From Acidobacteriota bacterium (lineage in GTDB: Bacteria > Acidobacteriota > Polarisedimenticolia > J045): 64,000 nt of DNA. How positions within the stretch are numbered: the first letter of the stretch is position 1; each line of letters opens with the position of its first letter. The stretch covers positions 1 through 64,000 of the forward strand of contig JAUZRX010000044.1 in the NCBI GenBank assembly GCA_030949985.1, in the 5' to 3' direction. Below the pieces are notes generated by a model that saw nothing but the letters and a program-made list of their open reading frames with translations, did no database searches and was not told where the DNA came from. The translations under genes and the position numbers were made by a program. Positions 1-64,000 of this stretch are shown here, in pieces.

Positions 1-1
1 C

Positions 2-103
2 GAGGTGGACCTGCCGCCGACCTGGGAGGCGGTCTATCGCCGCCGCCTGCCCTTCCCGTCCCACCTGGAAGTCAAGCCCCACGACCTGAAGAACGCTTTC
101 TGA
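2..103 (+). CDS. C-terminal end of an unknown protein (partial, 5' end outside window)
   Basis: An open frame enters from the left edge and stops at TGA 101-103, leaving 33 residues that end in KPHDLKNAF. The codons are GC-rich at third positions like the neighbouring genes, so this is probably the true tail of a gene. The fragment is too short to assign to a family. The 200 bases after it are extremely GC-rich and contain several short inverted repeats. Confidence 0.5.
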   Translation, partial: EVDLPPTWEAVYRRRLPFPSHLEVKPHDLKNAF

Positions 104-321
104 GCGCGCCCGGCCGGCCCGGCCGATGGATCCCGGGGCGCTCCCGCGCCCGGCGGCGCCGGGAGGGGGGGCCTGCGGGCGCCGCCGGCGCGCTCCAAGG
201 AGGCCGGTGCCCGGCGCCCCCCCGGCCGGGCAGCCGGGAACAACATTGTTCGCTCCACGGTGGTATATTGAAACGGTTGATTCAAGCGATTGATTGAAAA
301 GTCTTCGAAGGCGGAGGGGGC
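104..321. other. Intergenic region before the efflux operon
   Basis: The first 130 bases are almost pure G+C, with overlapping inverted repeats such as CCGGCC/GGCCGG and CTCCCG/CGGGAG. They could terminate the upstream gene, but no T-run follows. From about 240 the sequence becomes AT-rich and carries the candidate operator at 277-298. A TATATT at 264-269 could be a -10 box, but no -35 is correctly spaced. Confidence 0.4.
277..298. promoter_or_regulatory. Candidate TetR operator (imperfect 22-bp palindrome)
   Basis: The site reads TTGATTCAAGC then GATTGATTGAA. The two 11-base halves are inverted copies at 8 of 11 positions, centred between 287 and 288. It lies 24 bases before the TetR start codon in an AT-rich patch. 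This is the usual place for an autoregulatory operator. Binding is inferred from position and symmetry only. Confidence 0.5.
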
Positions 322-993
322 GTGCCGGAAAAAACCACCAGAAGCCGCATTCTCGACGCTGCCGAACTGGCCTTTGCCGAATTCGGCTTCGATGGAGCCT
401 CGCTGCGAGAGATCACCCAGCGGGCCCAGGCCAACGTGGCGGCGGTCAACTACCACTTCGGCTCCAAGGTCGATCTCTTCCGGGCGGTGCTCGCACGCCG
501 CCTGGTGCCCCTGGCCGAGCGCCGCCTGACCCTCCTCGACGGGGAGCTGGCCCGCGCCCGTGAGGAGAATCGGCCTCCCCGACTCGAAGCCCTGCTGACG
601 GCCTTCTTCGCCCCGGCCCTGGAGCTGCTCCACGGTGAGAGCCACGAACGCCGCGACCCTTTTCTGCGACTGATGGGCAAGGTGATGGCCGACCCGGCTC
701 CCCGGATTCTCGACATCTTCCACGACCAGATCGCCGAAACCGCCCGACGCTACCGACAGGCCCTGGGCCAGGCCCTGCCGAGCCTCCCGCCGGAAGAGGT
801 GGCCTGGTGCCTGAACTTCGCCGTCGGCGTGATGGTCCACCTGATGATCGGCCGGGAGCAGACCCGCCGCCTGGTGGGTGAGCTGGTCGACGTGGACGAC
901 GACCGGGGCGCCCTCGAACGCATGGTGGCCTTTTCCGCCGCAGGTTTTCGGGACGCCGTCCGGCGCCACGACGCCGGGAAAGGACAGAGATGA
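322..993 (+). CDS. TetR-family transcriptional repressor of the RND pump (CerR-like C-terminus)
   Basis: This 223-aa protein has a TetR helix-turn-helix in residues 1-55: a helix of the type RSRILDAAELAFAEFG, then LREITQRAQANVAAVNYHFGSK, whose YHFGSK is the family recognition-helix signature. The C-terminal 140 residues resemble the CerR/CecR ligand-binding region. The GTG start is set by GGAGGGGG 4-10 bases upstream. The stop overlaps the next start as ATGA, so it is the first gene of the efflux operon. It probably represses itself and the pump through the palindrome at 277-298 and releases in response to an unknown substrate of the pump. Confidence 0.88.
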   Translation: MPEKTTRSRILDAAELAFAEFGFDGASLREITQRAQANVAAVNYHFGSKVDLFRAVLARRLVPLAERRLTLLDGELARAREENRPPRLEALLTAFFAPALELLHGESHERRDPFLRLMGKVMADPAPRILDIFHDQIAETARRYRQALGQALPSLPPEEVAWCLNFAVGVMVHLMIGREQTRRLVGELVDVDDDRGALERMVAFSAAGFRDAVRRHDAGKGQR

Positions 994-2432
994 TCCTCCG
1001 CCCGAGCATCCTCTCCGCGGGCGGGCTGGCCCTGGCCCTGGCCGGGGCCTGTACGGCGGTCCGTCCTCCGCTTCCCGCCCCCCCCGAGCCTCCCTCCACC
1101 TGGACCGCGCTGACATTCGAGACCGCGCCCGTCCCCGAGGATTGGATCGTCTCCCTGGGCAGCGCGGAACTCGCCCGGCTGGTGACCGAAGCCACCGACC
1201 GCAACCACGATCTGGGAGCGGCGGCGGCCCGGATCGAACAGGCGGTGGCCCTGGCCCGGATCGCCGGTGCCGACCGCCAGCCCCAGATCTCCGCCGGACT
1301 CAACGGCCGGCGTCAGCGCAGCGCCTTTTTCGGACTGCCCCTTCCCGGCTCGCGCCAGGGCGTGTTCGCCGTGCACACCACCACCTGGGGAGCCTCTCTC
1401 GACGTCTCCTGGGAAGCCGACCTGTGGGGCCGGCTGCGTGCCGCGCACCAGGCGACCCTGGCCGACCACCAGGCGGCACGTGCCCTGTTCGAAGGCGCGA
1501 GACTTTCCCTGGCCGCGCAGACCGCCAAGGCCTGGCTGGCAGTGGTGGCGGGCCGGGAGCAACTCGACCTGGCCCGCCGCATCCAACGCACCCACCAGCA
1601 GTCCCTGGAGGCGGCCGAGCGTCGATATCGGGCGGGGCGGATCACGATCAGCCAGGTGCGGGTCCGGCGCTCGGCCCTCGCCGCCGCCGACGCCACCGTG
1701 GCCGCCGCCGAGCGCCAGGTGGACGCGGCGCGCCGGCAACTCGAAGTCCTCACCGGACGCTACCCCGCGGGAAGCCTCGCACCCACCGAAGCCCTGCCCG
1801 AGGTGCCCGGCCCGGTACCCGCAGGACTTCCCGCCGAAATCCTCTCCCGCCGGCCCGACCTGCGCGCGGCGGAATGGCAGCTCGAGGCCGCCGACGCCCG
1901 CCTGCGCCAGGCCCACCGGGCGCGCTATCCCCGGTTGAACCTGACAGCCAGCGGAGGCTCCGCCTCGCCGGACCTGGGCCACCTGCTCGATTCCGATTTC
2001 AAGGTCTGGAGCCTGGCCACCGGGGTGCTGGCCCCCCTCTTCCAGGGCGGGCGGCTCGCCGCCGGCGAAGACCTGGCCTTCGCCCGTGCCCGGGAAGCCG
2101 CCGAGGCCTTCGCCCAGGCCCTGCTGCGAGCCTTCGCCGAAGTGGAAACGTTGCTCGCCGCCGAGCCGCGACTCCGGGCCGAGGAGTCCCAGGCCGAAGT
2201 GATCCTGCGCCAGGCCCAGGCCGACGCACGGCTGGCCGAGCGGCGCTACCGGGAAGGCCTGACCGCCCTCCCCGATCTGCTGGACGCACGGCAGCAGGTC
2301 TTCACGGCTCGCAGCCGGTGGATCGGCGCTCGACAGGCCCGACTGACCCACCGCATCGACTTGCATCTCGCTCTCGGTGGGGGATTCCTCCGTCCCGCCA
2401 CCGACGACCCCACAGAGGTTTCCAGCCGATGA
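990..2432 (+). CDS. Outer-membrane efflux lipoprotein, NodT/TolC family
   Basis: A 480-aa outer-membrane channel subunit of a tripartite RND system. The N-terminus has a lipoprotein signal ending LAGAC with the modified cysteine at residue 21. The body shows the two repeated outer-membrane efflux domains with long Ala/Arg/Glu-rich coiled-coil helices. Family motifs visible include SWEADLWGR near residue 140, LSRRPDLRAAEWQLEAA near 285, and LLDARQQVF near the end. It overlaps the repressor gene and the adaptor gene by ATGA. It is expected to form the exit duct for the inner-membrane pump encoded two genes downstream. Confidence 0.92.
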   Translation: MILRPSILSAGGLALALAGACTAVRPPLPAPPEPPSTWTALTFETAPVPEDWIVSLGSAELARLVTEATDRNHDLGAAAARIEQAVALARIAGADRQPQISAGLNGRRQRSAFFGLPLPGSRQGVFAVHTTTWGASLDVSWEADLWGRLRAAHQATLADHQAARALFEGARLSLAAQTAKAWLAVVAGREQLDLARRIQRTHQQSLEAAERRYRAGRITISQVRVRRSALAAADATVAAAERQVDAARRQLEVLTGRYPAGSLAPTEALPEVPGPVPAGLPAEILSRRPDLRAAEWQLEAADARLRQAHRARYPRLNLTASGGSASPDLGHLLDSDFKVWSLATGVLAPLFQGGRLAAGEDLAFARAREAAEAFAQALLRAFAEVETLLAAEPRLRAEESQAEVILRQAQADARLAERRYREGLTALPDLLDARQQVFTARSRWIGARQARLTHRIDLHLALGGGFLRPATDDPTEVSSR

Positions 2433-3646
2433 CCGACCAACCTTCAGCCGCCACCGGAAGAGGCCCGCTGGCGCCACGTGTCGTGCTGCCGTTGTTGATC
2501 CTGCTGCTGGCCGTCGCGGCCACCGCGGCGATGATCCTGTTGCGCAAGCCGGTCACCCGGAAGGCGCCCCGCCCGCTGGCTCCGCTGGTGCGGGTGCAGG
2601 TCGTCCGGCCGGCGCCGGCCACCATGGTGGTACGCACCGAGGGCACGGTGGAGCCACGCACGGAAAGCACCCTGGTTGCCGAAGTGGGCGGACGGCTGAT
2701 CTTCGTCGCCCCGGAGCTGGCGGCAGGCAGCTTCTTCGTCAAGGACGCGGTGCTGGCCCGCATCGATCCTGCGGACTACGTCGGCGCCCTGGCCCAGGCC
2801 GAGGCGGCGGTCAGCCAGGCCGAGGTGCGGCTGGCCCGGGAAGAGGCCGACGCCCGGTTGGCGTTGGAGGAGTGGGAAGCCGGCGAGGGCGGGCCGGCGC
2901 CGCCCCTGGTCAGCCACGAACTCCAACTCCGTGAGGCCCGGGCGGCGCTGGCCGCGGCCGAGGCGGTCCGCGACCAGGCTCGCCGTAACCTGGAGCGCAC
3001 CACGCTCCGCGCGCCCTTCGACGGCCGGGTGCGGGCCCAACTGGTGGACCGGGGCCAGTACCTGCCTCCCGGCACGCCCCTGGCCCGAATCTACGCCACC
3101 GACTGGGTGGAGATTCCGCTGCCCCTGGGCGAGGACGAGGCGGGTTTCGTCGACCTGCCCCTGGCGCCGCGACCGGGCCGCTCCCCGCGGCCCGAGGTAC
3201 GCATCACCTCCCGCTTCGGCGGCCAGCGCCACGTGTGGCGAGGGCGGATCGTGCGCATCGACGGCGCGGTGGATCCCCGCACACGGATGATTCGCGCCAT
3301 CGCCCGGGTCGAGGACCCCTATGGCCGGAACAGCGGCGCCCAGCGGCCGCCGTTGACGCCGGGCTCTTTCGTGGAAGCCGAGATCGTCGGCAAGCGCCTG
3401 CCGCGGCTGATGGCCATACCCCGCGAGGCCCTGCGGGAAGGCGACGTGGTACTGGTCGTGGACGACGAGCAGCGCCTGCATCGACGACCGGTGGACATTT
3501 ATCGCCTCGATGGCGAGACGGCCTGGATCGTCGGCGGCCTCGAGGACGGCGAGCGCGTCTGCCTGACCCCCCTGAGTCGGGTCGTCGACGGCATGCGAGT
3601 CCGTCCCTTCCCGCAGGAACCTTCCGACGAGGCGATCACGCCATGA
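2429..3646 (+). CDS. RND efflux periplasmic adaptor (membrane fusion protein)
   Basis: A 405-aa HlyD/AcrA-type adaptor. One N-terminal membrane segment (about residues 18-38) anchors it. The first lipoyl half-motif (GTVEPRTESTLVAEVGGRL) is followed by a charged coiled-coil hairpin and the second half-motif (LRAPFDGRVRAQLVDRGQYL), then a beta-barrel domain. The start is the ATG that overlaps the preceding stop (ATGA), and its own stop overlaps the pump gene the same way. It bridges the inner-membrane pump and the outer-membrane channel. Confidence 0.92.
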   Translation: MTDQPSAATGRGPLAPRVVLPLLILLLAVAATAAMILLRKPVTRKAPRPLAPLVRVQVVRPAPATMVVRTEGTVEPRTESTLVAEVGGRLIFVAPELAAGSFFVKDAVLARIDPADYVGALAQAEAAVSQAEVRLAREEADARLALEEWEAGEGGPAPPLVSHELQLREARAALAAAEAVRDQARRNLERTTLRAPFDGRVRAQLVDRGQYLPPGTPLARIYATDWVEIPLPLGEDEAGFVDLPLAPRPGRSPRPEVRITSRFGGQRHVWRGRIVRIDGAVDPRTRMIRAIARVEDPYGRNSGAQRPPLTPGSFVEAEIVGKRLPRLMAIPREALREGDVVLVVDDEQRLHRRPVDIYRLDGETAWIVGGLEDGERVCLTPLSRVVDGMRVRPFPQEPSDEAITP

Positions 3647-6600
3647 AGCGCGTTTTCGCATGGTTCGTCGACAACCCCGTCGCCGCGAACCTGATCATGA
3701 TCGCGATCGTCGCCGGCGGTCTGGCCACGGTAACCTCGATCAAGCGCGAAGTCTTCCCCGAGTTCAGCATGGACCGGGTCAGCATCACCGTGCCCTACCT
3801 GGGCGCCTCTCCCGAAGAGGTGGAACAGGCGGTTTGCCTGCGGGTGGAGGAAGCCATCGACGGCATCGACGGGGTCAAGCAGATCACGTCCCTGGCCAAT
3901 GAAGGCGTGGCGCTGATCACCGCGGAGCTCTTCCCCGATGCCGACGGCCAGCGGGTGCTCGACGACATCAAATCCCGTGTCGACGCCATCGACACCTTTC
4001 CCGACGAGGTGGAAAAGCCCGTCATCGCCGAAATCACCAACCGCCGGCAAGTGATCAACGTGGCGATTGCGGGACAGACCGACGAACACACCTTGCGGGC
4101 CATCGGCGAAGAGGTGCGGGACGAGATCGCGGCCCTGCCCGGCATCACCATCGTCGAACTCACCGGCGTACGTCCCTACGAGATCTCCATCGAAATCTCC
4201 GAGGAACAACTTCGACGCTACGGGTTGACTTTCGATGCGGTCGCCCAGGCGGTGCGCCGCTCGTCCATCGATCTTCCAGGAGGCTCCCTCCGCACCCGGG
4301 GCGGCGAGATCCTCCTGCGGACCCAGGGCCAGGCCTACTCCGCCCGAGACTTCGAGAAGCTGCCGTTGATCGCGCTTCCCGACGGCAGTCGCCTGCACCT
4401 CGGCGACGTGGCGCGTGTGATCGACGGCTTCGCCGAGACGGACCAGGCGGCCCTCTTCGACGGCCAGCCGTCGGTGATGCTCAAGGTCTACCGGGTGGGC
4501 CAGGAGAACGCTCTCGACATCGCGGCCAAGGTCAAGGCCTACATCACCGAAGCCGAGCGGCGCCTGCCCGATGGCATCCACCTGACAACATGGCAGGACA
4601 TGTCCAAGGTGCTGCGGGACCGCCAGGACCTGCTGATCCGCAACGGCCGCATGGGCTTCGTGCTTGTCTTCCTCATCCTCGCCCTCTTCCTTCGCATGCG
4701 CCTGGCCTTCTGGGTCAGCCTGGGCATTCCCATCTCTTTCCTCGGCGGGCTGTGGCTGATGCCCACCCTGGGCGTCTCGATCAACCTGATCTCCCTCTTC
4801 GCCTTCATCGTGGTGCTGGGCATCATCGTCGATGACGCCATCGTGGTCGGAGAGAATATCCACACCCGGCAAACCCTGACGGGCACCGGGGCCCAGGCAG
4901 CCGTGGACGGTGTCCACGAGGTGGGCGTGCCGGTGATCTTCGCCGTGCTGACCACCGTGGCGGCTTTCGTTCCCCTGCTGCACGTGGAAGGCATGACGGG
5001 CAAGATCATGCGGGTCATCCCGCTGATCGTGATCCCCACCCTCCTCTTTTCCCTGGTCGAGTCCCTGCTGGTTCTGCCCGTGCACCTGCGCCACCTCAGG
5101 CCGCCCCGGGACGAGACGGCCCTCTGGGCTCCCGTACGGGCCTGGCGGCGCCTGCAGCAAGGCTTCGCCCGTCGCGTGCAGCTCTTCGTGGACCGGATCT
5201 ACCGGCCGAGCCTGGAACTGGGGTTGCGCTGGCGCTACGCGGTCTTGGCCGTCGGGGCGGCCAGCCTGCTGCTCACGGCCGGCCTGGTGCGGGGCGGCTA
5301 CATCAAGTTCACCTTCTTTCCGGAGGTGGAGGCCGACTTCGTCACCGCCGATCTGACCATGCCCCAAGGCACCCCCGTCGAGCGCACCCTCGAGGCCATT
5401 GGCCGGATCGAGGCCGCCGCACGCCGGGTGCAGGCGCGGCTCGACCGCGAGGCCGGCGAGGGCCGGCCGATATTCCGCCATGTGCTCGCCTCGGTCGGTG
5501 AACAGCCGGTGCGGGACATCCGCGGTTCCAACGGCGGCCAGATCGCGGATCGCGCCTCGGGATCTCACCTGGGCGAAGTGGCCATCGAACTGGCCCCCGC
5601 GGAAGAGCGTTCGATTTCGAGCACGCGCATCGTGCAGCTCTGGCGTGAGGCCCTGGATCCGATACCCGACGCCCTGGAACTGACCTTCTCCTCGTCGCTC
5701 TTCTCCCCCGGTGCGCCGATCGAGATCCAGCTCTCCGGAACGGAAGTGGGCGACCTGCAGCAGGCGGCGACGGAACTCAAGAACGCGCTGGCGGGATATC
5801 CCGGCGTCTACGACGTGGCCGACAGCTTCCGTCCGGGCAAGAAGGAGATTCGCTTCGAGATGCTGCCGGCCGCCGAGAGCCTCGGGCTGACACTTTCCGA
5901 CGTGGCCCGCCAGGTGCGCCAGGCCTTCTACGGCGAGGAGGCCCAGCGGGTGCAGCGCGGCCGCTACGACGTCCGTGTGATGGTGCGCTATCCAGCTCGA
6001 CAGCGACGCAACCTGGGCGACCTGGACCGCATGCGCATTCGCACCTCCGACGGTGTCGGGGTGCCCCTGGCCCACGTGGCCCGGACCACCGTCGGCCGGG
6101 GCTATGCCACCATCCGCCGCGTGGACCGGGCGCGGGTGATCAGCGTCACGGCCAACGTGGATGACGCCCGGGGCAACGCAGAAGAGATACTGGCCGGCGT
6201 GCGGGGCGGCGAACTCCCCGAGATCCTCTCCCGGCACCCGGGTGTGCGCTATACCCTCGAGGGCCAGCAGCGTGAGCAGCGCGATACGATCAGCGGCCTG
6301 ACGCGCGGCTTCATCATCGCCCTGGTGGCGATCTACGGGCTGATGGCCATCCCCTTCCGCTCCTACATCCAACCGGTGGTCGTGATGACGGCCATTCCCT
6401 TCGGACTGGTCGGAGCGGTGTGGGGGCACGTGGTGATGGGCATGAACCTGACGATCCTCTCGGCCTTCGGGGCGGTGGCCCTGACGGGGGTGGTGGTCAA
6501 CGACTCGCTGGTGATGGTGGACTACGTCAACCGCCGACGAAGGGAAGGCCTGTCCCTGCACCAGGCGGTGCGCACCGCGGGCGTCGCTCGCTTCCGCCCG

Positions 6601-6834
6601 ATCCTGCTGACTTCCCTGACCACCTTCGCCGGGCTGACGCCCCTGCTGCTCGAGAAGAGCATGCAGGCCCAGTTCCTGATTCCGATGGCGATCAGCCTGG
6701 GCTTCGGGGTCATCTTCGCGACCTTCGTGACCCTGATCCTGGTCCCCGCCACCTACCTGATCCTCGAGGACATCCGCGCCGGGCTGGGCTTTCCATCCAG
6801 TGCCGACTATGGGGAGCAGCATCTCTCCGGCTAA
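3643..6834 (+). CDS. RND family inner-membrane efflux pump (AcrB/HAE-like)
   Basis: A 1063-aa proton-driven exporter. It has TM1 at the N-terminus (DNPVAANLIMIAIVAGGLA), two large periplasmic loops, and two groups of TM helices. TM4 carries GIIVDDAIVVGEN, whose paired Asp residues are the proton-relay pair of the family. The repeat half has GVVVNDSLVMVDYVNRRR. Length matches full-size RND pumps. Substrates cannot be deduced. The gene ends the four-gene ATGA-coupled operon; 230 bases without an obvious terminator follow. Confidence 0.95.
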   Translation: MKRVFAWFVDNPVAANLIMIAIVAGGLATVTSIKREVFPEFSMDRVSITVPYLGASPEEVEQAVCLRVEEAIDGIDGVKQITSLANEGVALITAELFPDADGQRVLDDIKSRVDAIDTFPDEVEKPVIAEITNRRQVINVAIAGQTDEHTLRAIGEEVRDEIAALPGITIVELTGVRPYEISIEISEEQLRRYGLTFDAVAQAVRRSSIDLPGGSLRTRGGEILLRTQGQAYSARDFEKLPLIALPDGSRLHLGDVARVIDGFAETDQAALFDGQPSVMLKVYRVGQENALDIAAKVKAYITEAERRLPDGIHLTTWQDMSKVLRDRQDLLIRNGRMGFVLVFLILALFLRMRLAFWVSLGIPISFLGGLWLMPTLGVSINLISLFAFIVVLGIIVDDAIVVGENIHTRQTLTGTGAQAAVDGVHEVGVPVIFAVLTTVAAFVPLLHVEGMTGKIMRVIPLIVIPTLLFSLVESLLVLPVHLRHLRPPRDETALWAPVRAWRRLQQGFARRVQLFVDRIYRPSLELGLRWRYAVLAVGAASLLLTAGLVRGGYIKFTFFPEVEADFVTADLTMPQGTPVERTLEAIGRIEAAARRVQARLDREAGEGRPIFRHVLASVGEQPVRDIRGSNGGQIADRASGSHLGEVAIELAPAEERSISSTRIVQLWREALDPIPDALELTFSSSLFSPGAPIEIQLSGTEVGDLQQAATELKNALAGYPGVYDVADSFRPGKKEIRFEMLPAAESLGLTLSDVARQVRQAFYGEEAQRVQRGRYDVRVMVRYPARQRRNLGDLDRMRIRTSDGVGVPLAHVARTTVGRGYATIRRVDRARVISVTANVDDARGNAEEILAGVRGGELPEILSRHPGVRYTLEGQQREQRDTISGLTRGFIIALVAIYGLMAIPFRSYIQPVVVMTAIPFGLVGAVWGHVVMGMNLTILSAFGAVALTGVVVNDSLVMVDYVNRRRREGLSLHQAVRTAGVARFRPILLTSLTTFAGLTPLLLEKSMQAQFLIPMAISLGFGVIFATFVTLILVPATYLILEDIRAGLGFPSSADYGEQHLSG

Positions 6835-7065
6835 CCACGCCGGGAATCCAGTGCATCCGCACCTCACGGAGGGGTGACCGCCATGGTGAACGTCGCCTCG
6901 TCGAAGAAAACGGCAACCCCGGCGGCGACCGCGAAGGGATGGGAGACGCAAACCCGGGAATCCCCGCTCCAGGATCCATCCGGCATCGCCCCCCGGATGC
7001 GACCGGGGCGCGTTTGTCCTGGGAATCCATTGGAATCCGATGCCTGCGGGCTGTATCTTCTCGAA

Positions 7066-8436
7066 GTGAAAATTCCCACTCCGGCACCTCTCGCACCCCG
7101 TTGCCTTCGAGGGCTCGCCGCACTCGCGGTCCTCTACGCCACGGTGGCCGTCGCCCGCTCCGCGTGTCTTCCGGACGGACTGGAGTTGACGGCTCTCAAG
7201 GGCCCGGCGGCAAACGAGGTCACCCTGCGCTGGACCGGGGCGGACCCGGGTTTCGAACTCTACGGGTCGGAAGACCCGACCGCGGTCGTCACTCCCGAAA
7301 ACCTGCTGACCAGCACGCGGGAGCGAGAGTGGATCGACAGCCAGCCGACGGGGCACGTCAGGTACTACCTCGTTCGCTCTTCCTCGTCGCTTCAACAACT
7401 CGGCTTCGAGAGCCAGGGCCCGGACGGCGACTTCGACCTGGACCTGGGCGTGGCCGAGGGCCTTTGGAGAGGGCGGGCCGGGGCCTTCGGCGCCTATTCC
7501 CGGGTCGCTTCCGGCCCGGCTTCCTTCACCCTCGTACGTACGGAACTCGGCTTCGTCGACGCCGCCGCGCCGCGATGCGTGGTGGCCGTCACGGACATCA
7601 ACGACATCACCCCCGCAAGCGATCCCCAGTTCGGTGAGCTGCGGTGGGTGCACGAGGTTCCAACGGTCACCTGGCGCCGAAAGAACGGTGAATGGGACCT
7701 GTTCTACCAAACCTATCCGGAGGACGCATCCGGCGAAAGACTGTTCGACTACAGCTGGATCGCGCACAAGTCGATGCGCAACCGGCCGACTCCCGATGCC
7801 GAACCGGACATCGACACCCTGAGCGCGAAAGAACGGCGCTTGTTCGCCGGACTGGCGTACAACGACCGCCTGACGGCTGCCACCGATCCTTGGGCCCATG
7901 GCGAGCCGATCGACCCGGTGCCGGCGAACACGAAGTACCTCGTCTATACCGAGCCCGGTGGCCACGTCTCCCGGGGCAAGCTCTATCTTGCGCTGTCGGC
8001 CATGTTCTGCCCCGATGGGGGCGCGTGTGAAGGCGATATCGTCCTGCTCAGGAGCGCCGACGGAGAAGCCTGGGAGTACCTCGGTGTCCTCCTCGCGGCG
8101 GACGACGCCAAACCCTTCGGGGCCTTCTTCTCGTATTTCACGGCGCCCGCGATTTACCGCAGCCCTGACGACGACACACTGCGCCTGATCGTCACCCCCG
8201 CCAATACATTCGATGTCTACCAGGGCCTGTATGAATTCGAAATCGAAGACCTCGACGCGGCGCGCGTCCTGCGCAACGCCCAGGGGCGACCGATTCCCCG
8301 CTTCGAACTTCCCCCCGAAAGTCCACTGGTGCACACCGGCGCCGGCAGCTTTCACCACGGCCTGCGGCAGAGGATCGTCGGGAAACACTTCCCCGAAGAA
8401 CCAGGACGCTTCCGCGTCTTTACCCACGAGCCCTGA
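7066..8436 (+). CDS. Secreted protein of unknown function with sialidase-like repeats
   Basis: A 456-aa protein not recognised as a named family. From GTG 7066 it begins with a good signal peptide: basic stretch, hydrophobic LAALAVLYATVAVA, likely cleavage near ARSA. Residues 40-110 resemble a fibronectin-III fold (VTLRWTGADPGFELYGSED ... YYLVRSS). The rest is rich in W/Y/D, and a sialidase/BNR-like unit (LRSADGEAWEYLG) near residue 330 suggests a five- or six-bladed propeller. The start is uncertain: the same frame is open to ATG 6883, which has a better ribosome site (GGAGGGG) but would bury the signal peptide 61 residues in. It stands alone between the efflux and arginine operons. Confidence 0.7.
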   Translation: MKIPTPAPLAPRCLRGLAALAVLYATVAVARSACLPDGLELTALKGPAANEVTLRWTGADPGFELYGSEDPTAVVTPENLLTSTREREWIDSQPTGHVRYYLVRSSSSLQQLGFESQGPDGDFDLDLGVAEGLWRGRAGAFGAYSRVASGPASFTLVRTELGFVDAAAPRCVVAVTDINDITPASDPQFGELRWVHEVPTVTWRRKNGEWDLFYQTYPEDASGERLFDYSWIAHKSMRNRPTPDAEPDIDTLSAKERRLFAGLAYNDRLTAATDPWAHGEPIDPVPANTKYLVYTEPGGHVSRGKLYLALSAMFCPDGGACEGDIVLLRSADGEAWEYLGVLLAADDAKPFGAFFSYFTAPAIYRSPDDDTLRLIVTPANTFDVYQGLYEFEIEDLDAARVLRNAQGRPIPRFELPPESPLVHTGAGSFHHGLRQRIVGKHFPEEPGRFRVFTHEP

Positions 8437-8477
8437 GCGCGACGCACGCCTCGCGGGCGCCGCGACCGCAAGCCGCG

Positions 8478-8927
8478 TCAATCCCGCAAGTGGAGCCGGC
8501 GAGCCAGGCTGCCGGCAAAAGAAGCCGCACCGGGAGGCGTGTCGACAGCGACGAAGACCGTGTCGTCCCCGGCCACGCTGCCCACCAGTCCGGGCAGGTC
8601 CAGGTCGTCGATGGCCAGACCCACGGCACTGGCCTCGCCGGGGGGAGTGATCAGCACCACCAGGTTTTCACCGGCGGTACGCACACCGAGCACTGACGCT
8701 TTCAGGCGCGCTTGGCGGGGGTCGTCTTCGGGAACGGCCTGGGCGGGAGGAGCGTAGCAACCGTCCACCTTGACCAGGCGCAGGGCCGTGATGTCCCGGG
8801 ATACCGAGGCCTGGCTGACCGGGAAACCCAGGTCCTCGAGGGCTTCGACCAGTTCCTGCTGGGTGGAGATCTTCCGACGACGCACGAGCTGCTGAATGGC
8901 CCGCCGACGACGCTGACTGGCTCTCAT
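8478..8927 (-). CDS. argR: Arginine repressor ArgR
   Basis: A 149-aa protein of normal ArgR length. The N-terminal winged helix carries SQASVSRDITALRLVKV, the DNA-recognition helix of the family. The C-terminal hexamerisation domain has LPGLVGSVAGDDTVFVAVD, in which the GDDT motif contacts L-arginine. It is the last gene of the arginine operon, 31 bases after the deacylase gene. Feedback is therefore simple: arginine-bound ArgR should repress its own operon at the box 16464-16477. Confidence 0.95.
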   Translation of the reverse strand: MRASQRRRRAIQQLVRRRKISTQQELVEALEDLGFPVSQASVSRDITALRLVKVDGCYAPPAQAVPEDDPRQARLKASVLGVRTAGENLVVLITPPGEASAVGLAIDDLDLPGLVGSVAGDDTVFVAVDTPPGAASFAGSLARRLHLRD

Positions 8928-8958
8928 CCCCGTGACTCTCCCCTCTGCGGCGCGCTCC

Positions 8959-10035
8959 TCACGCCAGGAAGGCCCGCGCCAGGTCCAGATAGAGTCGAAC
9001 CCCTTCTTCCACTTCGGTCAGCGGCATCGCCTCCCGACTGGTGTGCGACAGGCGGGAATCCCCCGGCCCGAGCTTGATGGCGTCCACATCCCGCAGGAAG
9101 ACCCAGTCCGAAGACGTGGGCGAGGCGAAGGGTACGGCGTCGGGCCGCTGCTCGAGCAGCAAGGCGAGCAGCCGCGAGCCTTCCGGTGTGCGGGCGGGGC
9201 GCAGCCGGTCGGAGATCACGCGTATCTCGGCTCCCATGGCATCGGCCAGGCGCCGACGCAGCGTATCGTAGTCCGCCACGGGCGTGGTGCGTACATCCAG
9301 CACGACACTCGCCCTCTCCGGCGTCACATTGCGGGCGCTGCCTGCCTGCATCACCGTGGGCGTAGCCACCGTCCGTCCCAGAACGGAATCTTTCGGCGCC
9401 AGCTCCAGGCCCTCCAACCGGGCCAGGCCCCGCACCGCGGCGTCCAGGGCGCTTGCGGGACGTGCCTCCAGCTCCGCGGCCCAGCCCGCGTGAACGGCCG
9501 CCCCCTCCCAGATCGCCTCGAGGATCAGCAGACCCCGCTGGGCGATACAGGGCTCGAGACCGGTGGGCTCGCCCACCACCGCTCCATCCGGGGGGGATCC
9601 GAGGGCCTCGAGAGCGCGGGGCATGGAAGTGTGGCGGGTCTCCTCCCCGTAGGTCGCCAGCACCACCAGGCGACCCCGACGCGGCCCCCCCTCCGCAGCC
9701 AGGCGCGCCGCGGCCGCGCACATGGCGCTCAGCGGCCCCTTGGCATCGACCGCACCGCGGCCCCACAGGGCACCATCGCGCACGACAGCGGCGAAGGGAT
9801 CGACCTCCCAGGCATCTCCCGCGGGCACCGTGTCCAGGTGAGAGGCCAGCAGCAGGGTGGGTCCCGGAGCGGCACCGGGCACCTCGATGCGCACCGCCGC
9901 CTCGTCCCGCGAGGCGGCCAGTCCCGCCGCCGCCGCCCACCGCTCGAGACAGGCGGCCACCTTTCCTTCCTCGCCGGAAGGGCTGGGAATCCGCACCAGG
10001 GCGGCGAGCAGTTCAGTCGCGGAAGCGTCGCTCAA
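8959..10035 (-). CDS. argE: M20 family metallo-deacylase, ArgE/DapE-like (N-acylornithine or N-acylcitrulline deacylase)
   Basis: A 358-aa M20 peptidase-fold enzyme. Metal ligands and catalytic residues are visible: SHLDTVP (His, Asp) near residue 75, GRGAVDAKG (bridging Asp), YGEET (catalytic Glu and ligand Glu), VGEPTG (Glu), and LSHTSRE (His) near the C-terminus. The start is TTG 10035, overlapping the argB stop as TTGA, with GGAG eight bases upstream. In this operon it would remove the acyl group from the product of the argF' enzyme, that is from acylcitrulline. If argF' uses succinylornithine, the substrate is N-succinylcitrulline. The gene symbol is given by role; substrate is inferred. 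Confidence 0.82.
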   Translation of the reverse strand: MSDASATELLAALVRIPSPSGEEGKVAACLERWAAAAGLAASRDEAAVRIEVPGAAPGPTLLLASHLDTVPAGDAWEVDPFAAVVRDGALWGRGAVDAKGPLSAMCAAAARLAAEGGPRRGRLVVLATYGEETRHTSMPRALEALGSPPDGAVVGEPTGLEPCIAQRGLLILEAIWEGAAVHAGWAAELEARPASALDAAVRGLARLEGLELAPKDSVLGRTVATPTVMQAGSARNVTPERASVVLDVRTTPVADYDTLRRRLADAMGAEIRVISDRLRPARTPEGSRLLALLLEQRPDAVPFASPTSSDWVFLRDVDAIKLGPGDSRLSHTSREAMPLTEVEEGVRLYLDLARAFLA

Positions 10036-10949
10036 TGCTCTTTCTCCCGGTAGCTCTCCGCCTCGCGCTGCCCGACGATCATCGTCCCCGCCCCGGCACC
10101 GGTGAACAGCTCGATCAGGAGCGAATCCTCGGCCCGGCCGTCGATGATGTGGGTCCGCTTGACGCCTCCCTTCACCGCCCGCAGGCAGGCCTCCACCTTG
10201 GGCCGCATGCCGGCGCTGATCGCGCCGCTCTCGAGCATCTCGAGCAGATCCTCAGGCGAGGCGAAGGTCACCAGGCTCGAGGAGTCGTCCACATCCCGCA
10301 GCAGGCCCGGACTGGAAGTGAGAAAGATCAGCTTCTTGGCCTCCAGGGCCACGGCCAGCCGTTCGGCGATGGTGTCCGCGTTGACGTTGAGCACCCGCCC
10401 CTCGTCCGTGGCGGCCAGGGAAGCCACCACGGGCACGTAGTGGCGGGCGACGAGAGTCTCGATCAGGGTGGGATCCACCGCGGTCACGTCTCCCACCTCG
10501 CCGTAGTCCACCTCGCGCCGACTGCCATCGTCGTCCTTGACGGTGACCTTCTCCCTCCGCCGGGCGGTGATCAGGTTGGCGTCCACCCCCGACAGGCCCA
10601 CGCCCCGCACACCCTGGCTGCGCAGGGCGGCGAGCAACTCCACGTTGAGCTGGCCGGCGAAGACCATCTTGGCCACCTCCAGGGTGGCGGGGCTGGTCAC
10701 TCGCCTGCCGGCGACGATCTCCACGGGAACTCCCAGCTCCCGGCTCAGGCGAGTGGCCTGGGGTCCGCCGCCATGGACCACCACCAGGCGAATCGACAAG
10801 GAATCGAGCAGGGCGACCTGCATGGCCAGGTTGCGCACCGCCCGGGGATCGCCCAGGGTCTCGCCACCGATCTTCAGCACGAAGGTCTGTCGGCGATAGA
10901 GCCGTGTGTAGTCCAGCGCGCCCTTGAGGGCCGCCACCAGTTCACTCAT
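10032..10949 (-). CDS. argB: N-acetylglutamate (or N-succinylglutamate) kinase ArgB
   Basis: A 305-aa amino-acid kinase that phosphorylates the gamma-carboxyl of an N-acylglutamate. Visible motifs are FVLKIGGETL near residue 25, VVVHGGGPQ (phosphate-binding glycines), GRRVTSP, and a C-terminal IIDGRAEDSLLIELFTGAGAGTMI-type end that is nearly invariant in ArgB. The ATG at 10949 shares one base with the argF' stop (TGATG). It lacks the N-terminal extension that arginine-inhibited ArgB proteins often carry, so control may be mainly transcriptional. Whether it prefers acetyl or succinyl substrate cannot be read from sequence. Confidence 0.93.
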   Translation of the reverse strand: MSELVAALKGALDYTRLYRRQTFVLKIGGETLGDPRAVRNLAMQVALLDSLSIRLVVVHGGGPQATRLSRELGVPVEIVAGRRVTSPATLEVAKMVFAGQLNVELLAALRSQGVRGVGLSGVDANLITARRREKVTVKDDDGSRREVDYGEVGDVTAVDPTLIETLVARHYVPVVASLAATDEGRVLNVNADTIAERLAVALEAKKLIFLTSSPGLLRDVDDSSSLVTFASPEDLLEMLESGAISAGMRPKVEACLRAVKGGVKRTHIIDGRAEDSLLIELFTGAGAGTMIVGQREAESYREKEH

Positions 10950-11968
10950 CAGGCATCTCCCAGCAGGTCGAGCAACAAGGCCCGCTGCACGTGCAGACGA
11001 TTCTCCGCCTGGTCGGTGACCACCGACCAGGGGCCGTCGAGCACACCATCGGTGACGATCACGTTGCGGCGCAGGGGCAGGCAGTGCATCAGCCTGCCCT
11101 GCCCCCCCGCGGTGCGCGCCATCAGGTCCTCGTCGATCCGCCAGTGCCGCAGGCCCGCCCGGCCCCGGGCCTCGCTCTCCGCATCGCCATAGCGCCGGAG
11201 GCTGCCCCAGCTCTTGGCGTAGACGATTTCGGCGCCCTCCATGGCGGCGTTGAGATCGTCGGTGGTGCTCACGCTTCCGCCGTTGCGACCCGCCATCGCC
11301 TCGATGGCCCGCATGTCTTCCGGGTCGAGATCGAAACCCCGGGGCCGGGCGATGACCACCTCCATCCCTTCCCGTGACGCCGCCAGGGCCGCGCTGACGG
11401 GAACGGCGGTGGGCAGGGCCCGGGGGTGCCAGCACCAGGCCAGCACGAAACGCTTGCCCCGGGGCGTGCCGAGCTGCTCGCGAATCGTCAGGGCGTCGGC
11501 CAGACCCTGGCAGGGATGGCGCCGGGCGGACTCCAGGTTGATCACGCCGACGCCCGCCTCGCGGGCGACGATCTTCAGCACCTCGTCCCGACGCGCCTCT
11601 TCCCAGGTGGGCGCCGAGGGAAAGGCGCGCACACCGAGCAGATCACCGTAGCGTCCGAGCACCCGGGCCGCATCCACCAGGTGTTCGGCGGCGTCACCAT
11701 CCATCACCACTCCCGGGCGGGTTTCAAAGCCCCATACCCCCTTGCCCGGCTCGAGAGCGATACACGCGCCGCCGTGGCGCAACATGGCCACCTCGAAGGA
11801 GGCCCGGGTGCGCAGGGAGGGATTGAAAAAGAGATTGGCCAGGACCCGGCCCTCCAGAGCCCGGGGCTGGGGATCCCGCCCGGCCTTGAGTTGGGCGGCC
11901 CGGTCGAGCAGCGCCCCGATGGCCGCGTCGTCCCACTCGTCGGTGGCCAGCATCTGCCTGGACATCAT
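10949..11968 (-). CDS. argF': N-acylornithine carbamoyltransferase; specificity residues favour N-succinylornithine
   Basis: A 339-aa carbamoyltransferase. It carries the carbamoyl-phosphate motif FFNPSLRTRASFE (about residues 47-59), the family-specific VMDGDAAEHLVDAARVLGRY, and HCLPLRRNVIVTDGV near residue 295. These mark the AOTCase/SOTCase group, not ordinary OTCase. Aligned from memory with Xanthomonas AOTCase, residue Ala94 replaces Glu92 and Ile304 replaces the carboxylated Lys302; Bacteroides SOTCase has Pro and Ile there. Published mutants of AOTCase Glu92 to Pro, Ser, Val or Ala gain SOTCase activity, so N-succinylornithine is the predicted substrate. The start is ATG 11968 (ATGA overlap with argD) or the adjacent ATG 11965, better spaced from GGGAGGG. 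Confidence 0.9.
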   Translation of the reverse strand: MMSRQMLATDEWDDAAIGALLDRAAQLKAGRDPQPRALEGRVLANLFFNPSLRTRASFEVAMLRHGGACIALEPGKGVWGFETRPGVVMDGDAAEHLVDAARVLGRYGDLLGVRAFPSAPTWEEARRDEVLKIVAREAGVGVINLESARRHPCQGLADALTIREQLGTPRGKRFVLAWCWHPRALPTAVPVSAALAASREGMEVVIARPRGFDLDPEDMRAIEAMAGRNGGSVSTTDDLNAAMEGAEIVYAKSWGSLRRYGDAESEARGRAGLRHWRIDEDLMARTAGGQGRLMHCLPLRRNVIVTDGVLDGPWSVVTDQAENRLHVQRALLLDLLGDA

Positions 11969-13143
11969 TGTCCCTCCCGAGAAGATTCCAGCACTTCCTT
12001 CAACGTCCGCAAAAAGAGTTCGATTTCGCTGTCGTCGATCACCAGCGGCGGCAGCAGGCGCAACACGTCGGGGTCGGCGGAAGTCCCGGTCAACACGCCG
12101 CTGGCGAAAAGGGCGCGGATCACCGGTCGCACCGGCCGGTCCAGGCGCACCCCCATCAGCAATCCGCGCCCCTCCACACCCACCACGCCCGGCATCACCG
12201 CCATCGCATCCGCGAGGCGCCGGCCGTGTTCGAGGGCCCGTCGGGCCCGCCCCTCCTCGGCCAGGGCGGCCAGGTTGGCGGCGGCGGCGGCGCAGGGAAT
12301 GGGAGCCCCGCCGAAGGTGCTGCCCAGATCTCCCGTGGACAGTCCATCGCAGACCGCCGTGGTGGCCAGCACCGCTCCCAGGGGCAGACCGGCGGCGATG
12401 CCCTTGGCCAGGGTCAGCAGGTCGGGTTGCACTCCCATCTCGACGCCGGCGCTCAAGCCTCCGCAGCGCAGACAACCCGACTGCACCTCGTCGAAGATCA
12501 GCACCGCACCGGCGGCGTCGCAAGCTTCCCGCAGGGCCTGCAGAAACTCCGGGCTGGCGACACGCGCACCGGCCAGGCCCTGGACCGGCTCGACGATCAC
12601 CGCCGCCACTTCCTCGTCGATGCCGGCCCGGGCAGCGGCCGCGTCGTTCCAGGGAAGCCGCCGCGTGAACGCCCCGAGAGCCTCCCCCGCTGCGCTGGCG
12701 AGGGCCGACGCGCGGTAGGGCCTGAGTCCGGCCAGCACCAGGGTGGCCAGCGTGCGTCCATGGAAAGCCCCTTCGAAGCAGACGACGCGCGAGCGACCCG
12801 TGCGGCGGCGAGCCAGGGCCAGGGCCTGCTCGTTGGCCTCCGCGCCGCTGTTGACGAAAAACGCCCGGGTCAATCCCGGAGGAGTCAGGGTGCCCAGCAC
12901 CCGCAGCAGCCGTTCGCGGGGCTCGGAACGCAGGGCGCTGGAATAGAAGATCAGCTTTTCCGCCTGCTCGCGGATCGCCGCCACGACCCGCGGGTGGCAG
13001 TGGCCCGAGCCGGCCACCGCGTGCCCCGCGTAGAAATCCAGGTAGCGGCGCCCTCCCCGGTCCCAGAGGTAGCTGCCCTCGGCGCGGGCCACCTCCAGGG
13101 GCCAGCGACTGTAGACCGGCATCTCCATCAACGGGCTCAGCAT
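11965..13143 (-). CDS. argD: N-acylornithine aminotransferase ArgD
   Basis: A 392-aa class-III PLP aminotransferase making N-acylornithine from the semialdehyde. Visible features: FYAGHAVAGSGHCHP near residue 38, the PLP phosphate site VNSGAEANEQAL, FEGAFHGRT, the cofactor Asp in LIFDEVQSG, and the Schiff-base lysine in LTLAKGIAAGLPLGA. Length matches the family. The ATG overlaps the argC end by seven bases (ATGCTGA) and GGAGGG lies eight bases upstream. Confidence 0.94.
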   Translation of the reverse strand: MLSPLMEMPVYSRWPLEVARAEGSYLWDRGGRRYLDFYAGHAVAGSGHCHPRVVAAIREQAEKLIFYSSALRSEPRERLLRVLGTLTPPGLTRAFFVNSGAEANEQALALARRRTGRSRVVCFEGAFHGRTLATLVLAGLRPYRASALASAAGEALGAFTRRLPWNDAAAARAGIDEEVAAVIVEPVQGLAGARVASPEFLQALREACDAAGAVLIFDEVQSGCLRCGGLSAGVEMGVQPDLLTLAKGIAAGLPLGAVLATTAVCDGLSTGDLGSTFGGAPIPCAAAAANLAALAEEGRARRALEHGRRLADAMAVMPGVVGVEGRGLLMGVRLDRPVRPVIRALFASGVLTGTSADPDVLRLLPPLVIDDSEIELFLRTLKEVLESSREGQ

Positions 13144-14174
13144 GGATAGATCCCTCCGAACTCGAGACCCGCCGTCTCCTCCAGGCCCAGGGCCAGGTTC
13201 ATGCCCTGGACGGCCTGGCCCGCGGCCCCCTTGACGAGGTTGTCGATGGCTACGCAGCAGATCAGCTCCCGCCCCCGGCGGCGGGTGGCGGCGTGAAGGT
13301 GGGCATGGTTCGTCCCCACCACCGCCGCCAGCTCGGGAGGCTGATCGAGAAGGTGGACGAAGGGGCGGCCCTCGAGCGCCTCCCGGTAGGGAACCGTCGC
13401 GTCGCCCAGGGGCTGGTCGAGCCACACCCGGGCCGAGAGGTGGATGCCCCGCACCAGGGGTGCGGAATGCACGATCAACGAAGGCTCGGCGGCCGCCTCG
13501 TCGTGGCGCAGGAGTTCATCGATCACCTCCGCCTGGTGGCGATGCCCCTCGAGGGCGTAAGCAAAGAAGTTGTGTGCCCGTACCGGGTGATGGGTCGTGC
13601 GCCGGGGGTGGACTCCCGCCCCCGTCGATCCGGTGACGGCGAAGCAGGCCGGCGGATGGGAGAGCAAACCCGCCCGCGCCAGGGGAACGAGGGCGAGCAG
13701 GCAAGCGGTGGCGAAGCAACCGGGCGCGGCCAGCAAGCGCTTGCCTTCGAGATCTCCGCCCTTGAGATCCGCCAGGGCGTAGGTGAAGGATCCGAGCAAG
13801 CCGGTGGCGCGATGCTCCCCATAGGTCCTGGCGAAGCGAAGCGGATCGGCCAGGCGGAAGTCGGCGGACAGGTCCACGATCAGCCGCGCCGGACCGGCCA
13901 CGACGGCTTCCATCAGATCCTGAGATTTCCCATGGGGCAGAGCCAGGAACAGCACGTCGGCCCAGCGGCCCGCCTCCACGGGATCGGCGGCCTCAAGCGT
14001 CAGCGGCGGTCCGTGACGCAGGGCCGGGTGCACGGCCGCGGCGGGTTCACCAGCCCGACTTTCGGAAAAGGCCCGCAAGCTTCCGACCGCGGGGTGCACC
14101 GCGAGCAGGCGCAGCAACTCGCCTCCGACGAAGCCGGCCGCTCCGAGTACCGCGACCTTCAGCCCGCTAGTCAT
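13137..14174 (-). CDS. argC: N-acyl-gamma-glutamyl-phosphate reductase ArgC
   Basis: A 345-aa NADP-dependent dehydrogenase that reduces the acyl phosphate made by ArgB. The N-terminal Rossmann motif is GAAGFVGGELLRLL, and the catalytic cysteine sits in PGCFATACLLAL near residue 150. A conserved HHPVRAHNFFAYALEGHRHQ and the tail VQGMNLALGLEE fit the family. It overlaps the preceding NTPase gene by eight bases, so the two are translated together. Confidence 0.94.
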   Translation of the reverse strand: MTSGLKVAVLGAAGFVGGELLRLLAVHPAVGSLRAFSESRAGEPAAAVHPALRHGPPLTLEAADPVEAGRWADVLFLALPHGKSQDLMEAVVAGPARLIVDLSADFRLADPLRFARTYGEHRATGLLGSFTYALADLKGGDLEGKRLLAAPGCFATACLLALVPLARAGLLSHPPACFAVTGSTGAGVHPRRTTHHPVRAHNFFAYALEGHRHQAEVIDELLRHDEAAAEPSLIVHSAPLVRGIHLSARVWLDQPLGDATVPYREALEGRPFVHLLDQPPELAAVVGTNHAHLHAATRRRGRELICCVAIDNLVKGAAGQAVQGMNLALGLEETAGLEFGGIYPC

Positions 14175-15219
14175 CGAGGGCCTTCCGAATCACCGCCACC
14201 AGCCCCGAGGCGTCGCGCCGCGCGTTGTGCGCCGGCAGGCCCAGGTGTTCGCGGACGAAGGTGGTCCCCACCTGGTTGTCCGTGACGGGACCGGTGAGCA
14301 CGGTGGGCCGGCAGGCGAAACGCTCGGTCAGGAGCCGGATCGCGCCCCAGGCGCCGACCTGGTCCGGCGCACAGACCACCAGGGCGCGACAGCGCGCCAT
14401 CAACTCCTGGTCTTCGAGCAGGCGTCCGACGCCGTATTCTCCGAGCAAACCGTCACCGAGTTCAGCGACCACCACGTCGGGGCTCACCTCCTCGGCCAGA
14501 TGGTTGAGCAGGCCTCGGGCGGCGGGCAGCACGTCGTCGTCGTGGGTCGAGACGATCCCCGCGTCGTTGAAACTCAGTCCGGCCACCGCTCCCGCGTCGG
14601 TCATCGCCAGGGTATCCCGCCTGAGGGACACCCCCGTCAGCTTCACCGCGGCGACCCTACGCCCGGCGCGGAACAATCCCCGGACGATCTCGGTGGCGGC
14701 GACGGTCTTGCCGGAGTTCATGCAGGTGCCGGCGACGAGCACCAGCGGCGCCTCCAGTCGCAGGTGTGCGGCCGCGGGAATCGCCCCGGCGCCGATAGAG
14801 GCGGGGACCCCCACCCGGTCGCCGGTGCCCGGAAAGCTCAGGACGGCCCCCAGCACCTCGGCCTCGAAGGGCGGACCGAGATCCGGATTCTCCGCCGTGC
14901 AGCACCCGAGCACACCACCGAGGTTGAGGACATGGAGCCGGTCGCCGACGGCGATCTTCTCCGGCACGGTCCCCGCGTAACCCCGCAGGGCGCGCCGGGT
15001 GCCCAGGGTGCCCGCCAGTACGTCCCCCCGGTGAAGGCGGATCATCCGCCCCGTGGGGTCCTCGATGCGGTTGTAGGCACTCTTGTCGTTGAGCAGGCGG
15101 ACGGCCAGCACGTAGCCCTCCCGCGCCTCGATGCGGTCACCCACGATCACCTCCCGCTCCAGCCGCGCGTTTCGGGTGGAGGAGGCGATGCGATCGAGGC
15201 GCAGCCGACTGGTTCTCAT
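14167..15219 (-). CDS. P-loop NTPase of unknown function inside the arginine operon
   Basis: A 350-aa protein that I cannot assign to a named enzyme. Residues 1-130 form a beta-rich domain (SSTRNARLEREVIVGDRI, then LHRGDVLAGTLGTRRALRG, and a GGVLGCCTAENPD segment with a Cys pair). Residues 164-172 are a Walker A loop, GTCMNSGKT, followed by a dethiobiotin-synthetase/MobB-like region: AAVKLTGVSLRRD, DVVVAELGDGLLGEYG as a probable Walker B, and a DUF1611-like C-terminus. It overlaps argG by ATGA and argC by eight bases. Such tight coupling implies a role in arginine synthesis or its control. It is not an acyltransferase by any visible motif. Confidence 0.8.
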   Translation of the reverse strand: MRTSRLRLDRIASSTRNARLEREVIVGDRIEAREGYVLAVRLLNDKSAYNRIEDPTGRMIRLHRGDVLAGTLGTRRALRGYAGTVPEKIAVGDRLHVLNLGGVLGCCTAENPDLGPPFEAEVLGAVLSFPGTGDRVGVPASIGAGAIPAAAHLRLEAPLVLVAGTCMNSGKTVAATEIVRGLFRAGRRVAAVKLTGVSLRRDTLAMTDAGAVAGLSFNDAGIVSTHDDDVLPAARGLLNHLAEEVSPDVVVAELGDGLLGEYGVGRLLEDQELMARCRALVVCAPDQVGAWGAIRLLTERFACRPTVLTGPVTDNQVGTTFVREHLGLPAHNARRDASGLVAVIRKALDD

Positions 15220-16406
15220 GCGCCTTCTCTCCTGGCGCGACCATGGGCCAGCCGGGAGGGAATCGCGGCGATGGCGGCGAAGGCCTCGGCCTGCTCGCCG
15301 GTCCACAGGCTGTGGGTCTCGCCGTAACGGGCCACCCCGGCATCGAACAGGCTGGCGGGGGATTCCACACCGACGACCTGGAAGTGCCCCCGGTCGAGAC
15401 GCACCCGGGTCCGCCCCGTCACTCGCTTCTGGGAAGAGGCGATCAGGGCGCGGATGTCGTCCATCACCGGATCGAGGGCCTGCCCCTCGTGGAGACGGTC
15501 GCCGAAGAAGCGGGCCAGGTGATCCTTCCAGAAGGCCTGCCAGCGGGTCAGGACGATCTTCTCCAGCTCCCGGTGGGCCGCGATGAGGATCAGCGCCGCC
15601 GCGGCCTCGAAGCCGATCCGGCCCTTGATCCCCAGCACGGTCTCACCGATGTGGATACCTCGGCCGATTCCGTAAGGCGCGGCCAGGGCGGCGAGAGCCT
15701 CGACCAGATCCGGCCCGGCCAGGGGCTCTTCGTTCAGGGTCACCGGCAGGCCCTCCTCCCAGCCGAGGATCACCTCCCCGACGGCCGGAGCTTCCCCCGC
15801 CGGGGGAAAAGCGTCCTCGGGCGGCGGCGTCCAGGGATCGTGGGTCCACTCCCCGCCGAAGGTGGTGCCCCACAAACCCTGGTTGACCGAGTAGCGGCCG
15901 CTCCCCTCGGGCACCGGCAGACCCCGCTCCCGCAAGTAGGCCTGGCTCGCCTCCCGGCTCAGCCCCAGGCTGCGCACGGGAGCGATGATCGGCAACTCGG
16001 GCAACAGCGTGCGGAAGACGATGTCGAAGCGCACCTGATCGTTGCCCGCCCCGGTGGAGCCGTGGGCCACGGCGTCGGCCCCCAGGCGGCGCGCGAGGGC
16101 GGCGACTTCCATCGCCTGCTGCGTTCGCTCGGCCGCCACCGAGAGGGGGTAGACTTCCCCGCGCAGTACGTTGCCCCGAATCAGCGTGGAGACGAAGCCG
16201 TCCCACACCGCCTGGCGGGCATCGATCTCGTGATGCTCGGCAGCCCCCACGGCGCGGGCCTGGCGAGCGATGGCGTCGAGTTGGGAGCGCGGGATGCCCC
16301 CCGTATCGACAATCGCGGTGATGACTTCCGCCCCCTTGGTTTCCTGTAACCAGGGGACACAGAAAGACGTATCCAACCCCCCGCTGAATGCGAGCACGAT
16401 GCGCAC
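15216..16406 (-). CDS. argG: Argininosuccinate synthase ArgG
   Basis: A 396-aa enzyme joining citrulline and aspartate with ATP. The ATP pyrophosphatase loop AFSGGLDTS begins at residue 6, and the citrulline/aspartate motif appears as HGSTGAGNDQVRFD near residue 115. The segment YSVNQGLWGTTFGGEW differs from the usual YSIDENLWGRS type, indicating a diverged ArgG subgroup. GTG 16406 is chosen because GGAGGG lies seven bases before it. It is the first gene of the operon. No argH (argininosuccinate lyase) is present in the window, so the last step is encoded elsewhere. Confidence 0.94.
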   Translation of the reverse strand: MRIVLAFSGGLDTSFCVPWLQETKGAEVITAIVDTGGIPRSQLDAIARQARAVGAAEHHEIDARQAVWDGFVSTLIRGNVLRGEVYPLSVAAERTQQAMEVAALARRLGADAVAHGSTGAGNDQVRFDIVFRTLLPELPIIAPVRSLGLSREASQAYLRERGLPVPEGSGRYSVNQGLWGTTFGGEWTHDPWTPPPEDAFPPAGEAPAVGEVILGWEEGLPVTLNEEPLAGPDLVEALAALAAPYGIGRGIHIGETVLGIKGRIGFEAAAALILIAAHRELEKIVLTRWQAFWKDHLARFFGDRLHEGQALDPVMDDIRALIASSQKRVTGRTRVRLDRGHFQVVGVESPASLFDAGVARYGETHSLWTGEQAEAFAAIAAIPSRLAHGRARREGA

Positions 16407-16463
16407 GGTCGAACCCTCCGCCCGCCGGGCGGGGATTTCCCGTCCTGCATGGGCTATGAATTA

Positions 16464-16477
16464 TGCATTTTTATTCA
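16464..16477 (-). promoter_or_regulatory. ArgR operator (ARG box)
   Basis: On the minus strand the site reads TGAATAAAAATGCA, matching the ArgR half-box pair TGAATnnnnATTCA at 9 of 10 defined positions. On the other side the sequence continues to a further TGAAT at 16457 (plus strand), giving a longer partly symmetric element. It lies about 60 bases before argG and overlaps the -10 of the candidate promoter. ArgR encoded at the operon's end is the obvious ligand. Confidence 0.75.
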
Positions 16478-16495
16478 GGAAAGGCGGCCCGTCAA
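16468..16495 (-). promoter_or_regulatory. Sigma70-type promoter of the arginine operon
   Basis: The -35 is TTGACG (16490-16495) and the -10 is TAAAAA (16468-16473), separated by 16 bases. The -10 lies inside the ARG box, so bound ArgR would block polymerase. The -35 overlaps the stop codon of the gene at 16492. The mapping is by pattern only. Confidence 0.5.
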
Positions 16496-17475
16496 GGGCG
16501 CAGGACGAATCGACTGTAAACCGTGACATCGGCCCCCGGCGCCACCACCAGGTTTTCGATCAATCCCACCTGCCAGGTCAGGCCGGGCTTGAGACGCCAT
16601 TCCAGGCCGGCCGCCACCTCCCAGAGATCCTCTTCGAACTCCGCCAGACCGCTGCCGGCGATGGCCGACTGCCGCCAGGCGAGCTGAACCTGCCCCCCCA
16701 GGGTGCCCAGGCGCCCCCGGACCCCCCCCGAGACCTCCAGGTGGCGCCTGCTGGAAAGACCACCGGGCAACGTCTCGAAGGGATCGGCCGGGTCCACCCA
16801 GGCGACCTGGGCCACCCAGCCCCGGCCGCCGTCCCCCTTCCCGGCCCGCAGCACCAGGGCCAGATCCACCCCACCACTACCCAACCAGGTCTTCTCGTCG
16901 CCGGTGGGCAGCGCCAGGCGCCACTCGCCGGCCACCTGGAGGCCCGAAGCCAGGACGACACCTCGCACCAGGCCCAGTTCCACGTCGCCCCAGCCCGAGA
17001 CGGCACCACGCTGATCGATCACCAGGGCGTGATCCGCAAGCAGGTAGAGCCTGCTGGCATTGCGGGGAACCCGACCACGCAGGGGGTTGAGCTGTGAGAA
17101 GACCCGCTCCACCGCCTCGATGGGACGGTCCAGCACGCCGCCCCAGCGCCAGTGCCAGGGCAGTTCGGCCCGCAACTCCCAGCCGCCCCCGAGCCCCCAG
17201 CCCAGGTCCAGGGCCAGCCGGGAGCTTTCCGTATCGAGCAGCACCTGGGTCCCGGAGGAGGTCGCGCCCCGGTTGAGGGTATTGCTCTCCTCGAAACGCC
17301 AACCCAGTCGCCAACCGCCGGCGGGAAGCACGGCGGCGTCCGTCAACGGGGGGGAAAGAAAAACCCCCTGGACGGGATGACGCCGCCCAAGGGGGAAGAA
17401 TTCGCCAGCGGTGGCCGTGGAGACCAGCAGCAGGATCAGTGGAAAAATCCACGCGCCTCCCTGCCGGTGAGCCAA
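16492..17475 (-). CDS. Outer-membrane protein, DUF3187-like
   Basis: A 327-aa protein with an N-terminal signal sequence (WIFPLILLLVSTATAGE) and a body of alternating short beta strands rich in G, W, R and L, ending FVLRP. The pattern LPAGGWRLGWRFEESNTLNRG followed by an amphipathic barrel resembles DUF3187 proteins. The only in-frame early start is TTG 17475, nine bases after the stop of the lipoprotein gene and without a clear ribosome site, so translation is probably coupled. The true start may lie a few codons inside. Function unknown. Confidence 0.75.
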   Translation of the reverse strand: MAHRQGGAWIFPLILLLVSTATAGEFFPLGRRHPVQGVFLSPPLTDAAVLPAGGWRLGWRFEESNTLNRGATSSGTQVLLDTESSRLALDLGWGLGGGWELRAELPWHWRWGGVLDRPIEAVERVFSQLNPLRGRVPRNASRLYLLADHALVIDQRGAVSGWGDVELGLVRGVVLASGLQVAGEWRLALPTGDEKTWLGSGGVDLALVLRAGKGDGGRGWVAQVAWVDPADPFETLPGGLSSRRHLEVSGGVRGRLGTLGGQVQLAWRQSAIAGSGLAEFEEDLWEVAAGLEWRLKPGLTWQVGLIENLVVAPGADVTVYSRFVLRP

Positions 17476-17484
17476 GGCCCGAAA

Positions 17485-18063
17485 TCAGCCATTGGGCAGT
17501 GAAACGTTGGGATCGCCGAAGGTGAAAGAGGGGATGCCGCCGTCACTGGGGCAGGACGCGTTGACGACCGGAACCTGGTAGACCAGGGAGTAGGTGCCGT
17601 CTTCCTGCACGGTGAGGAAGCCGGTGCCCAGGCAGACACCCGGCAGATCGAAGCCGGGATTGCTCAGGGTGCAGGTGTTGGCGCCCTCGACCACCTGGAT
17701 CATGTCGATGTCGGCATCGATGCAGTTGTAGGTCCCGGGAGGTACGGGATAGTCACCAAGCAACTGAGCGACGGTGTAGTCCAGCAAGTTCAAAGTCACC
17801 GGTTGCGTGAACAGGTCCACCGAGGGGCTGCCGCCCGAGTTGTAGAGGGTCAGAGCCGAGAAGGTGACGTTGACTTCCGTGGCGGCGGCCACGGCCCCCA
17901 TCACGGTCGGCTCTGTCGCGGGAGCCGGGGACGAGCTGGTGTCCAGCGTCACGGAAACCGTACCGGTCTTCTGGACCGGCAAGGGGTCGTCGGTGTTGCA
18001 GCCCAAAGTGAACATGCCCAGCAGGGCGACCAGGGCGACGAGAAGTATCACTTTCCTGCTCAT
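17485..18063 (-). CDS. Lipoprotein with DUF4382-like domain
   Basis: A 192-aa protein with a lipoprotein signal peptide ending TLGC (cysteine about residue 22), so it is membrane-anchored. The mature part starts GTVSVTLDTSSSPAP, then VNVTFSALTLYNSGG, a beta-sandwich layout like DUF4382 domains. Four cysteines in the C-terminal half (TYNCID, NTCTL, GVCLG, ASCPS) could form disulfides. AAGGGAG precedes the ATG by nine bases. It is transcribed from the strong promoter at 18157-18185 together with the downstream barrel protein. Confidence 0.75.
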   Translation of the reverse strand: MSRKVILLVALVALLGMFTLGCNTDDPLPVQKTGTVSVTLDTSSSPAPATEPTVMGAVAAATEVNVTFSALTLYNSGGSPSVDLFTQPVTLNLLDYTVAQLLGDYPVPPGTYNCIDADIDMIQVVEGANTCTLSNPGFDLPGVCLGTGFLTVQEDGTYSLVYQVPVVNASCPSDGGIPSFTFGDPNVSLPNG

Positions 18064-18156
18064 GGTGAAGCGCTCCCTTCCGTCATCGATGAGGATGGCG
18101 TGATGGTGGGTCTATGACGATTGCGAGGTTTGTGCCGAGCACGAACCATGCCATGG

Positions 18157-18185
18157 ATTCTACTGTGGATCTCACGGCCTCTCAA
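18157..18185 (-). promoter_or_regulatory. Strong sigma70 promoter for the lipoprotein gene
   Basis: The minus strand reads TTGAGA (18180-18185), a 17-base spacer, and TAGAAT (18157-18162). Each hexamer differs from consensus at one or two positions and the spacing is ideal. The predicted transcript starts near 18150, leaving a leader of about 87 bases before the lipoprotein ATG. Confidence 0.7.
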
Positions 18186-18308
18186 CGGGTTGAAAGGCGG
18201 ACAGGCGCTTTCTTCTTGCGCTCGAATTCGTTTTTGTTCTCACGGTGACGAAATTGTCAGGCCGGAAGATCCCGAACGCCGAACGAAAGGAAGCCCGGCT
18301 CCGCTCGA

Positions 18309-18452
18309 TCAGTGCCCGTGATGGTCGGGCGGCTCGGGCGCGGCGGGCTCCCACCGATCCTGGCGCGCCAGGACCAGGCCATGCAGAACGCAGATCAGGC
18401 CCCACGCACCCAGGAAGTACAGACAGCTTCGCACGATCAGATCGGCACTCAC
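18309..18452 (-). CDS. Small membrane protein (47 aa), unknown
   Basis: A short gene: GTG at 18452 with AGGAGG ten bases upstream, stop TGA at 18309-18311. The product has one membrane segment (VRSCLYFLGAWGLICVLHGL, then VLA) and a polar tail ending PDHHGH. The His/Asp-rich tail could bind metal, but that is speculation. Codon use matches neighbours and no other gene occupies this stretch. I do not recognise a family. Confidence 0.55.
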   Translation of the reverse strand: MSADLIVRSCLYFLGAWGLICVLHGLVLARQDRWEPAAPEPPDHHGH

Positions 18453-18598
18453 GACGGGGAAACCTCCTCGACCATGATACTACGCGGGTTCGCGCCGCCT
18501 CGCACGACCGCAAGCGGCGGCGCCCCCCCCAACCCATGCGCGAGGCGATCGACCTCCGGAGCTCGTGCGCATCGTCGCCCCCCCCGCCGGGAGGGCGG

Positions 18599-19543
18599 CT
18601 AGATCTCTACCGCACGCCTTCCAGGGCCCCGCGCCACAACCATGGTGCTCCATTCCCGCTCGGTGCGGAAGCCGAGGGAACGGTAAAGGCGAATCGCGCC
18701 CTCGTTGCGGCGATGCACGTAGAGGCAAGCCCGCTTGCCCAAGTTCGAACTGCGCTCGAGGATCTCCCGCATCGCCAGGGAGGCGAAGCCCCGGCCCCGG
18801 TACGCGGGCAGGGTGTAGACACCTTCCACCAGGCGGGCATGGCGACTTTCGAGCGGAATCTCCGCTTTGAAGACCGGGCCGTCCGAGCCCTCCCCCACCA
18901 GGCTCCGCCCCTCGCGGACCAGTTCCCGGAAATAGCGGCTGTAGCCCTCCGGATGACGCGCCACCTGGTCGACGCCCAGATCCTCCAGGCACATCGCCCC
19001 GTGGGTCTCCAGCAGCCAGGGCAGGTCGTCGAGGGTGGCCGGGCGCAGATCGAAACGCCCGAGGGTCGGCAGGCGCCGCGGCCGCAGGACCCGGGGCGGC
19101 GCCATCATCTGCTGGCGTCGGATCTCGCGGGCCCACAGGCCGTGGGCCCCCAGCCGGGGCAACAGACTTTCGATGCCGGCTTCGGGCCCGATCACCACCT
19201 CCTCCCGCCGGGTGGCCCGGGCGGTGAAGGCGGCCAGCGCATCGAAAAGGCGCGGATCGGTCCGCCGCTCGGGTCGCACGGCCCAGGACAGGCCCCGACA
19301 GTGCTGAATCAGGCCGACCAGCTCCCCGCCCCCGAAAAGGCCCACCAGGCGCGGACGCGGTGAGAGCAGGCCCCCGAGAGTCCAGAGGAAAGCGCCCACG
19401 TGAATGTGGACCACGGGATCCGAGGCGACGATGGCGTGGGCTTCTTCCCGGCGCCCTCCCCCCACGGCACGCACCTCGAAGCGGCCGGGAAGGCTCTCGC
19501 CGGCCGGCCGCGGGGAAGACGAAGAGCGGCGCGGATTCAACAC
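18599..19543 (-). CDS. GNAT acetyltransferase with N-terminal DUF4081-like domain
   Basis: A 314-aa protein. Residues 170-310 are a GNAT domain: FDLRPATLDDLPWLLE, then LVEGVYTLPAYRGRGFASLAM, where the RGRGF loop binds the acetyl-CoA pyrophosphate, and YVHRRNEGAIRLYRSLGF. The N-terminal half resembles the DUF4081 domain often paired with this GNAT type. GTG 19543 overlaps the end of the LexA-like gene by seven bases (GTGTTGA), so the two are co-translated. Substrate unknown. It is not part of the arginine operon, though that operon lacks an acyltransferase. Confidence 0.82.
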   Translation of the reverse strand: MLNPRRSSSSPRPAGESLPGRFEVRAVGGGRREEAHAIVASDPVVHIHVGAFLWTLGGLLSPRPRLVGLFGGGELVGLIQHCRGLSWAVRPERRTDPRLFDALAAFTARATRREEVVIGPEAGIESLLPRLGAHGLWAREIRRQQMMAPPRVLRPRRLPTLGRFDLRPATLDDLPWLLETHGAMCLEDLGVDQVARHPEGYSRYFRELVREGRSLVGEGSDGPVFKAEIPLESRHARLVEGVYTLPAYRGRGFASLAMREILERSSNLGKRACLYVHRRNEGAIRLYRSLGFRTEREWSTMVVARGPGRRAVEI

Positions 19544-20130
19544 CGGCGCAAGACACCCCGCACCACGCCCCGCACCTCGACTCCGTCCCGCGGCGCCAGC
19601 CGCGCCGACTCGCCGCGGCCGAGCCGGAGTTGCCCGGCATCGGCCCGAAGGCGGCAGAGCCGAGGCTCTTCACCGTGGACCAGGATCACGGCGAGCTGAT
19701 CGTCGCCGAAATGCCGCCGTTCCTCGATGATGACGACATCGCCGCTGCGAATCTGCTCGTCCAGCAGCGCATCCCCCTCGGCGATCAGGGCATAGGTGCG
19801 ACCGTGGCCCACCAGCCACGAAGGCACGGAGAGCCTCTCCCGACTGTCCATACCCTCCACCGGGCGGTCGCCGACGATGCGGCCGAGCAGGGGGATTTCC
19901 ACGGCCCGGGGCGCCTCGTCGTCCTTGACCACCTCGATGGAGCGGTTCTGGTTCCAGGAGCGGCGGAGCAACCCTTTGCGGACCAGGTTGGTCACGTGTT
20001 TGTGCACCGTGGCCACCGAAGACAGGCCGAAGTGACGACCGATCTCCTCGAGACTCGGCGAGAAGCCATGCCTCTCGATGAACTCGTTGATGTAGTCGAA
20101 GATTTGCTTCTGCCTGCGTGTCAGGGCCAT
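19537..20130 (-). CDS. LexA-like repressor lacking the autocleavage residues
   Basis: A 197-aa protein of LexA length. Residues 1-65 are a LexA winged helix (LTRRQKQIFDYINEFIERHG, SLEEIGRHFGLSSVATVHKHV). Residues 78-197 follow the S24 fold, but key positions are changed. The nucleophile Ser119 aligns with Ala121 (AEGDALLDEQIRSGD), Lys156 with Cys159 (EEPRLCRL), and the Ala-Gly cleavage bond with Gly87-Asp88 (GRIVGDRP). Self-cleavage should be impossible, so it is probably not an SOS switch. GAGGAGG lies six bases before the ATG. It is transcribed with the GNAT gene from the promoter at 20197-20224. Confidence 0.88.
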   Translation of the reverse strand: MALTRRQKQIFDYINEFIERHGFSPSLEEIGRHFGLSSVATVHKHVTNLVRKGLLRRSWNQNRSIEVVKDDEAPRAVEIPLLGRIVGDRPVEGMDSRERLSVPSWLVGHGRTYALIAEGDALLDEQIRSGDVVIIEERRHFGDDQLAVILVHGEEPRLCRLRADAGQLRLGRGESARLAPRDGVEVRGVVRGVLRRC

Positions 20131-20196
20131 GAGGAGCCTCCTCGATGGGAACCCCGGCGACGGACGCGAGCGGCCAGGCCCGGTGCCGATGGTCGC

Positions 20197-20224
20197 ATTA
20201 TAGCAAACGCGGAGCGAAAGCCAA
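20197..20224 (-). promoter_or_regulatory. Sigma70 promoter of the LexA-like/GNAT pair
   Basis: On the minus strand TTGGCT (20219-20224) is followed after 16 bases by a perfect TATAAT (20197-20202) preceded by TGC, an extended -10. The predicted leader to the ATG at 20130 is about 60 bases. No clear LexA-type palindrome was found by eye next to it. Confidence 0.65.
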
Positions 20225-20326
20225 GAAGCGGCGCAGCCACCGGGGAGGCATCCGGGGACGAAAAACGGAGCGGCGGCGGCAGCGGAATTTGCCATCCCCT
20301 CCCGGCTCTGGTAACAACCCAGGACG

Positions 20327-22264
20327 ATGAAGACACTCAGCAGCCTGCTGTCGCTCCTGTTGTTTCCCGTCCTGGCACTGGGAGCCCCCCCCGCCCCGCA
20401 GCCCGCCCCGGCTCCCCCAGCCGCCACCGAAGAGAGCGCCAAGCCCTCCTTCCCCGCTCCTTCCCCGGCTCTGGTGCGAAGGGCGGCGGCCCTCTTCGAC
20501 CAGTTGCGGCAGACGATCTCGGCCCAGGACCACGCCCGGATCGTGCGGGAGATCGCCGACCTGGGCCCGCCGGCGATCCCGATCTTCGTCGCGGAACTCG
20601 AGCGGCACTCCAAGATCACCTGGCCGGTGATGATCTACGCCCTCGGCGCCACCGGGGACCCGCGCACGATTCCGATCCTCGAACAGCAGCTCCGGCATCA
20701 AAAGGGCAGAACCTACCTGGACGTGCTCTACGCCCTTTCCCTGGCGGGCGAACCGACGGCCCTGGTGCGGGCCATGCGCTCGACCCACGCGGACACGGCC
20801 TTCGAACGCAACATGACGGCCATCGACTTCATCGCCGGCGCCATGGGCCCGCCGGCGGTGGACGTGCTGTTGCGCGAGATTCCCCGCCGTTCGGAGAAGG
20901 CGCGCCATGCCGCGCTGCGGGCCCTCGGAACGATCTGCGACGACAGGGCGGTGGATTTCCTTCTCGAATGGTCCCGGCGCAAGGAAGCCGGTGACCGACG
21001 CTTCGCCCTGATCGCCCTGGCGCGCATTGGCGACCCCAGGGCCATCGACCGCTTCATCGAGGGGCTCGGGGATTCCGACCCCGGAGTGGTCGAAGCGGCG
21101 GCCGAGGGACTAGGCTACCTGCGGGCCGACCGGGCGGCCGAGGGACTGGCCCGCCTGCTCACCGACTCGGCGCCTGCGGGGGTGCGACTCAAGGCCATCT
21201 GGTCGCTGGGACTGATCGGGGGCGAGACCGCCGAGAAGCCATTGATCGATTACTGGCCACGGGCATCGGCTTCCGAGCGGCCCTTGCTCGTGCGGGCTTT
21301 CGGGCGACTGAGCACCCCGGCCGCCACCCCGCTCCTGTCGGATGTGGCCCTGGGCGAGGGGCTGCTGAGTATCGACGCGGCCAAGAGCCTGGCTCGGATT
21401 CCCGGCAGGAAGTCCACCGATGCCCTGCTCTCCTGCTGCTCCCGGGCCAAGAGCCTGGACGCGGGCCTGGAGGCGGGGCGGGCGCTGGCCCGCCGCAAGG
21501 ACCCCCGGGCGATTCCCTGCATCGTCTCCCGCCTGCGGGAGGAGATCGAAGTACGGCACAGGATCGGCCCCGTCGTCGAGCAGACCCTGGCCGTTCTGGC
21601 CCGCACGGCGCCCCTGAGCGCCGCAGACACCCTCGACACCCTCGCCGACTCGGTGGCCGCTCCGGCCCTGGCCCACCGCCTGCGAGCCACGGCCCACGGC
21701 ATTCGCCTGGTCAACGAGACCGAGCCGGAAATCGAACCCTGGCTGGCCCTGCTCCAGGACGGAACGCCCGAAGAAATCGAGCTGGCGGTGGAGCGTCTCG
21801 GTGATCTGGGCGACCCCCGGGCCATCGAACCGCTGCGCCGCCTTTTCGGGCGCTACGAAGCCTCTCCCGAGCTGATCCCCGAAGCCCTCGACCGGATCGA
21901 CAGCGAACGGGCCACGCCCTTCCTGATCTCCCTGATCACCGACGATCTTTACCGGGTGCCCTTCCTCACTCCGGCCCGCAACGCCGCCGCCCGGGCCCTG
22001 GTCCGCACGCCCCATGCCGAACACGTGTCCCGGGCGCTCGAAACGGCCTATCGCGCAGAGGGGGGCGAGTTCTTCGTCCCTCTGCTGGCCCTCGCACGAG
22101 CCGGCGGCAAGGACATGATTCCCCGGCTGCTGCAGCTCAAGACCTTGCTGCTGCGCTCGCGCAGTTCGCGCCAGGTCCTGCGCCACGAGCGGGTCAACTG
22201 GGCGATCCGCATGCTGCGCACCGGCCGGGAGATTCCCCTCGAAGAGGTCAAGGACGTCGACTAG
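20327..22264 (+). CDS. Secreted HEAT-repeat protein
   Basis: A 645-aa protein with a signal peptide (LLSLLLFPVLALGAP), a Pro/Ala linker to about residue 45, and then HEAT/PBS-lyase-type helical repeats to the end. Repeat signatures such as ALGATGDPRTIPILEQQL, ALARIGDPRAIDRFIEGL and RLGDLGDPRAIEPLRRLF recur every 30 or so residues. Such proteins are scaffolds, here probably periplasmic. It is divergent from the LexA-like gene. A weak promoter pair TTGCCA/TAACAA just before the start would make the transcript nearly leaderless. Confidence 0.82.
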   Translation: MKTLSSLLSLLLFPVLALGAPPAPQPAPAPPAATEESAKPSFPAPSPALVRRAAALFDQLRQTISAQDHARIVREIADLGPPAIPIFVAELERHSKITWPVMIYALGATGDPRTIPILEQQLRHQKGRTYLDVLYALSLAGEPTALVRAMRSTHADTAFERNMTAIDFIAGAMGPPAVDVLLREIPRRSEKARHAALRALGTICDDRAVDFLLEWSRRKEAGDRRFALIALARIGDPRAIDRFIEGLGDSDPGVVEAAAEGLGYLRADRAAEGLARLLTDSAPAGVRLKAIWSLGLIGGETAEKPLIDYWPRASASERPLLVRAFGRLSTPAATPLLSDVALGEGLLSIDAAKSLARIPGRKSTDALLSCCSRAKSLDAGLEAGRALARRKDPRAIPCIVSRLREEIEVRHRIGPVVEQTLAVLARTAPLSAADTLDTLADSVAAPALAHRLRATAHGIRLVNETEPEIEPWLALLQDGTPEEIELAVERLGDLGDPRAIEPLRRLFGRYEASPELIPEALDRIDSERATPFLISLITDDLYRVPFLTPARNAAARALVRTPHAEHVSRALETAYRAEGGEFFVPLLALARAGGKDMIPRLLQLKTLLLRSRSSRQVLRHERVNWAIRMLRTGREIPLEEVKDVD

Positions 22265-22383
22265 CACGCCGTTGACAAGGCCTTCTCGATGCGCGAAGGC
22301 GAGCCGCCGGCGGCCGGCCCGAATGTTTCCCGGCGACATGGTCGAAGACCCGAGGCCGACGCCCTCGCCCGCATCCTCCTGCT

Positions 22384-24306
22384 TTATGTCGACAGGGTCT
22401 TCTCGAGATGAGGTTTGGCTTCCGCCGGTTGCTGGTCCTGCTCGCGGGAGGGGGACCCGGCGGAAGATGCGGCGGCAGCACGCTCCGGCCCTGTTGGGGC
22501 GGACTCGGCCTCGTCGGTGGCGTCTTCCGACTGGAAATAGTTCGGCCGGGTACGAAAGACCTCGTCGAACTCACCGGCCTCGTAGGCGCGGTTGAAAGCC
22601 TCGACCACCTCCGGGTCCAACCCCACGCCCTTGAGGTCGTTGATCCGCGCCACGGCATCGGCCTCGCTGAAGGCCTTCTGGTAAGGACGGTCGGTGGTCA
22701 TCGCATCGAAGGTGTCGGCGACAGCCACGATACGGGCCTGAAGGGGAATCTCCTGGTCTTTCAGGCCCAGCGGGTAGCCACTGCCATTCCATCGCTCGTG
22801 ATGAAAACGCATGCCGGGGATGATGCTCTTCATCTGCGGAATACGGCCCATGATCTTGGCGCCCCGTTCCGGGTGGGACTTCATCACCTCGAACTCGGCG
22901 GCCGTCAGGGCGGCGGGCTTTTTGAGAATACTGTCGTCGATACCGATCTTTCCCACGTCGTGAAGCAGGGCGGAGACGTGCAGGGCCTTCATCTCTTCCC
23001 GGCTCAAGCCCAGGTAACGCCCGATGATCACCGCATAGCGGTTGACCCGCACGCTGTGACCCTTGGTGTAGGGGTCCTTTTCATCGATGGCCTCGGCCAG
23101 GGCGCGAATCGTTCCGAGGAACATGGCGTTGGCGTCCCGAGCCGCGGCACGGAAACGCTCGACGAGGTCACCGAGCTTGGCCGCCATGAAGTTGAAGTTG
23201 CTCGCCAGCGCGTCGATCTCCCTCACCCGGGAGGCACCGGCCCGCACCGAGAAATCCCCGGCGGCCAGGCGACTGGAAATGGCTGCCAGGCGCGCCATCG
23301 GTCGGCTGATCACCCCGCCCATCAGCAGAGCGGCGACGATGGCGAGTCCCGCAGCCAGTACGCCACCAAAGATCACGTCCTTGACCAGCCGGCTGACCGG
23401 AGCCAGGGCCAGGGCTTCGTCCACCTCGACGAACACGCCCCAGCCGTATTCCGTGGCGGAGTAGGATCCGAGGTACTGGCGCACCTCGCCTCCCGGCCCC
23501 CGGGCCTTGTAGGCCTGGGCCCCCCTCGACCGACCCCGCATACCCAGAAACTCCTGCACGATAGCTCGATCGAGGAGCTGCCGGGGTGTGGGCCCACCCC
23601 CGGAACCGGTGCGGGCGACGAGTTTCCCGTCGGGGCGGACGAGGAACAGGCGCATGGAGGCGGGCACCGATGAGGCCAGGTCGTTCCACACCCCCTGCAG
23701 CACCGCGACTTCCTGGAGCACCCCCATCAGGCGTCCGCGGCGCTGAACGGGGGCCGAAACGGTGATGGCGAGAATCCTCTCCGGACCCAGCGAGTACGGC
23801 CCGCCGAGTACGGCACCACGGGCGGAAGCCGGCGTGGGAGCCGCGCCATGCTCGAGAATCACCCGGGCATCGCGATCGAGGGACTCTTCGAGCTGATGGC
23901 TCAGCACGAGTTCCGGCACCACCGCGGTGGAGGACCGCCCCTCGACGGGGCGATAGCGCATCAGCACCACCGTCTCGTCGAGGAACTCCGGGAGAAAATC
24001 GAGACGCCCGCCCGCCTGGGCCCGCAACACGCCAAAGGCTTCTCCCAGCTTGACCGCCTCGCGTCCGACGTGATCGAGAAAAGCGTCGAGGCGTTCGGCC
24101 GTGGAAGCGGCCAGCAGAAGTTGCTGTTCCTGCTGGCTGACCACCAGGGCCTCGCGGCTGCCTCGCACCGTCAGCAGTCCGAAAACCCCCACGGGCACCA
24201 GGGAAATGACCAGGGCCATACCCAGCAGCACCAGGAACAGCGGCAGCCGACTTCCCGCCGGCTGAGGCATGCCTTCGGCCCTGGATCTGGGAAGGTGGTC
24301 GAACAC
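22384..24306 (-). CDS. HD-GYP domain cyclic-di-GMP phosphodiesterase with sensor domain
   Basis: A 640-aa membrane receptor. One TM segment near the N-terminus (LFLVLLGMALVISLVPVGVF) is followed by a ~250-aa extracytoplasmic Cache-like domain, a second TM (IFGGVLAAGLAIVAALLMGG), a HAMP domain, and an HD-GYP domain. The HD-GYP residues look intact: LLHDVGKIGIDD, SHPERGAKI, and FHHERWNGSGYP, so it should degrade cyclic-di-GMP. The tail (about 60 residues) is Ala/Glu/Pro-rich and disordered. Start chosen at GTG 24306 (AGAGG six bases upstream); GTG 24348 or ATG 24270 are possible. It is divergent from the sigma54-driven gene. Confidence 0.87.
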   Translation of the reverse strand: MFDHLPRSRAEGMPQPAGSRLPLFLVLLGMALVISLVPVGVFGLLTVRGSREALVVSQQEQQLLLAASTAERLDAFLDHVGREAVKLGEAFGVLRAQAGGRLDFLPEFLDETVVLMRYRPVEGRSSTAVVPELVLSHQLEESLDRDARVILEHGAAPTPASARGAVLGGPYSLGPERILAITVSAPVQRRGRLMGVLQEVAVLQGVWNDLASSVPASMRLFLVRPDGKLVARTGSGGGPTPRQLLDRAIVQEFLGMRGRSRGAQAYKARGPGGEVRQYLGSYSATEYGWGVFVEVDEALALAPVSRLVKDVIFGGVLAAGLAIVAALLMGGVISRPMARLAAISSRLAAGDFSVRAGASRVREIDALASNFNFMAAKLGDLVERFRAAARDANAMFLGTIRALAEAIDEKDPYTKGHSVRVNRYAVIIGRYLGLSREEMKALHVSALLHDVGKIGIDDSILKKPAALTAAEFEVMKSHPERGAKIMGRIPQMKSIIPGMRFHHERWNGSGYPLGLKDQEIPLQARIVAVADTFDAMTTDRPYQKAFSEADAVARINDLKGVGLDPEVVEAFNRAYEAGEFDEVFRTRPNYFQSEDATDEAESAPTGPERAAAASSAGSPSREQDQQPAEAKPHLEKTLST

Positions 24307-24420
24307 GTCTGTCCTCTTGCCGGGTGACCAGCGTCCGGGGTCCCGCACTCCGCCCTGCAGAATCTAGGTTTCACCTCGCGCAGGAGCCAGCCCCCCGCCG
24401 AGCGCATGCCATGGTGGATT

Positions 24421-24485
24421 TTGAACACCCGGGCAACTCGCGTCCCGCCAGCGGGTTGGACCCGCACGCGATGGGTCTTGAACAC
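24421..24485 (+). promoter_or_regulatory. Possible upstream activator site for the sigma54 promoter
   Basis: Two copies of TTGAACAC lie at 24421-24428 and 24478-24485, 57 bases apart. Between them is a perfect inverted repeat, GCGGGT-TGG-ACCCGC (24451-24465). The elements sit about 90-165 bases before the -12 box, the normal range for enhancer-binding activators of sigma54. Function is inferred from position and symmetry. Confidence 0.4.
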
Positions 24486-24574
24486 TCTCTCCCGGAGTCG
24501 CCGTTGCCGGCAGGACGCGGGATTCGCGCGGCAAGTCGTTGACAGCACGCGCCCTGGCCGGCCCCCAGCCGGTG

Positions 24575-24590
24575 TGGCACGGGGGTTGCT
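24575..24590 (+). promoter_or_regulatory. Sigma54 (RpoN) promoter
   Basis: The sequence TGGCACGGGGGTTGCT matches the -24/-12 consensus TGGCACGnnnnTTGCW at every defined base. The GG (24576-24577) and GC (24588-24589) are ten bases apart, the obligatory spacing. Transcription should start near 24601, about 50 bases before the ATG of the 77-aa gene. A TTGACA at 24539 has no matching -10 and is probably irrelevant. Confidence 0.85.
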
Positions 24591-24649
24591 TTAACCGGGG
24601 CGTTGCACGACGAACGCGGCGAATCGATGCCGCATGGGGAGAAGACAAG

Positions 24650-24883
24650 ATGACTCAGCGCAGCGTGAAGAAGTTCTTCGGTCTCGCCATCCTCCTGGCC
24701 ATCCTGCTCAGCGTGGTTCCCATGGCCTCGGCGGATCTCTTCGCCCAAACCCCTGCAGGGATTGCCGGCGGCAGCCAGGAGATGCCCACACCCGTGGCGG
24801 CTCCCGCCCAGCCTCCGGTGGACGACTCGGTTTTCGAGTTCTGGACGTTCCTCAAGCCTTTCCTCTTCGGTTTTCTCTTCTGA
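24650..24883 (+). CDS. Small secreted protein (77 aa) under sigma54 control, unknown function
   Basis: The product has a basic N-terminus (MTQRSVKKFF), a hydrophobic signal segment (GLAILLAILLSVVPMASA) and a mature part of about 45 residues. The middle is Pro/Ala/Gln-rich and the C-terminus is strikingly aromatic (FEFWTFLKPFLFGFLF). That end could insert in a membrane or pack against a partner. GGGGAGAA lies eight bases before the ATG. The gene stands alone between a perfect sigma54 promoter and a strong terminator, a layout typical of a highly expressed, specifically induced single gene. No family recognised. Confidence 0.72.
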   Translation: MTQRSVKKFFGLAILLAILLSVVPMASADLFAQTPAGIAGGSQEMPTPVAAPAQPPVDDSVFEFWTFLKPFLFGFLF

Positions 24884-24960
24884 TTCTACGGCCGACCCAG
24901 GCCGAAACGTTTCCATGGGGCGCGAGGCGGGGGGGACTCTCCCCGGCCCTCCGACCTCCA

Positions 24961-24990
24961 CGCGGGCGGCGCCGTGCCGCCCGCGTTTTA
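24961..24990 (+). terminator. Rho-independent terminator after the 77-aa gene
   Basis: A perfect 10-bp stem CGCGGGCGGC (24961-24970) / GCCGCCCGCG (24976-24985) closes a five-base loop and is followed directly by TTTTATT. It lies 78 bases after the stop codon. It is the only hairpin with a convincing T-run that I saw in the window. Confidence 0.88.
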
Positions 24991-25048
24991 TTCGTTCTAT
25001 CCCGCCCCCGGCCGACCCAGGCGCGGCCCATCGCAGGGGAGGGAGATT

Positions 25049-26419
25049 TCAAGCGGACTGCCGGTCGGTGACCACCGCCTCGCGCAGGGCCCGACGCAGC
25101 CACAGGACGAAGACCACCGAGGTGGCGCCGCCCGCGAGAATCAAACCGGCGTAGACGCCGTAGATCCCGGGCTGCCCCCAGGAGCGGGCCAGCGTGGCCA
25201 GCAGCCACGCCGCGGGGCCGGCCAGCACCGCGTAACGCAAGACGGCCATCACCAGGCCCGGCTTGCCCCGCTGCATACCCTCGAACACCGGACGGCACAG
25301 CAGGAAGGGAATGCCCACCAGGCAAGCGACGGGCACCAGCCGCAAGCCCACGATACTGAAGCGGGCCGTCACCACCGATTCCGCCAGCGCCTGGGCCAGT
25401 GGGCGGGCCACCAGCAGCATCACCGGCGCCACCAGCAGGACCGTGTAGCCCAGGGCCGCCAGGGTGGCTTCCCGCAAACCCCGACGAACCGCGGCGACGT
25501 TTCCCGCACCGAAGTGCCTGGCGGCGAAAGGCAGCATGGCCACACCGATGGCAATCACCGGGTTGAGAACGAAGATCGCTACCCGGTAGTAGATCGAATA
25601 GGCGGCGATCGCCGCGGTGGAATCGGCCACGCCGGCGAGGATGCGATTGACGATCGCCGTCTCCATGCCCATCAGGCCGAAGCCCAGGGCCGCCGGAATG
25701 GCCAGGGCCAGGATGGCCCGCGCGGGAGCCGGGTCCCGGCCGGGGACGGTGCGCCCCGCCCAGGCGGCGCGGCGGCGACGCTCGTGCCGGGCCGCCCGCC
25801 ACGCGGCATAGGCCAGGCCCGCGCAACGACCGATCACGGTCGACAGGGCGATGCCGAGAATGCCCCAGTGGAAGACGAAGACGAAGACCGTGTTGAGACC
25901 CAGGTTGAGCAGGTTGGAGAAGATACCCGCCCACATGGTCGTGCGTGTGTCATGGTGGGCCTTGACCAGGGAGTCGGGAATGATCGACCAGAACGACGTG
26001 AAGGCCGATCCACCGATCAGCACCGTGCCGTAGAGCTGGAAGGCCCGCGCGACTTCCGGTTCGAGACCCATGCGGGGCGCCCGGTACCAGATCAACAGGC
26101 CCACCAGCGAGAAAAGGGGGACCAGCCCCCAGACGAAGCGGCGAGCCAGGCGCAGATACTGCTCGAGCTTGTTCTCCTCGCGGGCTCCCATGGCCCGGGA
26201 GAGGCAGGAGGTCAATCCTGTCGACAGGCCCACCCACAGGGCGATCATCAGGAACTCGGCCGGAATCGCCAGACCCACCGCCGCCACCGCCGCGTCGCCG
26301 ATGGTGGCGGCATAGGCCGTGTCGACGAAAGTGAAGGCCGCGCGCATGGTGAAACTCACCATCAGCGGCGCCGCCATCGACAGAATCGAAGCCCGGCTCT
26401 CGGCGACTGCGTGCGGCAC
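25049..26419 (-). CDS. MATE family multidrug/cation antiporter
   Basis: A 456-aa inner-membrane protein with about 12 hydrophobic helices in two similar halves. Family features include SMAAPLMVSFTMRAAFTFVDTAY near the start, LNLGLNTVFVF in the middle and the second-half equivalent MGMETAIVNRILAG. The GTG start is two bases after the ferredoxin stop codon, so it is the last gene of a metF-like/ferredoxin/MATE unit. Substrate cannot be predicted, and its link to one-carbon metabolism may be only positional. Confidence 0.87.
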   Translation of the reverse strand: MPHAVAESRASILSMAAPLMVSFTMRAAFTFVDTAYAATIGDAAVAAVGLAIPAEFLMIALWVGLSTGLTSCLSRAMGAREENKLEQYLRLARRFVWGLVPLFSLVGLLIWYRAPRMGLEPEVARAFQLYGTVLIGGSAFTSFWSIIPDSLVKAHHDTRTTMWAGIFSNLLNLGLNTVFVFVFHWGILGIALSTVIGRCAGLAYAAWRAARHERRRRAAWAGRTVPGRDPAPARAILALAIPAALGFGLMGMETAIVNRILAGVADSTAAIAAYSIYYRVAIFVLNPVIAIGVAMLPFAARHFGAGNVAAVRRGLREATLAALGYTVLLVAPVMLLVARPLAQALAESVVTARFSIVGLRLVPVACLVGIPFLLCRPVFEGMQRGKPGLVMAVLRYAVLAGPAAWLLATLARSWGQPGIYGVYAGLILAGGATSVVFVLWLRRALREAVVTDRQSA

Positions 26420-26421
26420 GC

Positions 26422-26880
26422 CTAGGGGCTCTCGCCGGAGTCCGGCGGCGGAAAGAAGGGACCGGCAAAGAGGTTCTCGGTCACCGGCTCACCCCCGATC
26501 AGATGCTGCTGGATGATCTTCTCCGCCACCTGCTCGTCGACGCTGTGGTACCACACCCCCTCCGGGTAGACCACGGCGATGGGCCCCCTCTCGCAGACAC
26601 GCAGGCAGTCCACCTTGGTGCGCAGGACACGCCCTCCCCCGGGGGGCTCGTCAGGCACCGTGTCGAGAGGCTTGCCACGCCAGGCCGCGGGCGCCGAACA
26701 CAGCCCGAGTTCTTTGAGCCGGGATTTGATGTACTTCCAGACCCTCGCGCCCTCCGCGGCCGCACAGCACTTGGGACTGGTGGGCTGGGCACAGATCAGC
26801 AAGTGCCGGGTGGCGGTGCCCACCGAGAGCGTGCGGGATATCGCAACGAGTCGGGCCAGTCGGGGATCGCGCGGCTTCAT
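26422..26880 (-). CDS. Thioredoxin-like 2Fe-2S ferredoxin
   Basis: A 152-aa protein of the thioredoxin-fold ferredoxin family. Cysteines that could bind a 2Fe-2S cluster are in [13 protein letters not shown] near residue 30 and in [20 protein letters not shown] near residue 93, the usual spacing pattern of this family. The ATG overlaps the end of the MetF-like gene (ATGA), implying that the two proteins are made together. It may carry electrons to or from that reductase, which would differ from NAD(P)H-only MetF enzymes. Confidence 0.83.
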
Positions 26881-27779
26881 CTCTTTTCCTCCGGGGCGGC
26901 AAGACCAGCCAGGGTCCTCAAATTGTCGATCCGCGCGGCGACAGCGCTGCCGGGAAGATTGCTCAGATAGTAGCGATCGATGCCCAGGCCGGCGAGGGCG
27001 CGGAGGGTCCGTGCGGCCACCACGTCGGCTCCGGCGCCTTCCGCGAACTCTCTTTCGAGCCCTTCCCGCGGCACGGGAATGAAGCCTTCCAGCAGGTCCA
27101 GGGTTCGCCGGCGGGCGGAACGATAGTAGAACACGCCGGCGATCAGCGGCAGATCGACGCCGCGTCTGTCCAGCGCCTCGAGGAAGGCTTCCACCGGCGC
27201 GAGATCGTGATGGGAGACCACCTGCGTGATGACGAAGGACAGGCTCTCGCCGTGATCGGCCAGGTAGCCGGCCTGCTCATCGGGGTCCCGGTGGGGATTG
27301 GCCCATCCGCCGATCTGAAGGGCAGGCTGTCGTTCCGCGATTTTCTCCCTCAGTTGCCAGGCATGGGGCAGACAGCGGGGAATGCCGTCGTGGCGATCGC
27401 CGCCGAGCACCACCACTCCCGGAAAGCGCTCGGCGCTCAGGCGCGCGGCGTAGTTCAGGCAGTAGTCCAGGGAATGCTTGAGGGTCAGGAAGGGGACGAT
27501 CCGTTCCCGGCGGGAATCGTCTCCCAGGTTGCGCAACAGGTGAGCGAGATTCTCCTCCTCACCCGTGCCCACGGCATCGTCGGTGAGAAAAACCACGGTG
27601 TCCCTGGACGCCAGGCCCCGCACCGCGTGGTAGACATCGATCCAGGCTTCCATGGCTCGAACGCCCTCGAGATCACGACGGGGAGGGCGCAACTCGACAC
27701 AGAGCAAGGGCCGGGGATCACGCAGGCGGCTGCGCAGGTCCAGCTTGGAAGGTTCATCGAGAAAGTCAGGATCGATCAT
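26877..27779 (-). CDS. Methylenetetrahydrofolate reductase-like protein (MetF family, diverged)
   Basis: A 300-aa protein with a MetF-type TIM barrel: [15 protein letters not shown] at the start (the acid that helps reduce methylene-THF would be the Glu), [11 protein letters not shown] in place of the usual ALRGD segment, WANPHRD, and [11 protein letters not shown] matching the FAVTQ/FFITQ flavin-site strand. It is diverged, and substrates other than methylene-THF are possible. It is divergent from metH with a 103-base gap and overlaps the ferredoxin gene, which supports a job in supplying methyl-THF or an electron-linked variant. Confidence 0.75.
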
Positions 27780-27882
27780 CGCGCGGAGGAACGATGGCGT
27801 ACCGGAACGAGCCTGTCAAACCTCGCCGGGTGCCTCGAACGGACGTGGGCCGATCGGCTTGAATTCCTTTCCGCAGGACGCG

Positions 27883-30800
27883 ATGTTATGTTTCTCCATG
27901 AGCAGAGACGAGCGCAAGCAGACCCCCATGAACAAAATCGACATCAAACAGGCCCTCGCGCAGCGGGTACTCGTCCTCGACGGGGCCACCGGCACGCGCC
28001 TGGGGCGTGAAGACCTCGGCCCGGCCGATTTCGGCGGCGAGCACCTGGAGGGCTGCTACGAGGCCCTGCTGCTGACCCGTCCCGAGCTGATCGAAACCGT
28101 ACATCGCGAATATCTCGAGGCGGGTGCCGACATCGTCGAAACCGACACCTTCGGGGGCACGCCCCTGGTGCTGGCGGAATACGACCTGGCCGATCGCGCC
28201 CGGGAAATCAACCGCCTGGCGGCGCAGATCGCCCGGCGCGCCGCCGATGCCGTCTCCACCGCTCAGCGGCCCCGTTTCGTGGCCGGCTCGATGGGGCCGA
28301 CGACCCGCTCGCTGCTGCTGACCGGGGGGACGACCTTCGAGGCACTCGAGGACTCCTTCCGCGTCCAGGCCCTCGGACTGATGGAAGGCGGAGTCGATTA
28401 CCTGCTGGTGGAAACCGCCTCCGACCCGTTGAACATCAAGGCCGCCATGTCAGGTATCGAGCGGGCCTTCGAGGAACTGGGCCGAGAGGTTCCGATCGCC
28501 CTGTCGGTGACCATCGAGGCCTCGGGAACGACCCTCTGCGGGCAGAGCATCGAGGCGGCCTACGTCTCCTTCGAGCAGCGCGACCTGCTTTACTTCGGCG
28601 TGAACTGCGCCACCGGGCCGGACCTGATGGCCGACCCCCTGCGGAGCCTGGCCGCCATCGCCGAAGTGCCCATCGCCTGCGTGCCCAACGCGGGACTGCC
28701 CGACGAGGACGGCAACTACGGCCAGAGTCCGGAGATGATGGCCGCCACGATCGGGCGCTACCTCGAGCAGGGCTGGTTGAACCTGATCGGCGGCTGCTGC
28801 GGCACGACCGCCGAACACGTGGCAGCGTTCGCCCGCCTGGCGGTGGACGCAATACCCCGGCAGCCGATACGAAAGCGTTGGGCCCGGGTGGCCGGTATCG
28901 ACTACCTCTCCCTCGAGGAAGACCGCCGCCCCCTGCTGATCGGTGAGCGCACCAACGTGATCGGCTCGCGCCGCTTTCGTCGATTGATCCACAAGGAAGA
29001 CTTCGATGCGGCGGCCGACGTCGGGCGCAACCAGGTGGCCTCCGGGGCCCATGTCCTCGATGTCTGCCTGGCGGACCCGGACCGGGACGAGGCGCGGGAC
29101 GTGCAACGCCTGCTGGCCAGCCTGGTGCGCCGGGTGCGGGTGCCGCTGATGATCGACACCACCGACCCGGAGGTGATCGAACTCGCCCTGCGCATGATCC
29201 CCGGCAAGGCGATCATCAACTCGGTGAACCTGGAAGACGGCGAGGAGCGCTTCGCCCGGGTCGCCCCCCTGGTCAGGCGTTTCGGCGCCAGCCTGGTGGT
29301 GGGTTGTATCGACGAGGATCCCGACCAGGGCATGGCGCTGACCGCCGAACGGAAGCTGGCCATCGCCCGCCGATCCCACGAACTGCTCACGGGGAAATAC
29401 GGCCTGGCGCCCACCGACCTGATCTTCGACCCCCTGGTCTTCCCCTGCGCCAGCGGTGACGAGGCCTACCGGGGCTCGGCCCGGGAAACCATCGAGGGGC
29501 TGCGGGCGATCAAGGAGGCCTTCCCCGAGTGCCCCACCCTGCTCGGCGTTTCCAACGTCTCTTTCGGGCTGCCCCCGGCGGGCCGCGAAGTGCTCAACTC
29601 GGTCTTCCTGCACGAATGCACCGAGGCCGGGCTCGACCTGGCGATCGTCAACAGCGAAAAGATCGTCCGCTACGCGACGATCCCCGACGACGAGAAGGCC
29701 CTGGCCCTGGACCTGCTCTACGACCGGACGGAAGATCCCATCACGCCCTTCGCCGCCCTCTACCGGGACCGCAAGCCGGGGGCGGGTAGTGACCGGGAGC
29801 TGGACTCGGAAGCTCTCGAAAGACGCCTGATACGCCGCATCGTCGAAGCCCGCCGGGAAGGGCTGATCAGCGACCTGGAAGCGGCCCTGTCCCGCTACAC
29901 CCCGTTGGAGATCATCAACGGTCCCCTGCTCGACGGCATGGGCGAGGTGGGACGACTGTTCGGACGCAACGAACTGATCGTCGCCGAGGTCCTGCAATCG
30001 GCCGAGGTGATGAAGGCCGCCGTGGCCCATCTCGAGGACTCCATGGAAAAGGGCGATCACGCCGTCAAGGGCAAGGTGTTGCTGGCCACGGTCAAGGGCG
30101 ATGTCCACGACATCGGCAAGAATCTGGTCGGCATCCTGATCGCCAACAATGGTTACGAGGTGATCGACCTGGGTATCAAGGTCGATCCCGCCACACTGGC
30201 TGCCGCCATCTCCGAACACCGCCCCCAGGTGGTGGGTCTGTCGGGCCTGCTGGTCAAGTCGGCCCATCAAATGGTGGCCACCGCCGAAGACCTCCGGCAG
30301 GCGGGCATCGACGTGCCGATCCTGGTCGGCGGCGCGGCCCTCAGCCGACGTTTCACCGAAACCCGCATCCTGCCCCGCTACGACGGCCTGGTGCTCTACG
30401 CCCGGGACGCGATGGAAGGACTCGCACTGGCCAATCGCCTGGTCGAAGAGGGCCCGCGCGCCGAACTCGAGATCCAGGTCGCCGAAACCCGGCGGCGCGC
30501 AGCCCAGGCCGAAGACGAACCAGCGCCGGAGCCGGCGGCGGCGGAAGAACAGGCTCCCGCCGGCCGTGCGGTCGCGCCCGCACCGGAAATCCCCCGCCCT
30601 CCCCACTTCGAGCGCCGGCTGGTGCGGATGGAGGTGAGCGAGCTCCTCGGCTGGATCAACGAGCAGATGCTCTACGGTCGCCATCTCGGCCTGCGCGGAA
30701 ACGTCGAGCGCCTACGGGCGGAAGGACACGCCAAGCTCGCCGAGCTGCGGCACCTGGTGGAGGAACTGGCCGAGGAGGGGGCGACCCGGGGCTGGCTGGA

Positions 30801-31374
30801 GCCGGCCGGAGTCTATCGCTTCTATGGCGCCCACGCGGAGGGTTCGGAGCTGGTGCTGGCCGACGAACCCGGGGGAGCGGAAGTGATGCGCTGGTCCTTC
30901 CCCCGCCAACGGGAGCGGGATCGGCTGTGCATCACCGACTGGGTGGAGCCCGAAGCGGCGGCGAACGACAGCGTGGCCCTGTTCGTCGTCACCGCCGGTC
31001 GCCACCTGCGCCGGCAGGCGGAGGCCTTCAAGGAAGCCGGCGAGTTCCTCCGTTCCCACACCCTGCTGGCCCTGGGGCTGGAACTCGCGGAAGCCGCCGC
31101 GGAATGGCTCCACGCCCGTATCCGGCGGGAGTGGGGGCTGGGCGACGAGGAGCAGCTCTCGATGCGGGAGATCCACCGGGCCCACTACCGCGGCCTGCGC
31201 GTCAGCTTCGGCTACCCCGCCTGCCCGGGCCTCGAGCACCAGGTCGGCCTCTTCGACCTGCTCGCTCCCGCCGACATCGGCGTGGAATTGACCGACGGCA
31301 TGATGATGGACCCGGAAGCCTCGGTCTCCGCCCTGGTCTTCCATCACCCCGAGGCCCGCTATTTCTCCGCCTGA
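27883..31374 (+). CDS. metH: Cobalamin-dependent methionine synthase
   Basis: A 1163-aa four-module enzyme moving a methyl group from methyl-THF through cobalamin to homocysteine. Modules in order: homocysteine domain (VLDGATGTRLG, zinc ligands in GVNCATG and GGCCGTT), pterin domain (LLIGERTNVIGSRRFRRL), B12 domain with the cobalt-ligand motif DVHDIGKN near residue 740, and the reactivation domain with the AdoMet-site SFGYPACPG near residue 1108. A Pro/Glu/Ala linker joins the last two. ATG 27883 has AGGA upstream; ATG 27898 and 27928 are in frame and possible. The short divergent leader leaves no room for a cobalamin riboswitch. Confidence 0.95.
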   Translation: MLCFSMSRDERKQTPMNKIDIKQALAQRVLVLDGATGTRLGREDLGPADFGGEHLEGCYEALLLTRPELIETVHREYLEAGADIVETDTFGGTPLVLAEYDLADRAREINRLAAQIARRAADAVSTAQRPRFVAGSMGPTTRSLLLTGGTTFEALEDSFRVQALGLMEGGVDYLLVETASDPLNIKAAMSGIERAFEELGREVPIALSVTIEASGTTLCGQSIEAAYVSFEQRDLLYFGVNCATGPDLMADPLRSLAAIAEVPIACVPNAGLPDEDGNYGQSPEMMAATIGRYLEQGWLNLIGGCCGTTAEHVAAFARLAVDAIPRQPIRKRWARVAGIDYLSLEEDRRPLLIGERTNVIGSRRFRRLIHKEDFDAAADVGRNQVASGAHVLDVCLADPDRDEARDVQRLLASLVRRVRVPLMIDTTDPEVIELALRMIPGKAIINSVNLEDGEERFARVAPLVRRFGASLVVGCIDEDPDQGMALTAERKLAIARRSHELLTGKYGLAPTDLIFDPLVFPCASGDEAYRGSARETIEGLRAIKEAFPECPTLLGVSNVSFGLPPAGREVLNSVFLHECTEAGLDLAIVNSEKIVRYATIPDDEKALALDLLYDRTEDPITPFAALYRDRKPGAGSDRELDSEALERRLIRRIVEARREGLISDLEAALSRYTPLEIINGPLLDGMGEVGRLFGRNELIVAEVLQSAEVMKAAVAHLEDSMEKGDHAVKGKVLLATVKGDVHDIGKNLVGILIANNGYEVIDLGIKVDPATLAAAISEHRPQVVGLSGLLVKSAHQMVATAEDLRQAGIDVPILVGGAALSRRFTETRILPRYDGLVLYARDAMEGLALANRLVEEGPRAELEIQVAETRRRAAQAEDEPAPEPAAAEEQAPAGRAVAPAPEIPRPPHFERRLVRMEVSELLGWINEQMLYGRHLGLRGNVERLRAEGHAKLAELRHLVEELAEEGATRGWLEPAGVYRFYGAHAEGSELVLADEPGGAEVMRWSFPRQRERDRLCITDWVEPEAAANDSVALFVVTAGRHLRRQAEAFKEAGEFLRSHTLLALGLELAEAAAEWLHARIRREWGLGDEEQLSMREIHRAHYRGLRVSFGYPACPGLEHQVGLFDLLAPADIGVELTDGMMMDPEASVSALVFHHPEARYFSA

Positions 31375-31423
31375 TCGGCGGATCGGATGTGATGCGCCCC
31401 CACCGCCCCCGGGAACGCCGAAG

Positions 31424-32299
31424 TCAGGAACGACGGTCGGCGGCCGGGGCACGGGTCGAGGCCCTACCCAGGGCGCCCAGGTAACACCCGCGCGCCAGGA
31501 TGCGAATCAGCGCCGCGGCGAGAATCGCCGCCGACGCGATGGCCGGGCCGGCTGCCAGGCGTGGGTCCCACACGTCGCGGAGCAGCACCAACGCCCCGAG
31601 CGCCACGCTCTCGAGTGCCAGGGTCAGCAGCGACGCGGCCATCGGGCGCGGCGAGGAGAGCACCCCGCGCAACCCCCTCCACAGGGCCAGCAGGCCGCTG
31701 CGGCGGTTTTCGATCACGAGCAGGGCCCGCGCCTGGTCGGCGGCGACGATCACGGGAGCGGCCAGCGACAGCCAGAGCAAGTCGGGCAGCAGCGCCGCTG
31801 CCATGGCGTGTATCTCTCCCGGCACGTGGGCCACGTAGTCGGCGATCTTCTCACCGATCAGGCGATGGGCCGCCAGGGCCACCAGGGCGACCCATGCCAG
31901 TGAAGTCACCGTCACCACGAGCAGCGCCCACCCCCGTCGCGCCGCCTCGCCCCAGGCCTCCCGCAGGCCCTTCCACGGCCCCACCGCCGCACGCAGGAGA
32001 ACCGCGTCGCCGAAGGTGAAGACCAGGATCGCCAGCAGGCCCAGCGCGCCCCAGGCGGCCCCGGTCTGCCGTCGCCACGAGGGGTGATACCAGGGCAGAT
32101 CCTCGAGGAAAGGCCGATCCACCCCGGCCGGCGTCCACACGGCCCGGGGCGCCGCGCCGAGCTGGGGCGCGATGGCCGCGTCGACCCCCACGGTGGCCAC
32201 CAGGGCCAGGAGCACCAACAGGGAGGCGAGACTCAGCACCGCCGAGGGGCGGCTGCTCAGCCGCGCCAGACTCGCCAACAGGTCGCGCACCAGCCTCAT
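31424..32299 (-). CDS. Polytopic membrane protein, unknown function
   Basis: A 291-aa protein with about six hydrophobic segments, for example AVLSLASLLVLLALVATVGV, GALGLLAILVFTFGDAVLL and LLVVTVTSLAWVALVALAAH. No catalytic motif is seen. The layout, with cytoplasmic linkers such as VIENRRSGLLALWRGLRGVL, resembles membrane proteins of the DUF975/glycerophosphoryl-diester membrane-domain type. Its ATG overlaps the stop of the M1-like protease (ATGA), so it is the third gene of the TonB receptor operon. Confidence 0.72.
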   Translation of the reverse strand: MRLVRDLLASLARLSSRPSAVLSLASLLVLLALVATVGVDAAIAPQLGAAPRAVWTPAGVDRPFLEDLPWYHPSWRRQTGAAWGALGLLAILVFTFGDAVLLRAAVGPWKGLREAWGEAARRGWALLVVTVTSLAWVALVALAAHRLIGEKIADYVAHVPGEIHAMAAALLPDLLWLSLAAPVIVAADQARALLVIENRRSGLLALWRGLRGVLSSPRPMAASLLTLALESVALGALVLLRDVWDPRLAAGPAIASAAILAAALIRILARGCYLGALGRASTRAPAADRRS

Positions 32300-34485
32300 C
32301 CGCCCAGGCTCCCGACGCCGACGAGCTGCTGCAACGCCTGCTGAAAGACGGCCAGCATCAATCTCCAGCGCGATTCCGTCCGCGGCCGCCGGCGCCATCC
32401 GTTGTTGGTCAGGTCCACGTCGAAAACCCAGTTGCGTTCCGGGTCGACCACCACCCGCTCCACGCGCCGATCAGCGAAACCCTCGACCTGGAACCAGGTC
32501 TCTTCCCCCGACCAGACCACCCGCTCGACCAGTCCTCCCTCGTATTTCAACTCGACGGTGACGGGAAGTTGCCAAGGGCCGCGCCGGCGCACGGTCACCC
32601 GGCAGCTCCGCGGAAAGTCGGCCGCCTCGTCCCCTTCCCGGCCATCCCCCATCCCCGGACAGCGCACGGACTGGACGGAGAAATCCACCCAACCCGGCAC
32701 ATCCCAGACCTGGTGGAAATAAGCACCCGGATCGAGGCGGCCGAAAAGCGGCCCGCGCATGCGGTCGAAGCGCGCGCCGAGTTCTCGATGCACTTCCACC
32801 ACGGCCTGGATGAAATCGCCCGGACGGGGATGGCCCCAGGCTCCCCGACGGAAGTACCTTCTCAGGGCCCGCATCAGGGCGGCGTCCCCGGCTGCCCGGC
32901 GGTAGCTCTCGAGGGTCAAGGCGGTCAGGCGGTAGGTGTGCATCCGATAGGCCTGGAAATCGGGATACGTGTAGCCGGGCCGGTTGACCCGGTCGTAGCC
33001 GTAGACGTCCAGCCACTGGGCGCGCTGGGGCCAGGGAAAACTCTGCTCGGCCCTCTCCCAGCCCAAGTCCGGCCGCACCAGGAACCAGGAGAAGACCCGC
33101 CCCGGGCCCACCCCGAGCCACCTTCCCGAGCCGATTCCCGCCACGGCTCCCAGGGGGCCGCCGGCCGCTTCGGTGCGGACCACCGGCCGCCTCGGATAGG
33201 GCAGCGGCCCGAAGGCCGAAACGAGCAGGTCCGGCCCCAGCTTGGCCATGCGGGCCGAAGCCTCGGCAAACACGTCGAAGCCCTCGTCGAGGAAAGCGTG
33301 CTCGAATTCGTTGCTGGCCAGCAGGCCCTGAAAGTACTGGTGCCCGAACTCGTGGACCACCACGCCCTCCGGGCTCTGGCGCCCCCTGGGTGAGAGCAGG
33401 TGCGCGCCCCCGGTGAAGACCTGGGGATACTCCATGCCCCGCGAGCGGCGACCTTCCCGCGGCGGATCCACGATCCGCAGCTCGGGAAAGGGATAGGCGC
33501 CGAAAGCCCGACCGAACCACTCGAGCCCTCCGAACACGGCCTCGAAGTAGCGATCCTCCAGGTGCAGGTGGGAAGGCTGGAGGTAGACCTCCACCTCCAC
33601 GTCCTCGAGGACCAGCCCCTCGGGACCGATCTCCTCGCCGAGGATCTTCCGCCACCGCGCCTCGGCAGTCGGATCCCGGTGCTCGGCGGCCACGAAGCGT
33701 CGGCGGCGGACGACGAAGTCCGGATCGGCGAACCAGGCGAAATCGTGGACCCCCCGCCCGTGGTAGCGAACCACGTAGCGTCCCTGCTCGTCCTCACCTT
33801 CTCCGACCCGGGTGCCCGTGGCGGCCACCCGGCCCCGGTAGACCTGGGGCAGGGACAGGGTCACCTGGTACTCGGAGAAATCGGCGTAGAACTCGGTGAA
33901 GGCGTGGAACTGGTGGCAGTTCCACGTGGCGGGTCGACCTTCGAACACTCCCAGGCTGGGGAACCACTGGGCACCGGCGATGTACGCGCCCTCCTGGCCC
34001 GTGCGGGCCCAGATGCCGGGGAAGTTCACCTCGAATTCCAGCACCAGGCTGACGCTCTGCCCCGGCTCGACGGCTTCGCGCAGGGGCACGCGCATCACGG
34101 TGCGGTCGTCGGGGTTGCCGTCGTCCGGCGCGATGTACTCCCAGGGCTCGGGCCAGGCCGCGCCCTGGATGTCTTCGATGGCCAGCACCTCGATGCCGCC
34201 CCAGGCGGGTCGGCGCCCCTCGGAAGGCCCCCCGCGTTCGACCATCCAGGTGGACCGGGCGTCGCGAAAGGCGTTGAGGTAGAGATGAAAACGCAATTCG
34301 GAAGCGGCGGTCGCGGTGGTGTTGGTCCAGTGCACCACCTCCCGCCCCTTCAACCGGCGGGCGGCGGGATCCACCTCGGCTCGGATCTCGTAGCGGACGA
34401 CCGGCGGCGGGGGCGCGGGCATCGCCAGCAGCGTCGGCCAGCAGGCGAGGATCCACCCCGCGATGGCGAGTGGGCGCAAGATCAT
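32296..34485 (-). CDS. Secreted M1-family-like zinc metalloprotease
   Basis: A 729-aa exported protein; the first 22 residues form a signal peptide. The N-terminal 330 residues match the beta-sandwich of M1 peptidases (RYEIRAEVDPAARRLKGREVV). The catalytic part has GMEY near residue 350 in place of GAMEN, the zinc motif HEFGHQYF near 377, and the third ligand in FLDEGFD 18 residues on, so the active site looks complete. It lies 28 bases after the TonB-dependent receptor gene and overlaps the membrane protein gene, which suggests peptide processing or uptake. Confidence 0.85.
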   Translation of the reverse strand: MILRPLAIAGWILACWPTLLAMPAPPPPVVRYEIRAEVDPAARRLKGREVVHWTNTTATAASELRFHLYLNAFRDARSTWMVERGGPSEGRRPAWGGIEVLAIEDIQGAAWPEPWEYIAPDDGNPDDRTVMRVPLREAVEPGQSVSLVLEFEVNFPGIWARTGQEGAYIAGAQWFPSLGVFEGRPATWNCHQFHAFTEFYADFSEYQVTLSLPQVYRGRVAATGTRVGEGEDEQGRYVVRYHGRGVHDFAWFADPDFVVRRRRFVAAEHRDPTAEARWRKILGEEIGPEGLVLEDVEVEVYLQPSHLHLEDRYFEAVFGGLEWFGRAFGAYPFPELRIVDPPREGRRSRGMEYPQVFTGGAHLLSPRGRQSPEGVVVHEFGHQYFQGLLASNEFEHAFLDEGFDVFAEASARMAKLGPDLLVSAFGPLPYPRRPVVRTEAAGGPLGAVAGIGSGRWLGVGPGRVFSWFLVRPDLGWERAEQSFPWPQRAQWLDVYGYDRVNRPGYTYPDFQAYRMHTYRLTALTLESYRRAAGDAALMRALRRYFRRGAWGHPRPGDFIQAVVEVHRELGARFDRMRGPLFGRLDPGAYFHQVWDVPGWVDFSVQSVRCPGMGDGREGDEAADFPRSCRVTVRRRGPWQLPVTVELKYEGGLVERVVWSGEETWFQVEGFADRRVERVVVDPERNWVFDVDLTNNGWRRRPRTESRWRLMLAVFQQALQQLVGVGSLGG

Positions 34486-34513
34486 GGCGCCGATCCTATC
34501 CCAGGCAGGCGAA

Positions 34514-36694
34514 CTATCGGAAGCGATACTCGAAAGCCAGGGCCAGCGTACGGGCGGGGGCTGCCGGATCCCGGCTCCGCGCCCCCAGGGGATAGAAGCG
34601 GTCGAGAGCGTTCTTCAGGTGGGCGCGAAAGGTCCAGCGCCCGGTGAGCCGCGCGCCCGCCGACAGATCCACGATCCCGTAGGAAGGAGTGCGCACTTCC
34701 CCGGGACCGGGGCGCGGGTCGGCCAGGGCGAAAAAGCCTTCGATCCGGAACCAGGCGTCGCCCCGCAGGCGGCGAAGCACCAAACGACCGCCATCAGGAG
34801 GGAGTTCGGCCAGGCTCTCACCGGCGCCGGTCGCCCCACGCAGGCGGTGCAGGCTGACAGCGACCTCCCACCCCGGTGCCGGACGCACCCGGGCTTCCGC
34901 TTCGATCCCCTCCACGGTGGCCTCGTCCTGGTTGACGAAGCTGTAGACCGGAACGGCGGCCCCGGAGTCGCGGAAAGAACGGACGATGATCCCATCGAAC
35001 GCGTAGCGATAGGCCGACACGCCGAAGCGCAGCGGGCCCAGGTCCAGGCCCCAGGCCAGATCCGCCTGCAGGGCCGTCTCGGGTTTCAGGCCCGGGTTGG
35101 CCAGCTTCAGCCCCCGACCGGTGAGGGTCTCGGCGAAGCGGTCGGTGACCGAGGGCTCACGGAAAGTGCGAGCGACCCGAACGGTCAGGCTTCCCAACTC
35201 CGTGCGGGCTGTCAAGGACGCTCCCGCGGCCCACGCCAGGCGACTCGTTCGTCTCCGGAGGCCGGCGACGACGGCGCTGCTCCGCAGCGGCTCGAGCCGG
35301 CCGCCGAGGGAAAACTCCAGCCCGGGACTCAGGGGCCGACGCCAGAGACCGAAGGCCGCGGCGGCCAGGGCTCGTCCCTCGGCCAGGGCCCGAGAGGACG
35401 GCGCGGCACCCGCGGGCGGGCCCCCCTCGAAGGCCACGGTGTTGTCCACTTCGATGCCCGTCCGGAAGCCGACCTCGGCACCCGCCGCCCAATGGCCGCA
35501 GCCGCTCTCCGCCCGCAGCAGCCAGCGCGCCCCCAGGTCGGTGGCGCGGGTGGTCGAACCGACGCGGGAAGCGGGCAGTCCCGCGCCTGGACCCCGCCAC
35601 TGGACGATCTCGCGGCTCCCCCGGGCGATCCAGGCCACCAGCGCTCGATCGATGGGCCCCGGCCGGTCCGCCTGGAAAGTCAGGCGGTAGTTCTCGTCCC
35701 GGGGCACGAAGACCGAGCCGAAATCCCGCGGATAGGCCAGGCGCACCGCGTCGGCCAGGCGATCGGCCCGCAGGCCCAGGTGGTAGACGCTCCCCGCCGC
35801 GGTCCAGCTCCGACCAGCGAAGACCGATTGCTGGCGATAGCTGCCCTCCAGGTCTCGACCCCGGGCGTCATGCGGATCCCCGGCGCTGCGGGCGCCGGCC
35901 GCCAGCGACCAGCCCTGTTCCCGCCACTGCATCGACAGGCTCGCCGTCGGCGCCCCCCCGACACGGACCTCGGTGCCCACCCGACCGACGGCCGGCCCCT
36001 GCACCGAAGCCCAGGGGCTGCGCACCAGGATCACGCCTCCCATGGCTCCCGAACCGTAGAGAAAAGTGGCTGGCCCGCGAATCACCTCCACGCCTCCCCA
36101 GGTGGCCGGATGCAGGCCGCCGCCGGAGGCACCGGCTCGACGTTCGGTGACCACTCGCCCACCGTCGATCATCAGCAAGGTCCGGTTGTCGCTCCCGCCG
36201 CGCAGGGCGGGCACTCGGTCGGGATCGGCGCTGGCGGGCCCTGTGCCGGGAAGATGGGCGATGGCCTCCTGGACGGACTGGTCGCCCCGCTCGGCGACCT
36301 CGGCCGGCGAGGCGGTGACGACAGGACTGGCGGGGGCCGCGAGCAGGTGGCCCGCCGCGCTGGCCACGGCGTCGACCTTCTCGCTGCGGGAGGCATCGAC
36401 GGTCACCACGGAGGGAGGAACCGGGCCGGCCTCGACGCGCACCAGCACCACCGCACCGTCGGCGAACTCCACCAGAAGCACCTCCGGCACACCCTCGGCA
36501 GCGAGCTGGAAGGCGCCGTCGGGACCGGTGACCGCCGCCGCCCCGCCCCGGACGTCGGCGACTCTCGCACCCACGATGGGATCCCCCGCGGCGGTGACCA
36601 GGCGGGACTGCCAGGCGAAAACCGCCGGAACCGTCACGAGGGCGGCCGCCATGATCCAGAACCGGACCAGCCGTCGCTGCGGGGTGCCAAGCAT
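34514..36694 (-). CDS. TonB-dependent outer-membrane receptor
   Basis: A 726-aa receptor. After a signal peptide (MAAALVTVPAVFAW) comes a carboxypeptidase-regulatory-like domain (GDPIVGARVADVRGGAAAVTGPDGAF), then a plug with VQEAIAHLPGTGP and a GGVEVIRGPATFLYGSGAMGG segment that is the plug signature, then a barrel of about 22 strands. It ends FEYRFR instead of the common terminal Phe. ATG 36694 is chosen since it gives the shortest sensible signal peptide; GTG 36742 is possible. Ligand unknown; the co-transcribed protease hints at peptides or peptide-bound metal. Confidence 0.88.
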   Translation of the reverse strand: MLGTPQRRLVRFWIMAAALVTVPAVFAWQSRLVTAAGDPIVGARVADVRGGAAAVTGPDGAFQLAAEGVPEVLLVEFADGAVVLVRVEAGPVPPSVVTVDASRSEKVDAVASAAGHLLAAPASPVVTASPAEVAERGDQSVQEAIAHLPGTGPASADPDRVPALRGGSDNRTLLMIDGGRVVTERRAGASGGGLHPATWGGVEVIRGPATFLYGSGAMGGVILVRSPWASVQGPAVGRVGTEVRVGGAPTASLSMQWREQGWSLAAGARSAGDPHDARGRDLEGSYRQQSVFAGRSWTAAGSVYHLGLRADRLADAVRLAYPRDFGSVFVPRDENYRLTFQADRPGPIDRALVAWIARGSREIVQWRGPGAGLPASRVGSTTRATDLGARWLLRAESGCGHWAAGAEVGFRTGIEVDNTVAFEGGPPAGAAPSSRALAEGRALAAAAFGLWRRPLSPGLEFSLGGRLEPLRSSAVVAGLRRRTSRLAWAAGASLTARTELGSLTVRVARTFREPSVTDRFAETLTGRGLKLANPGLKPETALQADLAWGLDLGPLRFGVSAYRYAFDGIIVRSFRDSGAAVPVYSFVNQDEATVEGIEAEARVRPAPGWEVAVSLHRLRGATGAGESLAELPPDGGRLVLRRLRGDAWFRIEGFFALADPRPGPGEVRTPSYGIVDLSAGARLTGRWTFRAHLKNALDRFYPLGARSRDPAAPARTLALAFEYRFR

Positions 36695-36863
36695 GGCGCG
36701 AGCTTGCCCCGCCGGAGCCGATACCGCCACAGACCGCCGCACCGCTGCGGGGGGATCCCGCCGGTGGGAGGCTTCCGCCCGCCGCTGCCTTCGGCGCCCC
36801 GCCTTCCATGCTCAGATGGGCCCGTCCTCCAGCACAGTGCCACGAGGAGAAAGGAGCCCCAAC

Positions 36864-37199
36864 ATGCCGTCTGTCGTTCTGTTCCTCGCCGTCGCATCGC
36901 TCTCGCCCCTGCCCCCGCTCCCCTCGGCCGCCCCGCCCCGCCCTGTGGACGAGGTTCCCGTCCCGCCTGCGCCGGGCGGCTCCCAGCCCTTCGCTCTCGA
37001 ATGGACATGTACCTGTCGCTGCGGAGAGGTCTTCACCCCCGTCAAGACCTCCGGCGCATGCGAAGACCTCGAAGGCCAGGAGTGCGTGACCCGGGAGGGC
37101 CAACTGGCCAGCCTCGAGAGCTGCGACATGCGCTTCATCGCCCCCGACAAGACGATCCAGCTCGAACCCGGACTGACCCCGATCGACCCGGCGGAGTGA
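36864..37199 (+). CDS. Small cysteine-rich secreted protein, unknown
   Basis: A 111-aa protein with a signal peptide (VVLFLAVASLSPLPPLPSA) and a Pro-rich stretch, followed by a compact region holding six cysteines: CTCRC, then GACED, QECVT and ESCDM. Six cysteines within about 45 residues suggest a disulfide-bonded or metal-binding module. GGAG lies seven bases before the ATG. It precedes the M14 carboxypeptidase gene by 108 bases, with a strong hairpin between. No family recognised. Confidence 0.68.
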   Translation: MPSVVLFLAVASLSPLPPLPSAAPPRPVDEVPVPPAPGGSQPFALEWTCTCRCGEVFTPVKTSGACEDLEGQECVTREGQLASLESCDMRFIAPDKTIQLEPGLTPIDPAE

Positions 37200-37242
37200 C
37201 CGGCGCGGCGGGCGGGAATCTCTGGTCGTACACTTCCAGGAC

Positions 37243-37278
37243 GGCCCCGCGCCGGAGGTCGCTCTCCGCCGCGGGGCC
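37243..37278 (+). repeat. Strong hairpin between the Cys-rich and carboxypeptidase genes
   Basis: The arms GGCCCCGCG (37243-37251) and CGCGGGGCC (37270-37278) pair perfectly, and nested CGGAG/CTCCG arms extend the stem past one C-C mismatch around a six-base loop. It lies 29 bases before the carboxypeptidase ATG and has no T-run. It may act as a partial terminator, an mRNA stabiliser or a control on translation. Confidence 0.5.
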
Positions 37279-37307
37279 GACCCTCCGCCTGGAACCCGGA
37301 GAAGCCC

Positions 37308-39704
37308 ATGCGTCTTCCGACAGCTTGCGTCGCCCTGCTCGTCCTCCTGTCGACCCCGTCCGCTCCCCGCGGACTGGGCCCCGCTACTCCCCGGCCGACC
37401 GGGCCCGACTCCCGGGCGGTCTACCGCCTGGCCCGGCTCGACCCCGCCGCAGAAAACCACTACGCCACCCTGATCCGGCTGGGCCTGATCCTCGAACGCC
37501 TTCCCGACGGAAGCCTGCTGGCCTATCTCTCCCCGGCCGAAGAACGCAAGCTCGCGGCGATGGGGATCGGGTGGAGGGAAATCCGGGAGCCCGATCGCCC
37601 CACCGGCACCGACGCGGCCGGCTATCACGACTACGATCAGCTCACGGCGGCCCTGCAGCAGGTGGCCGCCGACCATCCGGAGATCACCCGTCTCATCTCG
37701 GCCGGACAGACGGTCGAAGGTCGTGAGCTGTGGTGGCTGTTGATCACCGACAACCCCGACACCGAAGAGGACGAACCCGGCTTCAAGTACATCTCCACCA
37801 TGCACGGGGACGAACCCGTCGGCACGGAATTGCTCCTGCGGCTGATCGATCGGCTCACCGACGGCTACGGAACCGACCCCCAGGCCACGCGTATCGTCGA
37901 CGAAGTGGAAACCTGGATCATGCCGATGATGAATCCCGACGGCCATACGGCCGGTCAGCGCTTCAACTCCCGGGGGGTCGATCTCAATCGCAACTTTCCC
38001 GATCGCATCGACGACCCGCAGGACGTCCCCGACGGCCGGGAGCCCGAAACGCAGGCCCTGATGGCCTGGCAGGACGACCACACCACGGTGCTCTCCGCCA
38101 ACTTCCACACGGGAGCGCTGGTCGTCAACTACCCCTACGACAACAACGAGACCCACTCGAACACCTACACCGCCACCGCCGACGATGACACGATGGTGGA
38201 CCTCTCGGTGGACTACTCGGAAGACAACCCGCCGATGTACGGCTCGAGCCGCTTCGACCGGGGCATCACCAACGGCGCCGACTGGTATGCCGTGTCCGGC
38301 GGTATGCAGGACTGGAACTACGTCTATCGCGGCGACATGCAGGTCACCATCGAACTCGACGACCAGAAGTGGCCCCCCGCCAGCCGACTCGACGGCCTGT
38401 GGAACGACAACCGCGACTCGATGCTCTCGTACCTGCTGCGTGCCCTGACCGGCGTCCGGGGCCGTGTCACGGACGCTGAAACCGGTGCGCCCCTCGCCGC
38501 GCGACTGCAAATCGAGGGGCGGGACTCGCACTTCTACACCGACCCGGAGGTGGGGGACTACCACCGTCCCCTCCCCGCCGGGGACTTCACCTTGCTGGTC
38601 GAGGCTCCGGGCTACGCTTCCGCCCGGCAGAGCTTTTCCGTCACCGACCCGCGGGCCGACGCCGTGCGGGTGGACCTGGCCCTGACGCCCCTCGACACCC
38701 GCCTCGAACACGCGGGCCACCGCCTGGCGGAGGACAGCGACGGCGACGGCCACCTGGAGGCCGGGGAAGCCGGGCGCCTGGCGGTGACCCTGCGCAATGC
38801 CGGCCGCGCCGCCACGAACGTCTCGGGGACCCTGCTGCCCCTCAGCGCATGGGGCTCGAGCAGCGAAGGCGGCTTCTGGCCCGACCTGGGCGCAGGAGCG
38901 GAAGCCGAGAGCCTGCCGCCCCACCCCGCCATTGCCGCGGCGGCCGACACCCCGCCGGGGCACAAGCTGGCCTTCGCGGTGCAATGGAGCACGGCCGAAG
39001 GGGACCAGGGCACCACCGACGCCTTCTTCGTCCCCGTGGGAGCCCCCACCACCGAACAGTATCCGGCGGGCGGCCTGCCCCTTCCGATCCAGGATCACTC
39101 CCTGACCTCCAGTTCCCTGGACGTGACCGGCGACCGGGAAATCGAAGAGGTCAACGTCCGGGTGGACCTGACCCACACCTACATCGGCGATCTGACCGTC
39201 ACCCTGGTCGCCCCGGACGGCACACGCGTCCGCTTGCACGACGCCTCCGGGGGCGCCACCGCCGACATCCACACCTGGTACGACACCGAGACCCCCAGCG
39301 TGGACGACCTGGGCCGACTTGCGGGCAAGGCCAGCGGGGGCACCTGGACCCTGGAAGTCGAAGACAACGCCACCGGCGACGAGGGCACTCTCGACGCCTG
39401 GACTCTGGAGGTGATCTCACGGCCCTTCGAGGATCCCATCGCCGAAGTGCTGTTGCGCCACGTGAGCGGCACGGCGGGGGGCTCGGTGCGAGTCGAGTGG
39501 TGGCCCGTGGGCGGCGCCACCAGCTACCACGTCTACCGCAGCGACGATCCCTCCAGCGCCATCGCCTTCGTCGAGGCCACCGGAGAAGATCCGGACCCCA
39601 CTGATACAAGTTTCACCGACTCCGACCCTCGCTCTTTTCTCTGCTGGATCATCAGCGCCGAGGGGCACACCGGTGAAGGCCTGTGGGGCCACTTCGACCG
39701 CTGA
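37308..39704 (+). CDS. Secreted M14 zinc carboxypeptidase with P/Homo-B domain
   Basis: A 798-aa exported enzyme. Residues 100-385 are the M14 catalytic domain: zinc ligands in MHGDEPVGTE (His166, Glu169) and NFHTG (about His267), substrate loop RGVDLNRNFP, and the general-base Glu in TIELDDQKWP near 349. Then come a carboxypeptidase-regulatory domain (GVRGRVTDAETGAPLAARL), a CARDB-like sandwich (DGDGHLEAGEAGRLAVTLRN), a proprotein-convertase P domain (about 595-705, NVRVDLTHTYIGDLTVTLVA) and a fibronectin-like end (SVRVEWWPVGGATSYHVYRS). GGAGAAG precedes the ATG. It probably trims peptides outside the cell. Confidence 0.92.
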   Translation: MRLPTACVALLVLLSTPSAPRGLGPATPRPTGPDSRAVYRLARLDPAAENHYATLIRLGLILERLPDGSLLAYLSPAEERKLAAMGIGWREIREPDRPTGTDAAGYHDYDQLTAALQQVAADHPEITRLISAGQTVEGRELWWLLITDNPDTEEDEPGFKYISTMHGDEPVGTELLLRLIDRLTDGYGTDPQATRIVDEVETWIMPMMNPDGHTAGQRFNSRGVDLNRNFPDRIDDPQDVPDGREPETQALMAWQDDHTTVLSANFHTGALVVNYPYDNNETHSNTYTATADDDTMVDLSVDYSEDNPPMYGSSRFDRGITNGADWYAVSGGMQDWNYVYRGDMQVTIELDDQKWPPASRLDGLWNDNRDSMLSYLLRALTGVRGRVTDAETGAPLAARLQIEGRDSHFYTDPEVGDYHRPLPAGDFTLLVEAPGYASARQSFSVTDPRADAVRVDLALTPLDTRLEHAGHRLAEDSDGDGHLEAGEAGRLAVTLRNAGRAATNVSGTLLPLSAWGSSSEGGFWPDLGAGAEAESLPPHPAIAAAADTPPGHKLAFAVQWSTAEGDQGTTDAFFVPVGAPTTEQYPAGGLPLPIQDHSLTSSSLDVTGDREIEEVNVRVDLTHTYIGDLTVTLVAPDGTRVRLHDASGGATADIHTWYDTETPSVDDLGRLAGKASGGTWTLEVEDNATGDEGTLDAWTLEVISRPFEDPIAEVLLRHVSGTAGGSVRVEWWPVGGATSYHVYRSDDPSSAIAFVEATGEDPDPTDTSFTDSDPRSFLCWIISAEGHTGEGLWGHFDR

Positions 39705-40502
39705 TCAGCCGCCCCCGGCATCCTCGTCCCAGGCCAGCACCAGGCCGTCCTCGGCGAAGCGGATCCGCGCTCTCGAGCCGGAAGCCCGGATCGCCTCGGC
39801 GAGCAGTCGCTGCCGCGCCCCGCGAACCTCGGCCGAGAGGTGCGTGAAGAGCAGCTCGGTGGCATCCACCCGGGCCAGGCGCCCCCGCCACTCCTCCCAC
39901 GAGCAGTGTCCCGGCGTGCCGGCCGTCAATGCCGTGCACTCCGCCACCAGGCAGACGGCGCCCCGGGCCGCCTCGAAGATCGCCTCGACCATGGCCGTAT
40001 CGCCGGTGAAGGCCACCGCGCCCTCCCCCGGCGATGTGATGCGCAACAGCAGCGCCCGGCCCGGCTCGCCGCCGTGCTCGGCGCGCCAGGTCTCCACCAC
40101 CAGCGATCCCACGGCGGCGCGGCCCCGGGAGGGCAAGTCGATGAAATGCAGCGGAAAAGGCAGCCGGGTGTCGATCACGTCGCCATAGGCGGCCCGGCAA
40201 ACGGCTTCCACCCGGACGCGGCAATCGGCGGGTCCCGCGATCACCAGCGGGCGGGAACGGGAATGGTTGAAGGCCAGATCGATCAGGAGGAAGGGCAAAC
40301 CGCCGATGTGGTCGCCGTGGAAGTGGGTCAGCACCACCGCTTCGAGCCGGGAGGGATCGAGGCCCGCGCGGCCCAGGCCCATCAGCGCCGTGGCGCCGAA
40401 ATCCACCATCACGGTGCCGGCGGCGGTCTCGAGCCAGTAGCAGGCGTGTCCGCGACCGGCGGCGTTGTAGGCATCAGCCGAGCCAACGACCACCAGGCGC
40501 AC
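39705..40502 (-). CDS. Metallo-beta-lactamase-fold hydrolase (RNase Z-like)
   Basis: A 265-aa MBL-fold protein. The metal motif THFHGDHIGG lies near residue 60 and VAFTGDTAMVE supplies the bridging Asp near 165; a late FTHLSAE gives the last His. The layout, with VMVDFG before the motif, fits the RNase Z/ElaC or phosphodiesterase branch more than lactamases. The GTG start is two bases after the moaA stop. Its stop codon directly abuts the stop of the convergent carboxypeptidase gene with no bases between. Substrate unknown. Confidence 0.82.
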   Translation of the reverse strand: MRLVVVGSADAYNAAGRGHACYWLETAAGTVMVDFGATALMGLGRAGLDPSRLEAVVLTHFHGDHIGGLPFLLIDLAFNHSRSRPLVIAGPADCRVRVEAVCRAAYGDVIDTRLPFPLHFIDLPSRGRAAVGSLVVETWRAEHGGEPGRALLLRITSPGEGAVAFTGDTAMVEAIFEAARGAVCLVAECTALTAGTPGHCSWEEWRGRLARVDATELLFTHLSAEVRGARQRLLAEAIRASGSRARIRFAEDGLVLAWDEDAGGG

Positions 40503-40504
40503 CG

Positions 40505-41512
40505 TCAGCCTCCGATATGAGACATCTCGACCCGGGGCTCGTCACCGCCGCCTTCGCTGCGCAGCTCCGAGTAGCGGTCGGCCCGCCCGCCCCAACAGCT
40601 CCGCACCAGGGCCTCGAGTGCCTCCCGGCCGGCCCCCTGCCGCAGGGGGGAGCGCAGATCCAGCCCCGTCGCGGCGAACAGGCAGAGGAAGAGCCGACCT
40701 TCGGGAGAGAGCCGGGCGCGGGTGCACCCCCGGCAGAAGGGCTGGCTGACCGAGGAGATCACGCCGATCTCGCCGCTGCCGTCCTTCAACCGCCAGCGTC
40801 GGGCCACGCGCCCCAGTTCGGGCTCCTCGACCGCTTCGAGGGGGAAGACCCGATCGATGCGTTCGACGATTTCCTCCGAAGGCACGACCCGACCGAGGGC
40901 CCAGCCATGGGAACGCCCGGCGTCCATGTACTCGATGAAACGGACGATGACCCCCTTTCCCCGGAAGTGCCGCACCATGGGCAGGACCTGGTCGTCGTTG
41001 ACGCCCCTGCGCACGACCACGTTGACCTTCACCGGCGCCAACCCCTCCGCCCGCGCCACGTCGATACCCTCGAGCACGCGCTCGACGGGAACCGAGCTGT
41101 CACTGATCAGGCGGAAGGAAGTCGCCTCGATGGAGTCCAGGCTGACGGTCACCCGGTCCAGCCCGGCCGCCTTGAGCGCGGCGGCTCGTTCACCGAGCAA
41201 CACACCGTTGGTGGTCAGGGTCAGATCGTCCAGGCCCTCCATCCCTGCCAGGAGCCGAACCAGGACCGGCAGATCGCGCCGTAACAGGGGTTCACCGCCG
41301 GTCAGCCGCACCTTGCGCACACCGAGACCGACGAAGACCTGGACCAGACGCTGGATCTCCTCGTAGGTCAACACCTCGCTGCGATCGAGAAAGCGGTATG
41401 CACGCCCAAAGACTTCCCGCGGCATGCAATAACGGCAGCGGAAGTTGCAGCGGTCCGTCACGGAGACCCGCAGATCCCGCAAGGGACGGCGTAGCTGATC
41501 GACGATGGCCAT
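40505..41512 (-). CDS. moaA: GTP 3',8-cyclase MoaA (molybdenum cofactor biosynthesis)
   Basis: A 335-aa radical-SAM enzyme for the first step of molybdopterin synthesis. It shows the first 4Fe-4S motif CNFRCRYCMP near residue 23, the AdoMet motif TGGEPLLRRDLP, the second-cluster cysteines in PFCRGCTRARLS and LFLCLF, and the C-terminal Gly-Gly (SHIGG) needed for activity. No other moa gene is present here. It is followed two bases later by the MBL-fold gene. Confidence 0.95.
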   Translation of the reverse strand: MAIVDQLRRPLRDLRVSVTDRCNFRCRYCMPREVFGRAYRFLDRSEVLTYEEIQRLVQVFVGLGVRKVRLTGGEPLLRRDLPVLVRLLAGMEGLDDLTLTTNGVLLGERAAALKAAGLDRVTVSLDSIEATSFRLISDSSVPVERVLEGIDVARAEGLAPVKVNVVVRRGVNDDQVLPMVRHFRGKGVIVRFIEYMDAGRSHGWALGRVVPSEEIVERIDRVFPLEAVEEPELGRVARRWRLKDGSGEIGVISSVSQPFCRGCTRARLSPEGRLFLCLFAATGLDLRSPLRQGAGREALEALVRSCWGGRADRYSELRSEGGGDEPRVEMSHIGG

Positions 41513-41547
41513 GGGCGCCGATTGTAGCCGAAGCCCCCGAGCCGGGC

Positions 41548-42327
41548 CTACTCGCGCCGGGGCGCGATCTCGAGCACCGGCCGGGTCCCGGCAGCCTGGC
41601 GCAGCCTGGCGAGCCGCTGGTCCATCCAGGCGGTCCCCACCGGCAGAGAAGAGGCCAGGGCCGTCCAACCCAGGGCCCGACGGGCGAAGACCATCGCCAC
41701 CCGGTCCCCTTCGTGAAACAGCCGGGTGGCTCCCCGGGGCAAACCGAAGGTGTAGCGCTCCCCCTCGCCGGGGACCTGCACCGTCACCCGGGGGGCGGCG
41801 ACCCGGACGACCTGGAAGCGACCTTCCACCCCTTCCCCCAGGCTGGTCAACCAGGGAGCCGCCGCGCTTTCGAGGGCCCCCTGAAGGGCGGCAAAGCGCC
41901 GGTAGACGGGGGCCTGCTCGACGAGCACCGGCTCGAGGGAAGGCGCCCCCCGGCCTCCGGGCACCTTCTTCTCCGCCAACCACCGGACGAGGCGGCGCAC
42001 CTCCGCCGGAATGAACTCGATCAGCATGGAGGAAAGGCAGCAGGAGTAGGGCAGCAACTCCAGGCAGACGCCCAGGCCCGGGGCCAGCAGCGCCGACGGG
42101 GGCGCTCCCCCCATCCACCGGCCCTGGGCGCCAAGCCAGCGGCCGGCCCCGGGGATCAGGTCGGCGTTCTCCTCGCTGAAGAACGACGCCAGGACCTCGA
42201 GGGTCATCTCGCAGCCGACCAGATCGTCTCGCGCGGCGTCCCGCCGCCGGTGGTCCAGGTAGTCACCCAGCACTTCGGCCAGGGTGGGTGAAGCCGCCAT
42301 CGATCCGCCGTCGAGTCCCCGCAACAT
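41548..42327 (-). CDS. Conserved-looking protein of unknown function
   Basis: A 259-aa soluble protein that I do not recognise. Residues 10-130 look helical (TLAEVLGDYLDHRRRDAARD, TLEVLASFFSEENADLI) and include a Cys pair in LPYSCCLSSM. Residues 150-259 look beta-rich (FQVVRVAAPRVTVQVPGEGE, GDRVAMVFARR). ATG 42327 is clearly the start: AGGAGGG lies seven bases before it. It is followed by moaA 35 bases later, so the two may be co-transcribed. Confidence 0.7.
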   Translation of the reverse strand: MLRGLDGGSMAASPTLAEVLGDYLDHRRRDAARDDLVGCEMTLEVLASFFSEENADLIPGAGRWLGAQGRWMGGAPPSALLAPGLGVCLELLPYSCCLSSMLIEFIPAEVRRLVRWLAEKKVPGGRGAPSLEPVLVEQAPVYRRFAALQGALESAAAPWLTSLGEGVEGRFQVVRVAAPRVTVQVPGEGERYTFGLPRGATRLFHEGDRVAMVFARRALGWTALASSLPVGTAWMDQRLARLRQAAGTRPVLEIAPRRE

Positions 42328-42442
42328 CTTCGAACCCTCCTTTTCGCACACCAGGGTAGGGGGTCCGGGGGGCATGCGGGGCGGGCCGGCACCGGGCCCT
42401 TCCCGCACCGTGGACACGAAGGCGCAAGCTCCGGTTCGACCC

Positions 42443-43183
42443 TCAGAACCTCCAGGCCAGGCCGAAGCTCAGGTCGCGGCCCGACAGGTCGAGGGTGCCC
42501 AGACCGTCGAAGTCGTCGGCCAGTTCGTCGGAGGCGTCGTGCCAGCGACTCTCCACGAACAGGGAGGTCATCTCCGAGATGCGAAAGTCGACCCCGGCCG
42601 CCAGGTAGTAGCCCACCGTGGTGCCATCGGACTCGAAGGCGTCGAAGACCAGCTCGTCGTCGGCGGGAGTCGGCCCGAAGACGATGAAATCGCCCACCTC
42701 CCGGTAGCGCCAGAAATAGAGGCCGGCACCGGCGCCCAGGTAGGGCCTGAGGGCCCGATCCCGCCCGCCCAGGTAATAGTGCAGGCCGACGGTCATGGGA
42801 GAGATCCGCAGGTTCGACCGGTGGCGAATGTCGCCGCCGAACTCGTCGACGTAGTCCAGGTAGGCCTGGCTCTGGCTGCCCTCGAAGGTCCCCACCGAAA
42901 ACACCACTGTGCTCGTCGGGCCCAGCGCCCATTCGAGGTCGGCCGCCAAGGACGTGTCCTCGAATCCATCCGCGCTTCCCGTGAACACCAGGGCGTTGTC
43001 GTCGAAAAACTCCGACTCTCCGTCCGGGGTGAAGACTCCCACGTGCAGCCTGGCCCCCATGCGGAAGTCCTGGGCGCGGCCGCCGCGGCCGTAGTGGCGG
43101 GGCCCACCGGCCAGCGCCGGTGCCGAAAACGCCAAGAGGGCCAGGCTCATGCCGGCCACGATCCACTTCCTTTTCATCTTCAT
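42443..43183 (-). CDS. Outer-membrane beta-barrel protein, OmpW-like
   Basis: A 246-aa protein with a clear signal peptide (MSLALLAFSAPALAGG) and a mature part of about eight amphipathic strands: MGARLHVGVF, LEWALGPTSTVVFSVGTFEG, MTVGLHYYLGG, LRPYLGAGAGLYFW, ending LSFGLAWRF with the terminal Phe used for barrel assembly. The strand LRPYLGAGAGLYF is typical of OmpW/OprG-like porins for small hydrophobic molecules. AGGAGA lies seven bases before the ATG. It is preceded by a perfect sigma54 promoter, so it is likely induced by a specific signal. Confidence 0.82.
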   Translation of the reverse strand: MKMKRKWIVAGMSLALLAFSAPALAGGPRHYGRGGRAQDFRMGARLHVGVFTPDGESEFFDDNALVFTGSADGFEDTSLAADLEWALGPTSTVVFSVGTFEGSQSQAYLDYVDEFGGDIRHRSNLRISPMTVGLHYYLGGRDRALRPYLGAGAGLYFWRYREVGDFIVFGPTPADDELVFDAFESDGTTVGYYLAAGVDFRISEMTSLFVESRWHDASDELADDFDGLGTLDLSGRDLSFGLAWRF

Positions 43184-43246
43184 CGCTACGTCTCCTGTAC
43201 GGGACGGGTCGGGTCGCGTCCGGCCCCTGTCCCCGAGTGGGCGTAG

Positions 43247-43262
43247 AGCAACGCCTGTGCCA
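43247..43262 (-). promoter_or_regulatory. Second sigma54 (RpoN) promoter, upstream of the OmpW-like gene
   Basis: The minus strand reads TGGCACAGGCGTTGCT. The -24 TGGCAC and -12 TTGCT match the consensus and the GG-GC spacing is ten bases. Transcription would begin near 43236, about 53 bases before the ATG. Upstream, GTGCATC and a TGCAT/ATGCA pair between 43288 and 43316 could be activator or IHF sites, but this is weak. Confidence 0.8.
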
Positions 43263-43329
43263 GGACCGGCGACCTCGCGAAAAAGTGCATCAACTTGCGC
43301 TGGACCAATGCATTACGGCAACGCCCCCC

Positions 43330-43353
43330 GGCGCCGGGCGGAAGTCCGGCGCC
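43330..43353. repeat. GC hairpin downstream of the methyltransferase fusion gene
   Basis: Arms GGCGCCGG (43330-43337) and CCGGCGCC (43346-43353) form a perfect 8-bp stem with an eight-base loop. It lies 47 bases after the stop of the minus-strand fusion gene and before the sigma54 promoter. No T-run follows on either strand, so termination there is possible but not clear. Confidence 0.4.
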
Positions 43354-43399
43354 CCGACCGACCTCGACGGGGGACAGCCGTCGCCTTGCAGGGAGGACG

Positions 43400-45331
43400 T
43401 CAGTCTCGGTAACGCTTCCCCTCGGCTCCCCCCTTGATGCCAGGGCGCCCCGGGAAGTCCCGGCGCACGGTGACGACCGAATCCAGTACCGGGGCGACGA
43501 CATCCAGGCTCCCCGGCTGGAGGGCCCCCTGGCCACAGACGAACACACCTTCCACGTGATCCCGGACCTGCCCGAGAATCTCCCGGGCGATGGCCAACCC
43601 CTCCTGGGCCTCCGTTCCTTTTCGGGCGGCCGCGGCCATTCTCTCGAGCACCGGTTCGGGAACCGTGACCCCCGGCACCTCGGCGGCCAGGTACTCCGCA
43701 TCCCGCAGGCTGGTCAGGACCCACAGGCCGGCGATCATGGGAATCCGCACGGGGGCGACGGCCTCGAGAAACGAGATCAGCTCTTCCGGGTCGAAGACCG
43801 GCGAAGTCAGAGCGAATTCCGCCCCGGCGTCGACCTTCCACTCGAAGCGCCTGACTTCTTCTTTTCGTGCGACCAGCCCGAGGGTGGCCAGCACCGCCGG
43901 AAAGAACGCGGTGGGAGATCCGATGGGCGTGTCTCCCACATCGAGGCCGTGGTTGAGCCGGAAGACCATGTTCGTCAGCCCGATGGCATCCACGTCGAAA
44001 ACCGTCGAAGACCAGCTCATGGCCCCGGGGCGGGGCGCGTTGCCCGTGACGAGAAAAAGGTTACGCAAACCCAGGGCATGGGTGCCGAGCAGGTCGGACT
44101 GCATGCCGAGCAGATTGCGATCGCGGCAGGTGTACTGCAAGACCGGTTCGGCCTTCGCGCCGCGGGCCTGGATTTCCTCGTGGACGAGACGGGCCATGGC
44201 CATCGGACTGAGTCGAACCGAGACCCGCGGGTCATCCGGCACCACCACACCATCGACTCCCGCGTCCAGCCAGGGACCGAGCAGCGTCAACACGGGCCGC
44301 GCCTCCCAGCCGTGGGGTGGCGGCATCTCCACCAGAGTCACGAAACGCCCATCGGCGATCCGACGGGCCAGGCGCGATTTTTCCCGCCGGGGGACGGGTT
44401 CGCGGGGAACGACCTTGGGGGCCCGAACCACCACCTTGGGGACCACCTCTCCGGCGGGATCCTGACCGAGGGCCTCGCTCATGGCCTGGACGTGCTCGGG
44501 GGTCACCCCGCAGCAGCCACCGATCACCTTCGCGCCCAGGCGGCGGAAACGCCGGGCGTAGCGCCCCATGTAGGTGGGCGAGGTGAGGTAGATCATCCGT
44601 CCCTCCACCGGGCGGGGAATCCCGGCGTTGGGCATCGCCGCCAGGGGAGTACTGCTGCTTGCCGCGAGGGTCTCGAGCACGGGCAGCATGGAAGCCGGAC
44701 CGACGGAACAGTTGATACCGATCACCTCGGCCTGGGTCGCCTCGAGTTTCTGGACCATCCACTCGGGGGGCACACCCTCGGGGGTCCGCCCCTCCTCGTC
44801 CACCGTCATCATGGCGACCACGGGCAGGTCGCCCACCTCCCGCGCGGCCCGCACCGCGGCCTGGATCTCCACCAGGTCGGTGAAGGTCTCGAAGACCACC
44901 AGGTCGATGCCGCCGTCCATCAGCCCGGAAATCTGCTCCTTGAAAAGCTCCACCGCCTCATCGACGGTGGTCGGCCCCCAGGGCTCGAGACGAATCCCCA
45001 GGGGACCGACAGCCCCGGCCACGTGAGCCCGGTGCCCCACGGCCTCCCGGGCCAGGCGCGCGGCGGCGGCGTTGATCTCGTGCACCCGGTCGCCCAGGCC
45101 ATGAGGTTCGAGCCGGGGCCGGGAAGCCGCGAAGGAGTTGGTCTCCACGGCCTGGGCCCCGGCCTGGAGAAAGCGCCGGTGCACCGCCTCGACGACACCT
45201 GGGCGCACCAGGTTCAGTTCCTCGTAGCACTTGTTGAGGAACACCCCCTGGGCGTAGAGCTCCGTACCCATGCCGCCGTCGAAGAGCAGGCACTCGCCCC
45301 GGGCCAGCCGTTCTCGGAAAGAGATATCCAT
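43400..45331 (-). CDS. Bifunctional homocysteine S-methyltransferase / methylenetetrahydrofolate reductase
   Basis: A 643-aa fusion of the YitJ type. Residues 1-300 are a BHMT/MmuM-like methyltransferase: FDGGMGTELYAQG, with zinc cysteines in GINCSVGP and IGGCCGVTPEH. Residues 340-640 are a MetF barrel: FVTLVEMPPPHGWE, LQYTCRDRNLLGMQSDLLG and LRNLFLVTGNAP. It could make methyl-THF and methionine without cobalamin, complementing metH in this window. ATG 45331 places FDGGMGTE near residue 18, as usual. The gene follows the OmpA-type lipoprotein by 70 bases, with a hairpin between. Confidence 0.9.
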   Translation of the reverse strand: MDISFRERLARGECLLFDGGMGTELYAQGVFLNKCYEELNLVRPGVVEAVHRRFLQAGAQAVETNSFAASRPRLEPHGLGDRVHEINAAAARLAREAVGHRAHVAGAVGPLGIRLEPWGPTTVDEAVELFKEQISGLMDGGIDLVVFETFTDLVEIQAAVRAAREVGDLPVVAMMTVDEEGRTPEGVPPEWMVQKLEATQAEVIGINCSVGPASMLPVLETLAASSSTPLAAMPNAGIPRPVEGRMIYLTSPTYMGRYARRFRRLGAKVIGGCCGVTPEHVQAMSEALGQDPAGEVVPKVVVRAPKVVPREPVPRREKSRLARRIADGRFVTLVEMPPPHGWEARPVLTLLGPWLDAGVDGVVVPDDPRVSVRLSPMAMARLVHEEIQARGAKAEPVLQYTCRDRNLLGMQSDLLGTHALGLRNLFLVTGNAPRPGAMSWSSTVFDVDAIGLTNMVFRLNHGLDVGDTPIGSPTAFFPAVLATLGLVARKEEVRRFEWKVDAGAEFALTSPVFDPEELISFLEAVAPVRIPMIAGLWVLTSLRDAEYLAAEVPGVTVPEPVLERMAAAARKGTEAQEGLAIAREILGQVRDHVEGVFVCGQGALQPGSLDVVAPVLDSVVTVRRDFPGRPGIKGGAEGKRYRD

Positions 45332-45348
45332 CAGGGCTAGATATAACA

Positions 45349-45382
45349 CGACCGCCCGAACCCCATGGGTCCAGGGCGGTCG
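45349..45382 (-). terminator. Hairpin after the OmpA-type lipoprotein gene (possible terminator)
   Basis: Arms CGACCGCCC (45349-45357) and GGGCGGTCG (45374-45382) pair perfectly around a 16-base loop, 20 bases after the lipoprotein stop on the minus strand. The sequence after it (TGTTATATC) has only scattered T residues. It may be a weak terminator or an attenuator in front of the methyltransferase gene, whose own promoter could use TTATAT there. Confidence 0.42.
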
Positions 45383-45401
45383 TTCGGCACTTCGCGCACC
45401 C

Positions 45402-46049
45402 TTATTCGAGGACGAGAATCTCGACCCGGCGGTTGGCCGCACGGCCCTCGCGGGTGGAGTTGTCCGCCACCGGACGGGACTCGCCGTAGGAAATCACGCT
45501 CATCAGGTTGAGCGGGATCCCCTGCTCGTGCAGGTAGTCGCGCACCACCTCGGCCCGCTTGAGCCCGAGAGCGTGGTTGTAGGACTCGCCGCCGGAGCTG
45601 TCCGTGTGTCCCTGGATCTCGATGAAGACCATCCGGTCGTAGCCCTTGAGCCGGGAGACCAGGTTGTCGAGCGCCGCGGCGCCGGCCGGGGTGACTTCAG
45701 CGTCGTCCACGCCGAAGAGTACGTCCCGGTTGGTCAGCGTCACCTGCCAGATCACCTTGCCCCTGGCGGCCTTGGCGGCCTGCTCGGCCTTCTCCATGGC
45801 GGCCTGGCTGGCCTGCTGGGCCTGGCCCACCTTGCCATCGACAGCGGAGACCTTCTGCTCGATCTCCTGGTCTTTTCGACTCAGTTGGTCGATCTTGGCA
45901 CTGTTCTCCTCGACACCCCCCTGGACGTCATCGAGGCGGGAGGTCACGTCGGACACGGCGGTCTCGAACTTCTTGTTGGAGACGCAGCCGGCGGCCAATA
46001 GGAGCGCCAATCCGACGGCAAGCACGAAACTCGCCCTGTACTTCATCAT
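45402..46049 (-). CDS. OmpA/Pal-family peptidoglycan-binding lipoprotein with coiled coil
   Basis: A 215-aa lipoprotein. The signal ends LLAAGC, with the lipid-carrying cysteine at about residue 22. Residues 28-95 are a long coiled coil (VTSRLDDVQGGVEENSAKID, SRKDQEIEQKVSAVDGKV), and residues 100-215 are an OmpA domain with the peptidoglycan-contact motif IEIQGHTDSSGGESYNHALG and SYGESRPVADNSTREGRAAN..R. It should tether the outer membrane to the wall. GGAGG sits six bases before the first of two adjacent ATGs. A long structured leader precedes it. Confidence 0.92.
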   Translation of the reverse strand: MMKYRASFVLAVGLALLLAAGCVSNKKFETAVSDVTSRLDDVQGGVEENSAKIDQLSRKDQEIEQKVSAVDGKVGQAQQASQAAMEKAEQAAKAARGKVIWQVTLTNRDVLFGVDDAEVTPAGAAALDNLVSRLKGYDRMVFIEIQGHTDSSGGESYNHALGLKRAEVVRDYLHEQGIPLNLMSVISYGESRPVADNSTREGRAANRRVEILVLE

Positions 46050-46142
46050 CTCATTCCTCCACTCGGAGCGGGTTCCACGGGCAGGGAACCGCTGGACTGC
46101 CGAGGTTCGCAAAAGGGTTGGTCGTATCGGCGCCCGGCAAGA

Positions 46143-46171
46143 TGCCGGCAGGCCAACCGGACCTGCCGGCA
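46143..46171 (-). promoter_or_regulatory. Hairpin in the 5' leader of the OmpA-type lipoprotein gene
   Basis: A perfect 10-bp stem TGCCGGCAGG / CCTGCCGGCA with a nine-base loop, inside a leader of about 140 bases between the predicted transcript start and the ATG at 46049. No T-run follows. It may control stability or translation. No known riboswitch class was recognised. Confidence 0.42.
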
Positions 46172-46197
46172 CACGCTCTTCCGGGACCCGGCGCGGG

Positions 46198-46226
46198 ATT
46201 ATACCCCCCATCCCGCTTCCCGTCGG
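46198..46226 (-). promoter_or_regulatory. Promoter of the OmpA-type lipoprotein gene
   Basis: A perfect TATAAT (46198-46203, minus strand) lies in the gap after the VWA gene. The 17-base-spaced -35 is poor (CCGACG); a better TTGCCG is 20 bases away. A perfect dyad (46225-46252) starts at the -35, so an activator or repressor may act here. Confidence 0.48.
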
Positions 46227-46252
46227 CAAGTGCTGGAAAATCTGCACTTGCC
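46225..46252. repeat. 9-bp perfect dyad at the lipoprotein promoter
   Basis: GGCAAGTGC (46225-46233) and GCACTTGCC (46244-46252) are exact inverted copies around the AT-rich ten bases TGGAAAATCT. It sits seven bases after the VWA stop codon and overlaps the -35 of the lipoprotein promoter. With no T-run on either side, an operator is at least as likely as a terminator. Confidence 0.5.
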
Positions 46253-46258
46253 CGCCCC

Positions 46259-47269
46259 TCAACGGTAGCCCCGACGGGCCAGGACCCGCGCCCCACGCCG
46301 ATGGACACGGACCTCGATCCGGTGGGCGCCCTGCCGGCGACCGGGAGCCGGCCGGAAGGCGAGGCGGTACTGGTGCCGCAGGTCGTCCCGGATTTGCCGC
46401 GCCGCGGCACGGGCGCGGGAAAGCTCCTCTTCGCCGCCGATCAGGAAAAAACGCCCCCCCGTCAGTCGGGCCACTTCCCGCAATCCTGCGAGAGGGTTTT
46501 GCGGATTCCGGCGGGCCTGGATTTCGCGGGCCGGGCCGCCGAGGGCCAGGACGTAGACCGGGGCCGCCACCTCCAGGGCCGCCGCCGCCGCCTGGGCCGG
46601 GGCCAGGCGACTGGCGTTGTCCAGCCCGTCGCTGACGAGGACGATGGCCTGGCGCTCGAGGGGGGAAGGAGCCAGCAGCGCCGCGGCGGCCGCCAGCGCG
46701 TCGGCCAGGGCCGTCCGACCTCGCCGCTGGATGGACAGCGCCTCGGAAAGCAGGCTCAGGGGACGGGCACTCCACGAACCGTGAACCTGGACCCCCCGGT
46801 CGGCGAAGCTGACCAGCCGCACCCGGTCCCGCCGCCGTACCTGCCGCATCAGGGGCAGCAGGGCGGCCCGGATGGCGGCAGTGCGGGACCGGTCCGCCAT
46901 CGAACCGGAGACATCGAGCAGCAGCACCAGGCGGAACGGAGCGGCGAGTTCTTCGCCGAACCAGGCCAGGGGCCGGGGCTGCCCATCGTCGAAGAGCTGG
47001 AAGTCCTCCCGCTCCAGGCCCGTCAGAGGCCGCGATCGGCGATCGACCACCACCGCGGTGACCATCACCAGCTCCACTTCGACCTCGTCGGTGTGAGAGG
47101 CGGCCATCACGAGCTGGAACTCCTCGTCGCTGAGACGAGCGCCGCCGGAGGCCACCCGCTGCATCAGGCGGCGCGCACGCTCCTGGTCCACGGGCTCTTC
47201 GCCGCCGAACACGGCCGCACCCCCACACAGCGCGACCGCCAGAAGAAAGCACGCGGCCCGGCGGGTCAC
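46259..47269 (-). CDS. Secreted VWFA-domain protein (acidobacterial VWFA-related type)
   Basis: A 336-aa protein with a signal peptide (CFLLAVALCGGAAVFGG). Residues 60-110 match the lead-in of the VWFA-related family (VELVMVTAVVVDRRSRPLTGLEREDFQLFDDG). The von Willebrand A domain follows with an intact metal-ion site DVSGSM near residue 120, GRTALADAL and VLVSDGLDN. Such proteins bind partners through a divalent metal. The GTG overlaps the acyl-CoA synthetase stop (GTGA). This family is very common in Acidobacteriota. Confidence 0.87.
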   Translation of the reverse strand: MTRRAACFLLAVALCGGAAVFGGEEPVDQERARRLMQRVASGGARLSDEEFQLVMAASHTDEVEVELVMVTAVVVDRRSRPLTGLEREDFQLFDDGQPRPLAWFGEELAAPFRLVLLLDVSGSMADRSRTAAIRAALLPLMRQVRRRDRVRLVSFADRGVQVHGSWSARPLSLLSEALSIQRRGRTALADALAAAAALLAPSPLERQAIVLVSDGLDNASRLAPAQAAAAALEVAAPVYVLALGGPAREIQARRNPQNPLAGLREVARLTGGRFFLIGGEEELSRARAAARQIRDDLRHQYRLAFRPAPGRRQGAHRIEVRVHRRGARVLARRGYR

Positions 47270-49050
47270 TTGTGGTACATGCCCTCGATCAGGTCGGCGT
47301 AGCGGGCGCAGACCTGGCGGCGACGGACTTTCTGGGTCGGCGTGAGCAGACCGTTCTCCTCGGTGAGCTCCTCGGGCAGGAAGGCGAACTGGTGGGCCTT
47401 CTCGTAGGCGGCCAGGTGGGCCTGCCGGCTGTTGATTTCCCTCCGAAAGAGGTCACGGACCTCCGGTCGCTGGAGCAGGGACTCGGGACTATCCCAGGCC
47501 AGTCCCTGTTCGCCGGCCCATGCCTCGAGCCGCTCCAGGTTGGCTCGCAGCAGTACGCCGATGGAGGGGCGATCGTCTCCCACGGCGATCACCTGGGTGA
47601 CGAAAGGGCTTTTTTCCAGCACGGCTTCCACCGCCCGGGGGCCGACGTTCTTGCCGGTAGAGAGGACGATGATCTCCTTCTTCCGCCCGGTCAGCGTCAG
47701 GTAGCCCTCGTCGTCCACGCGCCCCAGGTCGCCGGTGTAGAGCCACTCACCGCGCAGAACCTCTTCGGTCTCCTCGCGCCGGTTCCAGTAGCCCTGCATG
47801 ATGTTCGGCCCGCGGGCCACCACCTCCCCGTCGTCGGCCAGGCGCAGCTCCACGCCCTCGAAGGCCCGGCCCACGGTACCCAGGCGCACATGACCGGGAG
47901 TGTTGGCGGTGAGTACCGGAGACGTCTCGGTCAAGCCGTAACCTTCGTAGACCTCGATACCCACGCCCCAGAAGAAATGGCCGACGTGGACCGGCATCGC
48001 GGCGCCGCCGGAGATCACGAAGCGCAGGCGCCCGCCGAGCTTCTCCCGGATCTTGCTCAGCACGACGCGATCGGCCATCTTCCAGCGCAGCCCCTTGAGC
48101 GGACCGGGACGCCGCCCCGCCATGTGAGCCTCGGCGCAGGCATCGGCCCAGCGCAGGGCCTTGCCGGCCAGGATCCGCCGGGCGCCCCGGGCCTTGCCCA
48201 CCTGCTCCATCACGCCGTCGTAGGCCCGTTCGAGCAGGCGCGGCACGGTCGCGAAGACGTGGGGCCGAACCTCCCTGAGGGCATCGGCCACCCGTTCGAG
48301 GCGCCGTACGTGGGCGAGGGTCGCCCCCTTCTCCAGGTAGACGTAGGTCACCATGCGCTCGAGGACATGGGACAGGGGAAGAAAGGAAAGGGCCAGATCA
48401 CCGTCCTCGAATGAAAAGGCCGCCGCCGCCGCGGCCACATTGCTGCAGAAGTTCTTGTGGGTCAGCATCACGCCCTTCGGTGTGCCCGTCGTCCCGGAGG
48501 TGTAGATCAGCGTGGCCAGATCGTCGGGCGCGAGGGAGGCCAGCCGCTCCTCGAGAACCCCCGGATGCTCCTGGAGGTATTTGCGGCCCCGTTCCCGCAG
48601 ATGGGCCAGGGACTCGGTCCCCGCGACGCCCTCCTCCATGGAGTAGACCTTTTCGACCTGCCCGAGCCGGTCCCTCTCGTCGTGGACCTTTTTGGCCTGC
48701 TGGGCGCTGGAGACGATAACGAAGCGGGCCCCGGCATCGGCGATGATGTAGCGCGCCTGGTCCGCAGGCAGAGTCGGATAGACCGGTACGTCCACCCCGC
48801 GACAGAAATGGGTCGCCACGTCGGAAAGAACCCATTCCCAACGGTTCTCCGAGATCAGGGCCACGCGATCGCCGGGCTCGAGGCCGTCGGCGATCAGGCC
48901 GCCGGCGATCTCGTGAACCGCCTCGAGGGCCTGGCGGGAAGACAGCGGCTCCCAATCGCCTCCCTTCTGCCGCGTGAGGAACATCCGCTCCCGCGGATAG
49001 CTCTTGACCGAAGCGAGGAAGAGGGCGGGCAGGCTACGTCGGATCTCCAT
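47266..49050 (-). CDS. fadD: Long-chain fatty-acid-CoA ligase (AMP-forming)
   Basis: A 594-aa acyl-adenylate-forming enzyme. The phosphate loop TLIYTSGTTGTPKGVMLTHKN lies near residue 165, the A5 motif EGYGLTETSPV near 365, YTGDLGRVDDEGYLTLTGRKKE near 440, and the tail has LTPTQKVRR with the adenylation lysine. It is of the eukaryote-like FAA1 type that begins with a short leader. ATG 49050 is chosen, with GGAGA upstream. The gene heads a unit with the VWA gene; fatty-acid activation for lipids or beta-oxidation is likely. Confidence 0.9.
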   Translation of the reverse strand: MEIRRSLPALFLASVKSYPRERMFLTRQKGGDWEPLSSRQALEAVHEIAGGLIADGLEPGDRVALISENRWEWVLSDVATHFCRGVDVPVYPTLPADQARYIIADAGARFVIVSSAQQAKKVHDERDRLGQVEKVYSMEEGVAGTESLAHLRERGRKYLQEHPGVLEERLASLAPDDLATLIYTSGTTGTPKGVMLTHKNFCSNVAAAAAAFSFEDGDLALSFLPLSHVLERMVTYVYLEKGATLAHVRRLERVADALREVRPHVFATVPRLLERAYDGVMEQVGKARGARRILAGKALRWADACAEAHMAGRRPGPLKGLRWKMADRVVLSKIREKLGGRLRFVISGGAAMPVHVGHFFWGVGIEVYEGYGLTETSPVLTANTPGHVRLGTVGRAFEGVELRLADDGEVVARGPNIMQGYWNRREETEEVLRGEWLYTGDLGRVDDEGYLTLTGRKKEIIVLSTGKNVGPRAVEAVLEKSPFVTQVIAVGDDRPSIGVLLRANLERLEAWAGEQGLAWDSPESLLQRPEVRDLFRREINSRQAHLAAYEKAHQFAFLPEELTEENGLLTPTQKVRRRQVCARYADLIEGMYHK

Positions 49051-49108
49051 AGGTCTCTCTCCCGGCGGTTCCGCCTCCCCAGGGCCGGCCGCGGCGACGG
49101 GTGTCGAG

Positions 49109-49142
49109 GCTCCCACCCCGCGGCCGATCCCGCGGTGGGAGC
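49109..49142. repeat. Inverted repeat in the divergent fadD / TPR gene region
   Basis: GCTCCCACC (49109-49117) and GGTGGGAGC (49134-49142) are perfect inverted copies, extended inward by a few more pairs after one mismatch. It lies 58 bases upstream of the fadD start, in the 184-base divergent region. It may be an operator, or a leader hairpin of the fadD transcript. Confidence 0.4.
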
Positions 49143-49234
49143 AGAGCATACGATCATTCGACCCCTCGATGTAAGTGACCCGTCAAGATGATGAGCCGCC
49201 CACTGGGAGCGGGGTATACTCCCCGGAGGTTCCC

Positions 49235-49642
49235 ATGTCGATCTCTCGCTCCGCATCGCCCTTTTTCCGGCGCCTGACGGTGGCCGCCCTGGCCGCGATC
49301 CTGGCCTTCGGCCTGGGCCTGGGGCCCGCCCTGGCCCGCAAGAAGCCCCGCCGGCGCACCGATCCCCGCGCCGAGCTCCGCTTCGCCGCCGAGATGGCCC
49401 GGCAGGGGCTGTGGAGGGAGGCCCTGTTTCGCTGGGAAAAGGTGGCCAGGATACGACCCGATGACGGGCGCATCTGGAACAACATCGCCGTCGCCCGGGA
49501 AGCCCTCGGCGATCGTGACGGCGCCCGGGAAGCCTACGACAGGGCCCTCGAACTGGGCCCCGAGCAGAACATCGCCGCCAACCGCGCGCTCTTTCTCCGT
49601 CGCGGGAAGCAGCAGACCGGCCCCGGCGGGAAGGCGCCATGA
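49235..49642 (+). CDS. Small secreted TPR protein
   Basis: A 135-aa protein with a signal peptide (LTVAALAAILAFGLGLGPALA), a Lys/Arg-rich stretch and about two TPR units: AEMARQGLWREALFRWEKVARIRPDD, then IWNNIAVAREALGDRDGAREAY. It would serve as a periplasmic adaptor. GGAGG lies five bases before ATG 49235, and TATACT at 49215-49220 is a likely -10. The stop overlaps the next start (ATGA), starting a three-gene cassette. Confidence 0.8.
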   Translation: MSISRSASPFFRRLTVAALAAILAFGLGLGPALARKKPRRRTDPRAELRFAAEMARQGLWREALFRWEKVARIRPDDGRIWNNIAVAREALGDRDGAREAYDRALELGPEQNIAANRALFLRRGKQQTGPGGKAP

Positions 49643-50313
49643 ACCGCGTCCCGCGCCCAGTCCTGGCCCTGGCCCTGGCAGCAGGCGCCGTGGGGCCTTG
49701 CCTGGCCGGCTGGGACCGGGTCCCGGTGGAGGTCATACTCCCACCGAAGATCGAAACCACCCCCGGTGAACGCGTGCTGGTCACCCTGGCCCGGGCCGAT
49801 GAACACCCTCTGTTCAACATCGGCCGGGAGGTCACCCGCTGGCTGCGCCGGGAGATCGCCCGCGGTACCGCGCTCGAGGTGCTCGACGTTACCCCGCCGC
49901 AGATTCCCGAACAGCGGCCCGAGAAACTGGCCGTCAACGACGTGTTCTGGAAGCGGCTGGGCCAGGACTTCGACGCGGACCTGGTCGTCGCTGCCATCGC
50001 CGACTTCCGCATCGAGGACCGCTCGGGCTTCGTCACCGAAGATTACGTCTCCGACCTCACGGGCCAGACCGTACGCCGCACCGTCTTCCGGGACCGCACC
50101 GGCTACGGGCTCCGCCTGCAGGTCTTCTTCCTCAAGGGTGACAACGGCGCCCTGCTGCACATGGATACCTGGCAGGAAGAACGGGTGCTCGAGGGCAACG
50201 AAAGAGAAGACCTGCACGTCCTCTTCCAGTTGCTCGACATGTTCAAGGACGATCTGTTGGGGACCCTGGTGGCCAGCCCGATTGCCGAACCCCGCTTCAT
50301 CTGGGTCGAGTAG
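49639..50313 (+). CDS. Secreted protein of unknown function in the protease/barrel cassette
   Basis: A 224-aa protein with a signal peptide (VLALALAAGAVGPCLAG). The mature part is mixed alpha/beta: PVEVILPPKIETTPGERVLV, ADLVVAAIADFRIEDRSG, YGLRLQVFFLKGDNGALLHM. The pattern (an ageing nucleotide-free fold testing 'old' paralogue-like strands) loosely recalls CsgG-type secretion proteins, but no diagnostic motif was found. It overlaps the TPR gene and precedes the large fusion gene by 24 bases, so the three probably act together in the envelope. Confidence 0.7.
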   Translation: MNRVPRPVLALALAAGAVGPCLAGWDRVPVEVILPPKIETTPGERVLVTLARADEHPLFNIGREVTRWLRREIARGTALEVLDVTPPQIPEQRPEKLAVNDVFWKRLGQDFDADLVVAAIADFRIEDRSGFVTEDYVSDLTGQTVRRTVFRDRTGYGLRLQVFFLKGDNGALLHMDTWQEERVLEGNEREDLHVLFQLLDMFKDDLLGTLVASPIAEPRFIWVE

Positions 50314-50337
50314 GCCGACCCCAACCCTGGAGGCGCT

Positions 50338-53300
50338 GTGCGAAAGCCGATCACTCTCGTCCTCTTCCTCCTCGCCGGTATCGTCGCCGGCGGCGCCCCG
50401 GCCCGGGCCCAGAGCTTTGGCAAGAACAAGGTCAACTACGAGAGTCACGAGTGGAAGATCTACCGCTCGCCCCACTATGACGTGCACTACTATTTCGACG
50501 ACGACCTCCTGCTCGAAGAGATCGTCTCGGAAGCCGAGTCCGGCTACGTCGAACTCAGCCAGCGCCTGGACCACGAGATCCGCCAGCGGATCCCGATGGT
50601 GCTCTACGCGACCCACGCAGCCTTCCAGCGCACCAACATCCAACCCACCGAGCTGCCCCCCGGCGTGGGCGCCTTCGCCGAACCCTTCATGTTCCGCCTC
50701 GTGCTTCCGGTCGACACGCCGCCCGATCAACGCTACAAGGTGATGCGCCACGAAATCGTGCACATCTTTCAGTTCGACATCCTCTTCGGCGGCTCGCTCC
50801 AGCGCACGGTGCGAGGGTTCCCGCCCCTGTGGTTCATGGAGGGCATGGCGAGCTACCTGGCCGACGACGAAGACACCATGGACCAGATGGTGATCCGCGA
50901 CGCCGTAGTCAACAATCTCCTGCCTTCGATCGACGAAATGAGCCGCTACGGCTTCCTGACCTACCGCTACGGCCACGCCGTCTTCGACTTCATCGAACAG
51001 GAATGGGGTGACGAGGGGCTGCGCTCCCTGCTCTTCGAGGTGAAAAAGGCGCTGCTGGCCAACAACGTGGACAAGGCCTTGCGTGACGCCTTTGGTATCG
51101 ATGTTCAGACTTTCGACCGGCGCTTCGCCCGTTACCTGCGCCGCCGCTACCTGCCGATCCTGACCCGCAAGCGATCTCCGGACGAGTACGGCAAGGAGAT
51201 CGGCCTTCGGCGCCCCGAGCGCTTCACCTTTTCGCCGGCCCTGAGCCCCTCGGGCGACCTGGTGGCGGCCATCGGCACGCCGGGCCTCGAAGCCGACCTG
51301 CTGATCTTCTCGGCCAAGGACGGCAAGCTGATCCGCAACCTGACGCGCGGCTTCACGACCCGCTGGGACTACCTCTCCGCAGACATCTTCCAGGGCAAGC
51401 GGGAAGTGAGCTGGTCCCCCCTCGGCGACGAGGTGGCCGTCTTCGCGGCCAAGGAAGACCACCGTGTCCTGCTGATCTTCGACCCCCTCACCGGACGGCG
51501 CCTCGAGCAGATCCCGTTCAAGGAGATCGCCGCCACCGCCTCGCCGGCCTACTCACCGGACGGGCAGTGGATCGCCTTCTCCGGCAATCGGGACGGCCAG
51601 TGGGACATCTTCCGCTACAACCTGGAAACCGGGGCCATCGAAAACCTCACCCGCGATCCCTACGTCGATTCCAACCCCACCTGGTCGGCGGACGGCAAGC
51701 AGGTGCTCTACAACCGCCGGATCGGCGGCTTCGAGAAGATCTTCGTGGTCGAGGTCGGCGCCCCCGAAAGGAAGACCCAGCTCACGGTCGGAGCGGCCTC
51801 CGACCTGCAACCGATTTTTTCCGCCGATGGCAAGTACGTCTACTTCTCGTCGGACCGGGGTGCCTACGGCGTCTTCAACATTCACCGGATGGAACTGGCG
51901 ACGGCCCGGATCGAGCGGCTGACCGACCTGGTCGGCGGCGCTTTCGCCCCGGTGGAAATGCCTCCCGGAAAGGAGGGCGCGCCCCGCCTGACCTACAGCG
52001 CCTTCTATTCCGGCACGTTCCGGCTCTTCCAGCTGGACCTGGCCGACGAAGACGTGGCCCATGCCCGCCTTGCCGGCGAGCGGGCCCCGCAGACCTCTCC
52101 CCTGGCCCCCTCCCGCCGCGCTGTGGAGCGAGAAAAACTCGAGCTGCTCAAGCAGGGACTCGGCGAGGAAGAGATCGAGGAACGCATGCGGGACAAGCTC
52201 GCCGCCGCGGCCGACGCGGATGCCGACGCCGACCTGGTGCCTTTCGCACCGCCCCTCGAGCTGACTCTCGACGCCGGGAGCAAGCAACCCTACCAGAGGA
52301 CATGGAAGCTGGACCGTCCCACCCTGGGCGTCGGGCTGACCGACAACGGAGTCATCCTGGCCAATTTCGCCCTGCGCTGGAGCGACATGCTGGGAGATCG
52401 CCAGATCTTCCTCGCGGCCAACAGCTACGACGGCTTCACCGACACCACGGTGGGTTACCTGAACATGGCCGGGCGCATGAACTGGGGCGCCGTGCTGCGC
52501 GATTTCCGCGACTACTACGTAACCAACGACCCCCTCGGAGTCGCCGACCGATTGCAGCGCCGCCAGCGCTTCACATCAGCCTCGGCCTTCGCCAGCTACC
52601 CCTTCAGCCGCTACCTGCGCGTCGACGGCAGCATCTCCTACACCCAGAGCCGCATCTCCTATCCCCAGCAGAGCCTTCTCTCGCCGACGGTCACGTTCGT
52701 CCGGTTTTCCGACGACTACCCCACCCTGACCGTGGACCTGGTGGGCGATACGACCCGCTACCAGCGCTTCGGCCCCTACCAGGGGCACCGTTTCCGCCTG
52801 GGAGTCAGCCGCCTGGAGTTCATCTCCGGGGACCGGGACGGGCAGTCGATCAACAATTTCCACCTCGATTACCGGGCCTACAAGAAGGTCACCCGCCGCT
52901 CCGTGCTGGCCCTCTGGCTCTACGGCATCCTGCAGGACGGCGAGCGGGGCAACCTCTATTCCATGGGCGGCATCAACCAGTTGCGGGGCTTTGCCTTCCG
53001 TGACTTCGTGGGCGAGAACGTGGCGCTGGTCAACCTGGAGTTCCGCTTTCCCCTGATCGACGCCCTGCGCTGGGGTTTCGGCGGCATCTCCGGCCCGATA
53101 CGCGGGACCCTCTTCGTCTCCGCCGGATCCGCCTGGTTCGAGGACGAACTGGTCCTCGATTTCTTCGACCCCACCGCGACGCCCGAGCGCACCCGGGCCG
53201 TCTTCGATCGCCGCATCGGCGGCCTGCGTAAGTTCCGCAGCCGGGTGGACGGCTTTCTGGTGGATATCCACGTCTCCGCCGGGTATGCCGTGACCCTCAA

Positions 53301-53400
53301 CTTCCTCGGCCTGCCCCTCACCTGGTCCTACGCCAAGATCTGGGATGGTAAAGAATTCGGCCCCAAGCGCACCGATTTCTTCATCACTTTCGACTGGTAG
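50338..53400 (+). CDS. Fusion of zinc protease-like domain, TolB-type beta-propeller and outer-membrane beta-barrel
   Basis: A 1020-aa exported protein. After the signal peptide (LFLLAGIVAGGAPARAQ), residues 40-280 form a gluzincin-type domain: RHEIVHIFQFD with HEIVH at 138-142 and a downstream WFMEGMASY whose Glu (about 168) would be the third zinc ligand. Residues 290-600 are PD40/TolB-like blades (SPDGQWIAFSGNRDGQWDIF, SADGKYVYFSSDRGAYGVF). A Glu-rich linker leads to a C-terminal Omp85/BamA-like barrel (about 660-1020) with MGGINQLRGFAFRDF and the final FFITFDW. GGAGG precedes GTG 50338. It is likely anchored in the outer membrane with the protease in the periplasm; the target is unknown. 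Confidence 0.88.
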   Translation: MRKPITLVLFLLAGIVAGGAPARAQSFGKNKVNYESHEWKIYRSPHYDVHYYFDDDLLLEEIVSEAESGYVELSQRLDHEIRQRIPMVLYATHAAFQRTNIQPTELPPGVGAFAEPFMFRLVLPVDTPPDQRYKVMRHEIVHIFQFDILFGGSLQRTVRGFPPLWFMEGMASYLADDEDTMDQMVIRDAVVNNLLPSIDEMSRYGFLTYRYGHAVFDFIEQEWGDEGLRSLLFEVKKALLANNVDKALRDAFGIDVQTFDRRFARYLRRRYLPILTRKRSPDEYGKEIGLRRPERFTFSPALSPSGDLVAAIGTPGLEADLLIFSAKDGKLIRNLTRGFTTRWDYLSADIFQGKREVSWSPLGDEVAVFAAKEDHRVLLIFDPLTGRRLEQIPFKEIAATASPAYSPDGQWIAFSGNRDGQWDIFRYNLETGAIENLTRDPYVDSNPTWSADGKQVLYNRRIGGFEKIFVVEVGAPERKTQLTVGAASDLQPIFSADGKYVYFSSDRGAYGVFNIHRMELATARIERLTDLVGGAFAPVEMPPGKEGAPRLTYSAFYSGTFRLFQLDLADEDVAHARLAGERAPQTSPLAPSRRAVEREKLELLKQGLGEEEIEERMRDKLAAAADADADADLVPFAPPLELTLDAGSKQPYQRTWKLDRPTLGVGLTDNGVILANFALRWSDMLGDRQIFLAANSYDGFTDTTVGYLNMAGRMNWGAVLRDFRDYYVTNDPLGVADRLQRRQRFTSASAFASYPFSRYLRVDGSISYTQSRISYPQQSLLSPTVTFVRFSDDYPTLTVDLVGDTTRYQRFGPYQGHRFRLGVSRLEFISGDRDGQSINNFHLDYRAYKKVTRRSVLALWLYGILQDGERGNLYSMGGINQLRGFAFRDFVGENVALVNLEFRFPLIDALRWGFGGISGPIRGTLFVSAGSAWFEDELVLDFFDPTATPERTRAVFDRRIGGLRKFRSRVDGFLVDIHVSAGYAVTLNFLGLPLTWSYAKIWDGKEFGPKRTDFFITFDW

Positions 53401-53433
53401 GCCGCCAAGCGCACGCCGGCCGCCCGGGGCCGG

Positions 53434-54333
53434 TCAGCGCAACGCCGCCCGCCCCGCGGCGAGACCCGCGGCGAGGGTGCCGGCGAGCGCACCGACGAGC
53501 GCCACACCCACCTGCTCGGCCGGCGGCAGCCCTCGCCCCAGGACCAACTCGGCCAGGGCGCCGAGACTCGTGGCGGCGGCCGCATCGAGAGCGAGGTGGC
53601 GGCCCGCCGAGACCAGGCCCAGGGCCAGCAGGGCTCCGAGCAGGCCGAGCAGCGCGCCGGAAAAAAGCACCGGCCCGACGACGAAGGAAACGGGAGCGCC
53701 CACCAGCCGCATCAATTCCACTTCTTCACGCTTGTCGTCGAGGGCCAGGCGCACCACGGCGCCCACGGTGACCAGGCTGGCGAAGAGCAAGATCACGGCT
53801 CCGACCAGCATGAACCCGCCCAGGGCCCGTCCCAGGCGCGCGAGGGAACGCAGCCACTGGCGATCGTAGCGCACGGCCTCGACGACCTCGCTGGCCTGGG
53901 CGAGCTTGGCGATACGAGAGACCGCCTGGCTGTCGGGGGTCGCAGGCACGATACGCAGGGAACCCGAGAAGGGGTTTTCACCCAGCAGGGTGGCCACGTC
54001 TCCCAGGTCGGGAAAGAGTTGCTCGAACTCCTCGAGGGCCTGCCCGGAGTCGACCGCCTCCACGCGCCGCACCGCCGGCTCCTGTTCGAAACGGGCGACC
54101 AGCTCGGCGACCCGGGGATCGTCCAGCGGTGCGGAGAGGAAGACTTCCACGGCCGCCTGGTCCGACCAGCGGGAGAGGACGTCTCGCACGCCATGGGTCA
54201 GCACCAGGAACACCGCCAGGACGAAGAGCGCCACGGTCAGCGCCACGACGGACAGGCCCGAAGAGACCGGCCGCCGCCCCAGATCCACCACGGCCGAACG
54301 CAGGATCTCCATGCTGATGCGGAGGAAGTTCAT
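53434..54333 (-). CDS. ftsX: Cell-division ABC-transporter permease FtsX
   Basis: A 299-aa inner-membrane protein with the FtsX plan: a cytoplasmic N-terminus, TM1 (LSVVALTVALFVLAVFLVLT), a ~110-aa periplasmic loop (VEVFLSAPLDDPRVAELVAR, LLGENPFSGSLRIVP), and three C-terminal TM helices beginning with a charged DDKREEVELMRLVGA loop typical of this family. It overlaps ftsE (ATGA). FtsEX normally activates cell-wall hydrolases at the septum; no partner hydrolase is adjacent. Confidence 0.92.
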   Translation of the reverse strand: MNFLRISMEILRSAVVDLGRRPVSSGLSVVALTVALFVLAVFLVLTHGVRDVLSRWSDQAAVEVFLSAPLDDPRVAELVARFEQEPAVRRVEAVDSGQALEEFEQLFPDLGDVATLLGENPFSGSLRIVPATPDSQAVSRIAKLAQASEVVEAVRYDRQWLRSLARLGRALGGFMLVGAVILLFASLVTVGAVVRLALDDKREEVELMRLVGAPVSFVVGPVLFSGALLGLLGALLALGLVSAGRHLALDAAAATSLGALAELVLGRGLPPAEQVGVALVGALAGTLAAGLAAGRAALR

Positions 54334-54998
54334 GCCACTTGCCGATCTTCCTCGATGCGGCCCGCGCGGAGGTGAATCTCGCGCACCTTGGCCGATTCGA
54401 TCAGGTTCAGGTCATGGGTGGCGAGCACGACGGTCGTACCGCGGGCGTGGATTTCGCGCAGCAGGCCGAGGATTTCGAGAGAGCGCGCGGGATCCAGGTT
54501 ACCCGTGGGCTCGTCGGCCAGCAGCAAGCGCGGTTCGGCGGCCAGGGCCCGGGCGATGGCCACCCGCTGCTGCTCACCACCCGAAAGAGACTGGGGCCAG
54601 TCGTGGGCCCGGTGGGCCAGGCCGACCCACTCGAGGACCCGCCGGGTGCGTTCGCGACGACGAGAGACCGGCCAGGCCAGGGCCCGCAGCACGAAGGAAA
54701 CATTCTCGGCCACGGTACGCCGGGGCAGAAGCCGGAAATCCTGAAAAACGATACCGATCCGCCGCCGCAAGGCGGGCACCTGGCGCCAGCTCATCCCGGC
54801 CAGCTCCCGCCCATCGACCACGACCCGTCCCATGGACGGAGTCAGCTCCCGGTAGACGAGTTGGAGCAAGGTGGTCTTGCCGGCGCCCGAGGGGCCGGTA
54901 ACGACGACGAATTCGCCGGGGGCGACATGAAAGCTGACATCCTGGAGGGCCGGCTCCCCGGCGCGGTACTGCTTGGTCACGCGATCGAAGACAATCAT
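54330..54998 (-). CDS. ftsE: Cell-division ABC-transporter ATPase FtsE
   Basis: A 222-aa ATPase. Walker A is GPSGAGKTT near residue 36, the Q-loop is [20 protein letters not shown], the signature is [15 protein letters not shown], and Walker B is [12 protein letters not shown], followed by the switch His in LATHDLN. The order and the [11 protein letters not shown] segment are diagnostic of FtsE. It follows gatB by 14 bases, so the operon reads gatB-ftsE-ftsX. Confidence 0.95.
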
Positions 54999-55012
54999 CG
55001 GCGGCGCCCATC

Positions 55013-56434
<1,422 letters not shown>

Positions 56435-56456
56435 GACAGGCCCCTCGAATCGGCTT

Positions 56457-59162
56457 TCAGAAGCTGCCGGCGGAAACCGTCCTCTGGGCCAGGATCTCGC
56501 CCTCGCCGTTGAAGACCACCTTCTGCGGCTTTTTGTCCACCTTGAAGCGGACCTCGGTCAGCTCGCCCTCCACCAGCAGCGGCTTCTTTTCCTCGGTACC
56601 GTCGGTATAGACCACGGTGACCGGAATCGCACCCCGGAAGAAGGTGTCTTCGAGAACTTCCGCCTTGGGGCCGAGCACCACCCGCTGCCGAATCGTCCCC
56701 TCCACCAGGTACTTGCCGTCTTCCGTCTGCCGACTGCGCAAGTCGTAGGCGTATTCCGGCAAGCCGACTCCGCGAATCCACTGATCCCAGAACCAACTCA
56801 TGTCTCCGCCGAAGACCACTTCCGAGATCATCTTCAAGTCTTCGGTGACGATCTGCTTTTCGGCCAGCTTCTGGGCCACGTTGTAGAGGTAGTTGAAGAA
56901 CTTCTTGTCGCCGAACGTCTCACGCAGGATGTGGAAAGCGTATGGACCTCGGCTGTAGATGTTGCGCTGGTTGCCGCTGAAACCGTACGGCCCGCCCCAA
57001 GTCGTATAGCTCTCCTGCACGGTCGCCATCGTTTCAGCCTCGACCAGCTCATCGTGCCACGCCTTGACCTGTTGGAGATAGGCCTGGCGGCCGTAGGCTT
57101 GCTCGGTGTAGATCGCCGATGAGTACTCGGCCAGGCTTTCGACGAACCAGTAATTCCCGGAATTGGCGTTGCTCGTCGAAGCTCCCCACCACTGGTGCCC
57201 GGTTTCGTGGGCTACCACCGATTTGAGGAACTTGCTGACTCCACGCCCTCCGCCGAAGGACTCCAGCGTCGCCGCGCCGCGGAAGACCAGCGACCCGAGG
57301 TAGATGATCGACGACGGCGCCTGGCCATAGAGCATGCCTCCGACGGGATCGTTGACCAGGTCCAGCTTGGAGAAGGGATAGTCCACGCCGTAGAGGCGCT
57401 GGTAGAGATTGATCGCCTGGGCCGCCTGGTCGACCAGCGCCTGCAGCTGCTTGGGCCGGATGCCCCACTGCCCGGCGCTCGCGTTCCCTTCGGTCAGCGC
57501 GTTTTCGTCGACGTAGATCGTCACGGGAATCGGTGTGCCGTCGAGCTTCCGCGCCTGGACGGTGGACTCGGCTTTCGTGTACTTGCCGAAGATGATCGTC
57601 GGGAAGGTCACGGGATGAAAGGCCTTCCACTCGGTGATGCGTCGCCCGTCCTCCACCCGCTCAGCCATCTTCCTGCCGATGCCCAAGGTCGTGTACTGCT
57701 CGGGGACGCTGACCGTCAGTTCGAAGTCATCGATCATGTCACCGAAGGTGACGAAAGGCAGCCAGCCCCCCCGGGCCATCCCCTTGTAGGACCAGGAGAA
57801 GTCGTAGATCCCCTTGGCATTGGTGAACTTCATCTCGAGGTCGATGATCTCGCCCTTCTTGATGGTACGCGGGAAGATCACCATCCCGTTGTTCGGCCCG
57901 AGCTGAACCCAGCTCAGTTCACGGCCTTCACCGTCCCTGATATAGGAAACGGTCAACCGCGGGCGCGTCGCAGCCTTCTTCTCATCCTTGTCCGGACGCT
58001 CCAGGACAGCGATGCCGAAGCCCAGGCGATCGAAGTCCTCGTGGGCCCGGATCCTGTAGTGAATATCAGCATCCATCGTCTCGGGAGTCTTGGTCTGCAG
58101 GTCCACCGTCCCCTTGACGGACACCAGGTCGAAGAAGCGCAATGCCTCGTCGGGACGCCGCTCGAGTTCGTACACGCTCTTGCCGCTCTTGCGTGTTTCT
58201 TCCGAGTAGTAGAGGAACAGGGCCGGCCAGTAACCCGAGACGTTGAACGAGATCTCCTTGGGGTCCCAATTGTCGTACATCACCCCCAGGTAGTGATCCC
58301 GACCCTTCTTCTTGACGCTGATCGCGTAGTACTCGTTGCCGGGCAGATCATCGAAACTGAACCCGGCGAGGTAGTTGTCCCTGCGGGCCTTCTTCACTTC
58401 CCGCATCTGCTTGTCGAACTCACGACCCAACTTGATATCGATCTTCTCCCGACTCGTCTCGACCAGGCCGGTGAACAGGGAGTCGAGCAGACGGGGGCAC
58501 TGGTTCTCGCTGCAGCGCACGACGACCGTCTCGGGCGTGAAGTCGAAATCTTTGGGCTTGAGCTTCCTGACCGCGGCGTAGCGCGAACGGTAACCCGTTT
58601 CCACGGGCGGCTCGTAGGAGAAAGAGAGGCGCTCGCCCGTGAAAACCATGCGGCGGCGCTTGCCGTTGCGGTAGAAGACGATCATGCTGCCGGGACCGGA
58701 GTCGACCTTCAGGCCCTCGCGATCGAAGTGAAAACTCTCGTAGTGGTAGAACTTCTCGTCGCCGGGCATGTAGCGGGCCATGCCCGTGATCGTGTCTTCC
58801 AGTTCCTGGTCGACGATCTTCCACTTCTCTTCGGATTCCTTCTCGAGGGTCAGACGGTAGCGCTCGGTGTGCATGGTCCGCCCGCCCTCGTCGACGACGT
58901 CCTTGTAGACCACGACTTCGTAGCGCCCCCCTTCGGCGGGCTCGAAAGACATCGACGAACGCGCTTTCTGGAAATGGTAGCCTTCGTCGTTCTTCGCCTT
59001 GTAGGTTTCCCCGATGTACTTCTCGATCGCCCGCTCGAGGTACTTGAGGTCCTCCTGGGGCACGGCGTCAACCGCTGCCTCGAGCGCCGGAACGCCGAAA
59101 CCGAAGCCGGCCGAGAGAAGCATGATGGCCGCGACGAGGCCGCTTTTCCGCATCCGAGACAT
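56457..59162 (-). CDS. Large secreted M1-family metalloprotease-like protein
   Basis: A 901-aa exported protein with a signal peptide (SGLVAAIMLLSAGFGFGVP). Residues 30-480 are a long region with no recognised domain (YEVVVYKDVVDEGGRTMHTE, NQCPRLLDSLFTGL). Residues 540-830 resemble M1 peptidases: HETGHQWWG near 651 and the third zinc ligand in WFVESLAEY. The GAMEN exopeptidase motif is replaced by VGGMLYG near 604, so its Glu is absent. An aminopeptidase reaction is therefore doubtful; endopeptidase or a chaperone role is possible. GGAGG lies eight bases before ATG 59162. Confidence 0.85.
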   Translation of the reverse strand: MSRMRKSGLVAAIMLLSAGFGFGVPALEAAVDAVPQEDLKYLERAIEKYIGETYKAKNDEGYHFQKARSSMSFEPAEGGRYEVVVYKDVVDEGGRTMHTERYRLTLEKESEEKWKIVDQELEDTITGMARYMPGDEKFYHYESFHFDREGLKVDSGPGSMIVFYRNGKRRRMVFTGERLSFSYEPPVETGYRSRYAAVRKLKPKDFDFTPETVVVRCSENQCPRLLDSLFTGLVETSREKIDIKLGREFDKQMREVKKARRDNYLAGFSFDDLPGNEYYAISVKKKGRDHYLGVMYDNWDPKEISFNVSGYWPALFLYYSEETRKSGKSVYELERRPDEALRFFDLVSVKGTVDLQTKTPETMDADIHYRIRAHEDFDRLGFGIAVLERPDKDEKKAATRPRLTVSYIRDGEGRELSWVQLGPNNGMVIFPRTIKKGEIIDLEMKFTNAKGIYDFSWSYKGMARGGWLPFVTFGDMIDDFELTVSVPEQYTTLGIGRKMAERVEDGRRITEWKAFHPVTFPTIIFGKYTKAESTVQARKLDGTPIPVTIYVDENALTEGNASAGQWGIRPKQLQALVDQAAQAINLYQRLYGVDYPFSKLDLVNDPVGGMLYGQAPSSIIYLGSLVFRGAATLESFGGGRGVSKFLKSVVAHETGHQWWGASTSNANSGNYWFVESLAEYSSAIYTEQAYGRQAYLQQVKAWHDELVEAETMATVQESYTTWGGPYGFSGNQRNIYSRGPYAFHILRETFGDKKFFNYLYNVAQKLAEKQIVTEDLKMISEVVFGGDMSWFWDQWIRGVGLPEYAYDLRSRQTEDGKYLVEGTIRQRVVLGPKAEVLEDTFFRGAIPVTVVYTDGTEEKKPLLVEGELTEVRFKVDKKPQKVVFNGEGEILAQRTVSAGSF

Positions 59163-59482
59163 GGCTGGTTCCTCCGCAACGCCACGCCGCGCCACCGGTG
59201 TGCCGAAGCGGCGGGGTTTGCAGGCCGATGATTCCACGGGCTCCGGACCCTGTCCACACAGCTCGGCCCCCGACTCGAGCCGTCCATCGCTCCGCGAACC
59301 CCGGAAAGCATTCGCCCTGATTTCGCTCTCCGGGTTCACCCCGCCAGCGCCGGAATCCCCGCCGCCGGCATCACGACGTGGGTGGAATGAGCCGGGAGTG
59401 ATGCTAAAGTGCCAGCTGCTCGGCTCGTCCTCGCCGGCGAAACGGGCGCGGGTTGTCGCAGGCCCGCAGAAGGGGTGACGCG
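59163..59482. other. Divergent intergenic region (320 bases)
   Basis: It separates the minus-strand M1-like gene from the plus-strand secreted protein gene. The minus-strand promoter at 59228-59256 is the only site I can support. On the plus strand, TAAAGT at 59405-59410 is a possible -10 but has no good -35. No small gene with a ribosome site and no strong hairpin was found. Confidence 0.45.
59228..59256 (-). promoter_or_regulatory. Candidate sigma70 promoter of the large M1-like protease
   Basis: TGGACA (59251-59256, minus strand) and AATCAT (59228-59233) are 17 bases apart. They match consensus at five and four of six positions. The leader to ATG 59162 would be about 60 bases. Confidence 0.45.
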
Positions 59483-60604
59483 ATGGCAACTGGGTGGATC
59501 GGACATGGGCGCAGACACTTCCCCCGGGCGGCCCTCGTGCCGTGGGTGATGCTCCTGGCCATGGCGGCCCCGGCGCCGGCCGACGAAGAAGGGAAGAAGG
59601 TCGATCCCAAGGGCAGGGACGACGCGCTGACGCTGCTTTTCTACCCCGATACCCCCCGCGACCCCGAGTGGAAGCCTCGCTGGCCGCCGATCGTCACCGG
59701 GGAGTGGAACGACCTGGGCCCGGTGGAAAAAGTGGCCAAGGCCACCGAAACCCGCCAGATGGAACCACCTGCTCCCACCACCCGCTATCCCTGGCAAACG
59801 GCGCTGTGGGACGCCGCCGGGGCCTTCCTCGACGGCACCCCCACCACCATCGATTCCCCCTGGAAGGCCGAGTGGTACTTTTTCCCGGCCGCCGAGGGCA
59901 ACACCATGGCCTGGCTGACGTTCACTCTTCCGCAACCGCTGGCGGAGGGGGAGCGGCTGGTGGCGATCCTGCGCAGCGAAGACGACGAAGACAGCGGGCT
60001 GGTCCTCGGAACCGATCGTTTTCCCTTCCTACATAAAAAAACCTCGACCGGGCTGATCGCCCAGGCCGCCCGCTCTCTGCCTCCCGGCCGCTATGCCGTG
60101 GTGGCCGGCGTGGCTGGCGGGGAAGGAACCTTCACGCCCCGCTTCCAGGCCTTTCACATCGTCTCCCGCGTCCCCACCGACCAGCTCCGGCTCTCGAAAA
60201 TCCTCCTGGCGGAATCGATTCGCGAGTTGAAAGAGGACGAGACCGCCGCCGCCCCCTTCCGGGTCAGCGGCTTCGAGGTGGTCCCCAAGGGCTCGTCCAC
60301 GGTAAGGCGCGGAGAAGACCTGACGATCTTCTACCAGGTCCTGGGCGCGGGAGAGCAAGCGGGCGGGGCCGATTTCGACGTGACCTACCAGCTCTACATC
60401 CGCCCCCCGGGCAAGCCCGGAGCGGGCTGGGTGCGAGCCGGTCGTCCCGTGGTCGCGGCCCACCAGTCCGGCGCCGCCAGGGCCTGGACCCTCGGGATCG
60501 CCCCCCAGTTCCCCGTCGCCCACTACCGCCTGGAAGTCTCGGTCAAGGACAACGCCGGCGGAGCCAAGGTCAGCCAGAACGTCCACTTCCAGGTCGTCGA
60601 CTGA
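59483..60604 (+). CDS. Secreted protein of unknown function
   Basis: A 373-aa protein with a signal peptide (AALVPWVMLLAMAAPAPADEE). The mature chain has a conserved-looking lead (KGRDDALTLLFYPDTPRDPE, PWKAEWYFFPAAEGNTMAWL) and a C-terminal immunoglobulin-like domain (LTIFYQVLGAGE, AHYRLEVSVKDNAGG). No enzyme motif is visible. AAGGGG precedes ATG 59483 by seven bases. It is followed after 197 bases by the subtilisin gene, and a short CCGCGGG/CCCGCGG hairpin lies between. Confidence 0.7.
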   Translation: MATGWIGHGRRHFPRAALVPWVMLLAMAAPAPADEEGKKVDPKGRDDALTLLFYPDTPRDPEWKPRWPPIVTGEWNDLGPVEKVAKATETRQMEPPAPTTRYPWQTALWDAAGAFLDGTPTTIDSPWKAEWYFFPAAEGNTMAWLTFTLPQPLAEGERLVAILRSEDDEDSGLVLGTDRFPFLHKKTSTGLIAQAARSLPPGRYAVVAGVAGGEGTFTPRFQAFHIVSRVPTDQLRLSKILLAESIRELKEDETAAAPFRVSGFEVVPKGSSTVRRGEDLTIFYQVLGAGEQAGGADFDVTYQLYIRPPGKPGAGWVRAGRPVVAAHQSGAARAWTLGIAPQFPVAHYRLEVSVKDNAGGAKVSQNVHFQVVD

Positions 60605-60801
60605 CCCAGTCACGCGCCCCGCGGCCGAAACGCCGCCCAGCGCGGGAGTTCTCACGGACCGGCGAGGCGTGGCCGACCCGGCAAACGCGCGGATCGTCAC
60701 GGACAAGACCCCGGCGGACCGCCGGCCTCTTGCCGCGGGTTTCGCTTCCCCCGCGGCGGGTTTGCGAGTACTAGAGAGGGGAACTCTTTCCGGAGACCCC
60801 G

Positions 60802-63800
60802 ATGCCTTTGACCGCTCGCGCTGTCGTGCCCGTGATCCTGTTGTCGCTTCTGCTCTCTGCGCCCGCCCTGGCCGCGGGCGTCCCCCTGCGCCTGCAGGTC
60901 GGCAGCTTCGATCCCCAGGTGTCCCTGCCCGACCTCCCGGAGAACCTGCGCCTGAACCCGAGCGAGCGCGCGACGGCCGATGTCCGCGTCATTCAGTTCG
61001 ATGGCCGACTGACGGCGGAACGGCGGCGCCTGGTGGAAGGGACAGGAGCCCGCGTGCTGGGTTACCTGCCCCGCCAAGCCTGGATCGTGCGCGCCGGCGA
61101 ACGCTCCCGGGCGGCTCTCGCCGCCCTGCCGGGGCTACGCTGGGAAGGCCCCGTCGAGCCGGGCTGGAAGATCTCCCCGGAGCTGGGCCGCCGGCCCTAC
61201 CGCGACTCCCGTCGCCGCAGCGGCGCGCGTCTGCTGGTCACCATCGACCTCTGGCCGGGAAGCGACGCGACCGCCATCGCCGACCGGCTGGTTCGGCAGG
61301 GTGCCGAGTTGCGGGCCACCTGGACCGACCATGGCACACTGCGCCTGCTCGTCCGGGCTCCTCGACCGCTGCTCGAAGCCATCGCCCACCAACCCGACGT
61401 GGCCTTCATCGAGGAATACCCGGAGGCCACGCTGCGCAACGACGGGGCCAGCTGGGTGATCCAGAGCAACGTGCAGGATCTGCGCCCCATCTGGGAGCAC
61501 GGCCTCCACGGCGAGGGCCAGGTGATGGGCAACATCGACGGTCGCCTCGACCTGGACTCCTGCTACTTCGACGACGGCGGCAGCCCTCCGGGGCCGAACC
61601 ACCGGAAGGTGATCGCCTACCGATCCGGCAACGGCCAGGGTGCCGACAGCCACGGCACCCACACCAACGGCACGATGGCCGGAGACAAGGGCACCTGGGG
61701 CGCCTGGGACTCCGGCGACGGCCACGCCTTCGCGGCCAAGATCTCGTTCACCAATCTCGACGACATCTCGGGCTCCGGCTCCGCCCCCTCCAACCTGAAG
61801 GACAACCTGATCGCCGCCCACCAGGACGGCGCCCGCACCCACTCCAACTCCTGGGGCGACGACGGGACGACCTCCTACACATCCTGGTCGCGCGACATCG
61901 ACGATTTTTCCTGGCAGTACGAGGACTCGCTGGTGCTCTTCGCCGTGACCAACGGCTCGAACCTCAAGACACCGGAAAACGCCAAGAACGTGCTGGCGGT
62001 AGGCGCCTCGGAGCGGGAAGGCAACGCCGACAACCACTGTTCGGGAGGCCGCGGTCCCACCTCCGATGGTCGGCGCAAACCGGAGATCTTCGCCCCGGGC
62101 TGTTCGACGGTCTCGGCGGCTTCGGGCGAGAGTTGCGGCACCCGCAGCCTGACCGGCACATCGATGGCCTCCCCCGCGGTGACCGGGGCGGCGACCCTGG
62201 TCCGCGAGTACTTCACCGAAGGCTGGTATCCCAGCGGCGCCCCGGTGGCCGCCGATGCGCTGGTGCCTTCCGGGGCACTGATGAAGGCGGTGCTGATCAG
62301 CGGGGCGATGGACATGACCGGCGTGGCCGGCTACCCCAGCGACCAGGAAGGGTGGGGGCGGGTCAACCTGGAGCGCTCCCTGTTCTTCGCCGGCGACAGC
62401 CGCGGCCTGGTGGTGCTCGACGACCTGCGGCGCAGCGCGGGGCTGTCCACCGGAGAAGCGGCCACCTACCCCCTCGAGGTGGACGCCTCCGGCCAGCCGC
62501 TGCGGATCACCCTGGTCTTCACCGAGCCCCCCGCCGAGCTGATGGCCGCCGAGGCCACGGTGAACAACCTCGACCTGAAGGTCACCGCTCCCGATGGGAC
62601 GGTCTACTGGGGCAACCAGACCGACGGTAACGGCAACTCGGTTCCCGGAGGTACCGCCGACCCGATCAACAACCTCGAGCAGGTCCTCTTCGACTCTCCC
62701 GCAGCAGGCTCCTGGACGGTGGAGGTGATCGCGGCCGACGTGGCGATCGGCCCGCAGGGCTTCGCCCTGGTGGCCACCGGCGGCGTCTCCCCGACCACGG
62801 GCCCCCGGCTGACCTACGACGGCCACCGACTGCTCGATGACCCACCCCTGGGCGGCGGGGACGGCATCCTCGATCCGGGGGAAACCCTCCGCCTGCCCCT
62901 GCAACTGGCCAATCGCGGCAACGAGGGAGCCACCCATGTGACCGGCGATTTGCGAGTCGACCGTGACGACTGGGCCCGCATCACCCTGCGCTCCGGACAG
63001 TGGCCGGACCTCGACCCCGGCGCCACGGCGGAAATGACCGCGCCCTACTACGAGTTGACCGTCGCTCCCGACGCCCCTTGCGGCCAGGTGCTGCACTTCA
63101 CCCAAAACACTCGATCGGCCGAGGCCGAGGCCCAGGAAAGCCGCTTTTCCATCGCCATCGGCAACGTGGAGCGGGACTACCCCGACGGCCCGCCCCTCGA
63201 CCTGCCCAGCTCGTTTTTCGGCGGCCTGGAATCGCCCCAGGACGTGATCGATGATGCCCGGGTGGGCGAGATCGACGTCACCGTGGACATCTCCCACGGG
63301 GATGTCGGCGAGTTGCTCGTCATGCTCGTCTCGCCGGCAGGCACCCAGGTCACCCTGCACAACCGGAGCCACGCCGGCGAGCAAGACCTCAAACTGCGCT
63401 ATGACCGGGACCGCCCGGCGGACGGCCCCGGCTCCCTCGACGACTTCAAGGGCGAGGGCGCCCAGGGCACCTGGACCCTGGTGATCAACGACAACCGGGA
63501 GAGCGCGGTGGCTCCGGGGAGGCTCCATGGCTGGACACTGCACCTCCGGGCCGACCGGGCTCTCGAGTGCTCGCCCCTCGACTGCGGCGATCCCGTGCCC
63601 CCTGAAACCTCCGGCCTGATGATCCGCCGGGACGGCGCCGACCTGCTCCACAGCTGGCAGGCCACGGCGGGCGCGTCGGGCTATCACCTACTGGAAAGCG
63701 GCACGGCCTCGATGGCGGAGGCGGTGCTCACCGGACGCACCCAGGGAGCCACCGAGTTCCGGCAGGGCGGCGGTGCAGGCGCCTTTCCCACCCTGCGCTT

Positions 63801-63846
63801 CTTCAAGGTCCGGGCGACGAACACCTGCAACTGGGAAGGCCCCTGA
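60802..63846 (+). CDS. Secreted subtilisin-family serine protease with P/Homo-B domain
   Basis: A 1014-aa protease. A signal peptide (VPVILLSLLLSAPALAAG) is followed by a propeptide-like region with two repeated domains. The S8 domain has Asp246 in GNIDGRLD, His284 in DSHGTHTNGTMAG, the oxyanion Asn in FAVTNGSN, and Ser454 in GTSMASPAVTGAA, so it should be active. The inserted cysteine pairs suggest disulfides. A P/Homo-B domain (about 795-915: GEIDVTVDISHGDVGELLVMLVSPAGT) and a fibronectin-like end follow. The organisation parallels the M14 enzyme at 37308. GGAGA precedes the ATG. It probably digests extracellular protein. Confidence 0.92.
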   Translation: MPLTARAVVPVILLSLLLSAPALAAGVPLRLQVGSFDPQVSLPDLPENLRLNPSERATADVRVIQFDGRLTAERRRLVEGTGARVLGYLPRQAWIVRAGERSRAALAALPGLRWEGPVEPGWKISPELGRRPYRDSRRRSGARLLVTIDLWPGSDATAIADRLVRQGAELRATWTDHGTLRLLVRAPRPLLEAIAHQPDVAFIEEYPEATLRNDGASWVIQSNVQDLRPIWEHGLHGEGQVMGNIDGRLDLDSCYFDDGGSPPGPNHRKVIAYRSGNGQGADSHGTHTNGTMAGDKGTWGAWDSGDGHAFAAKISFTNLDDISGSGSAPSNLKDNLIAAHQDGARTHSNSWGDDGTTSYTSWSRDIDDFSWQYEDSLVLFAVTNGSNLKTPENAKNVLAVGASEREGNADNHCSGGRGPTSDGRRKPEIFAPGCSTVSAASGESCGTRSLTGTSMASPAVTGAATLVREYFTEGWYPSGAPVAADALVPSGALMKAVLISGAMDMTGVAGYPSDQEGWGRVNLERSLFFAGDSRGLVVLDDLRRSAGLSTGEAATYPLEVDASGQPLRITLVFTEPPAELMAAEATVNNLDLKVTAPDGTVYWGNQTDGNGNSVPGGTADPINNLEQVLFDSPAAGSWTVEVIAADVAIGPQGFALVATGGVSPTTGPRLTYDGHRLLDDPPLGGGDGILDPGETLRLPLQLANRGNEGATHVTGDLRVDRDDWARITLRSGQWPDLDPGATAEMTAPYYELTVAPDAPCGQVLHFTQNTRSAEAEAQESRFSIAIGNVERDYPDGPPLDLPSSFFGGLESPQDVIDDARVGEIDVTVDISHGDVGELLVMLVSPAGTQVTLHNRSHAGEQDLKLRYDRDRPADGPGSLDDFKGEGAQGTWTLVINDNRESAVAPGRLHGWTLHLRADRALECSPLDCGDPVPPETSGLMIRRDGADLLHSWQATAGASGYHLLESGTASMAEAVLTGRTQGATEFRQGGGAGAFPTLRFFKVRATNTCNWEGP

Positions 63847-63978
63847 CCCGGCAAAAGGTCAAGCTTGCCTCGGGGCGATGTCTCGGTTAGCTTTGAACCC
63901 TGTCCGTCGGGGAGAGCCGGGCGCCCGGACGTTTCCCCGAAAAGCCTCCAGGCAGGGGCTCTCGGAGGAGGAGGTCAG

Positions 63979-64000
63979 ATGCCGTTTTCTCATCGCACGC
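63979..64000 (+). CDS. Start of a gene cut by the window edge
   Basis: ATG 63979 is preceded by GGAGGAGGAGG, ending four bases before it, an unusually strong ribosome site. Only MPFSHRT is visible, so nothing can be said of function. It lies 132 bases after the subtilisin stop, a gap that includes a GTCCG/CGGAC inverted repeat near 63902-63930. Confidence 0.5.

Follow-up and report, generated by a model that had tools for sequence, protein, structure and literature searches.

A LexA orthologue without cleavage site and Ser/Lys dyad in Acidobacteriota, probably retained as a local autorepressor

LexA is a repressor that normally destroys itself upon DNA damage. An exception was described in Synechocystis sp. 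PCC 6803, where the cleavage site of LexA is changed from Ala-Gly to Gly-Gly and Ser119 to Asp, and the protein was judged to be non-cleavable and apparently no longer engaged in SOS control (PMC3091678). Leptospira interrogans possesses two LexA proteins, LexA1 and LexA2, which use different operators and are both depleted after UV irradiation, LexA2 retaining Ser and Lys (PMC3789691). With regard to DNA recognition, the LexA operator of alphaproteobacteria is a direct repeat, GTTC-N7-GTTC (PMC3323433). In the literature that we searched, mostly excluding subscription papers, we found no report on LexA operators or on a non-cleavable LexA in Acidobacteriota. Here, we describe such a locus and propose, from comparative sequence analysis, that the lineage's own SOS repressor, LexA1, has probably been retired to local autorepression of the lexA1-gnat operon.

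The window, i.e. the whole stretch of 64,000 nucleotides that was analysed, carries this operon and a divergent neighbour. In the following, f1 denotes the family of the window and f9 a second family with loss of cleavage residues.

18599 to 19543, minus strand: gene for a GNAT-type acetyltransferase of 314 aa (Pfam PF00583/PF08445), whose start overlaps the lexA1 stop
19537 to 20130, minus strand: lexA1, coding for a LexA orthologue of 197 aa that has neither cleavage site nor Ser/Lys dyad; 11 of 12 family genomes possess an orthologue
19942 to 20127, minus strand: winged-helix DNA-binding domain of LexA1, LSSVATVHKHVTNLVRKG, nearly invariant in f1 (dN/dS 0.011)
20327 to 22264, plus strand: gene for a HEAT-repeat protein (Pfam), a divergent and conserved neighbour

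Both domains of the LexA1 protein are recognised by Pfam, the LexA winged helix with 65.6 bits (PF01726; cut-off 23.7) and the S24 C-terminal domain with 28.8 bits (PF00717; cut-off 23.3). Against the NCBIfam equivalog TIGR00498, it scores 105.9 bits, just below the cut-off of 110.95, compared to 134.5 bits for LexA2 of the same genome. An AlphaFold model based on 50 relatives reached a mean pLDDT of 86.8 and a pTM of 0.62, the orientation of the domains being less sure, and a Foldseek search with this model returned LexA structures as top PDB matches, including the G85D and S119A mutants. The original prediction of a normal winged helix and LexA fold, combined with replacement of Ser119 by Ala121, of Lys156 by Cys159 and of Ala84-Gly85 by Gly87-Asp88, was thereby borne out. 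The first of these assignments comes from a HMMER alignment with PDB chains of E. coli LexA, which is ungapped around Ser119, and the other two from the family alignment, in which the E. coli LexA sequence had been entered by hand. Asp at residue 85 is also the change present in PDB entry 1jhf, 'LexA G85D mutant'. A displaced Ser and Lys in the active site was looked for and none was found: residues 70-197 of LexA1 contain no lysine at all and, because the C-terminal domain lacks this residue, no realignment can restore the dyad. LexA1 is, as judged from these residues and from a site that is neither Ala-Gly nor Cys-Gly, non-cleavable. We note that the deposited chain of Thermotoga maritima LexA (PDB 3k2z) shows Ala at the expected position of the catalytic Lys in this alignment; the residue may have been engineered, or the Lys may be shifted.

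The proposed translational coupling to the acetyltransferase is supported, as the GNAT frame begins before lexA1 ends and the two overlap at the stop codon of the latter (19537-19543). Relatives of the GNAT gene are restricted to f1, where they lie beside lexA1 wherever the contig allows (the partner in G004 is cut). Only one f1 genome, G009 (93% complete), lacks lexA1; the GNAT partner is missing there as well, and lexA2-imuA-imuB is retained. Since the GNAT gene is specific for f1, is found beside lexA1 and is missing together with it from G009, we regard the two genes as a unit. A role of the GNAT gene in arginine synthesis, considered due to a nearby argG, was dropped as argG is not beside it in the other f1 genomes checked. 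On the other side of lexA1, the genes for the HEAT-repeat and an HD-GYP protein (20327-24348) are conserved throughout f1, the latter also in f9 and f10.

In order to place LexA1 among its relatives, 121 distinct LexA proteins were aligned and a tree was built. Ala-Gly, Ser and Lys are kept by all 94 LexAs of the same broad clade outside f1 and f9 and by all 14 LexA2, which shows that their replacement in LexA1 is no chance matter. Among 41 genomes of the class, which includes Candidatus Polarisedimenticola svalbardensis and most members of which have a lexA1 orthologue, the loss is confined to f1 and f9. Three f1 members (L006, L007 and L009) have an intact dyad, and the remaining eight are altered in different ways, reading, as site/Ser/Lys, GD/A/C (window), GD/G/C, PG/A/R, SG/T/K, DA/S/F, AG/A/R, AG/D/Q and AG/D/R; L012-L014 thus retain Ala-Gly. 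Both f9 proteins are altered as well (AG/S/A and AD/G/V). In the sisters L010 and L011 (support 93/88), the missing dyad residue is not the same one, L010 keeping Lys without Ser and L011 Ser without Lys, and therefore no single shared change disabled all eight f1 proteins. In the tree, f1 and f9 form separate supported groups (100/95 and 97/95). Barring reversals, the residues require at least two losses within f1 and a further one in f9. We argue the number of losses from the residues and not from the tree, because a single clade for all eight altered f1 members was not rejected (AU test, p = 0.345). The different residues lost in sister genomes indicate a stepwise and repeated inactivation, and the notion that the three losses of LexA1 were coordinated and a sign of selection for non-cleavability was not supported, since its f1 relatives lost different subsets. 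Instead, the pattern fits a relaxed constraint on cleavage together with a strong constraint on DNA binding.

A second, intact lexA was looked for in the window's genome and found. In this 3.7-Mb genome, two proteins score above the cut-off of PF01726, LexA1 and LexA2, and the latter, located on contig C10, retains Ala-Gly, Ser and Lys. A third hit, L003, was rejected at 22.1 versus a cut-off of 23.7; it is an ATPase-like gene in a mobile-element region. In the tree, LexA2 stands apart from LexA1 as a clade of its own with full support (100/100); it differs from LexA1 in its DNA-binding helix and has a putative palindromic operator. Its gene precedes an imuA-like gene, with imuB on the same strand about 3.5 kb away, and the order lexA2-imuA-imuB(-dnaE2) recurs in related families, as read from translations with gene names assigned by sequence reading. 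Directly before lexA2 in the lexA2-imuA operons (L016, L019, L132-L138), we observed AGAC-N4-GTCT or GTACATTTGTAC/CATACATTTGTATG palindromes. There is also a third LexA lineage (L124, L126 and L131; families f3 and f6), in several genomes near a gene for a Y-family-like polymerase, and this lineage seems, from its upstream sequences, to use another direct repeat of the type TTACAC-N5-TTACAC before its gene. The idea that the dyad-intact f1 members lack LexA2 was dropped: an intact dyad and LexA2 occur together in G005, and in G006, where a fragment of imuB is found, LexA2 may simply be unassembled.

Upstream of lexA1, the following elements were recognised, the two hexamers by sequence reading:

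20197 to 20202, minus strand: -10-like hexamer TATAAT
20203 to 20219, minus strand: putative LexA1 operator TTTCGC-N6-TTTGC, a direct repeat with a period of 11 bp
20219 to 20224, minus strand: -35-like hexamer TTGGCT of the lexA1 promoter

The putative operator occupies the 16-bp spacer between TTGGCT and TATAAT, a place that would suit repression. A shared candidate operator upstream of lexA1 in relatives was looked for and found in the form of this direct repeat, which is present in 10 of the 11 f1 promoters, with TTTG rather than TTCG as second half-site, compared to 0.30 expected from dinucleotide shuffles; the region upstream of the eleventh is partly masked (N). The site also occurs in 16 of the 20 lexA1 promoters of other class members, both f9 genomes included, and the lexA1-type pattern is found in none of the 14 lexA2 promoters. 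These counts, for which TTCG-N6/7-TTCG or TTCG-N7-TTTG was scored, describe rather than test the site, because the pattern was set after the promoters had been viewed. The stronger argument is the peak in spacing: across 86 distinct lexA1 promoters from outside f1 (L029-L117; Acidobacteriota, Myxococcota and Krumholzibacteriota), TTCG repeats are spaced by 11 bp (TTCG-N7-TTCG) in 71, compared to 0-10 promoters for each of the other spacings between 6 and 21.

A new and wide regulon of LexA1 is not supported, as the only operator conserved in f1 is the one on lexA1's own operon. The window's genome contains nine strict matches to the operator (reversed pattern: 0), mostly in apparently intergenic DNA as read by eye, those other than the lexA1 site including G000:C10:52004, C23:176796, C25:78463, C17:87744, C28:18452 and C2:3949; apart from lexA1, none of the strict-match targets recurs in relatives. 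One strict match precedes a cytochrome-like gene. A wider LexA1 regulon may exist through degenerate sites. With regard to recA, a LexA1-type repeat lies between the -35 and -10 elements in three of six f10 genomes (with a period of 10 bp) and one of two f8 genomes, and in f12, whose lexA1 and recA genes are direct neighbours, it is found in the recA promoter on the opposite strand; LexA1 is intact in all three families. No LexA1-type site was detected at the recA promoter of the window's genome, of both f9 genomes or of any of ten f1 genomes, in one of which a match is located at -176. However, recA of f2 and f3 also lacks the site and LexA1 is intact there, which counts against a retired repressor: the link between absence of the recA site and loss of cleavage is one-way only, and lost control of recA alone does not explain lost cleavage. 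In the genus of the window (L194 and L198), AGACAACAGTCT, which resembles the LexA2 palindrome AGAC-N4-GTCT, is located 43 bp before the recA start; the remaining genera of f1 showed no such recA site, and this, too, speaks against our reading.

Taken as a mechanism, retirement of LexA1 to autorepression would work as follows. Dimers of LexA1 would occupy the direct repeat within the promoter, keeping the lexA1-gnat operon repressed, and, as LexA1 would be unable to cut itself, activated RecA would no longer relieve this repression. The level of the operon would then be set by the concentration of LexA1, i.e. by homeostatic autorepression, or by another signal, and DNA-damage (SOS) control would be left to the cleavable LexA2. 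Another point on the opposing side is that the dyad-intact f1 members L006, L007 and L009 share the same lexA1-gnat operon.

Alternatively, LexA1 could have become redundant once LexA2 took over the SOS response and could be drifting to loss, with DNA binding the last function to go. The lost residues do differ between genomes, G009 has neither lexA1 nor its partner, and the C-terminal domains diverge strongly after loss of the dyad: their identity to an external consensus is 0.73-0.76 in dyad-intact versus 0.40-0.60 in altered f1 members, the DNA-binding domain remaining at 0.86-0.92 in both. On the other hand, comparison of two species of the window's genus by the method of Nei and Gojobori gave a dN/dS of 0.10 even in the C-terminal domain, where synonymous changes are near saturation, and of 0.011 in the DNA-binding domain, so that lexA1 is not a pseudogene. 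Moreover, the gene is kept in 11 of 12 genomes, and operator and GNAT partner in nearly all. These data indicate that LexA1 is maintained as a DNA-binding protein, and we consider decay unlikely.

A further alternative is that LexA1 answers a new signal instead of being cleaved, e.g. acetylation by the GNAT protein or thiol chemistry at its C-terminal Cys. In favour of this, the family-specific GNAT gene is a constant partner, and the C-terminal residue of LexA1 (19540-19542) is Cys, instead of the Tyr or Phe of relatives, in 10 of the 11 f1 members, those with an intact dyad among them, as compared on full-length proteins. But neither Cys nor GNAT arose as a replacement, since both are present in the dyad-intact members too, and a new switch of this kind appears improbable to us. 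The same holds, if anything more so, for its elaborated version, in which LexA1 would be the sensor of a self-contained switch, repressing lexA1-gnat until the acetyltransferase or the C-terminal Cys relieves repression and reversible modification takes the place of proteolysis.

Continued inactivation of LexA1 upon DNA damage by some other means, e.g. proteolysis by Clp/Lon or cleavage in trans, would have a parallel in HdiR, whose full derepression needs Clp processing (PMC8565304). In LexA1, however, the scissile Ala-Gly is replaced too, and no degradation tag was noticed on an unsystematic look, which makes this route very improbable. An alignment artefact hiding a displaced Ser/Lys pair that does the chemistry is scarcely credible in view of the lysine-free residues 70-197 and the ungapped alignment around Ser119.

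We thus favour a retired, locally acting LexA1, and f1 would then represent a natural series of the retirement of a self-destroying master repressor, with intact, half-lost and fully lost forms that carry near-identical DNA-binding domains. This series makes it testable which role a LexA can have without cleavage, whether it is a second LexA that allows such a loss, and which function the partner acetyltransferase serves. In addition, a candidate LexA operator is now at hand in Acidobacteriota and neighbouring phyla; we found none for them in the literature searched. Compared to the alphaproteobacterial operator, it has the same 7-bp gap but TTCG as half-site in Acidobacteriota, Myxococcota and Krumholzibacteriota, and no report of such a TTCG direct repeat in these phyla was found. 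Two LexAs with different operators per genome are reminiscent of Leptospira interrogans; there, LexA2 possesses the Ser/Lys dyad and the levels of both proteins fall after UV, whereas LexA1 of the window has neither residue. The same positions are changed in the E. coli laboratory mutants G85D, S119A and K156A (PDB 1jhf, 1jhh and 1jhe), whose structures the LexA1 model resembles, but in LexA1 the changes are natural, combined and kept under purifying selection. The suggested likeness to non-cleavable cyanobacterial LexA holds for Synechocystis: cleavage site and nucleophile are replaced and the DNA-binding domain is kept, and L013 and L014 of f1 even share the change of Ser to Asp. In Synechocystis, however, a single LexA has diverged among cyanobacterial LexAs that are otherwise normal. 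The window's genome has a second, intact LexA in addition, and within f1 the same operon and operator are common to intact, half-lost and fully lost forms. Synechocystis LexA is therefore a known precedent, and what appears to be new is the graded series of losses with a retained operator.
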